Assembly (NCBI GenBank): GCA_035461305.1 | Contig: DATHVN010000174.1 | Coordinates: forward strand, 1 to 42,743 | Length of the DNA: 42,743 bases | Direction: 5' to 3' | Origin: Euzebyales bacterium | GTDB taxonomy: Bacteria; Actinomycetota; Nitriliruptoria; Euzebyales; JAHELV01 | Shown: positions 1-42,743 of the stretch, piece after piece | Numbering within the stretch: position 1 is the first letter of the stretch | How the letters are laid out: each line of letters begins with the position of its first letter | Translations under genes and position numbers: made by a program | The notes under the pieces: generated by a model | Database searches by the model: none | Told to the model about the DNA's origin: nothing | What the model saw: the letters and a program-made list of their open reading frames with translations, nothing else

Positions 1-62
1 ACTTCTTGTACGTGCGGACGGTGCACACGGATGCCGAAGGTCTGCCTGAGCACCAAGGATGA
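1..62 (+). CDS. C-terminal end of an unidentified upstream gene (partial)
   Basis: An open frame entering from the left edge (first full codon at base 3) encodes the tail FLYVRTVHTDAEGLPEHQG and stops with TGA at 60-62. The stop overlaps the ATG of the TPR gene at 59 as ATGA, the same geometry used at many junctions in this window, which supports it as the true end of an upstream cistron. Only 19 residues are visible, so no family can be assigned. Confidence 0.45.
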   Translation, partial: FLYVRTVHTDAEGLPEHQG

Positions 63-1579
63 GGAAGGTCGTCACGCCCGAACACGCGGCCGGGCAGCGT
101 GCGGATCGGCGGGCGCTGGCCGAGATCAACGATCTCATCGACGACGGCGTCTACGACGCCGCGAGCGTGCTCGCGTGGGAGGTCCAGCGCGCGTCACCGG
201 GCGATCCGGCCGTGTGGCTGCTGCTCGCCCGCATCGACTACCTGCGTGAGCGCTTCGCCGCCGCGATGTACGCGGCGCGCATGGCGACGCGGCTGGATCC
301 CGCGTCATCGGACGCGTGGCTCGCGCTGGCGATGACGGGCGTGACGCGCTCGCGCTGGCAGACCGAGGGCCTGGACGCCGCGCTGCAGGCGACGGCGCTG
401 GCGCCAACGGATGCACGGTCCTGGACGGTGCTGTCGCAGTTGCAGCTCGCCGGTGGCGCGACCTACGAGGCGGCGGTCGCGGCGGAGCAGGCTATCCGAG
501 TGGACCCGTCCGTCCGCGGGGGCCACCTCATGTTGGGTGAGACGGCACTCGAGGTCGGGGAGCTGGCCCACGCCGAGGCTGCGTTCCGCCGGGTGCTCGA
601 GCTCGACAGCGACGACCCCGACGGACGCATGGGACTGGCCGAGACCCTGGAGGCGCAGGGCAAAGATCCGACCGAGGAGCTCGCTCAGTACGGCGCTCCG
701 ATGGTCCTCCAACGCCGCCGGTCGCGGCTGGCCGACAGGGTCCGGGCACGGACGGTAGCGCTGGCAGCCCCGCGCGCAGGCCCGGGCGGTCGACTGGCGG
801 TCGCCGTCGGAGGCTGCCTGCTGCTCGGTCTGCTGCTGGGACTGGTGATCCCGGGTCTCGGCGTGGTGCGTGGGCTCGTCGGCGCTGCGGCGCTCGTGCT
901 GATGTGGATCGCGGTCCGGCCGGTGCGCACGACGGCGCCGCACGGGAACCCGAACCGGCCGGTCGGCGTCACCGCTGACGACAGCGCACTGAGGGTCGAC
1001 GCCCGTGACGCCACGGACGAGGCAGACGCCGAGCGGCTCGAGGCCGCGGCCGGACATGCTGCGGCAGCGGAGCTCGGGGACGCATCGCTGGCCCGCGAGC
1101 TCGCCATCGACGTGGAGGAGCACGACGCCGCGCGGCGCGCCGGGACCGTGCCCTCGTCACCTCTGCCAGATCGCGAGGATGCGACCGCGCCAGCGTCCGC
1201 TGAGGCCCCGGCCGTCGAGGGCGACGACGAGACGGAGCCGGAGATGGTCGACGGTGTCACGGCGTCCGAGCTGCCCGACGCCCCCGACGAGCTCGCGGAG
1301 TTGAGTCGTGCCCGACTCGCGGCCTCGGACCTCGAGCTCGCGCACGCCGCAGCGTCACGTCTGGAGGCTGTGGCGCCGGGTACCCTGGAGGCGCACCGTG
1401 CGCTCGGAGCCGTCGCGCTCGCCGAGCAGGACTACGAGCAGGCGCGATTCCACTACCGCAGCGTACTGGAGCTCGAGCCACTCGATCAGGAGGCGCACGA
1501 GCGTCTCGCGCTCGTCAGTTCGAGCATGGGTCGACCGACATCACGGTTCCCGTTGCGCGGGTTCCGGAGCCGGCGGTGA
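59..1579 (+). CDS. TPR-repeat membrane protein
   Basis: A 506-residue protein with tetratricopeptide-like helical repeats. About residues 10-220 form an N-terminal TPR array; typical pieces are AAVAAEQAIRVDPSVRGGHL and AEAAFRRVLELDSDDPDGRM. A hydrophobic stretch at about 265-310 (LLLGLLLGLVIPGLG and LVGAAALVLMWIAV) looks like two membrane helices. An acidic, alanine-rich linker follows, then a second TPR pair near 415-490 ending in FHYRSVLELEPLDQEAHERL. TPR arrays are protein-interaction scaffolds; the partner is not evident. The ATG at 59 overlaps the stop of the preceding frame, and the TGA at 1577-1579 overlaps the GTG of the next gene, so the three are probably co-translated. The function is unknown beyond a membrane-anchored scaffold. 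Confidence 0.8.
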   Translation: MRKVVTPEHAAGQRADRRALAEINDLIDDGVYDAASVLAWEVQRASPGDPAVWLLLARIDYLRERFAAAMYAARMATRLDPASSDAWLALAMTGVTRSRWQTEGLDAALQATALAPTDARSWTVLSQLQLAGGATYEAAVAAEQAIRVDPSVRGGHLMLGETALEVGELAHAEAAFRRVLELDSDDPDGRMGLAETLEAQGKDPTEELAQYGAPMVLQRRRSRLADRVRARTVALAAPRAGPGGRLAVAVGGCLLLGLLLGLVIPGLGVVRGLVGAAALVLMWIAVRPVRTTAPHGNPNRPVGVTADDSALRVDARDATDEADAERLEAAAGHAAAAELGDASLARELAIDVEEHDAARRAGTVPSSPLPDREDATAPASAEAPAVEGDDETEPEMVDGVTASELPDAPDELAELSRARLAASDLELAHAAASRLEAVAPGTLEAHRALGAVALAEQDYEQARFHYRSVLELEPLDQEAHERLALVSSSMGRPTSRFPLRGFRSRR

Positions 1580-1797
1580 CCGAGGACAACTGGCACGTGG
1601 TGACGGTCCTACCGCACATGGCGGCGGTGCTGCTGCGCGGTGCACTCCAGGCGGAGGGCGTCCGAACGGAGCTGGATCGCGATGCGCTCGGCGCGGTCTA
1701 CGGTCTGGACAGCGGCGGCCACGCGACGCGGGTGCTGGTTCGCCCGGCCGATGCCGATCGCGCCCGACGGGTGCTCGCCGAGCTCGACCGTACGTGA
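1576..1797 (+). CDS. DUF2007-like small signal-transducing protein
   Basis: A 73-residue protein starting at a GTG that overlaps the upstream TGA (GTGA). The pattern VVTVLPHMAAVLLRGALQAEGVRTEL followed by GGHATRVLVRPADADRARRVLAEL matches the small DUF2007 (putative signal-transducing) fold: a one-domain alpha/beta protein in which an early helix chooses between related positions and the C-terminus ends in a helix with A-R-x-V-L-x-E-L. Members are usually 70-90 residues and of unknown biochemical role. It is probably translated together with the TPR protein. The family assignment rests on pattern resemblance only. Confidence 0.6.
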   Translation: MTEDNWHVVTVLPHMAAVLLRGALQAEGVRTELDRDALGAVYGLDSGGHATRVLVRPADADRARRVLAELDRT

Positions 1798-1865
1798 CCA
1801 CCGCCGCCGCCGCCGACCCTGCCCGCACGTTTCCGCGTGACGCTCGGTGGATCGGGCGCCGCGGC

Positions 1866-1871
1866 TATCCT
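1866..1871 (+). promoter_or_regulatory. -10 element (TATCCT) upstream of thrS
   Basis: TATCCT fits the actinobacterial TAnnnT -10 motif. An ATG in the thrS frame begins at 1877, so transcription could start almost exactly on that codon and give a leaderless message. No good -35 box was found at 16-19 bases upstream. Confidence 0.35.
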
Positions 1872-1936
1872 GCCTGATGCCTGCCGGCGCGATGACGTCG
1901 GCGCTCATCGACCGATCCGCAGGAGTGGTGATCAAC

Positions 1937-3916
1937 GTGACGAGCATCGTCGTGGCGCAGCCGGACGGTCCGCAGCGCACGGTCGAGCCTCCTGTCACGG
2001 TCGGCGATGCGCTCGAGGCGCTCGGGGCACGGCGCGGCCAGGTCATCGCCGCGCTGGTCGACGGGGTCGAACGTGATCTGACCGCGCCACTCGAGACGTC
2101 CGCCATGGTCGAGGCGATCACCGCCGACAGCGAACGAGGACGTCAGATCCTTCGCCACTCGGTCGCCCACATAATGGCCCAGGCGGTGACCGACCTGTTC
2201 CCAGGTGCGAAGTTCGCGATCGGTCCACCGATCGCCGACGGCTTCTACTACGACTTCGACGTCGAGACACCGTTCACACCTGACGATCTGGAGCGGATCG
2301 AGACGCGGATGCACGAGATCATCGGCGAGGGTCAGCACTTCGAGCGTCGGACGCTGTCGCCTGACGAGGCGCTCGAGCTGTTCGCCGATCAGCCGTACAA
2401 GCGGGAGATCATCGAAGGCGTCGACGCCGACGAGGGCGCCGGCGACGCCGAAGTCACGGTCTACGCCAACCTCCGCGGCGACGGCACCGAGTGGGTGGAC
2501 CTGTGCCGTGGGCCCCACCTCCCGACGACGCGGTGGGTGCCGGTCTTCGCCCTGCAGCGCGTCGCGGGTGCCTACTGGCGTGGCGACGAGGCCAATCCCC
2601 AGCTGCAGCGCATCTACGGCACCGCGTGGGAGTCCGGCAAGGCGCTGCGGGCACACGTGGAGCGCCTCGAGCAGGCCAGGGCGCGCGACCACCGCAAGCT
2701 GGGGCGTGATCTGGATCTGATCTCATCGCCCGACCAGCTCGGCACGGGGCTCATGCTGTTCCACCCGCGCGGCGGCCGGGTGCGGCTCGTGATGGAGGAC
2801 TACAGCCGCGATATGCACCTGCAGCGCGGATACGAGCCGGTCTACACGCCGCACGTGGGCCGCAGCCTGCTCTGGGAGACGTCGGGGCACCTCGACTTCT
2901 ACGCCGACAGCATGTTCCCCCCGATGCGCATGGCCGACAAGGGCCACGGCGAGGTCGGCGACTACTACGCCAAGCCGATGAACTGCCCGTTCCACGTGAT
3001 GATCTTCGGCAGCCGGACCCGCAGCTACCGCGAGTTGCCACTGCGCCTGGCGGAGCTCGGCACGGTCTACCGTTACGAGCGGTCCGGGGTGGTGCACGGC
3101 CTGCTGCGCGCCCGCGGCTTCACGCAGGACGATGCGCACATCTTCTGCACCGCCGAGCAGGTCGTCGACGAGGTCGTGGAGGTCATCGACTTCACGCTCG
3201 CGCTGTACCGCGACTTCGGGTTCGTCGACGGGCCTTCGCGCGTGGCGCTGTCGACGCGACCACCCAAGGCTGACACGGTCGGCACCGACGAGGGGTGGAC
3301 CCACGCCGAGGCGGCGCTGGCGGCTGCGCTCGAGCGCTCTGGCCTGGGCTACATCGTCGATGAGGGCGAGGGTGCGTTCTACGGACCGAAGATCGACTTC
3401 CAGGTGATCGATGCGCTCGGGCGTGCGTGGCAGCTGAGCACCATCCAGGTCGACTTCAACCTGCCCGAGCGCTTCGACCTCGGGTACGTCGCGTCCGACG
3501 GCATCACCCGCCGGCCGTTCATGATCCACCGTGCCCTGTACGGGTCGTTGGAGCGGTTCTTCGCGATCCTCCTCGAGCACTTCGGTGGCGCGTTCCCGAC
3601 GTGGCTCGCGCCGGTGCAGTCGGTGGTGGTGCCCATCGGCGAGGTCCACCACGCCTACGCCGACCAGGTCGGGGAGCGGCTGCGCGACGCTGGCCTTCGC
3701 GTTGACGTCGACCGCTCCGACGACACCCTCGGCGCAAAGATCCGTCGCCACCAGGTGGACAAGGTGCCCTACCAGCTCATCGTCGGCGACGCCGAGGTCG
3801 AGGCCGGCACCGTTTCGATGCGGGCGCGTGATGGCAGGCAGCGCAAGGGCGTCGCCGTCGCGACGTTCATCGACGAGGTGACCCGGGAGGTCGCCGAGCG
3901 CGGCGCCGGTGGCTGA
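1937..3916 (+). CDS. thrS: threonyl-tRNA synthetase
   Basis: Charges tRNA-Thr with threonine in the cytoplasm. From GTG 1937 the protein has 659 residues: a TGS domain at about 1-65, the editing domain starting with the zinc-binding HSVAH at about 73-77, the class II catalytic core with MNCPFH near 348 and ERSGVVHGLLRARGFTQDDA (motif 2 region), and the anticodon-binding domain from about 560. This matches the family length. The start is uncertain: GTG 1937 has AGGAG at 1921-1925; GTG 1928 is too close to it; ATG 1892 and ATG 1877 are in frame, and 1877 lies just after a TATCCT -10 box and could be used as a leaderless start adding 20 residues. The stop overlaps the next gene by 8 bases. Confidence 0.95.
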   Translation: MTSIVVAQPDGPQRTVEPPVTVGDALEALGARRGQVIAALVDGVERDLTAPLETSAMVEAITADSERGRQILRHSVAHIMAQAVTDLFPGAKFAIGPPIADGFYYDFDVETPFTPDDLERIETRMHEIIGEGQHFERRTLSPDEALELFADQPYKREIIEGVDADEGAGDAEVTVYANLRGDGTEWVDLCRGPHLPTTRWVPVFALQRVAGAYWRGDEANPQLQRIYGTAWESGKALRAHVERLEQARARDHRKLGRDLDLISSPDQLGTGLMLFHPRGGRVRLVMEDYSRDMHLQRGYEPVYTPHVGRSLLWETSGHLDFYADSMFPPMRMADKGHGEVGDYYAKPMNCPFHVMIFGSRTRSYRELPLRLAELGTVYRYERSGVVHGLLRARGFTQDDAHIFCTAEQVVDEVVEVIDFTLALYRDFGFVDGPSRVALSTRPPKADTVGTDEGWTHAEAALAAALERSGLGYIVDEGEGAFYGPKIDFQVIDALGRAWQLSTIQVDFNLPERFDLGYVASDGITRRPFMIHRALYGSLERFFAILLEHFGGAFPTWLAPVQSVVVPIGEVHHAYADQVGERLRDAGLRVDVDRSDDTLGAKIRRHQVDKVPYQLIVGDAEVEAGTVSMRARDGRQRKGVAVATFIDEVTREVAERGAGG

Positions 3917-4640
3917 GGTGAGCCACGGGTCGAAGCGGTCGAAGGGCCTCGATCGGGTGCGGGCGAGCGTCCGCGAGCCGGTGGGCGGGGACCGGATGGT
4001 GCGGGCGAGCGCCAGCGAGCCGGTGGGCGGGGACCGGACGGTGCGGGCGAGCGCCAGCGGAGATGAGACCGTGCGAGCCAGGGCGGCGCAGATCGACGTG
4101 CGCGCGGGAGGGCAGCGTTCCGATCCCGAGCAGCGCATCGACGAGCTGCAACGCCTGTGGACGCCGTGGCGGAACGCCTATGTGACCGACCCTGACGCGT
4201 CGTCGCAGGGCTGCCCGTTCTGCCACCTGCCCGGCCGCGGCGCGGCGCACGACGCCGAGTCGCTGATCCTGCACCGGGGGACCGTGGCGTTCGTCATCCT
4301 CAATGCCTACCCGTACAACCCCGGGCATCTGATGATCGTGCCGTACCGCCATACGGACGACTACGTCTCGCTGTCGGACGCCGAGGTCCACGAGATGGCG
4401 ATCTTGACGCAGCGCGCGGTGCGGGTGCTGCGCCGGACCTCGGGCGCGCACGCGTTCAACATCGGCCTGAACCTCGGCGGGATCGCGGGTGCCGGCATCG
4501 CCGATCACGTGCACCAGCACGTCGTGCCGCGCTGGGGCGGTGACACCAACTTCATGCCCGTGATCGGCCAGACCAGGGTGCTGCCGGAGCTGTTGGACGA
4601 GACGTGGGCGCGCATCGCTCCGGCGTTCGCCGACGGCTGA
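3909..4640 (+). CDS. HIT-domain Ap4A phosphorylase with repeated N-terminal extension
   Basis: A HIT-family nucleotide hydrolase/phosphorylase. The histidine triad is in DHVHQHVVPRWGGDTNFMPV near residue 200, the same context as the mycobacterial Ap4A phosphorylase that also lies between thrS and pgsA. Conserved positions begin at LQRLWTPWRNAYV, about residue 79. Before that lies an extension rich in repeats of VRAS.xEPVGGDR (14-residue period). GTG 3909 overlaps the end of thrS by 8 bases, so translation is probably coupled. Alternative in-frame starts lie in each repeat (3957, 3999, 4041) and at GTG 4099, which would remove the extension. The enzyme is expected to degrade diadenosine tetraphosphate, a by-product of aminoacyl-tRNA synthetases. 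Core assignment is firm; the start is not. Confidence 0.85.
   Translation: MAEVSHGSKRSKGLDRVRASVREPVGGDRMVRASASEPVGGDRTVRASASGDETVRARAAQIDVRAGGQRSDPEQRIDELQRLWTPWRNAYVTDPDASSQGCPFCHLPGRGAAHDAESLILHRGTVAFVILNAYPYNPGHLMIVPYRHTDDYVSLSDAEVHEMAILTQRAVRVLRRTSGAHAFNIGLNLGGIAGAGIADHVHQHVVPRWGGDTNFMPVIGQTRVLPELLDETWARIAPAFADG
3957..4085 (+). repeat. 42-base in-frame tandem repeat at the start of the HIT gene
   Basis: Units begin with GTGCGGGCGAGCG at 3957, 3999 and 4041, a period of 42 bases (14 codons). The third unit is shortened and is followed by a divergent GTGCGAGCCAGG at 4071. The first two full units are nearly identical and each ends in GGGCGGGGACCGG just before another potential start codon. 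The repeat keeps the HIT frame throughout. Confidence 0.85.
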
Positions 4641-4645
4641 GGCGC

Positions 4646-4651
4646 TAGGCT
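4646..4651 (+). promoter_or_regulatory. -10 element (TAGGCT) upstream of pgsA
   Basis: TAGGCT lies in the 38-base gap between the HIT gene and pgsA. The same hexamer occurs upstream of pdxS and the DUF948 gene in this window, which supports it as a house -10 motif. No clear -35 box. Confidence 0.35.
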
Positions 4652-4678
4652 CCTTCCATCACGTCCTGTACGTCGAGA

Positions 4679-5266
4679 GTGTCCGCCGTGGTCATCAACG
4701 CTCACGCCCGCACAGCAACCGACCGCCTCGTCGTGCCGATCGGTCGCAGCCTCGCGCGCCTGGGCGCGACCCCGAACGGCCTGACGACCTTCGGCGTGCT
4801 CGCGACGTTCGTCGGTGCCGGTGTCGTGCTGGCCGGCCATCACCTGGCCGGTGCGCTGGTGCTCGCCGTGGCGACCGCGACCGACGCACTGGACGGTACG
4901 GTCGCCAGGCTGCGTGGTCGTGTGACGGCTTGGGGCTCGTTCTACGACAGCGTCAGCGACAGGATCAGCGACGTCGTGCTGCTCGGTGCGGCGCTGTGGC
5001 TGGTGCGTGACACCGTGCTGCTGTTCACCGTGGCGCTGGTGGCGCTCGGCGGCGCGCTGCTGACATCGTACATCCGCGCCAAGGCCGAGTCGCTGGGGTG
5101 GGAAGCGACGGTGGGCCTGCTCGAGCGTCCGGAGCGGGTCATCATCCTGCTCGTCGGCATCGGCCTCGGGCTGCTGCCGCTCGCCTTGTGGGTGCTGGCC
5201 GTGGGAGGCGCCGTGACCGTCGCGCAGCGGCTGCGAGCTGTCCGGCGGCAGGCCCTGCAGGAATGA
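4679..5266 (+). CDS. pgsA: CDP-alcohol phosphatidyltransferase, probable phosphatidylinositol phosphate synthase
   Basis: A 195-residue integral membrane enzyme that moves a phosphatidyl group from CDP-diacylglycerol to an alcohol. The family signature DG-x2-AR-x8-G-x3-D-x3-D is complete in DGTVARLRGRVTAWGSFYDS followed by VSD, at about residues 78-101, with hydrophobic helices on both sides. The order HIT gene, this gene, acyltransferase, PimA-like glycosyltransferase equals the mycobacterial cluster in which PgsA1 makes phosphatidylinositol phosphate, so inositol phosphate is the inferred acceptor rather than glycerol phosphate. GTG 4679 is taken as the start; GTG 4688 is also possible. The stop TGA overlaps the ATG of a 14-codon bridging frame. 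Confidence 0.85.
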   Translation: MSAVVINAHARTATDRLVVPIGRSLARLGATPNGLTTFGVLATFVGAGVVLAGHHLAGALVLAVATATDALDGTVARLRGRVTAWGSFYDSVSDRISDVVLLGAALWLVRDTVLLFTVALVALGGALLTSYIRAKAESLGWEATVGLLERPERVIILLVGIGLGLLPLALWVLAVGGAVTVAQRLRAVRRQALQE

Positions 5267-5307
5267 TCCGGATGCGGGGGCGCGGCGTCCGCCGCGAGTG
5301 TCGGTGA
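5263..5307 (+). CDS. putative 14-codon bridging mini-cistron between pgsA and the acyltransferase gene
   Basis: ATG 5263 overlaps the pgsA stop as ATGA. The frame reads MIRMRGRGVRRECR and stops at 5305-5307, which overlaps GTG 5304, an in-frame candidate start of the acyltransferase gene, as GTGA. This double overlap is the geometry seen at several other junctions here. On its own it could arise by chance, since only the frame has to match. Confidence 0.3.
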   Translation: MIRMRGRGVRRECR

Positions 5308-6317
5308 CGGTGGCGGACGGTTCACAGGGCGCGACCCGCGTGCCGTCGTACCGCGGCTCGGGGATCATCGGTCGCCCGGTCGACAGGCGACCCGGCGCCG
5401 CCGAGCGAGTGCCCCAGCGCCGTCCAGACACGCGGCGCCAGCGGGTGGTCGGCGCGCTGTGGCTGGCGGCGTGGCAGCTGGCCCGGTGGGTGCCCGAGGC
5501 GGTTGCATTCCGCCTGGCCGACGCCGCCGCGCTGCTCGCCGCACGCCGCGCTGGCCACGGCCGTGACCGGGTCCGAGCCAACCTCGCCCGCGTCGTCGCC
5601 CCCCACGTGCTCGACGCAACGGTGACGAGGGCGTACCGGTCGTATGCGCGGTACTGGGTCGAGGCCTTCCGGGTGGCCGACATCGGCGCCGCCGACATCG
5701 CCTCACGTGTGGACGCCCGTGGCCTCGATCTGCTTGACGACGTGCTCGAGCGGGGCCGCGGCGCGATCGTGCTGCTGGCCCACCACGGCTCCTGGGACGT
5801 TGCCGCGCGCTGGGCCGAGGTCCACGGCTACCACCTGGCGGTCGTCGCCGAGATCGTGCGGCCGCGGGCGCTGTTCGCCCGCTTCGTGCGGCTGCGCGAG
5901 GAGATGGGGCTGGAGGTCGTGCCGCTCGAGCCGCGCGCCAGCATCAGCGGCCGCGGCATCGGTGCGCGCCTCGGTGACGTGTTGGGCGACAACCACCTGG
6001 TCGGCCTTCTGACCGACCGTGACCTGTCAGGTCGCGCACCGATGGTCGACTTCTTCGGCAAGCCGTGCCGACTTCCGCTCGGCGCGACGGTGCTGGCCAA
6101 GCGGTACCGGGCACCGGTCGTGCCCACGGCGATGCTGCAGCTGCCCGGACGCCGCTGGCGTCTGCAGATCCTCGAGCCACGGTGGCTGCACGACCTGGAG
6201 ATCCGCGACGCGCAACGGCAGGTGGCCGCTGCCCTGGAGGAGGTCATCCGCCTCGATCCGGCGCAGTGGCACGCGTTCCAGCGGATCTGGTCCACGTCGG
6301 AGCCCTCGGCGCCGTGA
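5298..6317 (+). CDS. lysophospholipid acyltransferase family protein, PatA-like
   Basis: A protein of about 339 residues in the bacterial lipid A/phosphatidylinositol mannoside acyltransferase family. The catalytic H-x4-D/E motif is present in LLAHHGSWDVAARWAE at about residues 161-176, and the acceptor-site region reads LLTDRDLSGRAPMVDFFGKP near 236-255. Placed between pgsA and a PimA-like gene it should acylate mannosylated phosphatidylinositol at the cytoplasmic membrane, as PatA does in mycobacteria; this role is inferred from context. The first 50 residues are basic and unconserved, so the true start may be later (GTG 5304, 5340 or 5409). The TGA overlaps the GTG of the next gene. Confidence 0.82.
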   Translation: MSVTVADGSQGATRVPSYRGSGIIGRPVDRRPGAAERVPQRRPDTRRQRVVGALWLAAWQLARWVPEAVAFRLADAAALLAARRAGHGRDRVRANLARVVAPHVLDATVTRAYRSYARYWVEAFRVADIGAADIASRVDARGLDLLDDVLERGRGAIVLLAHHGSWDVAARWAEVHGYHLAVVAEIVRPRALFARFVRLREEMGLEVVPLEPRASISGRGIGARLGDVLGDNHLVGLLTDRDLSGRAPMVDFFGKPCRLPLGATVLAKRYRAPVVPTAMLQLPGRRWRLQILEPRWLHDLEIRDAQRQVAAALEEVIRLDPAQWHAFQRIWSTSEPSAP

Positions 6318-7426
6318 GGATCGCGCTGGTCTGCCCCTACGACTGGACGCGTTCCGGCGGCGTCCAGTCGCATGTCGCGCAGCTCGCGACGCACCTGTCC
6401 GAGCGCCACCGCGTCGTCGTCTTCGCTCCACACCGTCGTGGCGTCGCGCCGGCGGTGTCGGCACCCGCGGTCGTCGACGTCGGGCGTCCGCTGCCGGTGC
6501 CCTACAACCAGTCGGTCGCCCCGGTCGCGGTCTCGCCGACGGCCGCCGGCCGTGTGCTGCGTCGGGTCGCCAGATTCTCACCGGACGTCACCCACGTGCA
6601 CGAACCGCTGTCTCCGCTCGTGTCCGCAGCGGTCGCAGCGTTCGGGCGGCGTCCACTGGTCGCGACGTTCCACTCGTGGTCCCACCACGACCGCCTGTAC
6701 CGACTGGTGGCACCGTTCGGACGCCACGTCGCGAAGCGCCTCGACGTCCGCGTCGCCGTGTCACCAACGGCCCAGGTCTACGCTGCCGAGGCGCTCGGCG
6801 TGCCGATCGGTGGCTTCAAGGTGGTGCCCAACGGGATCGACGTCGCCCGGTTCGACGCCGAGCCCATCCACGCGCTGCGGGATCCGGCACGGCCACTGCT
6901 GCTGTTCGTCGGGCGGCTGGAGCCGCGCAAGGGCCTCGACGTGCTGGTCCGCGCCTTCCTGCGCGTCCGGGCGGCCTGGTCAACCGTGCGGCTGTGCGTG
7001 GTCGGCGAGGGGGCGCAGCGGGAGCGCTGCCAGCAGATGATTCCGAGCTCTATCCGCCACGACGCACTGTTCGTGGGCCACGTCGACGACGCAGAGAAGG
7101 CGCGGTACTTCGCCAGCGCCGACCTGTTCGTCGCGCCGAACGTCGGCGGCGAGTCGTTCGGGATCGTCCTGTTGGAGGCGATGGCAGCGGGCCTGCCGGT
7201 CGTCGCGAGCGACATCCCCGGCTTCCGCACGGTCATGCGCGACGGGCACCAGGGTCGGTTCGTCCGCCCCGGCGACGCACCCGGGCTGGCCGGCACGATC
7301 CTCACCCTGTTGTCGAATGACAAGCTGCGTGACGCGATGTCACGCGAGGGTCGGCGCCACGCCGCGGGCTACGACTGGAGCGGCGTCGCTGCGCAGCTCG
7401 AGGCGCTGTACGCCAGCCTGGTCTAG
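6314..7426 (+). CDS. pimA: GT4-family glycosyltransferase, probable phosphatidylinositol mannosyltransferase PimA
   Basis: A 370-residue GT-B glycosyltransferase. GTG 6314 overlaps the upstream TGA and gives the expected beginning VRIALVCPYDWTRSGGVQSH, whose Gly-Gly loop contacts the sugar nucleotide. The C-terminal GT4 signatures are LLFVGRLEPRKGLDVLV at about 195-211 and APNVGGESFGIVLLEAMAAG at about 276-295, the latter with the E-x7-E motif. In mycobacteria PimA transfers the first mannose from GDP-mannose to phosphatidylinositol at the inner membrane face. The neighbours (pgsA and PatA-like) support the same pathway here. Length and motifs fit; donor and acceptor are inferred. Confidence 0.87.
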   Translation: MRIALVCPYDWTRSGGVQSHVAQLATHLSERHRVVVFAPHRRGVAPAVSAPAVVDVGRPLPVPYNQSVAPVAVSPTAAGRVLRRVARFSPDVTHVHEPLSPLVSAAVAAFGRRPLVATFHSWSHHDRLYRLVAPFGRHVAKRLDVRVAVSPTAQVYAAEALGVPIGGFKVVPNGIDVARFDAEPIHALRDPARPLLLFVGRLEPRKGLDVLVRAFLRVRAAWSTVRLCVVGEGAQRERCQQMIPSSIRHDALFVGHVDDAEKARYFASADLFVAPNVGGESFGIVLLEAMAAGLPVVASDIPGFRTVMRDGHQGRFVRPGDAPGLAGTILTLLSNDKLRDAMSREGRRHAAGYDWSGVAAQLEALYASLV

Positions 7427-7462
7427 GCGCACATCCATTCGTCATCCGAGGCAGATCGTCCG

Positions 7463-7468
7463 TACACT
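7463..7468 (+). promoter_or_regulatory. -10 element (TACACT) upstream of lemA
   Basis: TACACT sits 32 bases before the lemA ATG in a 74-base gap. The same hexamer precedes efp. AAAGGT at 7489-7494 could serve as the ribosome binding site. Confidence 0.4.
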
Positions 7469-7500
7469 CGGCATCTGGCAGATAGCGAAAGGTCGGTCAC

Positions 7501-8055
7501 ATGACCGCGTTGATCGTCATCGTCGTGGTGGTGCTGCTGCTGGCGGTCGTGTGGGCCGTCGCCGGCTACAACGGCCTGGTCGCCCAGCGGAACCGGGTGC
7601 AGAACGCCTGGTCGACCATCGACGTGCAGCTCAAGCGTCGCTACGACCTGATCCCCAACCTCCTCGAGACCGTGAAGGGATACGCCGAGCACGAGCGCGA
7701 TGTGCTGACGGCGGTCACGGCGGCGCGCACGTCGGCGATGGAGGCGTCGGGTGTGCAGGAGCAGGCCGCGGCCGAGAGCGAGCTGTCACGGGCGCTGTTC
7801 AACCTGCGCGCCACGGCGGAGGCCTATCCCGACCTCAAGGCCAGCGATCAGTTCGGTCAGCTGCAGGAGGAGCTGACCAACACCGAGGACCGGATCGCGT
7901 TCGCACGCCAGGCGTACAACGACTCGATCAACCGGTACGACACGAAGCGGCAGAAGGTGCCGACCAACCTGATCGCGAACAGGGGCAACTTCGAGGCCTA
8001 CGAATACTTCGAGGCCGACACCGACAGCCGCTCGCCGGTGCAGGTCAAGTTCTAG
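7501..8055 (+). CDS. lemA: LemA family protein
   Basis: A 184-residue membrane protein with one N-terminal helix (LIVIVVVVLLLAVVWAVAGY) followed by the LemA signature YNGLVAQRNRVQNAWSTIDV and QLKRRYDLIPNLLETVKGYA. The rest is a four-helix bundle exposed outside the membrane, closing with the family ending A-F-x-A-Y-E-Y-F. LemA proteins are widespread and their biochemical role is unsettled. Length is normal. It appears to be transcribed alone from the TACACT promoter. Confidence 0.92.
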   Translation: MTALIVIVVVVLLLAVVWAVAGYNGLVAQRNRVQNAWSTIDVQLKRRYDLIPNLLETVKGYAEHERDVLTAVTAARTSAMEASGVQEQAAAESELSRALFNLRATAEAYPDLKASDQFGQLQEELTNTEDRIAFARQAYNDSINRYDTKRQKVPTNLIANRGNFEAYEYFEADTDSRSPVQVKF

Positions 8056-8096
8056 CCACCCGCCCTCCGCGACCGGGTGCCGGACGGTCGCGCACG

Positions 8097-8716
8097 TTGC
8101 TGACCGTCGTGCTGGTCACTTGCCTGGTCTCGGCGTGTACCGGCGGCGTGCCGGGATCGGCGACGCCGACGCCGCAGCGGTCCGCGCCCCCGACCTCCGG
8201 CTCCGCGCCGACCGTGTCAGCTGGACCGCAGCGCCTGTCGAGCGGCGGAACCGTCACACCGATCGCCGCGACCGTCGCGCTGGACGGGACGCCGCGGACC
8301 TGACCGCGCACGCCACCGCGTAGGCGTTGTGGGGAGCCCTGCGCGCCGGATCGCGCAGCACCACGGTGGACGTGGACATGGGATGGGCGGTCCGAGACGT
8401 GGACCCGTGCGGTCGACGGTCACCCCGAGGTCGCCGCGGGCGGCACACCGGTGGCGGCCGGCACCGTGGTCGTCGCCGAGACGGCGGCGGGCAGACCTCG
8501 CGAGCTGCGCGCCGAGGGGGTCGCGGTCGTGCTCCGCGCGGCCGTCGGTACGCCGCGCGATGGCGCCATGGCGGCGCGTCCGGCGCGCCACGGCTGGAGC
8601 AGTGGGACAGCAGGCCGTTCCCGGTCCAGGGCACGGTGTGGATGCACCTGTGCGCGGCCCCGTGCGGTCGCCAGATCGCCCCCTCCGCGCAGCGCCCGTC
8701 CGGCACCCCGCGCTAG
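8097..8716 (+). pseudogene. decayed lipoprotein gene between lemA and pdxS
   Basis: Starting near TTG 8097 one frame reads a short hydrophobic leader with a lipobox ([12 protein letters not shown]), a Thr/Pro/Ser-rich linker and [17 protein letters not shown] before stopping at 8301-8303. Protein-like stretches then continue in other frames: [20 protein letters not shown] at about 8465-8525 and [16 protein letters not shown] at about 8600-8650, the last ending at 8716. A lipoprotein signal followed by frame-hopping coding character suggests a gene broken by frameshifts. No ATG or GTG start sits before the lipobox. The short first piece could still be expressed as a 68-residue lipoprotein. Confidence 0.35.
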
Positions 8717-8719
8717 GCT
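8714..8719 (+). promoter_or_regulatory. -10 element (TAGGCT) upstream of pdxS
   Basis: TAGGCT lies 56 bases before the pdxS ATG. It matches the hexamers before pgsA and the DUF948 gene. Confidence 0.4.
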
Positions 8720-8775
8720 CGGAGCAGTGCGACGTCGTCGCTGTGACGTCGTGCCACGCACTGGAAAGGCCTGCG

Positions 8776-9702
8776 ATGACCGATGCAGCACCCAGCTCGT
8801 CCAGCCCGGCCGCGACACCCGCGCAGCTTGGTACGGACCGCGTAAAGCGCGGTCTCGCCGACATGCTCAAAGGCGGCGTCATCATGGACGTCGTCACCCC
8901 GGAGCAGGCCGCGATCGCTGAGGAGGCGGGCGCCGTCGCTGTCATGGCCCTCGAGCGCGTCCCGGCTGACATCCGCGCCGACGGCGGCGTCGCGCGCATG
9001 AGCGATCCCGCGGTCGTCGAGGCGATCATGCAGGCCGTGTCGATCCCGGTCATGGCGAAGGCGCGCATCGGGCACTTCGTCGAGGCACAGGTCCTGGAGG
9101 CGCTCGGCGTCGACTACGTCGACGAGTCCGAGGTGCTGACGCCCGCCGACGAAGCCAACCACATCGACAAGCACGCGTTCACGGTGCCCTTCGTGTGCGG
9201 CGCGACCAACCTCGGCGAGGCGCTGCGGCGGCTCACCGAGGGCGCGGCGATGATCCGTTCGAAGGGTGAGGCCGGCACGGGCGACGTCAAGGAGGCGGTA
9301 CGGCACATGCGTGCCATCACGGCCGAGATCCGTCGCCTGACGACCCTGAGCCCCGACGAGCGGTACCGCGCCGCCAAGGACCTGCAGGCCCCCCACGAGC
9401 TGGTGGAGGAGGTCGCCCGCACCGGACGGCTGCCCGTCGTGCTGTTCACGGCGGGCGGGATCGCGACCCCGGCTGACGCCGCGCTCATGATGCAGCTGGG
9501 CGCCGACGGTGTGTTCGTGGGCTCGGGCATCTTCAAGTCCGGCGACCCCGCCAAGCGCGCACGGGCGATCGTCGAGGCCACCACCTACGCGCAGGACCCG
9601 ACGATCGTCGCGAAGGTCTCGCGCGATCTCGGTCAGCCGATGGTCGGCATGGCGAACGACTCGCTCACGGAGGGGCAGCGGCTCGCAGGCCGTGGCTGGT
9701 GA
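8776..9702 (+). CDS. pdxS: pyridoxal 5'-phosphate synthase, PdxS subunit
   Basis: The lyase subunit of PLP synthase, which builds vitamin B6 from ribose 5-phosphate, glyceraldehyde 3-phosphate and ammonia supplied by PdxT. The 308-residue protein shows the family landmarks [20 protein letters not shown] (about 22-41), the catalytic lysine segment [10 protein letters not shown] near residue 94 and [16 protein letters not shown] near 165-180 (phosphate loop). ATG 8776 with GGAAAGG at 8763-8769 fits; the first 20 residues are a low-complexity tail common in actinobacterial PdxS. It is followed by pdxT after a single copy of the dispersed bridging repeat. Confidence 0.97.
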
Positions 9703-9703
9703 C

Positions 9704-9742
9704 GTGACCTCATGTAGCGAAGCGGTAGGTCGTCGAACGTGA
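9704..9742 (+). CDS. 12-codon bridging peptide between pdxS and pdxT (dispersed repeat copy)
   Basis: GTG 9704 begins one base after the pdxS stop. The frame reads MTSCSEAVGRRT and ends at TGA 9740-9742, overlapping the pdxT GTG at 9739 as GTGA. The DNA from TGACCTCA at 9705 to GCGGTAGGTC at 9722-9731 is a copy of the repeat also found before secD, between secD and secF and after pyrB, with one base deleted in the middle. The peptide starts MTSCS exactly as the secD-secF copy does. Coupling of pdxS and pdxT translation is the inferred role. Confidence 0.5.
   Translation: MTSCSEAVGRRT
9705..9731 (+). repeat. single dispersed bridging repeat (GACCT...AGGTC) between pdxS and pdxT
   Basis: It begins TGACCTCATG and ends AGCGGTAGGTC. 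The end pentamers GACCT and AGGTC are inverted and can pair. Seven bases separate the element from the pdxT start codon. It is one base shorter than the copies near secD and secF. Confidence 0.75.
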
Positions 9743-10434
9743 CGACAGACACCCACTGGTTGCGGCTGCGGTTGCCGGGCCAGCCACTCGTCGTGCTCGA
9801 TGACGATCGACCTCCCAGCACGCTGGGACCGGTCGTCGGCGTGCTCGCGTTGCAGGGTGACGTGCTCGAGCACGTCCGCATGCTGTCGCTCGCAGGCGCC
9901 CGGGCGGTCGCCGTGCGCCATCCCGAGCAGCTCGCAGACCTCGACGGCGTCCTACTGCCGGGCGGCGAGTCCACGACGATCGGCACCATGCTCGAGCGCT
10001 TCGGGCTGCTCGAACCGCTACGTGACCGTCTGCGCGGCGGGCTGCCGGCGCTCGGCACGTGCGCCGGGGCCATCCTCATGGGGTCCGAAGCGCTGCTGTC
10101 GGACGGCACGCCCAGCGAGCAGCCGCTGCTCGAGGTCATGGACACGATCGTGCGGCGCAACGCGTTCGGCCGTCAGGTGGCCAGCTTCGAGGGCTCGCTG
10201 GACATCGCGGGCGTGCCGGCACCACCGATGCGCGCCGCGTTCATCCGTGCGCCCTGGTTCGAACGGCTCGGCCCGGATGTCGAGGCGTTGGCGGAGGTCG
10301 ACACCCCCCTCGGTGCTAAGATCGTCGTTGCGCGGCAGGACCACCTGCTGGCTGCCGCCTTCCATCCAGAGCTCACGGGCGACCCGCGCCTGCACGCGTT
10401 GTTCGTCGAGATCATCCAGGCGCGGCAGAGCTGA
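9739..10434 (+). CDS. pdxT: pyridoxal 5'-phosphate synthase, glutaminase subunit PdxT
   Basis: The glutamine amidotransferase that supplies ammonia to PdxS. The catalytic triad is visible: Cys in LGTCAGAILMGSE near residue 108, and His and Glu in AAFHPELTGD near 209-211. The glutamine-binding LLPGGESTTIGTMLERFG is at about 73-90. Conserved sequence begins at VVGVLALQGDVLEH, about residue 32, so the GTG 9739 start adds some 30 residues over the usual N-terminus; GTG 9790 is an in-frame alternative. The 9739 start is favoured by the GTGA overlap with the bridging peptide, but that extension is unusual for the family. Confidence 0.93.
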   Translation: MTTDTHWLRLRLPGQPLVVLDDDRPPSTLGPVVGVLALQGDVLEHVRMLSLAGARAVAVRHPEQLADLDGVLLPGGESTTIGTMLERFGLLEPLRDRLRGGLPALGTCAGAILMGSEALLSDGTPSEQPLLEVMDTIVRRNAFGRQVASFEGSLDIAGVPAPPMRAAFIRAPWFERLGPDVEALAEVDTPLGAKIVVARQDHLLAAAFHPELTGDPRLHALFVEIIQARQS

Positions 10435-10501
10435 CAAGGCCCCGGACCTCGCCACACGTTTCCCCGGACGGTTCGGAGGCGAGGGAAGCGAGAGGAGCAA
10501 C

Positions 10502-11254
10502 GTGTCCGGGCACTCCAAGTGGTCCACGATCAAGCACAAGAAGGGTGCGGCCGACGCCAAGCGCGGCAAGCTGTTCGCCCGGCTGATTCGTGGCATCGAG
10601 GCGGCGGCGCGCGACGGCGGCGCCGATCCGGAGGCCAATCCGACACTGGCCACGGCGGTCCAGAAGGCCAAGGACGCCTCGGTCCCCAAGGGCAACATCG
10701 AGCGCGCGCTCAAGCGTGCCGCGGGTCGCGAGGGCGGCGGGGTCGACTACGAGACCGTGCACTACGAGGGCTACGCCGCGGGCGGGGTCGCGCTCTACGT
10801 CGAGTGCCTCACCGACAACCGCAACAGGGCCGCGAACGACGTGCGGTCCGCGTTCAACAAGAATGGCGGGTCGCTCGCCGAGCCCGGGGCGGTCAACTAC
10901 CTGTTCACGCGCACGGGCGTGATCCTGGTCCCCGCGGACGCCGCCGACGAGGACGACATCCTGCTGGCCGGGCTCGATGCGGGCATCACCGACGTCGTGC
11001 TCGAGGGCGACAGCTACCGGATCACGTCGGACCCGACGGACGTCAACGACGTGCGCGAGGTACTGGAGTCGGCCGGCATCACCGTCGACTCGTCCGAGTC
11101 GACCATGCTGGCGAGCGTCAGTGTGCCCGTGGCCGACGAGGCGGCCGCGCGCCAGGTGTTGCGGCTGATCGACGCACTCGAGGACTGCGACGACGTCCAG
11201 AACGTGTACGCGAACTTCGACATCCCCGACGAGGTGCTCGAAGCGGTCGCGTGA
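10502..11254 (+). CDS. yebC: YebC/PmpR family protein
   Basis: A 250-residue protein of the TACO1/YebC family, reported as transcriptional regulators and more recently as helpers of translation at difficult sequences. It opens with the family hallmark SGHSKWSTIKHKKGAADAKR and continues with GADPEANPTLATAVQKAKDA and a C-terminal DCDDVQNVYANFDIPDEVL. GTG 10502 is preceded by AGGAG at 10493-10497. The gene sits just upstream of ruvC, as in most bacteria. Confidence 0.96.
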   Translation: MSGHSKWSTIKHKKGAADAKRGKLFARLIRGIEAAARDGGADPEANPTLATAVQKAKDASVPKGNIERALKRAAGREGGGVDYETVHYEGYAAGGVALYVECLTDNRNRAANDVRSAFNKNGGSLAEPGAVNYLFTRTGVILVPADAADEDDILLAGLDAGITDVVLEGDSYRITSDPTDVNDVREVLESAGITVDSSESTMLASVSVPVADEAAARQVLRLIDALEDCDDVQNVYANFDIPDEVLEAVA

Positions 11255-11259
11255 CGTCG

Positions 11260-11365
11260 CCGTGGGGAGCGAGCTCACCGCATGAGCCGGTCCGCTTCAC
11301 CGGAACCCACCCTGTCGGAGCCGTGGGGAGCGAGTGCTCCCATGTGGTCGATGCACTCCCCACGG
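11260..11365. repeat. repeated CCGTGGGGAG motif with an inverted copy, possible terminator of yebC
   Basis: CCGTGGGGAGCGAG occurs at 11260-11273 and again at 11321-11334. The exact inverse CTCCCCACGG occurs at 11356-11365. The second direct copy and the inverse copy can form a 10-base-pair stem with a further TGC/GCA pairing, enclosing about 25 bases. It lies after the yebC stop and before the ruvC promoter, so it may act as a transcription terminator, though no U-tract follows. Confidence 0.5.
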
Positions 11366-11415
11366 ACGGGGGTCGTCGACGAAGTCGGTTGTGGTGTCTG
11401 GCGCCGTCGACCTGC

Positions 11416-11421
11416 TAGGGT
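11416..11421 (+). promoter_or_regulatory. -10 element (TAGGGT) upstream of ruvC
   Basis: TAGGGT fits TAnnnT and lies 55-60 bases before the ruvC start, in the gap between yebC and ruvC. The -35 position is unclear. Confidence 0.3.
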
Positions 11422-11475
11422 CCAACGCCGAACATCCGTTCGCCCGGACGGGGACCGCGTCGGCGAGGAGTGGCT

Positions 11476-12093
11476 GTGCGTGTGATGGGCGTCGACCCAG
11501 GGCTTGCGCGCTGCGGCGTCGCAATGATCGATGGTGACGTGCGCGGGAGCGAGCTGACCGCTCACCACCTCGTGCGGACCGGCGCCGACGACGCGCCTGA
11601 GCAGCGCCTGGCGGTCGTCCACGACCAGATCACCGACCTGATCGCCACCCACCGCCCTGGTGTGCTCGCCATCGAGCAGCTGCTGTTCAACACCAACGCG
11701 CGTTCGGCGATGGCGGTCGCCCAATCGGTCGGCGTCATCCTGCTCGCAGCCGCTCACGCGGAGCTCGAGGTCTTCCAATACACACCGACGCAGGTCAAGG
11801 CGACGGTCACCGGGACCGGCGACGCCGACAAGGCCCAGGTCAAGTACCTCGTACGTGCCCAGCTGGGCCTGGACCGGGCGCCCGCGTCGGCCGACGTCGC
11901 CGACGCGGCAGCGGTCGCTCTGTGCCATCTGTGGCGGACCGGCGGGCCGGCGAGCGACGACGCCGGCGGTTACAGCAGCCGCCTGGCAGCCGCCGTCGCA
12001 GCCGCCGGGCCCGGTGCCCAGGTCGTCCAGCCGCGGACGCGGACGACGCAGGGCGAGCGCGAGCGCGCTGGTGCGCCTGGAGGACACCGGTGA
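11476..12093 (+). CDS. ruvC: Holliday junction endonuclease RuvC
   Basis: Resolves four-way DNA junctions after branch migration by RuvAB. Acidic active-site positions are visible: Asp in [12 protein letters not shown] near residue 7, Glu in [12 protein letters not shown] near 68, and the C-terminal pair in [14 protein letters not shown] near 140. The start is GTG 11476, 5 bases after GAGGAG at 11465-11470; GTG 11470 overlaps that sequence and is less likely. The protein has 205 residues; the last 40, rich in Ala and Gln/Arg, extend beyond the usual length. Its TGA overlaps the GTG of ruvA. Confidence 0.95.
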
Positions 12094-12676
12094 TCGCGCG
12101 ACTGCGGGGTCAGCTCGTCGCGGTCGACGTCGACGGCGTGATCGTCGACGTCGGCGGTGTCGGATACCGCGTGCTGGTGCCGGCGGGGGCCTTTCCACAG
12201 CGCCTGGGCGACGACATCGTCGTCCACACCCACCTGGCGGTCCGCGAGGACGCGATGACACTGTTCGGCTTCCCGGACGTGACGGCGCTGCGGTTGTTCG
12301 AACGGCTCCTGGGCGTCAACGGCATCGGACCGAAGCTGGCGCTGTCGGCGCTTGCGACCCTCGGAGCGACGGGCGTGCGCGACGCGATCCTGGCCGAGGA
12401 CACCGCGGCGCTGGTCACCGTGCCCGGTCTGGGACGCAAGACCGCGCAGCGGCTGATCCTCGAGCTCGGCGGCAACCTGGCATCCGAGGAGCAGTTCAGT
12501 GGCGCGACCGCAGCGGTCCCCGTCGACGACCCACGTGCCGAGGTCCGCATGGCGCTGACCGCGCTCGGTTACGAGGCGTCCGAGATCACCAGAGCACTGG
12601 AGGCCATCGGCGACGACGACGGGGCGGACGCCGAGGCGTTGCTGCGCCAGGCGCTGCGCACGCTGGCCGGTGCGTC

Positions 12677-12680
<4 letters not shown>
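12090..12680 (+). CDS. ruvA: Holliday junction DNA helicase subunit RuvA
   Basis: Binds the Holliday junction and loads RuvB. The 196-residue protein starts at GTG 12090, overlapping ruvC as GTGA. It has the OB-fold start [20 protein letters not shown], two helix-hairpin-helix segments ([20 protein letters not shown] near 72-91 and [20 protein letters not shown] near 107-126) and the C-terminal domain that contacts RuvB ([20 protein letters not shown]). Length is standard. It is translationally coupled to both neighbours. Confidence 0.97.
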
Positions 12681-13726
<1,046 letters not shown>

Positions 13727-13783
13727 TCAACCCACGCCCCGCGGCGCGGTGTCCGGGGAGCACGTCGTGAGGCCTGACTGCGC

Positions 13784-13789
13784 TATGGT
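13784..13789 (+). promoter_or_regulatory. -10 element (TATGGT) upstream of yajC
   Basis: TATGGT lies 129 bases before the yajC ATG in a 191-base gap. It would start the operon yajC, HD gene, secD, secF, apt. The long leader holds a repeated ACATTCGA (13881-13888 and 13899-13906) of unknown meaning. No clear -35 box. Confidence 0.35.
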
Positions 13790-13917
13790 GGTGACCCCGC
13801 CGGCTCCACACTCGGCGGGCCGTTCATGTCCACCATTCGCCGGAACGGCTCCACCGGGTATCGGGGAACCGGGCTCGGCGACATTCGAGCGCACGAGACA
13901 TTCGAATCGAAGGTGTC

Positions 13918-14244
13918 ATGGATCCCACGTTCGTCCTCGCACAACAGTCCGGTGGTGCACTGGGCGGTCTGCTGCCTCTGCTCATCATCGGTGTGCTGTT
14001 CTACTTCCTGTTGATCCGGCCCCAGCAGAAGCGCGCCCGCGCCCAGCGCGAGCTGCACAGCTCGATCAGCGTCGGCGACATGGTCGTCACGATCGGCGGT
14101 TTCCATGGCACGGTCCTGTCGGTCGACGAGAACACGGTCCGCCTCGAGCTGAACCCCAGCAACGTCGTGACGCTGTCGAAGCAGGCCATCGCCAAGCGGG
14201 CCGTCGAGGCCGATGCCGACGCCGACAACATCAGCGGAGAGTGA
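13918..14244 (+). CDS. yajC: preprotein translocase subunit YajC
   Basis: A 108-residue single-span membrane protein that joins SecDF. The hydrophobic helix LGGLLPLLIIGVLFYFLLI is followed by the invariant RPQQKRARAQRELHSSISVG and the small cytoplasmic beta domain GDMVVTIGGFHGTVLSVDEN. ATG 13918 has AAGG at 13909-13912. The TGA overlaps the GTG of the HD gene. Placement before secD-secF is typical. Confidence 0.96.
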   Translation: MDPTFVLAQQSGGALGGLLPLLIIGVLFYFLLIRPQQKRARAQRELHSSISVGDMVVTIGGFHGTVLSVDENTVRLELNPSNVVTLSKQAIAKRAVEADADADNISGE

Positions 14245-15044
14245 CCGCGCGTCCGAGGCCGGGCAGCCAACCGGTGGACCGCGAGGTCGGCACCGACCTA
14301 TTGACGACCGCCGATGGCGTGCCCGTCGGCGGTCGCACCGAGACCGGCGCTGAGCAGGTCGACCCCGAAGGCGGCGCGCAGCGCATCCGCCTGCTGTCAC
14401 GCGTGCGTGACCACGAGATGATCACGGCCTTCGTCGACGCGGCCGACGAGTTCCTCGACGCGCAGGGCTACACCGAGCACGGCCGCCGGCACGCCGGGTT
14501 GGTCGGCCACATCGCGTTCAACGTCCTCACCCACCTGGGCCACGACGAGCGCGTCGCCGAACTGGCCGCGGTCGCCGGCTACCTCCACGACGTCGGCAAC
14601 GTGGTCACGCGCACCAACCACGGCATCTCCTCCGCGTTCCTGGCGCTGGACCTGCTGCGTGACCTCGGCGTGCCGTACGCTGACATCGCGCAGGTGATGA
14701 GCGCCGTGGGCAACCACGAGGAGCACTACGGTGAGTCGGTGTCTGAGATCGGCGCCGCGGTGATCCTCGCCGACAAGTCCGACGTCCATCGCAGCCGAGT
14801 GCGCAAGAACGCGTCCATCGAGATGGACATCCACGACCGCGTCAACTACGCGGTGGAGTCCAGCTTCCTCCGCGTCGACCCGGCCGCGCACACGATCACG
14901 TTGGAGCTGGCGATCGACACGGAGATCAGCCAGGTGCTCGAGTACTTCGAGATCTTCCTCGAGCGGATGGTGATGTGCCGGCGGGCCGCCCGCACGCTGC
15001 GGTGCGACTTCAAGATCACCGTCAACAACGTCCCTGTCCTCTAG
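14241..15044 (+). CDS. HD-domain phosphohydrolase in the sec operon
   Basis: A 267-residue soluble protein, GTG 14241 overlapping the yajC stop as GTGA. The metal-binding HD signature is present: GRRHAGLVGHIAFNVLTHLG near 83-102, AVAGYLHDVGN near 111-121, and NHEEHYG near 158-164 with VILADKSDVHRSRVR near 173-187. This pattern marks a metal-dependent phosphohydrolase; the substrate is not known. A similar HD gene is often found near sec genes in actinobacteria. The C-terminal 60 residues (YFEIFLERMVMCRRAA) look like a separate alpha/beta tail. The N-terminal 45 residues are unconserved. Confidence 0.8.
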   Translation: MTARPRPGSQPVDREVGTDLLTTADGVPVGGRTETGAEQVDPEGGAQRIRLLSRVRDHEMITAFVDAADEFLDAQGYTEHGRRHAGLVGHIAFNVLTHLGHDERVAELAAVAGYLHDVGNVVTRTNHGISSAFLALDLLRDLGVPYADIAQVMSAVGNHEEHYGESVSEIGAAVILADKSDVHRSRVRKNASIEMDIHDRVNYAVESSFLRVDPAAHTITLELAIDTEISQVLEYFEIFLERMVMCRRAARTLRCDFKITVNNVPVL

Positions 15045-15053
15045 AGGAGCGCC

Positions 15054-15164
15054 ATGACCTCAGGTAGCGGCAGCGGTAGGTCACGTGACATGACCTCAGG
15101 TAGCGGCAGCGGTAGGTCAGGTGATGCCGGTCACGGAGCGTCAACGGTAGGTCACCGACCATGA
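15054..15164 (+). CDS. 36-codon repeat-encoded leader peptide upstream of secD
   Basis: ATG 15054 has a strong GAGGAG at 15044-15049. The frame reads two nearly identical 12-residue units, MTSGSGSGRSRD and MTSGSGSGRSGD, then AGHGASTVGHRP. It stops at TGA 15162-15164, overlapping the secD ATG at 15161 as ATGA. The 36-base period preserves the frame. A good ribosome binding site, repeated codons and exact coupling to secD all point to real translation. The likely role is to deliver ribosomes to secD or adjust its level; a structural role for the Gly/Ser peptide cannot be excluded. Confidence 0.6.
   Translation: MTSGSGSGRSRDMTSGSGSGRSGDAGHGASTVGHRP
15055..15153 (+). repeat. tandem dispersed bridging repeat before secD (two full units and one degenerate)
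   Basis: The unit starts TGACCTCA and ends AGCGGTAGGTC. Full copies lie at 15055-15082 and 15091-15118, identical over 28 bases, 36 bases apart. A third, degenerate copy occupies about 15127-15153 and keeps AGCGTCA and CGGTAGGTC. The last AGGTC ends 7 bases before the secD start codon. Confidence 0.9.
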
Positions 15165-16645
15165 GCAGGAGGGGCCTGATCGTCTCGCTGATCGCGTTCC
15201 TCCTGGCGGTCGGCGCGATGTGGGGCACGATCATCGCGCTGGGGTGGCAGCCCCAGCTCGGGCTCGACCTGCGCGGTGGCGTGACCATCACGCTGATCCC
15301 CGCCGCGAACCAGGGCGAGATCGATCAGGAGAAGCTCGACCAGACCGTCGCGGTCATCCGCCAGCGGGTCGACGCGCTGGGCGTGGCCGAGCCCGACATC
15401 GCTCGGCAGGGCCAAACGATCCAGGTCCAGCTACCGGGTGTGGCCGACCAGCAGCGCGCCGAGCAGGTCATCGGTCGTACCGCTGTGCTGCAGTTCCGGC
15501 GGGTGCTCGAGGTCATCCCGCCAGGCTCGTCGGGGTATGACGACGCCGGTGGATCGTGTGACGACATCCTCGACGGGCCACCACCGGCCGACGAGGAGGT
15601 CGTCCTGTGCGGCCAGGAGCCAGATGTCGCCGACGACGCCGAGCAGGCGGCCCAGGACGTCCCGCTGACCAAGTACCGGCTCGGCCGGGTCGAGGTCGCC
15701 GGTGACGACGTCGAGGACGCGACCGCCGAGATCGAGCAGAGCGGGCTCAGCTGGTTCGTCTCGCTCGACTTCTCCCGTGCGGGCGACCAGGCCTTCCAGC
15801 AGCTGACCGGCGAGCTGGCCTGCGAGCCGGTGGGATCGCCGACCCGCCAGCTGGCCATCGTGCTCGACGGCCGCGTCGAGTCGGCCCCCGAGGTCAACGC
15901 GGACGTTGTGTGCGGTCAGGGCATCAGCGGCGGCGGCATCATCACCGTCGGCGGTGAACAGGAGGCCCGCGACCTCGCTGTCGTCCTGCGGACCGGTGCT
16001 CTGCCGCTGGAGCTCGAGTTCGCGCAGTCGCAGTCGATCTCGCCGACGCTCGGCCGTGAATCGCTCATCGCAGGCCTGCAGGGGGGCTTGGTGGGTCTGC
16101 TGCTCGTGGCGCTGTACATGATCGTGCTGTACCGCGGCCTGGGGGTCCTGGCCGTGCTCGAGCTCGTGATGTTCGGCGTGATCGTCTACGGGCTGATCAT
16201 CATCATGAGCAACACGATGGGGTTCACGCTCACGCTGGCGGGGATCGCGGGCATCATCGTGTCCATCGGCATCGCGGCCGACTCGTCGATCATCTACCGC
16301 GAGCGCTACCGCGACGAGCGCCGAGCGGGTCGCACGGTGCGCAGCGCCGCGGAGCATGCCTTCCGGAAGGCGTTCCGCACCAACCTGACGGGCAACACCG
16401 TGTCGTTCCTGGCCGCGGTCGTGCTGTGGCTCCTGGCCGTTGGGCCGGTGCGTGGCTTCGCGTTCACCCTGGGCCTGTCGACGTTGATCGACGCGCTGCT
16501 GTTCGCGACGTTCACCCGCTCGATCTTCGGCCTGGTGGCGAGGTCGCCCAGATTGGCGAACGCTCCGTGGACGGGGTTGCGCACGGTCACGGCCGAGTCC
16601 GCGGAGCCTGGCCGCCGCCCGCGGCAGAAGGTGAAGTCGAGATGA
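15161..16645 (+). CDS. secD: protein translocase subunit SecD
   Basis: Uses the proton gradient with SecF to pull exported proteins across the membrane. The 494-residue protein has an N-terminal helix (GLIVSLIAFLLAVGAMWG), LGLDLRGGVTITL near 30-42, a large external P1 domain with the head subdomain between about 60 and 290, and five further helices beginning at LIAGLQGGLVGLLLVALYMI. The RND-family intramembrane motif is seen in GIAADSSIIYRERYRDERRA (about 367-386, normally D-x-x-I-x-x-E-R). TGA 16643-16645 is itself the first three bases of the next bridging repeat. Confidence 0.97.
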   Translation: MSRRGLIVSLIAFLLAVGAMWGTIIALGWQPQLGLDLRGGVTITLIPAANQGEIDQEKLDQTVAVIRQRVDALGVAEPDIARQGQTIQVQLPGVADQQRAEQVIGRTAVLQFRRVLEVIPPGSSGYDDAGGSCDDILDGPPPADEEVVLCGQEPDVADDAEQAAQDVPLTKYRLGRVEVAGDDVEDATAEIEQSGLSWFVSLDFSRAGDQAFQQLTGELACEPVGSPTRQLAIVLDGRVESAPEVNADVVCGQGISGGGIITVGGEQEARDLAVVLRTGALPLELEFAQSQSISPTLGRESLIAGLQGGLVGLLLVALYMIVLYRGLGVLAVLELVMFGVIVYGLIIIMSNTMGFTLTLAGIAGIIVSIGIAADSSIIYRERYRDERRAGRTVRSAAEHAFRKAFRTNLTGNTVSFLAAVVLWLLAVGPVRGFAFTLGLSTLIDALLFATFTRSIFGLVARSPRLANAPWTGLRTVTAESAEPGRRPRQKVKSR

Positions 16646-16716
16646 CCTCATGCAGCGTCAGCGGTAGGTCGCGTGGCGTGACCTCATGCAGCGTCAGCGG
16701 TAGGTCGCGGCCATGA
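16642..16716 (+). CDS. 24-codon repeat-encoded bridging peptide between secD and secF
   Basis: ATG 16642 overlaps the secD stop as ATGA and the frame ends at TGA 16714-16716, overlapping the secF ATG at 16713 as ATGA. It reads two 12-residue units, MTSCSVSGRSRG and VTSCSVSGRSRP. The whole space between secD and secF is therefore one tiny cistron coupled on both sides. The two DNA units are identical over 28 bases. Coupled re-initiation from secD into secF is the inferred purpose. Confidence 0.6.
   Translation: MTSCSVSGRSRGVTSCSVSGRSRP
16643..16706 (+). repeat. tandem dispersed bridging repeat between secD and secF (two units)
   Basis: Units at 16643-16670 and 16679-16706 are identical and 36 bases apart. 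Each begins TGACCTCATG and ends AGCGGTAGGTC. The end pentamers GACCT and AGGTC and an inner GC pair flanked by a T-G wobble can form a hairpin with loop AGCGTCA. The last unit ends 6 bases before the secF ATG. Confidence 0.92.
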
Positions 16717-17714
16717 CAACTGCGACGGCACCGCGCAGCGGCCGCCTCAAGCGGTTCTTCGAGGGCGAGACGCACATCGACTTCGTCGGCCGGTCGCGCC
16801 TGTGGCTGCTCATCACGGTGGCGCTGCTGGTGCTGTCTGCACTGGCCATGGCCGTGCGCGGCCTGAACTTCGGCATCGACTTCACCGGTGGCTCGTCGAT
16901 GATCATCGAGGGCGCGACCGAGACGTTCACCGCCGAGGACGTCCGGGATGTCCTCAGTGAGATCGGGATCGACGAGGCCACGGTTCAACTGACGACCGAC
17001 GGAACCGGCGTGCTGATCTCGACGACGGCGCTCGACGAGGTCGCAGGAGTCCAGCAGCGCGAGGTGGTCACCGCGCTGGCTGACCTGACCGGCGCCGACC
17101 CGCAGCAGATCGAGGTCAGCGCGATCGGACCGCGCTGGGGGCAGCAGATCAGCCGGCAGGCACTGGAGGGCCTCGCGGTGTTCCTGGTGCTTGTCACGAT
17201 CTACATCTCGATCCGCTTCGAGTGGCGCATGGCGCTCGCCGCGCTGCTGACGCTGCTGCATGACGTGGTGGTGACGATCGGAATCTACGCTCTGGTCGGT
17301 TTCCAGGTGACGCCGGCGTCTGTCATCGCGCTGCTGACGATCCTGGGCTACTCGCTGTACGACACGGTGGTCGTGTTCGACAGGGTGACCGAGGACACCC
17401 AACGCCTGGGCTCGAGTGCATCGCGCACCTACTCCGAGGTCGCGAACCAGTCACTCAACGGCGTGCTCGTGCGCTCGCTGTCGACGTCGATCACGTCGCT
17501 GCTGCCGGTGGGCGCGCTGCTGTTCATCGGCGCGCAGCTCCTGGGTGCCACGACCTTGGAGGACCTGGCGCTGGCGTTGTTCATCGGCATGGCCGTCGGC
17601 ACCTACTCCTCGCTGGTCGTCGCCACGCCACTGCTGTGCTGGCTCAAGGAGCGCGAGCCCCGTTGGGCCGAGCTGCGCCATCGCCTGGAGACCCGGCGCG
17701 GCGGCGCGGCGTGA
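16713..17714 (+). CDS. secF: protein translocase subunit SecF
   Basis: Partner of SecD. The 333-residue protein has a first helix (LWLLITVALLVLSALAMAV), the conserved LNFGIDFTGGSSMIIEG near 51-67, a periplasmic domain to about 140, and five further helices. The motif LGYSLYDTVVVFDRVTED near 211-228 carries the conserved D-x-x-V-x-x-D-R, and SLNGVLVRSLSTSITSLLPV near 249-268 is typical. Length is normal. TGA 17712-17714 overlaps GTG 17711 of a bridging frame leading to apt. Confidence 0.97.
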   Translation: MTTATAPRSGRLKRFFEGETHIDFVGRSRLWLLITVALLVLSALAMAVRGLNFGIDFTGGSSMIIEGATETFTAEDVRDVLSEIGIDEATVQLTTDGTGVLISTTALDEVAGVQQREVVTALADLTGADPQQIEVSAIGPRWGQQISRQALEGLAVFLVLVTIYISIRFEWRMALAALLTLLHDVVVTIGIYALVGFQVTPASVIALLTILGYSLYDTVVVFDRVTEDTQRLGSSASRTYSEVANQSLNGVLVRSLSTSITSLLPVGALLFIGAQLLGATTLEDLALALFIGMAVGTYSSLVVATPLLCWLKEREPRWAELRHRLETRRGGAA

Positions 17715-17803
17715 TCGACGCGTCCGCAGCGCGCGCGACCGGTGACGCGGTGCCCGCGCGGTCCTCGTCTGACCGACGCGCCCGTGGGGGAGGCCGCCGA
17801 TGA
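17711..17803 (+). CDS. putative 30-codon bridging mini-cistron between secF and apt
   Basis: GTG 17711 overlaps the secF stop as GTGA. The frame stays open for 30 codons (beginning MIDASAARATGDAV and ending RRARGGGRR) and stops at TGA 17801-17803, overlapping the apt ATG at 17800. It fills the entire gap. It has no repeat and its composition is what random GC-rich DNA would give, so the support is only the double overlap and its match to the secD-secF arrangement. Confidence 0.35.
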   Translation: MIDASAARATGDAVPARSSSDRRARGGGRR

Positions 17804-18333
17804 GGATCTGGTTCGACGCGTCGATCCTGGCCGAGCACGTCCGCGACGTGCCCAACTTCCCCAACGAAGGCGTGACCTTCAAGGACATCACGCCGCTGCT
17901 GGGGAACCCCGCGGCGTTCTCGAGCGCCGTCGATGCCATCGTGGTCAGCTTCGGCCGCGGCTCGATCGACAAGGTCGTGGGCATCGAGGCCCGCGGGTTC
18001 ATCCTCGCAACGCCCGTCGCGTACCACTTCGGCGCGGGGTTCGTGCCGATGCGCAAGCGGGGCAAGCTGCCGCGCGAGACGTACCAGGAGACCTACGACC
18101 TCGAATACGGTACCGAGACGCTCGAGGTCCACGCCGACGCCTTCGACGACGGCGACCGGGTGCTGATCGTCGACGACGTTCTCGCCACCGGGGGCACCGC
18201 CGCGGCGGCGTGTGGGCTGGTCACACGCGCCGGCGGGCACGTCGCCGGTCTCGCGTTCCTCATCGAGCTGACCTTCCTCGGTGGCGCCGACCGCATCTCG
18301 GGGCACGACTACACGAGCCTGCTCACCTACTGA
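17800..18333 (+). CDS. apt: adenine phosphoribosyltransferase
   Basis: Salvages adenine to AMP using PRPP. The 177-residue protein shows DVPNFPNEGVTFKDITPLLG near 14-33, GIEARGFILATPVAYHFGAG near 63-82 and the PRPP loop VLIVDDVLATGGTAAAA near 122-138. ATG 17800 is preceded by GGGGGAGG at 17786-17793. The position between secF and rel is conserved in actinobacteria. Confidence 0.96.
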   Translation: MRIWFDASILAEHVRDVPNFPNEGVTFKDITPLLGNPAAFSSAVDAIVVSFGRGSIDKVVGIEARGFILATPVAYHFGAGFVPMRKRGKLPRETYQETYDLEYGTETLEVHADAFDDGDRVLIVDDVLATGGTAAAACGLVTRAGGHVAGLAFLIELTFLGGADRISGHDYTSLLTY

Positions 18334-18340
18334 TCTCGTC

Positions 18341-18362
18341 GTAGGTCGCGTGGTCCGTGACC
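18341..18362 (+). repeat. fragment resembling the bridging repeat after apt
   Basis: GTAGGTCGCGTGG followed shortly by GTGACC matches the joint between two units in the secD-secF array, where GTAGGTCGCGTGG is followed by CGTGACC. Here two extra bases separate the halves and no full unit flanks them. It may be a remnant of the same family. Confidence 0.3.
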
Positions 18363-18393
18363 CGACAAACGGTTGCATCCCGACGCCGCGTCA

Positions 18394-18423
18394 TTGTTCA
18401 CGCGTCCGACGCCTGGCTATCAT
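18394..18423 (+). promoter_or_regulatory. rel promoter (TTGTTC, 18-base spacer, TATCAT)
   Basis: A -35 TTGTTC at 18394-18399 and a -10 TATCAT at 18418-18423 are 18 bases apart, a good housekeeping-type promoter. Transcription would start near 18430, only a few bases before the ATG at 18433 of the leader frame. Confidence 0.55.
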
Positions 18424-18432
18424 GGTCTGCAG

Positions 18433-18477
18433 ATGCGGCATTTGCCCGGCATCGAAGGGATCGTTGGGCGTGGATGA
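18433..18477 (+). CDS. possible leaderless upstream peptide overlapping the rel start
   Basis: ATG 18433 follows the predicted transcription start by only a few bases. The frame encodes MRHLPGIEGIVGRG and stops at TGA 18475-18477, overlapping the rel start (GTG 18470) by 8 bases. Ribosomes finishing it would be positioned on the rel start. No run of one amino acid is present that would indicate classical attenuation. The AAGGGA of rel lies inside this frame. Confidence 0.35.
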   Translation: MRHLPGIEGIVGRG

Positions 18478-20896
18478 CGGTGTGGCGCGGACGACGGGTC
18501 GCAACGCGGCCGATGTCGTCGATGCACCGCACGACGCGACCGCGCTGGAGATCACCCAGCCCCTGCCACGCATCGATCCGTCGCAGGCGCCACCCGGGGT
18601 CACCGACCCGCGTCGAGAGGCCGCGCAGCTGATCGAGGGCCTGCCGCGGGCGCGACCTTCCGGCGTCAAGGCCGTGCTGTCGCGGCTGCCGTTCGACCTC
18701 GGCCTGCAGGTGCCCGACCTGCTGCAGCCGCTGGTCGGCAAGCTCAAGCAGCACTCGCCGAAGGTCGAGGTCCGCGAGGTCGTCCGCGCCTACATCTGCG
18801 CCGAGCGTGCCCACGAGGGCCAGAAGCGCAAGTCCGGCGAGCCCTACATCGTCCACCCGGTCGGTGTCGCCGAGACGCTCGCCGAGCTGGGGATGGACAC
18901 GCCGACCATCGTCGCGGCGCTGCTGCACGACACGGTGGAGGACACCGTCATGAGCTCCGCCGAGCTCGCCGCCGAGTTCGGCGACGAGGTCGCGATGCTC
19001 GTCGACGGGGTCACCAAGCTCGACCGGGTGCAGGTCAACTCGTCACTCGAGCGCCAGGCCGAGTCACTGCGCAAGATGCTTGTGGCGATGGCGCGTGACT
19101 ACAGGGTCCTGCTGATCAAGCTGGCCGACCGGCTCCACAACATGCGCACCCTGCACCACATGCCGCGCCACAAGCAGGAGTACATCGCCGACGAGACCCT
19201 GCAGATCTACGCCCCGCTCGCGCACCGCCTGGGCATGCAGAACTTCAAGTGGCAGCTGGAGGACCTCGCCTTCGCCACGCTGCACGCCAAGCGCTACGAC
19301 GAGCTCAAGGCGATGGTCCGCGAGCGCCAGCCAGAGCGCGACCGCTACCTCGAACGGGTCGTCGGCGATGTCGAGCAGCTCCTGCGCGGCGTGAAGATCA
19401 GGGCCGAGGTCAGCGGCCGGCCGAAGCACTACTACTCGATCTACGAGAAGATGGTGCGCCGCGGCAAGGAGTTCTCCGAGATCTTCGACCTCGTGGGCAT
19501 CCGCGTGATCGTCGACAGCGTCAAGGACTGCTACGGCGCGCTGGGCATGATCCACTCGCGATGGCATCCGGTCCCCGGCCGGTTCAAGGACTACATCGCG
19601 ATGCCGAAGTTCAACCTGTACCAGTCGCTGCACACGACGGTCATGGGTCCCGGCGGGATGACGCTGGAGGTGCAGATCCGCACCCAGGCCATGCACCGCA
19701 CCGCCGAGTACGGGGTCGCGGCGCACTGGAAGTACAAGCAGGCGACGCGGTCGGACCACTCCGAGGCCCAGTGGCTCGCGCAGATGATCGACATGCACCA
19801 GGCGACCGCGGAGCCCGACGAGTTCCTGTCGAACATGCGACTGGACCTCGACGCCGACGAGGTGTTCGTCTTCACCCCCGACGGAGACATCAAGTCGCTG
19901 CCGACGGGCTCGACGCCCGTCGACTTCGCCTACGCGATCCACACGGAGGTTGGGCACCGCACCGTCGGCGCCCGCGTCAACGGTCGGCTCGTGTCGCTCG
20001 AGTACGAGCTGCACAACGGCGAGACCGTCGAGATCCTGACGTCCAAGGCGCAGGAGGCGGGGCCGAGCCGGGACTGGCTCGACTTCGTCGGCTCGTCACG
20101 CGCCCGGTCCAAGATCCGCCAGTGGTTCTCACGCGAGCGGCGCGTTGACGCGATCGAGAAGGGGCGCGGCGCGCTGAAGGCCGAGCTCGGGCGACAGCGC
20201 TCGGGGTGGCGCCGCCTGATGACCGGCTCGGAGATCGCGGCGGTCGCCGAGGACATGAACTACGCCGACCTCGACGCGCTGTACCGTGCGATCGGCGAGG
20301 GCCACCTCGCGCCGCAGACGGTGGTCAGCCATCTCATCGGTCGCTTGACCGACGAGGACCAGGGCGAGGAGATCCTGCCGCCGTCGGTCGCCGAACCACC
20401 GTTGCGCGGCGTCACCGCGGTCCTCGTCGACGGGCTCGACGACGTGATGGTCTCGCTCGCGCAGTGCTGCAACCCTGTGCCCGGCGACGAGATCCTGGGC
20501 TTCATCACCCGCGGGCGCGGTGTCACCGTCCACCGCTCGGACTGCACGAACGCCGAGGACCTGCGACGCCAGACGGACCGGCTGATCGACGTGTCGTGGG
20601 ACAGCAGCGTCCTGGCGATGTTCCGGGTGACGATGCAGGTCGACGCGCTGGACCGCAAGCATCTGCTGCGCGACATCACGACCGTGCTCGGCGACCTGCA
20701 CGTCAACATCCTCAGCGCGCAGGTCACGACGCGCCGAGACCGTGTGGCCAAGCTGCGGTTCACCTTCGAGCTGGCGGACATCACCCACCTCGACCACATC
20801 CTCGCCCAGGTCATGCGGATCGAGTCGGTGTACGACGCCTTCCGGGTCATCCCGCGCAGGAACGGCAACGGCGTCAGCGCTGACGACGACGCCTGA
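18470..20896 (+). CDS. rel: bifunctional (p)ppGpp synthetase/hydrolase, RelA/SpoT family
   Basis: Makes and degrades the stringent-response alarmone. The 808-residue protein has all the long-Rel domains: HD hydrolase with KSGEPYIVHPVGVAETL and VAALLHDTVEDT near 144-155, synthetase with RGKEFSEIFDLVGIRVIVDS near 328-347 and YQSLHTTVMGPGG near 384-396, TGS with DEVFVFTPDGDIKSLPTGST near 462-481, and a C-terminal zinc-finger-like QCCNPVPGDEILGF with an ACT domain. The HD motif is intact, so both activities are expected. GTG 18470 is chosen because AAGGGA lies at 18455-18460 and upstream sequence is non-conserved. The 3' end overlaps the convergent TrkA-C gene by 23 bases. Confidence 0.96.
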   Translation: MDDGVARTTGRNAADVVDAPHDATALEITQPLPRIDPSQAPPGVTDPRREAAQLIEGLPRARPSGVKAVLSRLPFDLGLQVPDLLQPLVGKLKQHSPKVEVREVVRAYICAERAHEGQKRKSGEPYIVHPVGVAETLAELGMDTPTIVAALLHDTVEDTVMSSAELAAEFGDEVAMLVDGVTKLDRVQVNSSLERQAESLRKMLVAMARDYRVLLIKLADRLHNMRTLHHMPRHKQEYIADETLQIYAPLAHRLGMQNFKWQLEDLAFATLHAKRYDELKAMVRERQPERDRYLERVVGDVEQLLRGVKIRAEVSGRPKHYYSIYEKMVRRGKEFSEIFDLVGIRVIVDSVKDCYGALGMIHSRWHPVPGRFKDYIAMPKFNLYQSLHTTVMGPGGMTLEVQIRTQAMHRTAEYGVAAHWKYKQATRSDHSEAQWLAQMIDMHQATAEPDEFLSNMRLDLDADEVFVFTPDGDIKSLPTGSTPVDFAYAIHTEVGHRTVGARVNGRLVSLEYELHNGETVEILTSKAQEAGPSRDWLDFVGSSRARSKIRQWFSRERRVDAIEKGRGALKAELGRQRSGWRRLMTGSEIAAVAEDMNYADLDALYRAIGEGHLAPQTVVSHLIGRLTDEDQGEEILPPSVAEPPLRGVTAVLVDGLDDVMVSLAQCCNPVPGDEILGFITRGRGVTVHRSDCTNAEDLRRQTDRLIDVSWDSSVLAMFRVTMQVDALDRKHLLRDITTVLGDLHVNILSAQVTTRRDRVAKLRFTFELADITHLDHILAQVMRIESVYDAFRVIPRRNGNGVSADDDA

Positions 20897-21785
20897 TTCC
20901 CCCACCGGTCGGTGGTCCGCGCCTTCGAGGACGGTTGTGGTCCTCCGACGACTCGGCTGCGGCCGCGTCGGTCGCACCATGGTCGTCCGCGCCCTCCAGG
21001 TTCGGCTCGTCGCCTGTCTCGGTGGCCTGTGCGACCCGTTCGAGGCGCTCGATCTCGCGCTGTGCGACGATGGCGTCGCGGTGGGCCCGCTCACCGGCGG
21101 TGCCGCTGCGCCGCTCATCGAGCTCAGCGAGCCGCTCGACCGGGCCGTACACGAGCAGCGTGTCGCCCGGGCGGGCCCGGTAGGTGCCCTTGGGCGCGCC
21201 GTAGTAGTGGTCGCCGCGGACGATGCCGAGCACCAGCAGGCCCTCGTGCGACAGGTCGAGCTCGGCAAGCGTCCGGTCGGCCAGCCAGTCGCCGGCCTCG
21301 ACCAGCAGCTCCGAGATCCCGTAGTCGCTCGACAGGCGCAGCATGTTGCCGTAGTCGCGGACGTCGACGTCGGTCATGCGCTTGACCAGCCCGGCGAAGA
21401 CGCGGGCCAGCACGCGATCGAGGGTCGGGATCCGCAGGATCATCCAGAGGATGAACACGCCGACGATGATCTGCAGCCCACGTTCGAGGCCCGAGCCGAA
21501 CCCCGAGACGTCGAGGAACGAGCCAATCAGAGTAGCGATGATGGCCGCACTGCCCAGGCTTCCGACGCTCATGAGCGTCATGACGATGCGTCGGCGCGCG
21601 GGGTGGCTGACCACCGACTCGGACTCGTTGGTCGTGTACCCGGCGCCAGAGAGAGCCGACCGAGCCTGGAACTTTGCGATCGGACGGGGCAGCCCCGTCG
21701 CTGTGAGCGCGATCGTGCCGAGCCGGCCGATGAGCAGGGTCACGGCGGCGACGAGCAGCAGAGAGATGACCTGGAACACCGCCAC
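20874..21785 (-). CDS. membrane protein with TrkA-C (RCK_C) domain
   Basis: A 303-residue protein with about three N-terminal membrane helices (VISLLLVAAVTLLIGRLG, LMSVGSLGSAAIIATLIGSF and LERGLQIIVGVFILWMILRI) followed at about 145-220 by a cytosolic TrkA-C domain (SELLVEAGDWLADRTLAELD, ending GDTLLVYGPVERLAELDE). TrkA-C domains bind small ligands and gate ion transport or regulate transporters. The C-terminal 70 residues are charged and low in complexity. It is divergently transcribed from the MBL gene and convergent with rel. The transported ion, if any, is unknown. Confidence 0.75.
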   Translation of the reverse strand: MAVFQVISLLLVAAVTLLIGRLGTIALTATGLPRPIAKFQARSALSGAGYTTNESESVVSHPARRRIVMTLMSVGSLGSAAIIATLIGSFLDVSGFGSGLERGLQIIVGVFILWMILRIPTLDRVLARVFAGLVKRMTDVDVRDYGNMLRLSSDYGISELLVEAGDWLADRTLAELDLSHEGLLVLGIVRGDHYYGAPKGTYRARPGDTLLVYGPVERLAELDERRSGTAGERAHRDAIVAQREIERLERVAQATETGDEPNLEGADDHGATDAAAAESSEDHNRPRRRGPPTGGGIRRRRQR

Positions 21786-21845
21786 TCCTCTCGGTCGTCA
21801 TGGTGTGCCGCTTCGATCGTCGGCCGCGCCCGCTGCGACGACGGG

Positions 21846-21851
21846 TACCGT
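21846..21851 (+). promoter_or_regulatory. -10 element (TACCGT) upstream of the MBL hydrolase gene
   Basis: TACCGT lies 84 bases before the ATG at 21936 in the divergent gap. The same hexamer precedes aroC. No clear -35 box. Confidence 0.35.
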
Positions 21852-21935
21852 TCGGTCCGGCCCGTGGGACCCAGCTGTACAGCGCAACCGGTCCAGCGCG
21901 TGCATCGTGGGAACTCCACGAAGGAAAGGGTACGC

Positions 21936-22607
21936 ATGTCCCGCCATGTGATCGACCGCCTCGTGCTCGGGATGTGGCAGGCGAACTGCTTCATCGTCGG
22001 TGACCGTGAGGCCGGCGCGGCGGTGGTCGTCGATCCGGGCCAGGACGGCGCTGACGACGTCATGGGACATCTGGACGCGCTCGACCTGGAGTGCAAGGCC
22101 GTCCTCCTGACGCACGGGCACCTCGACCACCTCTGGTCGGCGCCGGACCTCGCGACCCGCCTTGACGTGCCGGTGCTACTCCACCCCGACGACCGTTGGC
22201 TGTGGGACAATCCCGCCGCGGGCTTCGGTGCGCCGCTGGCGGGCCTCGAGGCGCAGTTCGGGCTGCGATGGGAGCCGCCGTCCGAGCGGCTCGAGCCGCT
22301 CGCGGACGGGCAGACGCTGCCGCACGCCGGCCTCAGGCTGCAGGTCCGTCACACGCCTGGGCACACGCCGGGATCGTGCGTGTTCATCGCCGACAACGGC
22401 GAGCCGATCATGCTGTCGGGCGACCTGCTGTTCGCTGGTTCCGTCGGACGGACGGACCTCCCGCGCGGATCGATGGCCGAGCAGAACGACTCACTGAAGC
22501 GCGTGGTGCTGCCGCTGGCCGACGACACCCGCGTCCACCCCGGCCACGGCCCCGACACGACGGTGGGCATCGAGCGCGCCACCAACCCCTTCCTGCGCGC
22601 CCTCTAG
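21936..22607 (+). CDS. MBL-fold metallo-hydrolase, glyoxalase II-like
   Basis: A 223-residue zinc hydrolase. The metal-binding motif THGHLDH lies at about residues 58-64; further metal ligands are in VRHTPGHTPGSCVFI near 137-151, MLSGDLLFAGSVGRTDLP near 159-176 and RVHPGHGPDTTVGIE near 200-214. It resembles the short glyoxalase II-like (YcbL-type) group, and a member stands near rel in mycobacteria. The start ATG 21936 has AAGGAAAGG at 21921-21929. The natural substrate is not evident. Confidence 0.88.
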   Translation: MSRHVIDRLVLGMWQANCFIVGDREAGAAVVVDPGQDGADDVMGHLDALDLECKAVLLTHGHLDHLWSAPDLATRLDVPVLLHPDDRWLWDNPAAGFGAPLAGLEAQFGLRWEPPSERLEPLADGQTLPHAGLRLQVRHTPGHTPGSCVFIADNGEPIMLSGDLLFAGSVGRTDLPRGSMAEQNDSLKRVVLPLADDTRVHPGHGPDTTVGIERATNPFLRAL

Positions 22608-22632
22608 CCCCGCCACCACCCGAAGACCGACC

Positions 22633-22799
22633 ACCACCCCGAGGTTCGCTGCACCACCTTCGGTCGCGAGGTTCGGGGAGGTGAGCGACGTTCGTGCTGG
22701 GTGCGAAGAGTCGCCCACACCTCGAGGTCTGGACGACCACCCCGAAGTTCGCTGCACCACCTTCGGTCGCGAGGTTCGGGGTGGTGAGCGACGTTCGTG
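22633..22799. repeat. two 64-base palindromic repeats between convergent genes
   Basis: Nearly identical blocks at 22633-22696 and 22736-22799 (about 62 of 64 positions) are 103 bases apart. Each begins ACCACCCCGA and holds an inverted copy ending GTTCGGGG(A/T)GGT. In the second block, arms 22736-22752 and 22769-22785 pair at 15 of 17 positions around a 16-base loop. They lie between the ends of the MBL gene and the UbiA gene, so a bidirectional terminator is possible, though no T-tract follows. Both strands of the repeat are open for translation, but in different frames, so it is not a protein repeat. Confidence 0.75.
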
Positions 22800-22868
22800 G
22801 CAGAGCTGGACTGCGCACCCCACCCGACGTCTGTCCACCGCCTCGACAGTCACGGACAACGCTGCATC

Positions 22869-23687
22869 TCATGCCAGGGCCGCCCCGCTGAGCACCACCC
22901 CGAACGTCAGGAGGAGCAGCAGGGCGACGACACCGCGGAAGGCCGCGCGGTCGCGGCCACGCAGCGTTGCCGCGACGATCCACGCGAGTCCGATCGCACC
23001 GGAGACCCCGATCAGCGTCGCCGCCGCGCGGGACGTCGCGCCGTACGTGACCAGCGCGACGCCGGTGGCCACGAGGATGGTCGCGAACCAGAGCGCCCGG
23101 CGACGGCCGAGCCGGTGCGGGAGTCCCTCGACGCCGGTCGCCCGGTCATGCTCGAGATCGGGGATCGCGTTCGCGAGGTGGGCACCACCGCCGAGCACCG
23201 CGCCGGCGGCCATGATCCACCACGCCGGCCAGCGGCCGAGCGGCTCGGTCAGGGTCACGACGGCAGGCAGGAGACCGAACGCCACCATCCACGGCACGAT
23301 GCTGAACGCGCTCCGTTTCGCCACGACGTTGTAGATCCAGCCGGCGGCGACGCCGGTGAGGTGCACGACCGCGGCCACGACGCCGAGCGCGAACGACGCT
23401 GCGACGCAGACGATGAGCGCGCTGAGCGCGGCCCCGAGGACCGTCCGCGGAGCGACCTCGTGCTGCGCGACGGGCTTGTCGAGACGGTGTCCGGCACGGT
23501 CCCTGTGCCGGTCGAGCCAGTCGTTGCTCCAGCCGATCGACAGCTGTCCGCTGCCCACAGCCAGCATGACGAGAGCCGACCGGGCACCGAGACCGGCACC
23601 GACCGCGAGCGCGGTCGCCGCCAGCGTCACCGCGGCCGACGGCTCGGGATGGGCCGCACGCAGCAGTGGTCCGAGGCGGCGTAGCAT
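22869..23687 (-). CDS. UbiA-family prenyltransferase
   Basis: A 272-residue polytopic membrane protein on the minus strand. It carries the first Asp-rich substrate motif of the UbiA superfamily in SNDWLDRHRDRAGHRLDKPV near 56-75 (N-D-x2-D-x4-D) and the second in LANAIPDLEHDRATGVEGLP near 170-189 (D-x3-D). About eight hydrophobic helices follow the family layout. It would attach an isoprenoid chain to an aromatic or lipid acceptor; the acceptor cannot be told, and no quinone genes are nearby. ATG at 23687 is taken as start, since an upstream 22-residue extension is unconserved. Confidence 0.85.
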   Translation of the reverse strand: MLRRLGPLLRAAHPEPSAAVTLAATALAVGAGLGARSALVMLAVGSGQLSIGWSNDWLDRHRDRAGHRLDKPVAQHEVAPRTVLGAALSALIVCVAASFALGVVAAVVHLTGVAAGWIYNVVAKRSAFSIVPWMVAFGLLPAVVTLTEPLGRWPAWWIMAAGAVLGGGAHLANAIPDLEHDRATGVEGLPHRLGRRRALWFATILVATGVALVTYGATSRAAATLIGVSGAIGLAWIVAATLRGRDRAAFRGVVALLLLLTFGVVLSGAALA

Positions 23688-23763
23688 GGGTCGCTGCGCC
23701 CTCCGTCTAGGCGTATCTCCCCAGTCACCGCCCATGCGGCGCAGCACACACAAGGATCATTCG

Positions 23764-25542
23764 GTGACCCCCTACGGAGCAATGCGGACCCACGGTGCGG
23801 GAACACTGCGGGCGAGCGACGACGGTACCGCAGTCGTGCTCGCCGGCTGGGTGGCCCGCAGGCGCGATCACGGTGGCGTGGCGTTCCTCGACCTGCGTGA
23901 CCGCACGGGCGTGGTCCAGGTCGTGGCCGACCCGGAGGCCGACGAGGCCCTCCAGTCCGCCCATCACGTCCGCAGTGAGTACGTGGTCGCTGTCCAGGGC
24001 ACGGTCCGTCTGCGGCCCGAGGGCATGGTCAACGACAGGCTCGACACGGGTGACATCGAGGTCGCAGCTTCGCGACTGGAGGTGCTCGCCGCCGCCGACA
24101 CGCCGCCGTTCCCCATCGACGACCGCGTCGAGGTCGACGAGCTGATGCGCCTTCGCTACCGGTACCTGGACCTGCGCCGGGCACCACTCGCGCGCGCGCT
24201 GTACATGCGCGCGGAGACGACGGCGGTGATCCGTGAGGTGATGCAGGCGCACGGCTTCGTCGACGTCGAGACCCCGCTGCTGACGCGGTCGACGCCCGAA
24301 GGCGCCCGCGACTTCCTCGTGCCGTCGCGCATGCGGTCCGGGGAGTTCTACGCGCTGCCCCAGTCGCCTCAGTTGTTCAAGCAGCTGCTGATGGTTGCTG
24401 GTGTCGAGCGCTACTACCAGATCGCGCGTTGCTTCCGTGACGAGGACTTCCGGGCCGATCGGCAGCCGGAGTTCACCCAGCTCGACCTCGAGGCCAGCTT
24501 CATCGACGAGGAGGACGTCTACGCACTGGTCGAGGAGCTGCTGACGACCATCTGGGCACGGGTGCTCGACGTCAAGCTCGATCCACCGTTCACGAGGATG
24601 ACCTACGCCGAGGCGATGGCTCGGTTCGGCTCGGACCGGCCGGATCTGCGGATCGGCCTGGAGCTGGTCGACCTGCGCGAGGTCTTCGCCGACACCGAGG
24701 TCGGCGTGTTCGCCGGGGCGCTGGGTGCCGGCGGCACGGTGATCGCAGTCCGCCTGCCTGACGCTGGCGCGCTGACGCGCAAGCAGCTCGACGGCTGGGT
24801 CGACTTCGCCAGGGCACGGGGTGCGAAGGGGCTGGCGTGGGCCGTCGTCAACGACGACGGCACGCTGCGCAGCCCGCTGGCCAAGCACATGCGCGAGACC
24901 GAGACCTCGGCGCTGCTGGACGCCACCGCTGCGGCACCTGGTGACGCCCTGTTCTTCGGCGCCGGGCCCGAGCGGGCGACTCAGGAGCTGATGGGCGCGG
25001 TGCGGCGCGCGCTGGCGCGTGACAACGAGCTCATCCCGCCCGATCGCTGGGAGTTCGTCTGGATCACGGAGCCGCCGGTCGTGGAGTGGAACGACACGGA
25101 GCAGCGCTGGGACGCCGTCCATCACCCGTTCACCGCGCCGACCGATGCGTCGCTCGACCTGATGGACAGTGAGCCGGGTCGGATGGCTGCGCGTGCCTAC
25201 GACATCGTGCTCAACGGCATGGAGATCGGCGGCGGCTCGATACGGATCAACAACGCCGAGGTCCAGCAGCGGCTGTTCAGAGTCCTGGGCATCGATGCCG
25301 ACACGGCGGCGGACCGCTTCGGGTTTCTCCTCGACGCGTTCGCCTACGGCGCACCACCACATGGTGGCATCGCCTTCGGCCTCGACCGGCTGGTGATGCT
25401 GCTGGCGGGGGAGGAATCGATCCGGGACGTGATCACGTTCCCCAAGACGCAGACCGGAGCAGACGTGTTGACCGGCGCGCCGTCGACCGTCGACGCCGAC
25501 CAGTTGCGGTCGCTCGGGCTACGGGTGCGTCCGACGCGCTGA
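23764..25542 (+). CDS. aspS: aspartyl-tRNA synthetase
   Basis: Charges tRNA with aspartate. The 592-residue enzyme has the N-terminal OB anticodon-binding domain (VLAGWVARRRDHGGVAFLDL near 22-41), class II motif 1 and 2 (IREVMQAHGFVDVETPLLTR; FRDEDFRADRQPEFTQLDLE near 224-243), the bacterial GAD insertion at about 300-425, and motif 3 GIAFGLDRLVMLLAGEESIR near 537-556. GTG 23764 follows AAGGA at 23751-23755; ATG 23782 is an in-frame alternative that matches the typical MRTH start but has a poorly spaced binding site. Whether it also charges tRNA-Asn cannot be told; no gatCAB is in the window. Confidence 0.95.
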   Translation: MTPYGAMRTHGAGTLRASDDGTAVVLAGWVARRRDHGGVAFLDLRDRTGVVQVVADPEADEALQSAHHVRSEYVVAVQGTVRLRPEGMVNDRLDTGDIEVAASRLEVLAAADTPPFPIDDRVEVDELMRLRYRYLDLRRAPLARALYMRAETTAVIREVMQAHGFVDVETPLLTRSTPEGARDFLVPSRMRSGEFYALPQSPQLFKQLLMVAGVERYYQIARCFRDEDFRADRQPEFTQLDLEASFIDEEDVYALVEELLTTIWARVLDVKLDPPFTRMTYAEAMARFGSDRPDLRIGLELVDLREVFADTEVGVFAGALGAGGTVIAVRLPDAGALTRKQLDGWVDFARARGAKGLAWAVVNDDGTLRSPLAKHMRETETSALLDATAAAPGDALFFGAGPERATQELMGAVRRALARDNELIPPDRWEFVWITEPPVVEWNDTEQRWDAVHHPFTAPTDASLDLMDSEPGRMAARAYDIVLNGMEIGGGSIRINNAEVQQRLFRVLGIDADTAADRFGFLLDAFAYGAPPHGGIAFGLDRLVMLLAGEESIRDVITFPKTQTGADVLTGAPSTVDADQLRSLGLRVRPTR

Positions 25543-25711
25543 GATCCCGTCGAACGCGCACGTGGAACTTCGCGAGGCCGTGGTTCGGCGAGCTTGATCG
25601 CCTCGTTGGCGCTCGAGTCCCAACGGCCCAGGGACGCCTCCGCCGGACAGAAGCACGACGTCGCATGGAACGATGTCTGTCTGACACCAGGTGCGCCATA
25701 CTGGATCGTTG

Positions 25712-27100
25712 ATGAGTGCAACTCGCGGCATGAGGCCACAGCACGACGACGTGCGCGTGGACCGTCGCGCCGACCTGCCACTGCTGGGTCGGCTGAATGC
25801 GCACGGGTTCCGACTGTTGATGGCGGCGGACGCTGCTGTCATCGTCGCTGCGCTCGTGATCCCGATGCTGCTGCGCTGGGTGTTCAACATCCCGACGGGG
25901 TGGCGTCCCGTCGGCGAGTACGTCGTCGGCTACACGCTGGTCGTGGCGCTGCACTTCGTCAGCTTCTACTTCAGCGGCCTGTACGAGCGTGAGCAGCGCC
26001 TGGGTAGCCGGCCGGTCCTGCCGCGGATCGTCAGCATGGCGATCGGGGGGATGCTCCTGGTCGCGCTCGTCCAGTTGTTCACCCAGAACTACGTCGTGCC
26101 CCGCCCGAACCTGCTGCTGGTTCCCGTGCTGGTATCGCTGGGCATGGCTGCCAACAGGCGCATCTCGCGGACGCTCCGCGGTCGCCGTGAAGGGCTTCCG
26201 CGTGTGCTGCTGCTCGGTGTGCCCGATGACGTGAACCTGGCCTGTGAGCACATCGACGAGGTCCGCGGCACCGCCCGCATCGTCGGGACGACGACCACCG
26301 TCGCGGACCTGCTCACGCTGCAGCAGGAGACCGCCGCGACCGACGTGCTGGTGGTCACCGCCCGGCTGATCGACGACGCGTATCCCGAACCGCTGTCCAC
26401 CTTCGAGACGCTGGGTGTCAACGTGCTGCGTCGGATCTCCGCGCAGGACACGTTGCTCGGCCTCAGCGGGGTCCGCGAGGTCGCCGGCCTGCCGTTCGTC
26501 GTCCTCGGCGGGTCTGCGCTGCCGTCCTCGCGAGCGCGCTTCAAGCGCACGCTCGAGCTGCTCGAGCTGCTCATCCTGCTGCCGGTGTGGGTGGGGGGCA
26601 TCGCGCTGATCGGCGTCTACGTGCTCGTGACGGCTGGGCGACCGGTGTTCTTCTGGCAGCGCCGGGTCGGGATGAACAGCCGTCTGTTCGACATGGTCAA
26701 GTTCCGCACGATGTCCACCGACGCCGAGGCCTCCGGCCTGCCGGTGCTCGCCGCCAATGATGACGCACGCGTTGTCCCGGCCCTGCGGTGGTTGCGGAAC
26801 ACGCGCCTCGACGAGCTGCCGAACCTGTGGAACGTGATGCGGGGGGACATGTCGATCGTCGGGCCCCGGCCTGAACGGCCGGAGTTGACTGCCCAGTTCG
26901 AACAAGTCATCCCTGGTTACGACCGCCGTCACGAGATCCCGCCGGGGCTCACGGGCCTGGCACAGGTCCACGGGCGGTACCACACCGATCCCGAGTACAA
27001 GCTGGGCTACGACCTGCAGTACCTCGTGAACTGGTCGCCCGTCCTGGACCTGCAGATCCAACTCCGCACGATCTGGGTCATGGTCACCCGCCGCATGTAG
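25712..27100 (+). CDS. polyprenyl glycosylphosphotransferase
   Basis: A 462-residue membrane enzyme that moves a sugar phosphate onto undecaprenyl phosphate, the first step of an exopolysaccharide or glycan. It has an N-terminal block of four or five helices, a nucleotide-binding-like middle domain, and the C-terminal catalytic domain with PVFFWQRRVGMNSRLFDMVK and FRTM near 316-339, LRNTRLDELPNLWNVMRGDM near 362-381 and SIVGPRPERPELTAQF near 382-397. Motifs are intact. No glycosyltransferases, flippases or polymerases adjoin it, so its pathway is unknown. ATG 25712 is the chosen start; an in-frame start at 25691 is less likely. Confidence 0.9.
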   Translation: MSATRGMRPQHDDVRVDRRADLPLLGRLNAHGFRLLMAADAAVIVAALVIPMLLRWVFNIPTGWRPVGEYVVGYTLVVALHFVSFYFSGLYEREQRLGSRPVLPRIVSMAIGGMLLVALVQLFTQNYVVPRPNLLLVPVLVSLGMAANRRISRTLRGRREGLPRVLLLGVPDDVNLACEHIDEVRGTARIVGTTTTVADLLTLQQETAATDVLVVTARLIDDAYPEPLSTFETLGVNVLRRISAQDTLLGLSGVREVAGLPFVVLGGSALPSSRARFKRTLELLELLILLPVWVGGIALIGVYVLVTAGRPVFFWQRRVGMNSRLFDMVKFRTMSTDAEASGLPVLAANDDARVVPALRWLRNTRLDELPNLWNVMRGDMSIVGPRPERPELTAQFEQVIPGYDRRHEIPPGLTGLAQVHGRYHTDPEYKLGYDLQYLVNWSPVLDLQIQLRTIWVMVTRRM

Positions 27101-27102
27101 CA

Positions 27103-27120
27103 GCCACCGCAGGTGGTGGC
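27103..27120 (+). terminator. possible terminator hairpin after the glycosylphosphotransferase gene
   Basis: GCCACC at 27103-27108 and GGTGGC at 27115-27120 form a 6-base-pair stem with a 6-base loop, 3 bases after the stop codon. No T-run follows. Confidence 0.3.
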
Positions 27121-27472
27121 ACCGACCGCCAGCCCTGCCAGCCCCGGCGACCAACACCCGTGAGGAGCAGGACGTCGGCATGTCCTACGGCTTCGAGGAC
27201 CAGGTGACCTGCGCGGCAGGGCGTTGCCGGGCGGCTCGTCGACGGCCGCCGTCAACGGCGGTGAGCGGTCGCTGGGCCTCGTGGTCTATGCGGAGGCTGG
27301 CGTTCGGGCGGGTGCCGTCACCGCATCGCTGTGTGCACCGCCTCGTCCGCCCGCGTTCACCGTCGCCGACGCCACGCTGACGTGCCGCGTGCACGCGCGC
27401 CGCGGCGATCCGGCGCCGGATCGCGGGATCCACAGATCCGGCCGAATCGCCACTCAGACGCAAAAAAGATCA
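27121..27472. other. 350-base gap without a convincing gene
   Basis: An ATG at 27180 after GAGGAG at 27162-27167 opens a 66-codon frame (MSYGFEDQVTCAAGRCRAAR), and a second frame from about 27224 reads AAVNGGERSLGLVVYAEAGV. Neither resembles a known family and the protein-like character shifts between frames, so this could be a decayed gene or chance. I see no RNA gene in it. Confidence 0.3.
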
Positions 27473-27478
27473 TAAGAT
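27473..27478 (+). promoter_or_regulatory. -10 element (TAAGAT) in an AT-rich patch before the Uma2-like gene
   Basis: TAAGAT sits in the most AT-rich stretch of the window (about 27461-27483, with a run of six A). It is 32 bases before the GTG start and fits TAnnnT. Confidence 0.4.
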
Positions 27479-27504
27479 AACACCACGTTGCACGAGGAGG
27501 CAGT

Positions 27505-27966
27505 GTGGTGGGACCGCATCCGGACGAACCGATCTATGGCACGTCCTGGCGCCGCCACGGCGAACGGCGACAGCGCGCTGCGCGGATCGCACGGACGCTT
27601 CGGCCCGCCGCGCATGCGCTCGGCGGTCTGGTCAGCACCGAGCTGATCGTTCCCTATGCGGGCCGCTGGTACCGACCCGACGTGGGCGTGGTCGTCGACG
27701 CCGATCCGCCACTTGACGGCGTGCTCGAGGTCGCGCCGGCCCTGGTCGTGTGCCTCGGCGGCCCGCTGCGCGGCGCGGACTGGCTGCGGGCCGGCGCGGG
27801 GGCGGTGTGGGACTGCGACGACGACGGCGTCGCGTTGCTGACACGACGCGCCGTGCGACGCATGGCACGCGGCCAGTGGCTGACGCATCCCGACGAGCCG
27901 GCGCTGCGCCTCGCGGCCGACGATCTGACGGCCGGACCGCTGGCCGATGCGCGGATTGGCGCCTGA
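27505..27966 (+). CDS. small protein with a degenerate Uma2-like (PD-(D/E)XK) domain
   Basis: A 153-residue protein with an excellent ribosome binding site (GAGGAGG at 27494-27500). The middle resembles the Uma2 restriction-endonuclease-like fold: YRPDVGVVVDADPPLDGVLE, APALVVCLGGPLRGADWLRA, and GAVWDCDDDGVALLTRR followed by DEPALRLAADDLTAG. In Uma2 proteins the second strand normally carries a catalytic Glu (LVVEVLSPS); here that position reads LVVCLGGP, so nuclease activity is unlikely. The gene lies upstream of the DUF948-DUF6167-alaS group. The family call is from pattern resemblance and is tentative. Confidence 0.5.
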   Translation: MVGPHPDEPIYGTSWRRHGERRQRAARIARTLRPAAHALGGLVSTELIVPYAGRWYRPDVGVVVDADPPLDGVLEVAPALVVCLGGPLRGADWLRAGAGAVWDCDDDGVALLTRRAVRRMARGQWLTHPDEPALRLAADDLTAGPLADARIGA

Positions 27967-27971
27967 CCGGT

Positions 27972-27977
27972 TAGGCT
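27972..27977 (+). promoter_or_regulatory. -10 element (TAGGCT) upstream of the DUF948 gene
   Basis: TAGGCT lies 63 bases before the start at 28041 and would drive the DUF948, DUF6167, alaS, ruvX, mltG, aroE run. It is identical to the hexamers before pgsA and pdxS. Confidence 0.4.
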
Positions 27978-28040
27978 GCGGTCTCGCCACCCACGCCGTG
28001 ACCGCGGTCGTCGTCGTGTCACGCCACAAAGGACAGATCC

Positions 28041-28475
28041 GTGCGCAGCTCGTTCATGATCGGCCTGATCGTCGTCGTCATAGCGGCGGCGTTCGTGGGA
28101 CTCGGACTCGCCTACGGTGCGAGCTTCTTCGGCGTGGCCGCGATCGTGGCCGCGGTCGGGTTCGGTGCCGCGATGGTCGGCGTGCTCGCGCTGCTCGTGA
28201 ACCTCGTGACGACCGTCCAGCAGCTGACCACGACGGTCAAGCAGATCACCGACGAGACCATTCCGCTGCTCGGTGGCATCAACGAGACGGTGGCCGGCGT
28301 GAACACGGAGCTGGCGCGGATCGATACCATCGTTGCCAGCGTGCAGCAGATCTCCTACCGGGCCGAGGGCGTCGCCGGCGTGCTGCAGGCGGCGGTGGCG
28401 AACCCGCTGATCAAGGGCATCGCGTTCGTGACCGGCACCCGTGCGGCGGCAAAGGCGGCACGCAAGGCGACGTGA
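28041..28475 (+). CDS. DUF948 membrane protein
   Basis: A 144-residue protein with two adjacent N-terminal helices (FMIGLIVVVIAAAFVGLGLA and AAIVAAVGFGAAMVGVLALL) and a coiled-coil-like region (LVTTVQQLTTTVKQITDETI) that ends in TGTRAAAKAARKAT. This matches DUF948 proteins that precede alaS in actinobacteria. Function is unknown. The start is GTG 28041 with AAAGGA upstream at 28028-28033. Confidence 0.8.
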   Translation: MRSSFMIGLIVVVIAAAFVGLGLAYGASFFGVAAIVAAVGFGAAMVGVLALLVNLVTTVQQLTTTVKQITDETIPLLGGINETVAGVNTELARIDTIVASVQQISYRAEGVAGVLQAAVANPLIKGIAFVTGTRAAAKAARKAT

Positions 28476-28530
28476 CGGCGTCACCGACAGCCACCGGAGC
28501 ACGATCGCAGCACCCACGCAAGGATCCACC

Positions 28531-28794
28531 ATGTTCTCTCGGATGTTCTTCGCCGTCGTCGGCCTTGGCGCCGGCGTGGCCGTCGGCATGTGGGCGATCC
28601 GCAAGGTCGAGCGGGCCGGGCAGCGGCTGACGCCCGACGCGCTGGTGTCGCGTGCCGGTGAGCGTGCGAGTGGCTTCGGTGCTCGCCTGGCGGAGGCCAT
28701 CGACGTCGGCCGTCGGGCAGCGGAACAGCGCGAGGCGGAGCTGCGGACGCAGTACACGAACGGACGGGGAGGAGGCGACGATGCGGTCAGATGA
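28531..28794 (+). CDS. DUF6167-like small membrane protein
   Basis: An 87-residue protein with one N-terminal helix (MFFAVVGLGAGVAVGMWAIR) and a charged tail containing AGERASGFGARLAEAIDVGR. A protein of this size and layout (DUF6167 in actinobacteria) is regularly found between the DUF948 gene and alaS. ATG 28531 has AAGGA at 28520-28524. It overlaps the alaS start by 14 bases, so coupling is likely. Function is unknown. Confidence 0.8.
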   Translation: MFSRMFFAVVGLGAGVAVGMWAIRKVERAGQRLTPDALVSRAGERASGFGARLAEAIDVGRRAAEQREAELRTQYTNGRGGGDDAVR

Positions 28795-31417
28795 GATCCG
28801 TCGGACGTTCCTCGACTTCTTCGCCGAGCGCGGCCACCGGATCTGGCCATCGGCGTCGTTGATCCCCAGCGACCCGACGTTGCTTCTCACAGTCGCGGGC
28901 ATGGTGCCATTCAAGCCCTACTTCCTGGGTGAGGCGACCCCTGACAACCCGCGCGCGGTCAGTGTCCAGAAGGTGGTGCGCACGAACGACATCGAGAACG
29001 TCGGGCACACCACGCGGCATCTGACCTTCTTCGAGATGCTGGGCAACTTCAGCTTCGGGGACTACTTCAAGGCCGAGATCATCCCGTGGGCGTACCAGCT
29101 GTCGACCGAGGGCTTCGGATTCGATCCCGAGCGCCTCTGGGCGACCGTCTACGACGAGGACGCTGAGGCCTTCGATCTCTGGGCGTCGCTGACCGACATC
29201 CCCCCCGAGCGCATCCAGCGGCGCGGCCGGGATGACAACTACTGGGACATGGGCGTCGCCGGCCCCTGCGGTCCGTGCAGCGAGATCTTCTTCGACCGCG
29301 GTCCCGAGCACGGTCCCGACGGTGGTCCAGTGGTCGACGAGACGAGGTTCCTCGAGTTCTGGAACCTGGTGTTCATGCAGTTCGAACAGGACGACGACGG
29401 CAACATCGTCGGCGAACTGCCTCGCAAGAACGTCGACACCGGCGTCGGGTTCGAGCGCCTGGCGATGCTGCTGCAGGGCGTGGCGAACGTGTTCGAGACG
29501 GATGTGATCCGCCCGATGCTGGAGCGTGCGTCGCAGCTGACCGGCGTGGGATACGGCACGGCGGAGAAGTCAAACATCAGCCTGCGGGTGATCGCAGACC
29601 ACGCGCGCAGCTCGTCGTTCCTGATCGCCGACGGCGTCCTGCCGTCCAACGAGGCCCGTGGCTACATCCTGCGTCGCCTGCTGCGCCGCGCCGTTCGCCA
29701 CCTGCGCCTGCTCGGCTCGGACAAGCCGATGCTGCCCGACATGGTGGTCTCGGTCATCGACACGCTCGGCGCGGCGTGGCCCGAGCTGGTCACCCAGCGC
29801 GAGCTGATCACGCGGGTCGCGGCGGCGGAGGAGGACAGCTTCGGACGGACGCTGCGCACCGGGATGGGCATGCTGTCGACCGCGATCGACGAGACGAAGC
29901 AGCGGGGTGAGCAGAAGCTGTCCGGGTCGACCGCCTTCAAGCTGCACGACACCTACGGCTTTCCGGTCGAGCTGACGCTGGAGATCGCCGCCGAGGAGGG
30001 CCTCGACCTCGACAGTGATGTGTTCGCGGCCGAGATGGAGGCGCAGCGTGAGCGTGCCAGGAGGGCGGCGCGGCGCGAGGACGGCGAGGGCCCGGACACC
30101 GACGCGTACCGGAGGGTGGCCCAGCAGAGCGCGGTCGACTTCGTCGGCTACGACCGCAGCGAGGCTGACGCGCCTGTCGCGGCACTGCTCGACCGCGCCG
30201 GCACCATCGAGCGCGCGCAGGAGGGCGACGAGGTCGAGGTGGTCCTGCCGGTCACGCCGTTCTACGCGGAGGGAGGCGGCCAGCTCGGCGATCACGGCGT
30301 CATCGAGACACCGACCGGGCGCCTGCAGGTCGTCGACACCGTCGAGCCGCTCGATGGGCTGATCGTGCATCGCGCGCGGGTCGACGCGGGCGAGGTGGCC
30401 GTCGGACAGGACGCGCACGCGCGCATCGACCGTGAGCGCCGAGCGGCGATCACGCGGGGCCACACAGCGACGCACATCCTGCACGCCACGCTCAAGGACG
30501 AGCTCGGCGAGCACGCGGCGCAAGCGGGGTCGGCCATCGACGCCGGCCGGTTCCGCTTCGACTTCCCCCACTTCTCCGCCGTCTCGGCCGACCAGCTGCA
30601 GCAGGTCGAGGCACGGGTCAACCGGCGCATCGCGCAGAGCCCGGACATCACCACCGAGATCATGAGCCACGCCGACGCGCGCCGCATCGGCGCGACCGCG
30701 CTGTTCGGCGAGAAGTACGGCGAGATCGTGCGGGTCGTGCGCATCGGTGACTTCTCGGCGGAGCTGTGCGGTGGCACCCACGTGCACCGCACCCCCGACA
30801 TCGGGGTCTTCTCGATCCTGTCGGAGGGATCGATCGCCGCCAACCTGCGCCGCATCGAGGCCCTGACGGGCGCCGAGGCGCTCGCGCACCTGTCGCGAGA
30901 GCGCCTGGTCGCTGAGCAGGTCGCCCAGATGCTCAAGGTGTCCCCGGACGAGGTCGTCGAACGGGTCGCTGGGCTCATCGACCGCTTGCGAGCAGCAGAG
31001 AAGGAGCTTGTGCGCGTACGCCAGCAGGCGCTGCTGGCGGCCGCCGGCAGCCTCACCGAGGGCGCAGAGCGCGTCAACAGCGCCCAGGTGCTGGCGGCGG
31101 CGGTGCAGGGCGCGGACCGCGACGGCCTCAAGACGCTGGCGCTCGACCTGCGCCAGCGGCTCGGGGAATCGGTCGTCGTGCTCGGCGACGTCACCGAGGA
31201 CGGCAAGGCGCAGCTGGTGGCCGCGGTGTCGGCGGGCCTGGTCGCGCGTGGCATCGAGGCCCGCGAGGTCCTACAGCCCGGTGCCCGCGTGGTCGGCGGC
31301 GGTGCCGGTGGACGCGGGGAGGTCGCGCAGGCGGGCGGTCGTGAGGGCGGTGCGCTGGCCGAGGCGCTGGACGTGTGCCGGCGGACGGCGCGCGAGCTGG
31401 TCGGGAGCCTGTCATAG
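28781..31417 (+). CDS. alaS: alanyl-tRNA synthetase
   Basis: Charges tRNA-Ala. The 878-residue enzyme starts at ATG 28781 after GGGGAGGAGG at 28766-28775. It has the catalytic domain (MRSDEIRRTFLDFFAERGH; VVRTNDIENVGHTTRHLTFF; GPCGPCSEIFFDRGPEHG), the editing domain with zinc ligands in RGHTATHILHATL near 558-570 and ELCGGTHVHRT near 660-670, and a C-terminal C-Ala oligomerization domain with the glycine-rich GGGAGGRGEVAQAGG. Everything is intact. The stop at 31415-31417 directly touches the ruvX ATG. Confidence 0.97.
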   Translation: MRSDEIRRTFLDFFAERGHRIWPSASLIPSDPTLLLTVAGMVPFKPYFLGEATPDNPRAVSVQKVVRTNDIENVGHTTRHLTFFEMLGNFSFGDYFKAEIIPWAYQLSTEGFGFDPERLWATVYDEDAEAFDLWASLTDIPPERIQRRGRDDNYWDMGVAGPCGPCSEIFFDRGPEHGPDGGPVVDETRFLEFWNLVFMQFEQDDDGNIVGELPRKNVDTGVGFERLAMLLQGVANVFETDVIRPMLERASQLTGVGYGTAEKSNISLRVIADHARSSSFLIADGVLPSNEARGYILRRLLRRAVRHLRLLGSDKPMLPDMVVSVIDTLGAAWPELVTQRELITRVAAAEEDSFGRTLRTGMGMLSTAIDETKQRGEQKLSGSTAFKLHDTYGFPVELTLEIAAEEGLDLDSDVFAAEMEAQRERARRAARREDGEGPDTDAYRRVAQQSAVDFVGYDRSEADAPVAALLDRAGTIERAQEGDEVEVVLPVTPFYAEGGGQLGDHGVIETPTGRLQVVDTVEPLDGLIVHRARVDAGEVAVGQDAHARIDRERRAAITRGHTATHILHATLKDELGEHAAQAGSAIDAGRFRFDFPHFSAVSADQLQQVEARVNRRIAQSPDITTEIMSHADARRIGATALFGEKYGEIVRVVRIGDFSAELCGGTHVHRTPDIGVFSILSEGSIAANLRRIEALTGAEALAHLSRERLVAEQVAQMLKVSPDEVVERVAGLIDRLRAAEKELVRVRQQALLAAAGSLTEGAERVNSAQVLAAAVQGADRDGLKTLALDLRQRLGESVVVLGDVTEDGKAQLVAAVSAGLVARGIEAREVLQPGARVVGGGAGGRGEVAQAGGREGGALAEALDVCRRTARELVGSLS

Positions 31418-31852
31418 ATGCGGGCGCTCGGCGTCGACCTGGGCACGGTGCGGATCGGCCTCGCGCTGACCGACCCGTCGCGGTCGATCGCCAGCCCCTA
31501 CGACACGCTGCCCGCGGGTGACGTCGCAGCCGACGACTGGCCCCGGCGGATCGCGGCGACGATCGCGGGCGTGGCCGCCGAGGTCGGTGCGGACGCGATC
31601 GTGATCGGCCTGCCGCGGGCGATGTCGGGCAAGGACACGGCAGGCGCGGCCGGCGCGCGTCGTGTCGCGGACGCACTGCGCACCGCGACCGATGCGTCGG
31701 TGCACCTGTGGGATGAGCGCCTGAGCTCGGTCGAGGCCGAGCGCATGCTGATCGGCGCCGGACGGCGTCGCCAGCAGCGCAGGACGGCGCGGGACCGCGT
31801 CGCCGCCGCGATCATCCTGCAGTCGTGGTTGCAGGCGAACGCACCCGCATGA
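31418..31852 (+). CDS. ruvX: Holliday junction resolvase-like protein RuvX (YqgF)
   Basis: A 144-residue RNase H-fold nuclease linked to 16S rRNA maturation and sometimes to Holliday junction resolution. It shows LGVDLGTVRIGLALTDPSRS near 4-23, DAIVIGLPRAMSGKDTAGA near 62-80 and HLWDERLSSVEAERMLI near 98-114, the three conserved acidic segments. The start directly follows alaS, and its TGA overlaps the mltG ATG as ATGA. Confidence 0.93.
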   Translation: MRALGVDLGTVRIGLALTDPSRSIASPYDTLPAGDVAADDWPRRIAATIAGVAAEVGADAIVIGLPRAMSGKDTAGAAGARRVADALRTATDASVHLWDERLSSVEAERMLIGAGRRRQQRRTARDRVAAAIILQSWLQANAPA

Positions 31853-32928
31853 CGCGCCGCAGCGGAGCTAGGACGTCAATGGCCCTGTCAACCGGCTCGA
31901 AGGTCTTCGGACTCCTCACGTTGTCGATCATGGGCGGCCTGGTCTACTCGCTGCTGCAGTTCGGCTCCGGCGATGGGGACGACGGAACCGGTGACGTGGT
32001 CAGCGTCGAGATCCCCGAGGGCGTCGCGGCCGCCGAGGTGGGCGACATCCTGGTCGACGCGGGTGTCGTGGACAACGCGTTGAGCTTCCAGGTGAAGGTG
32101 CGCACGGATCCGCGTGCGGAGCAGATCCAGCCGGGCACCTACGAGCTGCACACGGGCATGGACAACGACGCGATCCTCGACGCGCTGACTGACGAGGGCG
32201 AGGTCGTCGAGACGTCCACGGTCACCATCCCCGAGGGCCTGACGGTCCAACAGACGCTGAAGCGCATCGCCGACGCAAGCCCCTACCGGGTCAAGCAGCT
32301 GCGGCGCGCCCTGGCCGGCGTGGCCCTGCCCGCATGGGTGCCGAATGATCTACCGAAGGACGCCGAGCCGTTCGAGGGCCTGCTCGCACCCGACACGTAC
32401 GAGTTCCGCGTCGACCTCAACCCGCAGGAGCTCCTCAACCGGCTCGTGGTCGAGACGGACGACCGGATGCGCAGCCTCGACATCCGTCAGCGGCGCTTCT
32501 ACCGGACGCTGATCATCGGATCGCTCATCGAGCGGGAGGTCCGGGTCCCCAAGGAGCGGGTGACCGTCAGCTCGGTGATCCAGAACCGACTCGACGCCGA
32601 TCGGGCGCTGCAGATCGACGCGACCGTGCAGTACGCGCGCGGTGAAGCCGGCACGCGCGTGCTGACCCGCGACACCGACGTCAGGTCGCCGTGGAACACC
32701 TACGAGAACGTCGGGCTGCCGCCGACGCCGATCGCCGCGCCCGGCATGGCGGCGCTCGATGCGGCCGCGAACCCGGCCGACACGGACTTCACGTTCTACG
32801 TCGTCTGTGACTTCGACACGGGGGCGCACGCCTTCACCGACAACTTCGACGACCACCGGCGCAACGCGGCGCGGTACCGGCGGCTCCGTGCGGCCCAGAA
32901 GGGGTCCTACTGCGCCGACGCCGCGTGA
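31849..32928 (+). CDS. mltG: endolytic murein transglycosylase MltG (YceG-like)
   Basis: A membrane-anchored enzyme that cuts nascent peptidoglycan strands. The 359-residue protein has one N-terminal helix near 20-40 (VFGLLTLSIMGGLVYSLLQF), a LysM-like region with VEIPEGVAAAEVGDILVDAG, and the YceG catalytic domain: IIGSLIEREVRVPKERVTVS near 224-243 (catalytic Glu in LIERE), VIQNRLDADRALQIDATVQY, and SPWNTYENVGLPPTPIAAPG near 282-301. ATG 31849 overlaps the ruvX stop. Order alaS, ruvX, mltG, aroE is conserved in actinobacteria. Confidence 0.94.
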   Translation: MTRRSGARTSMALSTGSKVFGLLTLSIMGGLVYSLLQFGSGDGDDGTGDVVSVEIPEGVAAAEVGDILVDAGVVDNALSFQVKVRTDPRAEQIQPGTYELHTGMDNDAILDALTDEGEVVETSTVTIPEGLTVQQTLKRIADASPYRVKQLRRALAGVALPAWVPNDLPKDAEPFEGLLAPDTYEFRVDLNPQELLNRLVVETDDRMRSLDIRQRRFYRTLIIGSLIEREVRVPKERVTVSSVIQNRLDADRALQIDATVQYARGEAGTRVLTRDTDVRSPWNTYENVGLPPTPIAAPGMAALDAAANPADTDFTFYVVCDFDTGAHAFTDNFDDHRRNAARYRRLRAAQKGSYCADAA

Positions 32929-32959
32929 CCACCGAAAGCCCGGGGGAGGGTGGTCGGAC

Positions 32960-32974
32960 ATGACCACACGATGA
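32960..32974 (+). CDS. possible 4-codon mini-cistron (MTTR) at the aroE start
   Basis: ATG 32960 is about 9 bases after GGGAGG (32944-32949). It reads MTTR and stops at 32972-32974, overlapping the aroE ATG at 32971 as ATGA. The binding site is too far from the aroE ATG and is well placed for this one. Very short, so it may be coincidence. Confidence 0.25.
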   Translation: MTTR

Positions 32975-33768
32975 CCACGGCCGCGACGGCGCTGGTGTGC
33001 CTGCTCGGGGATCCGGTGGCGCACAGCAAGTCCCCACAGCTGCACACCGCGGCGTTCGCGGCGTGCGGGATCGACGCGGTCTACGTGGCCTGTGCGGTGC
33101 GTGACGCGCGCGCCGCCGTCGACGGCCTCGACGTGCTCGGCGCACTCGGTGCGAACATCACCGTGCCCCACAAGCGTGCGGTGTGGGAGCACGTACGTCG
33201 GCGCACGTCCGAGGCGGAGCGCATCGGTGCAGCCAACACGCTGTTCCGCGACGAGGGGCGCTGGTTCGCCGACAACACCGACGCTGCCGGTGTGCACCGC
33301 GTCCTCGTCGACGACGTCGAGCTCGAGCCCGGCGCCGGCGTCGTGCTGTTCGGTGCGGGCGGGGCGGCGCGGGCGGTCGCCGTGGCGCTCGGGCGGCTCG
33401 GTGCCAGGGTGCGGGTGGAGGCGCGCAGGGCGGCGCCAGCCGCCGACGTGCAGCGCGTCGCGTCGGATGCCGGCGCCGGTGAGCTGCCTGCCCGCGCCAC
33501 GCCGCAGCTGATCGTCAACGCCACGCCGCTGGGCATGCACGGTGAGCGTCTGCCGCAGCGGTACCACGAGCTGCACGACGGCCAGGCGGCCCTCGACCTG
33601 GTCTACGGGCCGTCGCAGACCCAGTTCGTCGCGGACGCACGGGCACGTGGACTCCCGGCGTGGGACGGGCTCGGGATGCTGGTCGCCCAGGCGGGTGCCG
33701 CGTTCGAGCGCTGGACTGGCCGGCCCGCTCCGCTGTCGGCGATGCGGGACGCGGCGGTCCGACCCTAG
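32971..33768 (+). CDS. aroE: shikimate 5-dehydrogenase
   Basis: Reduces 3-dehydroshikimate with NADPH in aromatic amino-acid synthesis. The 265-residue protein has the substrate site LGDPVAHSKSPQLHTAAF near 12-29, the catalytic lysine in ALGANITVPHKRAVW near 56-70, GRWFADNTDAAGVHRVL near 97-113, the NADP-binding GAGGAARAV near 129-137 and IVNATPLGMHG near 181-191. ATG 32971 is used; a frame start at GTG 32950 overlaps the GGGAGG site and is unlikely. It ends an operon with alaS-ruvX-mltG. Confidence 0.95.
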   Translation: MTTAATALVCLLGDPVAHSKSPQLHTAAFAACGIDAVYVACAVRDARAAVDGLDVLGALGANITVPHKRAVWEHVRRRTSEAERIGAANTLFRDEGRWFADNTDAAGVHRVLVDDVELEPGAGVVLFGAGGAARAVAVALGRLGARVRVEARRAAPAADVQRVASDAGAGELPARATPQLIVNATPLGMHGERLPQRYHELHDGQAALDLVYGPSQTQFVADARARGLPAWDGLGMLVAQAGAAFERWTGRPAPLSAMRDAAVRP

Positions 33769-34159
33769 CCGGCCCACGCACCGGCCACCGACCAACTTGA
33801 GGGTGAGGTCCAGCTCGAGGCCTGCCCGCCACGCTGAAGGCGGCGCAGCGGGCGGCGGACGCCTCGGCTTCACCCGTGCTGTCAGGATCACCACCGTGAC
33901 GATGGGGGAGGAGGGCGAGGAGGCGTCCGACCTTCGAGGTCTTCGACGCCCGCGATCCGTGCGAGCCAGCTGGTTGCGGAGGACAACAGTGGTGGGTGCG
34001 CCACCACTCGGCACGACACCGTCGCCGGAAAGGTCACGGTGCTCGACATCGCCGCAGCTGTGCCACGATGCGCTTCGAGGACAAACGGTTCATCCTGTGC
34101 GAGGTGAAGAGATCCAGAAGTAGGCGGCCTTCGATGAGGCGCCGGCCCTGTGCAGGGGG
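33769..34159. other. 390-base gap before the EAL-HDOD gene, no gene found
   Basis: The stretch holds no frame with recognisable protein character on either strand. GGGGGAGGAGGGCGAGGAGG at 33904-33923 is purine-rich. ACAAACGG at 34081-34088 and GAGGTGAAGAGATCCAGAAG just before 34124 are slightly AT-richer and may belong to the promoter of the next gene, but no clear box was found. Confidence 0.4.
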
Positions 34160-35182
34160 ATGGCGACCGTGCACGGATCGACGACGGGCGCGACCAACCT
34201 GCTGGTCGCCCGCCAACCGATCCTGGATCGTGACGCGCGGGTCGTCGCCTACGAGCTGCTCGCGCGGCGGACGCCGCGCGAGCAGACCTGGCAGGGCGGC
34301 ACGGAGGACTCGCGCACGACGTCGCGCGTCATCCGCCAGGCGTTCCTCGAGATGGTCGTGTGGAGCCTGACCGAGGGCCTGCCCGCGTACATCAACTTCA
34401 CCCGCGACCAGCTGCTCGACGGCGTGGCCGAGACGCTGCCGCCCGAGCTGGCCGTCATTGAGATCCTCGAGACGATCGCTCCCGACGCCGAGGTCGCCTC
34501 GGCGTGCCGGCGGCTGCGCGCCGCCGGCTACCGCGTCGCACTCGACGACGTCGTGGTCGACGATCCGAGGATGGTGCTGCTCGACGCCGTCGACGTGGTG
34601 AAGCTCGACGTCGCGGCCACGACCATCGACGAGCGGCTTGCACTGATCGAACGGTGCCGCGCCGCGGGAGTGGCCACGCTGGCCGAGAAGGTCGAGACGC
34701 CCGAGCAGCATGACGAGGCCGCGCGCCTGGGCTGCGAGACCTGGGCGGTCACACTGCTGGTCGTGCTGTGGCTGGGCGCGCGGCACCCGCACCCGCTGCG
34801 TGACACGGCATTGAGCCGGGCACGGTTCTGTGAGCAGCTCACCGCGAGGTTCGCCGCCGGGACGCGCGTGCGGCCGGAGGACGGCTACATCGTGGGGTTG
34901 TGCTCGCTGCTGGACGCGATGGTGGGCGAGCCGCTCGCTGCTGTGCTCGAGCGCATTCAGCTGCCGGCCCTGCTCGCCGAGGCGTGCCTGCACGGCTCCG
35001 GCGAGCTGCGCGACGTGCTCGCGCTGGTGCGCGCCTACGAGCACGGCGAGTGGCAGGCCGTCCAGCACCATGCCGCGGCGCTCGATGCCCCGGCCGAGCA
35101 GCTCGCGCCCCTCTACGTCGACTGCCTCGCGTGGGTGCGTGACCTGCTGCGTGGCGTCGGCGCGTCCGACACGCCGGTGTAG
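34160..35182 (+). CDS. EAL-HDOD signalling protein with an internal deletion
   Basis: A 340-residue protein of the YuxH-like group, in which an N-terminal EAL-type domain is joined to an HDOD domain. The EAL-like part is clear: NLLVARQPILDRDARVVAYE near 13-32, AYINFTRDQLLDGVAETLPP near 77-96, VALDDVVVDDPRM near 130-142 and KLDVAATTIDERLALI, to AEKVETPEQHDEAARLGCE at about 175-193. The usual next part (FQGYFF, the end of EAL, and the start of HDOD with SYRLLRYVNS) is missing; the sequence jumps to TWAVTLLVVLWLGARHPHPL, which belongs later in the HDOD domain. Family members are about 400 residues, so some 60-75 are lost in frame. The EAL metal-binding set was already incomplete (ELL rather than EAL), so it is probably a non-catalytic regulator. 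Confidence 0.8.
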   Translation: MATVHGSTTGATNLLVARQPILDRDARVVAYELLARRTPREQTWQGGTEDSRTTSRVIRQAFLEMVVWSLTEGLPAYINFTRDQLLDGVAETLPPELAVIEILETIAPDAEVASACRRLRAAGYRVALDDVVVDDPRMVLLDAVDVVKLDVAATTIDERLALIERCRAAGVATLAEKVETPEQHDEAARLGCETWAVTLLVVLWLGARHPHPLRDTALSRARFCEQLTARFAAGTRVRPEDGYIVGLCSLLDAMVGEPLAAVLERIQLPALLAEACLHGSGELRDVLALVRAYEHGEWQAVQHHAAALDAPAEQLAPLYVDCLAWVRDLLRGVGASDTPV

Positions 35183-35194
35183 CCGGCAGGCTGC

Positions 35195-35200
35195 TACCGT
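35195..35200 (+). promoter_or_regulatory. -10 element (TACCGT) just upstream of aroC
   Basis: TACCGT ends 9 bases before the aroC ATG, which would give a leader of only about 3 bases, a nearly leaderless message. GGAG at 35203-35206 is an alternative short binding site. Confidence 0.4.
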
Positions 35201-35209
35201 GCTGGAGCC

Positions 35210-36448
35210 ATGAGCTTGCGTTACCTCACCGCCGGCGAGTCCCATGGACCCGCCCTCGTCGGCATCCTCGAGGGGATGCCCGCCGGCGTGCCGGTGGACC
35301 GCAAGAGGATCGCGCAGCAGCTGGCCCGGCGGCGGACGGGCCATGGACGGTCGCCGCGCATGAGCTTCGAGACCGACACCTTCGAGATCCTCGGTGGCGT
35401 CCGGCACGGCCTGACGCTGGGCTCGCCGGTCGCGCTGGTGATCCGCAACACCGAGTGGCCGAAGTGGCGGGACGCGATGGCGGTCGACGCGCCCGACGAC
35501 CCCGACGCAGTCGCGGCGACCGGACGCGGGACCCCGCTCACCCGGCCGCGGCCCGGCCACGCCGACCTGGTCGGCATGCAGAAGTACCACTTCGACGATG
35601 CCCGCAACGTGCTGGAGCGCGCCAGCGCACGGGAGACGGCGATGCGGGTCGGGCTGGCCGCCGTCACGCGCGGCCTGCTCGACGCGCTCGGCATCGACAT
35701 CGTGTCCCACGTCGTGCGGATCGGTGGCGCCGCCGTCGACGCCGACCTCGCCCCGGCTGAGCCGAGGGATCAGCAGCGCATCGACGCCGACCCCGTCCGA
35801 TGTGCCGACGCGGATGCCTCGAAACGGATGCAGGCCGCGATCGACGAGGCGAAGGCGCAGCGTGACACGCTCGGCGGCGTCATCGAGGTGCTCGTCTACG
35901 GGGTGCCGCCCGGCCTCGGCAGCCACGTTCACTGGGACCGCAAGCTTGACACCCGCCTGGCGGCGGCGTTGATGAGCGTGCAGGCCATGAAGGCGGTCGA
36001 GATCGGCGACGGCCTGCGCCTGGGTCGCGTGCCCGGGTCGCAGGCGCACGACGAGATCGCGCCCAGCGCCGGCGACGACGTCGTGACCTCGGGTGGCGCC
36101 GGCGGTTGGTCGGGTCGTGCCGTTCGGCGGCTGACCGACCGCGCTGGCGGCATCGAGGGCGGCATGTCGACGGGCGCCGTGCTGCGGATGCGTGCCACGA
36201 TGAAGCCGATCTCCAGCCTCACCCAGCCGCTGCGCACGGTCGACACCACGACCGGCGAGGCCGCCGTGGCGATCACCCAGCGTTCCGACGTCTGTGCTGT
36301 CCCGCGGGCCGGCGTCGTGGCTGAGGCGGTCGTCGCCCACGAGGTGGCCCGCGCGCTGCTCGAGAAGACCGGAGGCGACTCGCTCGGCGAGGTGCGCGAC
36401 AACCTCGAGCGGTACCTCGCGCGGCTGCCGGTCACGTCCGTGCCGTGA
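35210..36448 (+). CDS. aroC: chorismate synthase
   Basis: Converts EPSP to chorismate with reduced FMN. The 412-residue protein contains the family signatures LTAGESHGPALVGILEGMPA near 6-25, RRRTGHGRSPRMSFETDTFE near 41-60, RPGHADLVGMQKYHFDDARN near 114-133, LERASARETAMRVGLAAVTR near 135-154 and the C-terminal RTVDTTTGEAAVAITQRSDV. The gene leads an aroC-aroK-aroB run and its TGA overlaps the aroK GTG. Confidence 0.97.
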   Translation: MSLRYLTAGESHGPALVGILEGMPAGVPVDRKRIAQQLARRRTGHGRSPRMSFETDTFEILGGVRHGLTLGSPVALVIRNTEWPKWRDAMAVDAPDDPDAVAATGRGTPLTRPRPGHADLVGMQKYHFDDARNVLERASARETAMRVGLAAVTRGLLDALGIDIVSHVVRIGGAAVDADLAPAEPRDQQRIDADPVRCADADASKRMQAAIDEAKAQRDTLGGVIEVLVYGVPPGLGSHVHWDRKLDTRLAAALMSVQAMKAVEIGDGLRLGRVPGSQAHDEIAPSAGDDVVTSGGAGGWSGRAVRRLTDRAGGIEGGMSTGAVLRMRATMKPISSLTQPLRTVDTTTGEAAVAITQRSDVCAVPRAGVVAEAVVAHEVARALLEKTGGDSLGEVRDNLERYLARLPVTSVP

Positions 36449-36972
36449 CCGGCGGGGTCGTCACCCTGATCGGGCTGATGGGCGCCGGCAAGACAAGGGT
36501 CGGGCGCACCGCCGCCGCGGCGGTGGGCCGCGCCTTCGTCGACACCGACCGCCTCGTCGAACGCACCGCCGGCAGGACGATCACGGACATCTTCGCCAGC
36601 GAGGGCGAGCTCGGCTTCCGCCGCCGCGAGCGCGCGGCCGTCGAGGCGGCGACCGCGACGCCGGGCGCGCTGGTGTCAGTCGGCGGGGGAGCCGTGCTCG
36701 ACGAGCGCAACGTCGCCCGCATGCGTGCCGCCGGCCAGGTGGTCTGGCTCTACGCCGAGCCGGAGACACTTGCGCAGCGCCTGCGCAGGTCGGTGCTGCG
36801 TGGGGATCGACCGCTGCTGGTCGACGCCGACCCTGTCGCGGTCCTGCGTGGCCTGCTCGAGGAGCGTCGCGCCGCCTACGACGCGGCTGCGACGACCGTG
36901 CTGTGCACAGACGGGCTCGCGGTCGAGGAGTCGACGCGGTTGCTCACCGACTGGCTGCGGGAGCACGCATGA
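36445..36972 (+). CDS. aroK: shikimate kinase
   Basis: Phosphorylates shikimate with ATP. A 175-residue protein beginning at GTG 36445 (GTGA overlap with aroC). It has the P-loop LMGAGKTRVGRTAA near 9-22, substrate-binding VDTDRLVERTAGRTITDIFA near 32-51, EGELGFRRRERAAVEAA near 53-69, GGGAVLD near 81-87, and the lid RGDRPLL near 119-125. Length is standard. The TGA overlaps the ATG of a 19-codon bridging frame. Confidence 0.96.
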   Translation: MTGGVVTLIGLMGAGKTRVGRTAAAAVGRAFVDTDRLVERTAGRTITDIFASEGELGFRRRERAAVEAATATPGALVSVGGGAVLDERNVARMRAAGQVVWLYAEPETLAQRLRRSVLRGDRPLLVDADPVAVLRGLLEERRAAYDAAATTVLCTDGLAVEESTRLLTDWLREHA

Positions 36973-37028
36973 GCGGCCTCGGGTCGGGTGCAGTCCCGGT
37001 GGCATCCGGACGGTGGTGCGCCCGATGA
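36969..37028 (+). CDS. putative 19-codon bridging mini-cistron between aroK and aroB
   Basis: ATG 36969 overlaps the aroK stop as ATGA. The frame reads MSGLGSGAVPVASGRWCAR and stops at 37026-37028, overlapping the aroB ATG at 37025 as ATGA. It fills the whole gap. The beginning MSG matches the beginning of aroB (MSGERIRV) and its Gly/Ser composition recalls the secD leader, although the DNA is not a copy of that repeat. Confidence 0.4.
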   Translation: MSGLGSGAVPVASGRWCAR

Positions 37029-38110
37029 GCGGTGAGCGGATCCGCGTTGACGTGGCCGAGCCCTACGATGTGGTCGTCGGCCGCGGCCTGCTCGCGCACG
37101 CGCAGTCGTGGCTGCCCGACACCGGTGCGCGGCGGGCCGCGTTGGTCACGACGGCGCCCGTCGAGGCGCGCCACGCGGCCCCCGTCGCGACCGGCCTGCA
37201 GGCGGCCGGCCTCGACGTGCGCACCATTTGCGTCCCCGACGGTGAGCCGGCGAAGTCCCTGGACGTGCTCGGCGGGCTCTACGATTGGCTCGCGTCTCTG
37301 CCGTTGGCGCGAGGCGACGTGGTGGTCGCGGTGGGTGGCGGCGTCGTCACCGACCTCGGCGGGTTCCTCGCGGCGACCTGGCACCGCGGCGTCGACGTCA
37401 TCCAGGTGCCCACCACGCTGCTCGCACAGGTCGACGCGGCGATCGGCGGCAAGACCGCCATCAACCTGGCCGCCGGAAAGAACCTGGTCGGTGCGTTCCA
37501 CCAGCCGCTGGTGGTCGTGGCGGACATCGCGGCGCTCGACACGCTGCCGGTGCGCGAACTGCGCGCGGGACTGGCCGAGGTCATCAAGTGCGGTTTCATC
37601 CGCGACCCGGCGATCCTGGACGTGATCGAGACGGATCCCGCGACCGCCCTGGATCCGGCCGGCGACCTGCTGGTGGACCTCGTGCGCCGCGCCATCACCG
37701 TCAAGGCCGAGCTCGTGGCCGCCGACACCCACGAGCGCGGCGAGCGAGCACTGCTCAACTACGGCCACACGTTCGGCCACGCCCTCGAGACCCTGACCGG
37801 CTACGCGCGCTACCGCCACGGCGAGGCCGTCGGCATCGGCATGCGGTACGCGGCCCGGGTCGCCGAGCTCGCCGGCGTCGGCGAGGACGGGCTCGAGGAG
37901 CGGACCGTCGGCCTGCTCGAGTGCTCGGGCCTGCCGACGACGTGTTCGCCGCTGGACACGGACGCGGTCTTCACAACAATGGCGCGCGACAAGAAGGTCC
38001 GCGACGGGCTGCACCTGGTGCTGTGCGAGCGTGCCGGCAGCGCCAGCGTCGTAGCAGCGCCCGACCGTGCAGTCCTCGAACGGGCCCTCGCCGCCGTCTG
38101 GGACGCCTGA
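37025..38110 (+). CDS. aroB: 3-dehydroquinate synthase
   Basis: Makes 3-dehydroquinate from DAHP with NAD and zinc. From ATG 37025 it has 361 residues: PDGEPAKSLDVLGGLYDWLA near 70-89, VVAVGGGVVTDLGGFLAATW near 100-119, VPTTLLAQVDAAIGGKTAIN near 129-148, ELRAGLAEVIKCGFIRDP near 178-195 and the zinc ligands in LNYGHTFGHALETLTGYARY near 243-262 with RHGEAVGIGM just after. Length and motifs are normal. Upstream in-frame starts lie inside aroK and are rejected. Confidence 0.96.
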   Translation: MSGERIRVDVAEPYDVVVGRGLLAHAQSWLPDTGARRAALVTTAPVEARHAAPVATGLQAAGLDVRTICVPDGEPAKSLDVLGGLYDWLASLPLARGDVVVAVGGGVVTDLGGFLAATWHRGVDVIQVPTTLLAQVDAAIGGKTAINLAAGKNLVGAFHQPLVVVADIAALDTLPVRELRAGLAEVIKCGFIRDPAILDVIETDPATALDPAGDLLVDLVRRAITVKAELVAADTHERGERALLNYGHTFGHALETLTGYARYRHGEAVGIGMRYAARVAELAGVGEDGLEERTVGLLECSGLPTTCSPLDTDAVFTTMARDKKVRDGLHLVLCERAGSASVVAAPDRAVLERALAAVWDA

Positions 38111-38958
38111 AGCCGGTGGGCGCTCGACGTCGCGGCGTCGCAGCAGGTGTCGAGCACGGCGGCCGTGTCGAGGCTGGTCGACAGCGCACTGATCAGGCGG
38201 GTCAGCGTGCGTGCCCCGTCGCGCTGGTGGGTGGCGCCGTGGTACAGCACGGCGTTGGCCAGGGCGAGCTGCGCCTGGCGTGCCAGCACGATCGTCTGCG
38301 CCATCTGCGGCGACAGGGCACCGCCGGTCCGGGCCGGGCCAGCGTCAGGAAGCCGGACACGTTTCCACGCTGGCCGTGCAGTTGGGTCACGATCCCGGGG
38401 GCGATCGCCCTGTCGGCTGCGCACCACCGGTCCAGCGGCACCGGTCTCACCCGGTGCGGTACCGTCCCCGTCGACCGCCACCCGGTGCACCCGGAGCCGT
38501 CGACGAGCTCGACGGTGGCGGTCGCGCAGTCCGTGACGGCCGGTCAGGCCTCTGGCCACGCGCCGCGCGCCGGGCCCGGATCGAGCTCCTGCGTGTCGTG
38601 TCCGCGCCGCCGAGCTCCATGACCTGGCCCATCCCCGCCGCGCGCTCGAGCCGCCGGTCGACGAGGTCGGCCTGCTCGGCGGCCACCCGGGGGGACCGTG
38701 GGCGGCGATCAGCAAGGGCGTGCCGTCGCCCGTGAACAGCGCGACCTCATCGGCGTCGGCGACGGTGACGACCTGACGGATGATGTCGTGCAGCAGCGTA
38801 GGTGTGACCTGCTCGACGAGCAGGTCCAGCAGGCGCCACAGCTGCGCGCCGCCCTGCCTCAGCGCGTCGGTGTCGCGTCGGGTCGTAGGATGCGCAGCGA
38901 TGTCGGGTCCGGCCGACGAAGGATCGTGCTCGTCGCATACCGCTGCGGTGCGACGCAC
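38111..38958 (-). pseudogene. frameshifted, truncated GAF-domain regulator
   Basis: On the minus strand protein-like sequence moves through all three frames. It begins with GAQLWRLLDLLVEQVTPTLL and ADEVALFTGDGTPLLIAAHG (a GAF-like domain, about 38830-38690). It continues in another frame with AAEQADLVDRRLERAAGMGQ (about 38680-38620), then in the third with PLDRWCAADRAIAPGIVTQL and GNVSGFLTLARP (about 38440-38350), and returns to the first frame with LSPQMAQTIVLARQAQLALA and LTRLISALSTSLDTAAVLDT (about 38320-38150), the start of a second GAF unit. It is then cut off by aroB. GAF arrays of this kind belong to sensor kinases or phosphatases; the output domain is lost. Confidence 0.65.
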
Positions 38959-39053
38959 TTGGCGCCCCCCGCTCGACTCATGCGTCGTCCCCGTGGTCGG
39001 TGGCCACCGGCATGACGCGCCGATCCCGCGATACGTCAGCGTCAGGAGCTAGC

Positions 39054-39494
39054 GTGCGGATCCTGCTCGTGAACGGCCCGAACCTCTCTCAGCTTGGTCA
39101 CCGGGCCCCCGATGTGTACGGCACGTCCACGATCGCCGACATCGTCGCGACCGTCAAGCAGATCCACCACGACGTCGACGTGTTCACATCCGAGTACGAA
39201 GGCGCGCTCATCGAGCGGCTGCACCGGGCGCGGACGGACGGCACCGACGCCGTCGTCATCAACCCGGGCGCGCTCACCCACTACAGCTACGCGTTGCGCG
39301 ACGCGATCGACCTGGTGGGCCTGCCGACGGTCGAGGTGCACCTGTCCCAGACAGCGGCGCGGGAGCCATTCCGCCACCACAGCGTGGTCAGCGCCGTGGT
39401 CGACGTGACGATCACCGGCGCCGGCCCGTACGGCTACGAGCTGGCCATCCTTGCCGCCCGCCGGCTGGTCGAGTCCCGTGCCGACGGGCGCTGA
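39054..39494 (+). CDS. aroQ: 3-dehydroquinate dehydratase, type II
   Basis: Dehydrates 3-dehydroquinate to 3-dehydroshikimate. The 146-residue protein starts at GTG 39054, 5 bases after AGGAG at 39044-39048. The family pattern is seen in ILLVNGPNLSQLGHRAPDVY (with the catalytic Tyr), VFTSEYEGALIERLHRA, INPGALTHYSYALRDAI near 75-91 and VEVHLSQTAAREPFRHHSVV near 98-117 (catalytic His). It completes, with aroB, aroE, aroK and aroC, most of the shikimate pathway in this window. Confidence 0.93.
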   Translation: MRILLVNGPNLSQLGHRAPDVYGTSTIADIVATVKQIHHDVDVFTSEYEGALIERLHRARTDGTDAVVINPGALTHYSYALRDAIDLVGLPTVEVHLSQTAAREPFRHHSVVSAVVDVTITGAGPYGYELAILAARRLVESRADGR

Positions 39495-39497
39495 CGC

Positions 39498-39503
39498 TAC
39501 ACT
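39498..39503 (+). promoter_or_regulatory. -10 element (TACACT) upstream of efp
   Basis: TACACT starts 3 bases after the aroQ stop and about 120 bases before efp, giving efp-nusB their own promoter. It is the hexamer also seen before lemA. Confidence 0.4.
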
Positions 39504-39619
39504 CGCGCCATCGCCGGACGGGGGCCCGCCGGTCCACGCGTGCGCGGTGGCACGCTCCCGAGGCCAGGACCACCGGCCCGGCGCCCACGGCGCGCGATCC
39601 ACGACCTGAGGTAGTTGCC

Positions 39620-40177
39620 ATGGTGTCCACCAACAGCTTGAAGAACGGCATGACGTTGAACCTCGACGGCGAGCTGTGGCGCGTCGAGTACTTCCAGCAC
39701 GTCAAGCCGGGCAAGGGCGGCGCCTTCGTCCGGACGACCCTGAAGGGGGTGCGCAGCGGCAAGACCGTCGACCGGACCTTCCGTGCCGGCGAAGACGTCG
39801 AGCAGGCCATCCTCACCCGACGGCAGCTGCAGTACCTGTACCGCGAGGGCCAGCAGCTCGTGTTCATGGACACTGGGCACTTCGAGCAGACCTACGTCAG
39901 CGAGGAGGCCATCGGTGACGCGGCGCTGTGGTTCGTCGAGGGCGACACGATCGAGCTGGTGTTCCACGACTCCGAGGTGGTCGGCGTGAACCTGCCGGCC
40001 AGCGTCGACCTGACCGTCACCGAGACCGAGCCCGGCATCCAGGGCGACCGCGTGTCGGGCGCCACCAAGCCCGCCACGCTCGAGACTGGCGCGGTCGTCC
40101 AGGTGCCGCTGTTCATCAACCCCGGCGAGCGGATCCGGGTGGACACGCGCACCAGGGCCTACAGTTCGCGGGCGTAG
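39620..40177 (+). CDS. efp: translation elongation factor P
   Basis: Relieves ribosome stalling at polyproline. The 185-residue protein has three OB-like domains: SLKNGMTLNLDGELWRVEYF near 6-25, the modification loop KPGKGGAF with Lys at position 32, and the C-terminal signature KPATLETGAVVQVPLFINPG near 150-169. GAGGTAG at 39608-39614 is a good binding site for ATG 39620. No lysine-modifying enzyme gene is nearby. Confidence 0.97.
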   Translation: MVSTNSLKNGMTLNLDGELWRVEYFQHVKPGKGGAFVRTTLKGVRSGKTVDRTFRAGEDVEQAILTRRQLQYLYREGQQLVFMDTGHFEQTYVSEEAIGDAALWFVEGDTIELVFHDSEVVGVNLPASVDLTVTETEPGIQGDRVSGATKPATLETGAVVQVPLFINPGERIRVDTRTRAYSSRA

Positions 40178-40188
40178 GAACCGACGTG

Positions 40189-40229
40189 ATGCGCGCCCCT
40201 CCGGCGTGAGCGGCAGGCACACCTCATGA
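40189..40229 (+). CDS. two chained mini-frames between efp and nusB
   Basis: ATG 40189 reads MRAPPA and stops at 40207-40209, overlapping GTG 40206 as GTGA. That second frame reads MSGRHTS and stops at 40227-40229, overlapping the nusB ATG at 40226 as ATGA. The second frame resembles the start of nusB itself (MSGSRHTDRQ) in both protein and DNA (TGAGCGG, then CAGGCACACC versus CCGGCACACC), as if the start of nusB had been partly duplicated. Confidence 0.3.
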
Positions 40230-40666
40230 GCGGATCCCGGCACACCGACAGGCAGCGCGCGGTCGCGTTGCTGTACGAGGCGGACCTGCGAGGTGACGAT
40301 CCCGCCGAGGTCCTCGCACGGTCCGGAGAGACCGATGACCCGCCCGCGCCGTTCACCCTCGCGCTCGTCACCGGGGTCGCAGGCGCCCGGGCCGAGCTGG
40401 ACCGCCTCATCCAGGCCTACGCCCGCGGCTGGACCATCGAGCGCATGCCGATCGTCGACCGCAACCTCCTGCGGGTCGGGCTGTGGGAGCTCATCGGCTC
40501 GGACGTCCCCGTCGCCGTGGTGATCGACGAGGCCGTGGAGCTGGCCAACGAGCTGTCCACGCCCGACTCCGGCCGCTTCATCAACGGCGTGCTGGCGCAG
40601 GTCGCCCGCAGCGAGGACCGGGTGACCGCCATGCGCGGCGGGACCACTGACGTGCGTTCCCGCTGA
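40226..40666 (+). CDS. nusB: transcription antitermination factor NusB
   Basis: Binds boxA RNA with S10 during rRNA transcription. The 146-residue helical protein shows RQRAVALLYEADLRGDDPAE near 9-28, RGWTIERMPIVDRNLLRVGL near 68-87 and VVIDEAVELANELSTPDSGR followed by FINGVLAQVAR near 98-128, all typical. The order efp-nusB is conserved. The start ATG is at the end of a chain of mini-frames. Confidence 0.95.
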   Translation: MSGSRHTDRQRAVALLYEADLRGDDPAEVLARSGETDDPPAPFTLALVTGVAGARAELDRLIQAYARGWTIERMPIVDRNLLRVGLWELIGSDVPVAVVIDEAVELANELSTPDSGRFINGVLAQVARSEDRVTAMRGGTTDVRSR

Positions 40667-40777
40667 ACCGGCCGCGCGGCCGCATCCGCTGGACACATCT
40701 CGTGAGACGCGCGGTCGCCGGTCGCGACCTGATGCATCGTCGGACACGCTCACAGGTGGGTCGAGCATACGCATGGC

Positions 40778-41002
40778 ATGAGTACACGTCTGCAGGTCGT
40801 GCTCGACGACGAGGAGCTCGAGGACATCCGACGAGTGGCGCGGCGCCACGGCATGACCGTCTCGGAGTGGGTCCGCCAGACCCTGCGCCGAGCATGCCGC
40901 CAGACGGCGTCGGGATCCGTCGATCGCAAGCTCGCGGCCGTCCGCGCCGCTGCTGCGCATGAGTTCCCGACATCCGAGCCGCGCCGTGTGGGTTCGTTGT
41001 GA
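40778..41002 (+). CDS. orphan ribbon-helix-helix antitoxin-like protein (VapB type)
   Basis: A 74-residue protein with a strong RHH DNA-binding pattern: RLQVVLDDEELEDIRRVARR, then HGMTVSEWVRQTLRRACRQT. The tail VDRKLAAVRAAAAHEFPTSE resembles the toxin-binding end of VapB antitoxins, but it stops early (PRRVGSL) without the usual acidic segment. No PIN-domain toxin gene follows; the next gene is pyrR. It is therefore an orphan, perhaps a domesticated regulator or leftover antitoxin. Its last bases overlap the predicted -35 box of the pyr operon. Confidence 0.75.
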   Translation: MSTRLQVVLDDEELEDIRRVARRHGMTVSEWVRQTLRRACRQTASGSVDRKLAAVRAAAAHEFPTSEPRRVGSL

Positions 41003-41025
41003 CCGGAGGAGGCGCCTGCTACCTT
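40997..41025 (+). promoter_or_regulatory. pyr operon promoter (TTGTGA, 17-base spacer, TACCTT)
   Basis: -35 TTGTGA at 40997-41002 and -10 TACCTT at 41020-41025 are 17 bases apart, a near-ideal arrangement. Transcription would begin near 41032, just before the PyrR-binding loop. Confidence 0.6.
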
Positions 41026-41036
41026 CAAGCCGACGC

Positions 41037-41068
41037 CCTTTAAGCCTGGTCCCGCGAGGCCAGAAAGG
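41037..41068 (+). promoter_or_regulatory. PyrR-binding RNA loop over the pyrR ribosome binding site
   Basis: CCTTT at 41037-41041 pairs with AAAGG at 41064-41068, and CCTGG with CCAG closer in, leaving the loop with TCCCGCGAGG. This matches the PyrR binding loop known from pyr operons, with its conserved GGTCC and GAGGCC. The 3' arm AAAGG is also the ribosome binding site for pyrR (ATG at 41078), so binding of PyrR with UMP would block translation. No terminator hairpin follows, so translational control, as known in mycobacteria, is inferred. Confidence 0.75.
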
Positions 41069-41077
41069 TCGAGATCG

Positions 41078-41659
41078 ATGACGGCTGCGCGTGCATCCGG
41101 TGCCGTGACCCCCGACCCCCTGTCGCGTGAGGTCCTCGATGCGGAGGCGATCCGTCGGGCGGTGCGGCGCATGGCGCACCAGATCCTCGAGCACCACTCG
41201 GGCGCGGATGCTCTCGTGGTCATGGGCGTCCACACGCGCGGTGCGCCGCTCGCACGGCGCCTCGTGACCGACATCGAGGAGATCGAGCAGGTCCGCGTGC
41301 CGGTGGGTGCGCTCGACGTGTCGCTGTACCGCGACGACTATGCGCGCATCGGCCCCCGGCCCCTGGAACGCACGCACTTCCCCGTCGACACCGCCGGGCG
41401 CACCGTGATCCTGGTGGACGACGTCCTGTACACGGGACGGACCGTACGCGCCGCGATGGAGGCGGTCATCGACCAGGGCCGGCCGGACGCGATCGAGCTG
41501 GCGGTGCTGGTCGACCGTGGGCACAGGGAGCTGCCGATCCGCGCGGACTACGTGGGCAAGAACCTGCCGACGGCCGCCGACGAGGTCGTACGCGTGCGGC
41601 TGCGGGAGCACGACGACGTCGACGCCGTGTCCATCGAGCACAGGACGGCGCAGCAGTGA
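41078..41659 (+). CDS. pyrR: pyrimidine operon regulator / uracil phosphoribosyltransferase PyrR
   Basis: An RNA-binding regulator that senses UMP and also converts uracil to UMP weakly. The 193-residue protein shows [19 protein letters not shown] near 46-64, [10 protein letters not shown] near 79-88 and the PRPP motif [20 protein letters not shown] near 109-128. ATG 41078 follows AAAGG of the loop. Its TGA overlaps the GTG of pyrB as GTGA. Confidence 0.95.
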
Positions 41660-42636
41660 CAACACCCGACGCGATCGTCCTCGACCCGCCCGACACCCAC
41701 AGGCGTGGGCTGACCCACCTGCTGGACATGGCGGCGCTCGACGCCGACACGATCACCGCCGTCCTCGACACCGCCCGCGCGTTCGAGCAGCTCGCGACCC
41801 GTCCGATCAAGAAGGTGCCGACCCTGCGTGGTCGGACCGTGTGCAACCTGTTCTACGAGGACTCCACCCGCACGCGGGTCAGCTTCGAGATCGCCGCGAA
41901 GCGCCTGTCGGCCGACGTGCTGAACTTCTCGGCGAAGGGCTCGAGCGTGTCGAAGGGGGAATCGCTGAAGGACACGGCGCTGACCCTGCAGGCGATGGGC
42001 GTCGACGCGATCGTCATCCGCCACCACGCTTCCGGTGCCCCGTGGCAGCTGATGCGCTGGGTCGACGGGCATGTGTTGAACGCGGGTGACGGTCGCCACC
42101 AGCACCCGACCCAGGCGCTTCTCGACCTGTTCACGATCCGTGAGCGCTTCGGCACGCTGAGCGGCCTGCACGTCGCGGTCGTCGGCGACGTGCTGCACTC
42201 TCGTGTGGCGCGCAGCCTCGTGCAGGGGCTGCGCACGATGGGTGCCGGCGTCACACTCATCGGTCCGCCCACCCTGCTGCCGATGGCGGCTGGGGACTGG
42301 GGCGTCGACATCGCGCACGATCCCGACCCGGTGCTGGGCAAGGCCGACGTGGTCTACCTGCTGCGGGTCCAGCGCGAGCGGATGGAGGAGCAGTTCATCC
42401 CCTCGATCCGCGAGTACGCACGCCTGTGGGGCGTCGATCGCCGGCGACTCGGCCAGCTGGCCGACCAGGCCGTGATCATGCACCCTGGCCCGATGAACCG
42501 CGGGATCGAGTTGACGGCCGACGCGGCCGATGCGCCGAACTCGCTGATCACGCAGCAGGTGGCCAACGGCGTCGCCGTGCGCATGAGCTGCCTGTACCTG
42601 ATGCTCGGGGGCGACCATCCGACCCAAGGCGGTTGA
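41656..42636 (+). CDS. pyrB: aspartate carbamoyltransferase catalytic subunit
   Basis: Joins carbamoyl phosphate and aspartate in pyrimidine synthesis. The 326-residue enzyme has the carbamoyl phosphate site [20 protein letters not shown] near 66-85, [20 protein letters not shown] near 95-114, [20 protein letters not shown] near 144-163 and the C-terminal [11 protein letters not shown] near 276-286. GTG 41656 overlaps pyrR. No regulatory chain gene is present, as expected in actinobacteria. Six bases after the stop the repeat-encoded leader begins, presumably reaching pyrC. Confidence 0.97.
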
Positions 42637-42642
42637 GCGGAC

Positions 42643-42743
42643 ATGACCTCAGGCAGCGTCGGCGGTAGGTCGCGTTGTGTGACCTCAGGCAGCGTCGGCG
42701 GTAGGTCGCGTTGTGTGACCTCAGGCAGCGTCAGCGGTAGGTC
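42643..42743 (+). CDS. repeat-encoded bridging peptide after pyrB (partial, runs off the window)
   Basis: ATG 42643, 6 bases after the pyrB stop, opens a frame of 12-residue units: MTSGSVGGRSRC, VTSGSVGGRSRC and VTSGSVSGRS, still open at the window edge. By analogy with the other copies it should end in an ATGA or GTGA overlap with the next gene, likely pyrC. No separate ribosome binding site is strong (TTGAGCGG before it), so coupling to pyrB is likely. Confidence 0.55.
   Translation, partial: MTSGSVGGRSRCVTSGSVGGRSRCVTSGSVSGR
42644..42743 (+). repeat. tandem dispersed bridging repeat after pyrB (three units, continues beyond the window)
   Basis: Units at 42644-42671, 42680-42707 and 42716-42743, 36 bases apart. 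The first two are identical over 36 bases; the third differs at one base in the core. Each begins TGACCTCAGG and ends GCGGTAGGTC. This is the longest array in the window and may extend further. Confidence 0.92.

Follow-up and report, generated by a model that had tools for sequence, protein, structure and literature searches.

The window, a 42743-base stretch of DNA that is a complete contig (G000:C174) of a 237-contig genome bin, ends within a tandem repeat that follows pyrB.

41656–42636, + strand: pyrB, aspartate carbamoyltransferase, the gene upstream of the array (NCBIfam NF002032, 397.8 bits, cut-off 263)
42643–42743, + strand: three-unit array with a mini-ORF, ATG ACC TCA ... MTSGSVGGRSRCVTSGSVGGRSRCVTSGSVSGR, open up to the contig end
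42644–42679, + strand: unit 1, a 28-base hairpin and an 8-base spacer
42680–42715, + strand: unit 2, identical to unit 1 at 36 of 36 positions
42716–42743, + strand: unit 3, truncated by the contig end after 28 bases, 27 of which match unit 1

The unit consists of TGACCTCAGGCAGCGTCRGCGGTAGGTC followed by 8 bases, and all three units lie within 42644–42743 (Tandem Repeats Finder: period 36, 2.8 copies, 98% matches, score 193, the top score in the window). The stop codon of pyrB occupies 42634–42636, and the first ATGA of the array lies six bases downstream. The first-pass annotation had described a three-unit array running off the stretch, the longest one present, with its first two units identical over their full length, and each of these statements is borne out. 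The array runs off the window because the assembly stopped inside it; in the congeners, gaps within such arrays appear as N runs. The other arrays of the window are shorter, with one unit, two units and a decayed one, and two units, respectively:

9704–9742, + strand: single unit with the loop GAA between two co-directional genes; its mini-ORF, GTG...TGA, ends on the GTGA with which the next gene starts at 9739
15054–15164, + strand: two units and a decayed third before secD; the TGA that closes the mini-ORF overlaps the ATGA with which secD starts (15161)
16642–16716, + strand: secD/secF junction, two units, with the mini-ORF MTSCSVSGRSRGVTSCSVSGRSRP followed by a stop

At the secD/secF junction, the stop of secD lies in the first ATGA and the start of secF in the last one. 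Thus, in all three complete arrays of the window, the mini-ORF stops on the start of the next gene (9739, 15161 and 16713). Two other features of the window can be recorded here. A separate 42-base tandem repeat (3956–4059, 2.5 copies, 95% matches) is unrelated in sequence to the hairpin units, and GTGACCACCGAAAGCCCGGGGGAGGGTGGTCGGACATGACC, no more than about 90 bases before the aroE-like gene, resembles a palindromic insertion at a GTGA stop-start site, either a further one or one in decay.

The bin was searched for the far side of the pyrB array, and none was found; the sole complete pyrC beside a pyrB, on contig C89, has its own pyrB. The two pyrB regions of the bin are 82% identical at the DNA level, so that, at this locus, the window and C89 come from different congeners and the bin is mixed. 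The bin also holds two versions of the efp-nusB-pyrR-pyrB region (about 39040–42743 of the window and G000:C89:46000–56140, locus L237). Beyond 42743, the sequence should continue with further units and then pyrC with a DTGA start (ATGA, GTGA or TTGA). Elsewhere in the bin, the start of contig C61 (L057) and the end of contig C192 (L065) carry terminal arrays with an identical unit sequence; these contigs probably join at the shared array, upstream of a RibF-like gene.

The pyrB array is a member of a dispersed family. When up to 3 mismatches are allowed, a 28-base pattern finds 38, 27, 43 and 9 copies in the four congeneric genomes, with 38 in the source genome; the reversed pattern, used as a control on the same genomes, gives 0 matches, so the 38 copies are not a chance result. 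A shorter core without the arms, with 1 mismatch, has 59, 50, 68 and 30 matches in the four congeners (about 30–75 per congeneric genome). In the order and the class, the distribution of the core is patchy (G014, G019, G020, G021, G025, G027, G040 and G048, with one match in G049), the named relatives that carry it being Nitriliruptorales and Euzebyaceae bins. Erythrobacter and Porphyrobacter, too, have exact matches, some of them in tandem; in Erythrobacter sp. SCN 62-14 (C1:99200–102400, L307), units with the same core, with a CTCAAGCAGCGTAAGCGGTAG variant, lie beside an apparent tRNA gene. Plasmid and phage records yielded no match to the element, and the one match to a viral contig (L246) was dismissed as chance, being inside a gene of a contig of 37% GC, with unpaired arms. 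At position 7 of the core, C predominates in G000 and G003, and T in G001 and G002, a species style of copies that is as expected for spread or homogenisation within lineages. Periods of 33, 34, 35, 36, 38 and 39 bases are all seen among the arrays. Spacings of 130–190 bases between unit clusters were considered as a higher-order structure and rejected, as they are N runs in scaffolds. In the order relative G019 (L015, near 1500–1560), two units appear to lead in frame into a TrmD-like protein, as an N-terminal extension.

The unit, of about 35 bases, comprises DTGA, an arm, the core CTCAnGYAGC-G(N)NA-GCGGTAG, the complementary arm and a spacer of 6–7 bases. The arms vary and nevertheless remain complementary (GACC/GGTC, GTGCC/GGCAC, GCGCC/GGCGC, GCGA/TCGC, GTCC/GGAC and others). 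Watson-Crick pairing is found at the first three arm positions in 158, 155 and 151 of 165 arrays, whereas shuffling gives 116, 60 and 82 on average and 126, 79 and 96 at most, and all four Watson-Crick types are present at arm position 2. Copying of the arm from the start of the target gene was considered, as seen at hisA (ATGAGTG) and at L168 (ATGAGCGC), and rejected as a general rule, since the arms follow subfamilies. The three-base loops, which were not selected by the search patterns, have the form GNA in 50 of 50 cases; among the four-base loops, all except about ten of 222 (about 95%) have the form GNNA, a share that is biased upwards because the fetched loci were chosen with patterns specifying GCGNCAGC. 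Most of the four-base loops are GNCA, not GNRA, which, by our inference, points somewhat more to DNA than to a classical RNA tetraloop. For single units, the predicted folding energy is modest.

The placement of the arrays was tabulated in four genomes, with one row for each of 107 arrays and with gene starts that are our own calls from a simple codon model. An in-frame start codon lies within 16 nt of the last core in 60 of the 107 arrays, and this start lies 35 nt from the unit's own D(TGAC) in 39 of these 60 and 36 nt from it in 11. In many of the remaining arrays, a decayed unit lies between the last good unit and the start, so that the spacing from the end of the core to the start is 45 instead of 9–10. 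The next gene starts with DTGA in 55 of the 60 arrays, compared with 143 of 322 (44%) starts of other genes (P about 1e-12). In 19 of the 33 arrays with a DTGA in the first unit and a callable upstream stop, the TGA of that unit doubles as the stop of the preceding gene, and a first-pass table has the gene after the array co-directional with it in nearly all cases. This placement is a trait of the present lineage and its order relatives rather than of the core, because two other carriers differ: in the class relative G048, the units follow the upstream stop, 22–30 nt before the start, with a separate Shine-Dalgarno sequence, and in Erythrobacter, they adjoin a tRNA gene and occupy other spacers.

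The first-pass annotation had further predicted that the repeat frame stops at the start codon of the next gene, expected to be pyrC, and that this start is ATGA or GTGA. At the pyr locus of the relatives, the prediction holds. In G003, pyrB ends as TCATGA on the first unit; two units are followed by GGTAGGTC-GTCCGC-GTGACC, the start of pyrC, and the mini-ORF stop sits on the GTGA of pyrC, 6 nt past GGTAGGTC. In the second pyrB-pyrC copy of the bin, on C89, three 35-base units and a decayed one precede ATGATC, the pyrC start. Across the four congeners, the rule is less strict: of 40 last units with a DTGA, the mini-ORF ends precisely on the start codon in 26, continues into the gene in the same frame in 9, an outcome that the first-pass annotation had named as refuting its prediction, and does neither in 5; 13 further arrays near a start have no DTGA at the expected place, and several arrays lie 20–200 nt from the called start. 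The stop-on-start excess (26 of 40 compared with the expected 1/3; P = 4e-5) is computed over arrays of which those related by descent are not independent, and it is no proof of selection because 35 bases could simply be the element's own length. Selection for the frame is hinted at most clearly by compensation between loop and spacer in the last units: a shortened loop goes with a spacer longer by one base in 10 of 12 cases and a full loop with a short spacer in 29 of 40 (P = 0.0015), a relation that is absent in internal units. For this comparison, too, arrays of common descent do not count as independent cases.

Comparison of orthologous junctions contributes a different line of evidence. 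Empty junctions have a plain, single DTGA stop/start overlap, and filled ones have DTGA at both ends of the insert. Four pairs illustrate the pattern:

secD/secF: empty in a congener, GTGAAGAGCAGATGACG (GAGCAG-ATGACG); filled in the window, GTGAAGTCGAG-ATGACCTC...GCGGCC-ATGACA (left flank GTCGAG)
aroE: empty, GCGGCGTGACG (GCGGC-GTGACG); filled, GCGGC-ATGACCTC...GTCGGTC-GTGACG, with 35 bases added
nusB: empty, GGGCGTGACG (GGGC-GTGACG); filled, GGGC-GTGAGCGCCTC...CCTGG-GTGACG (insert beginning with GTGAGCG)
hisA: empty, CACGGTGAGCG; filled, with an array ending CACACGTC-ATGAGTG

The single overlap is the simpler state, and the filling is lineage-specific; from these sequence comparisons, we infer that the direction of change would be gain rather than loss.

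Several explanations of these features can be considered. The units could be a cis-acting RNA hairpin in front of start codons that binds a regulator or influences initiation, in which case placement and orientation would reflect function and not an insertion preference. The fixed orientation, the spacing of 9–10 nt from GGTAG to the start, the compensated arms with a conserved core and the retention of arrays at the same gene in congeners (lepA, fabH, nuoM, hisH and pyrC) all fit this explanation. We nevertheless regard it as unlikely, considering that the target genes are a scatter of housekeeping functions, that many junctions carry the array in one species but not in another, that some copies fall within genes or next to a tRNA gene, and that the AGG end, which resembles a Shine-Dalgarno sequence, is variable (TAGG, TAGC, TAGT and TAGA all occur). 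No Rfam family corresponds to the unit either: the Rfam 15 covariance models gave no match at the gathering level in the window and the loci of the four relatives, the array producing chance-level matches only.

An element of the REP/REPIN type, moved by a RAYT transposase, would account for a short intergenic imperfect palindrome with GTAG, compensatory changes and tandem clusters, as in REPINs (PMC3116915), and is less probable still. Matches to Y1_Tnp are present in 0 of the four congeners and in 1 of 66 genomes of the class, namely, G011, which itself lacks the element, and targeting of start codons in a fixed orientation is not a feature of REP sequences; given that none of the element carriers of the class has Y1_Tnp, this reading was rejected. 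The proposal that the repeat is a coding one, with mini-ORFs for short functional peptides or for extensions of the N-terminus, which draws on the open mini-ORFs of the window arrays, the 9 of 40 last units in frame with the gene and the in-frame units before TrmD in G019, is the least credible of all and was also rejected: unit position 16, a second codon position, is the most variable column, with all four bases about equally frequent, and the variable positions do not fall on third codon positions, while two rare codons, TCA (4% of Ser) and AGG (3.5% of Arg), have been retained. Conservation therefore does not concern the peptide, and the periods between 33 and 39 include 34, 35 and 38. The conserved entity is the hairpin.

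The array behind pyrB is thus best explained, in our judgement with good probability, as a tandemly amplified copy of a dispersed, MIRU-like hairpin that inserts at DTGA overlaps and is tolerated through a mini-ORF relay. Under this mechanism, the element would move into DTGA start or stop-start sites, and the moving form is probably a single-stranded DNA hairpin, because the loops are GNA or GNNA and the arms are compensated. After insertion, the array would expand by tandem duplication, presumably through slippage. The mini-ORF would begin on the left DTGA and mostly stop on the right DTGA, or else continue in frame into the gene, so that a ribosome leaving the upstream gene could be relayed to the next one; because of this relay, insertion would be tolerated even in operons of essential genes (secDF, pyrBC).

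A broader proposition, which we consider possible without favouring it outright, is that mobile mini-hairpins constitute a family with a core common to Nitriliruptoria and Erythrobacteraceae and covarying arms, moved without a Y1 transposase, in which one lineage has specialised on stop-start overlaps via a relay mini-ORF. The literature searched, which left out most subscription papers, contains no earlier description of such a family. For practical purposes, these arrays break assemblies exactly between the genes of an operon, as at the end of the contig studied here.

Among known systems, the closest parallel is MIRU. According to a review that cites Supply et al. 1997 (PMC12548453), MIRU inserts at DTGA start or stop-start sites and survives because its own mini-ORF hands ribosomes over to the next gene. 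Its units are given as 53 and 77 bases long, and for MIRU in senX3-regX3, M. leprae and the M. tuberculosis complex are the only reported hosts. The present element resembles MIRU in its apparent insertion at start codons or DTGA stop-start overlaps (the 55 of 60 starts and the empty and filled junctions), in an internal small ORF with a 4-base overlap that couples it to the next gene (26 of 40 at -4, and 9 in frame), and in tandem copies oriented as the flanking genes. It differs in its unit of 33–39 bases, which falls outside the MIRU lengths, in the hairpin core with a GNA or GNNA loop and compensated arms, and in its hosts. Judged by the published description, the element would work like MIRU.

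With REPINs, which are clustered in tandem together with their flanks (PMC3116915), the element shares the many-copy, short extragenic imperfect palindrome, the compensatory changes and the tandem clusters, and it differs in having direct-repeat units instead of inverted doublets, in the strict placement at start codons and in the lack of RAYT in the genomes of the class that carry it. At the structural level, a very stable DNA mini-hairpin of the d(GCGAAGC) type forms where two G-C pairs close a GNA or GNNA loop (PMC4686876); the core of the element, GC-GNA-GC or GC-GNNA-GC, fits this rule, although what the rule describes is a structural motif and not a mobile element family. How repeats of the MIRU type reach start codons, and why essential operons tolerate them, have so far been open questions, for which the Nitriliruptoria element offers a second system: empty and filled sites can be told apart clearly among congeners, the hairpin core is defined, the frame is testable base by base and no pathogen is involved.
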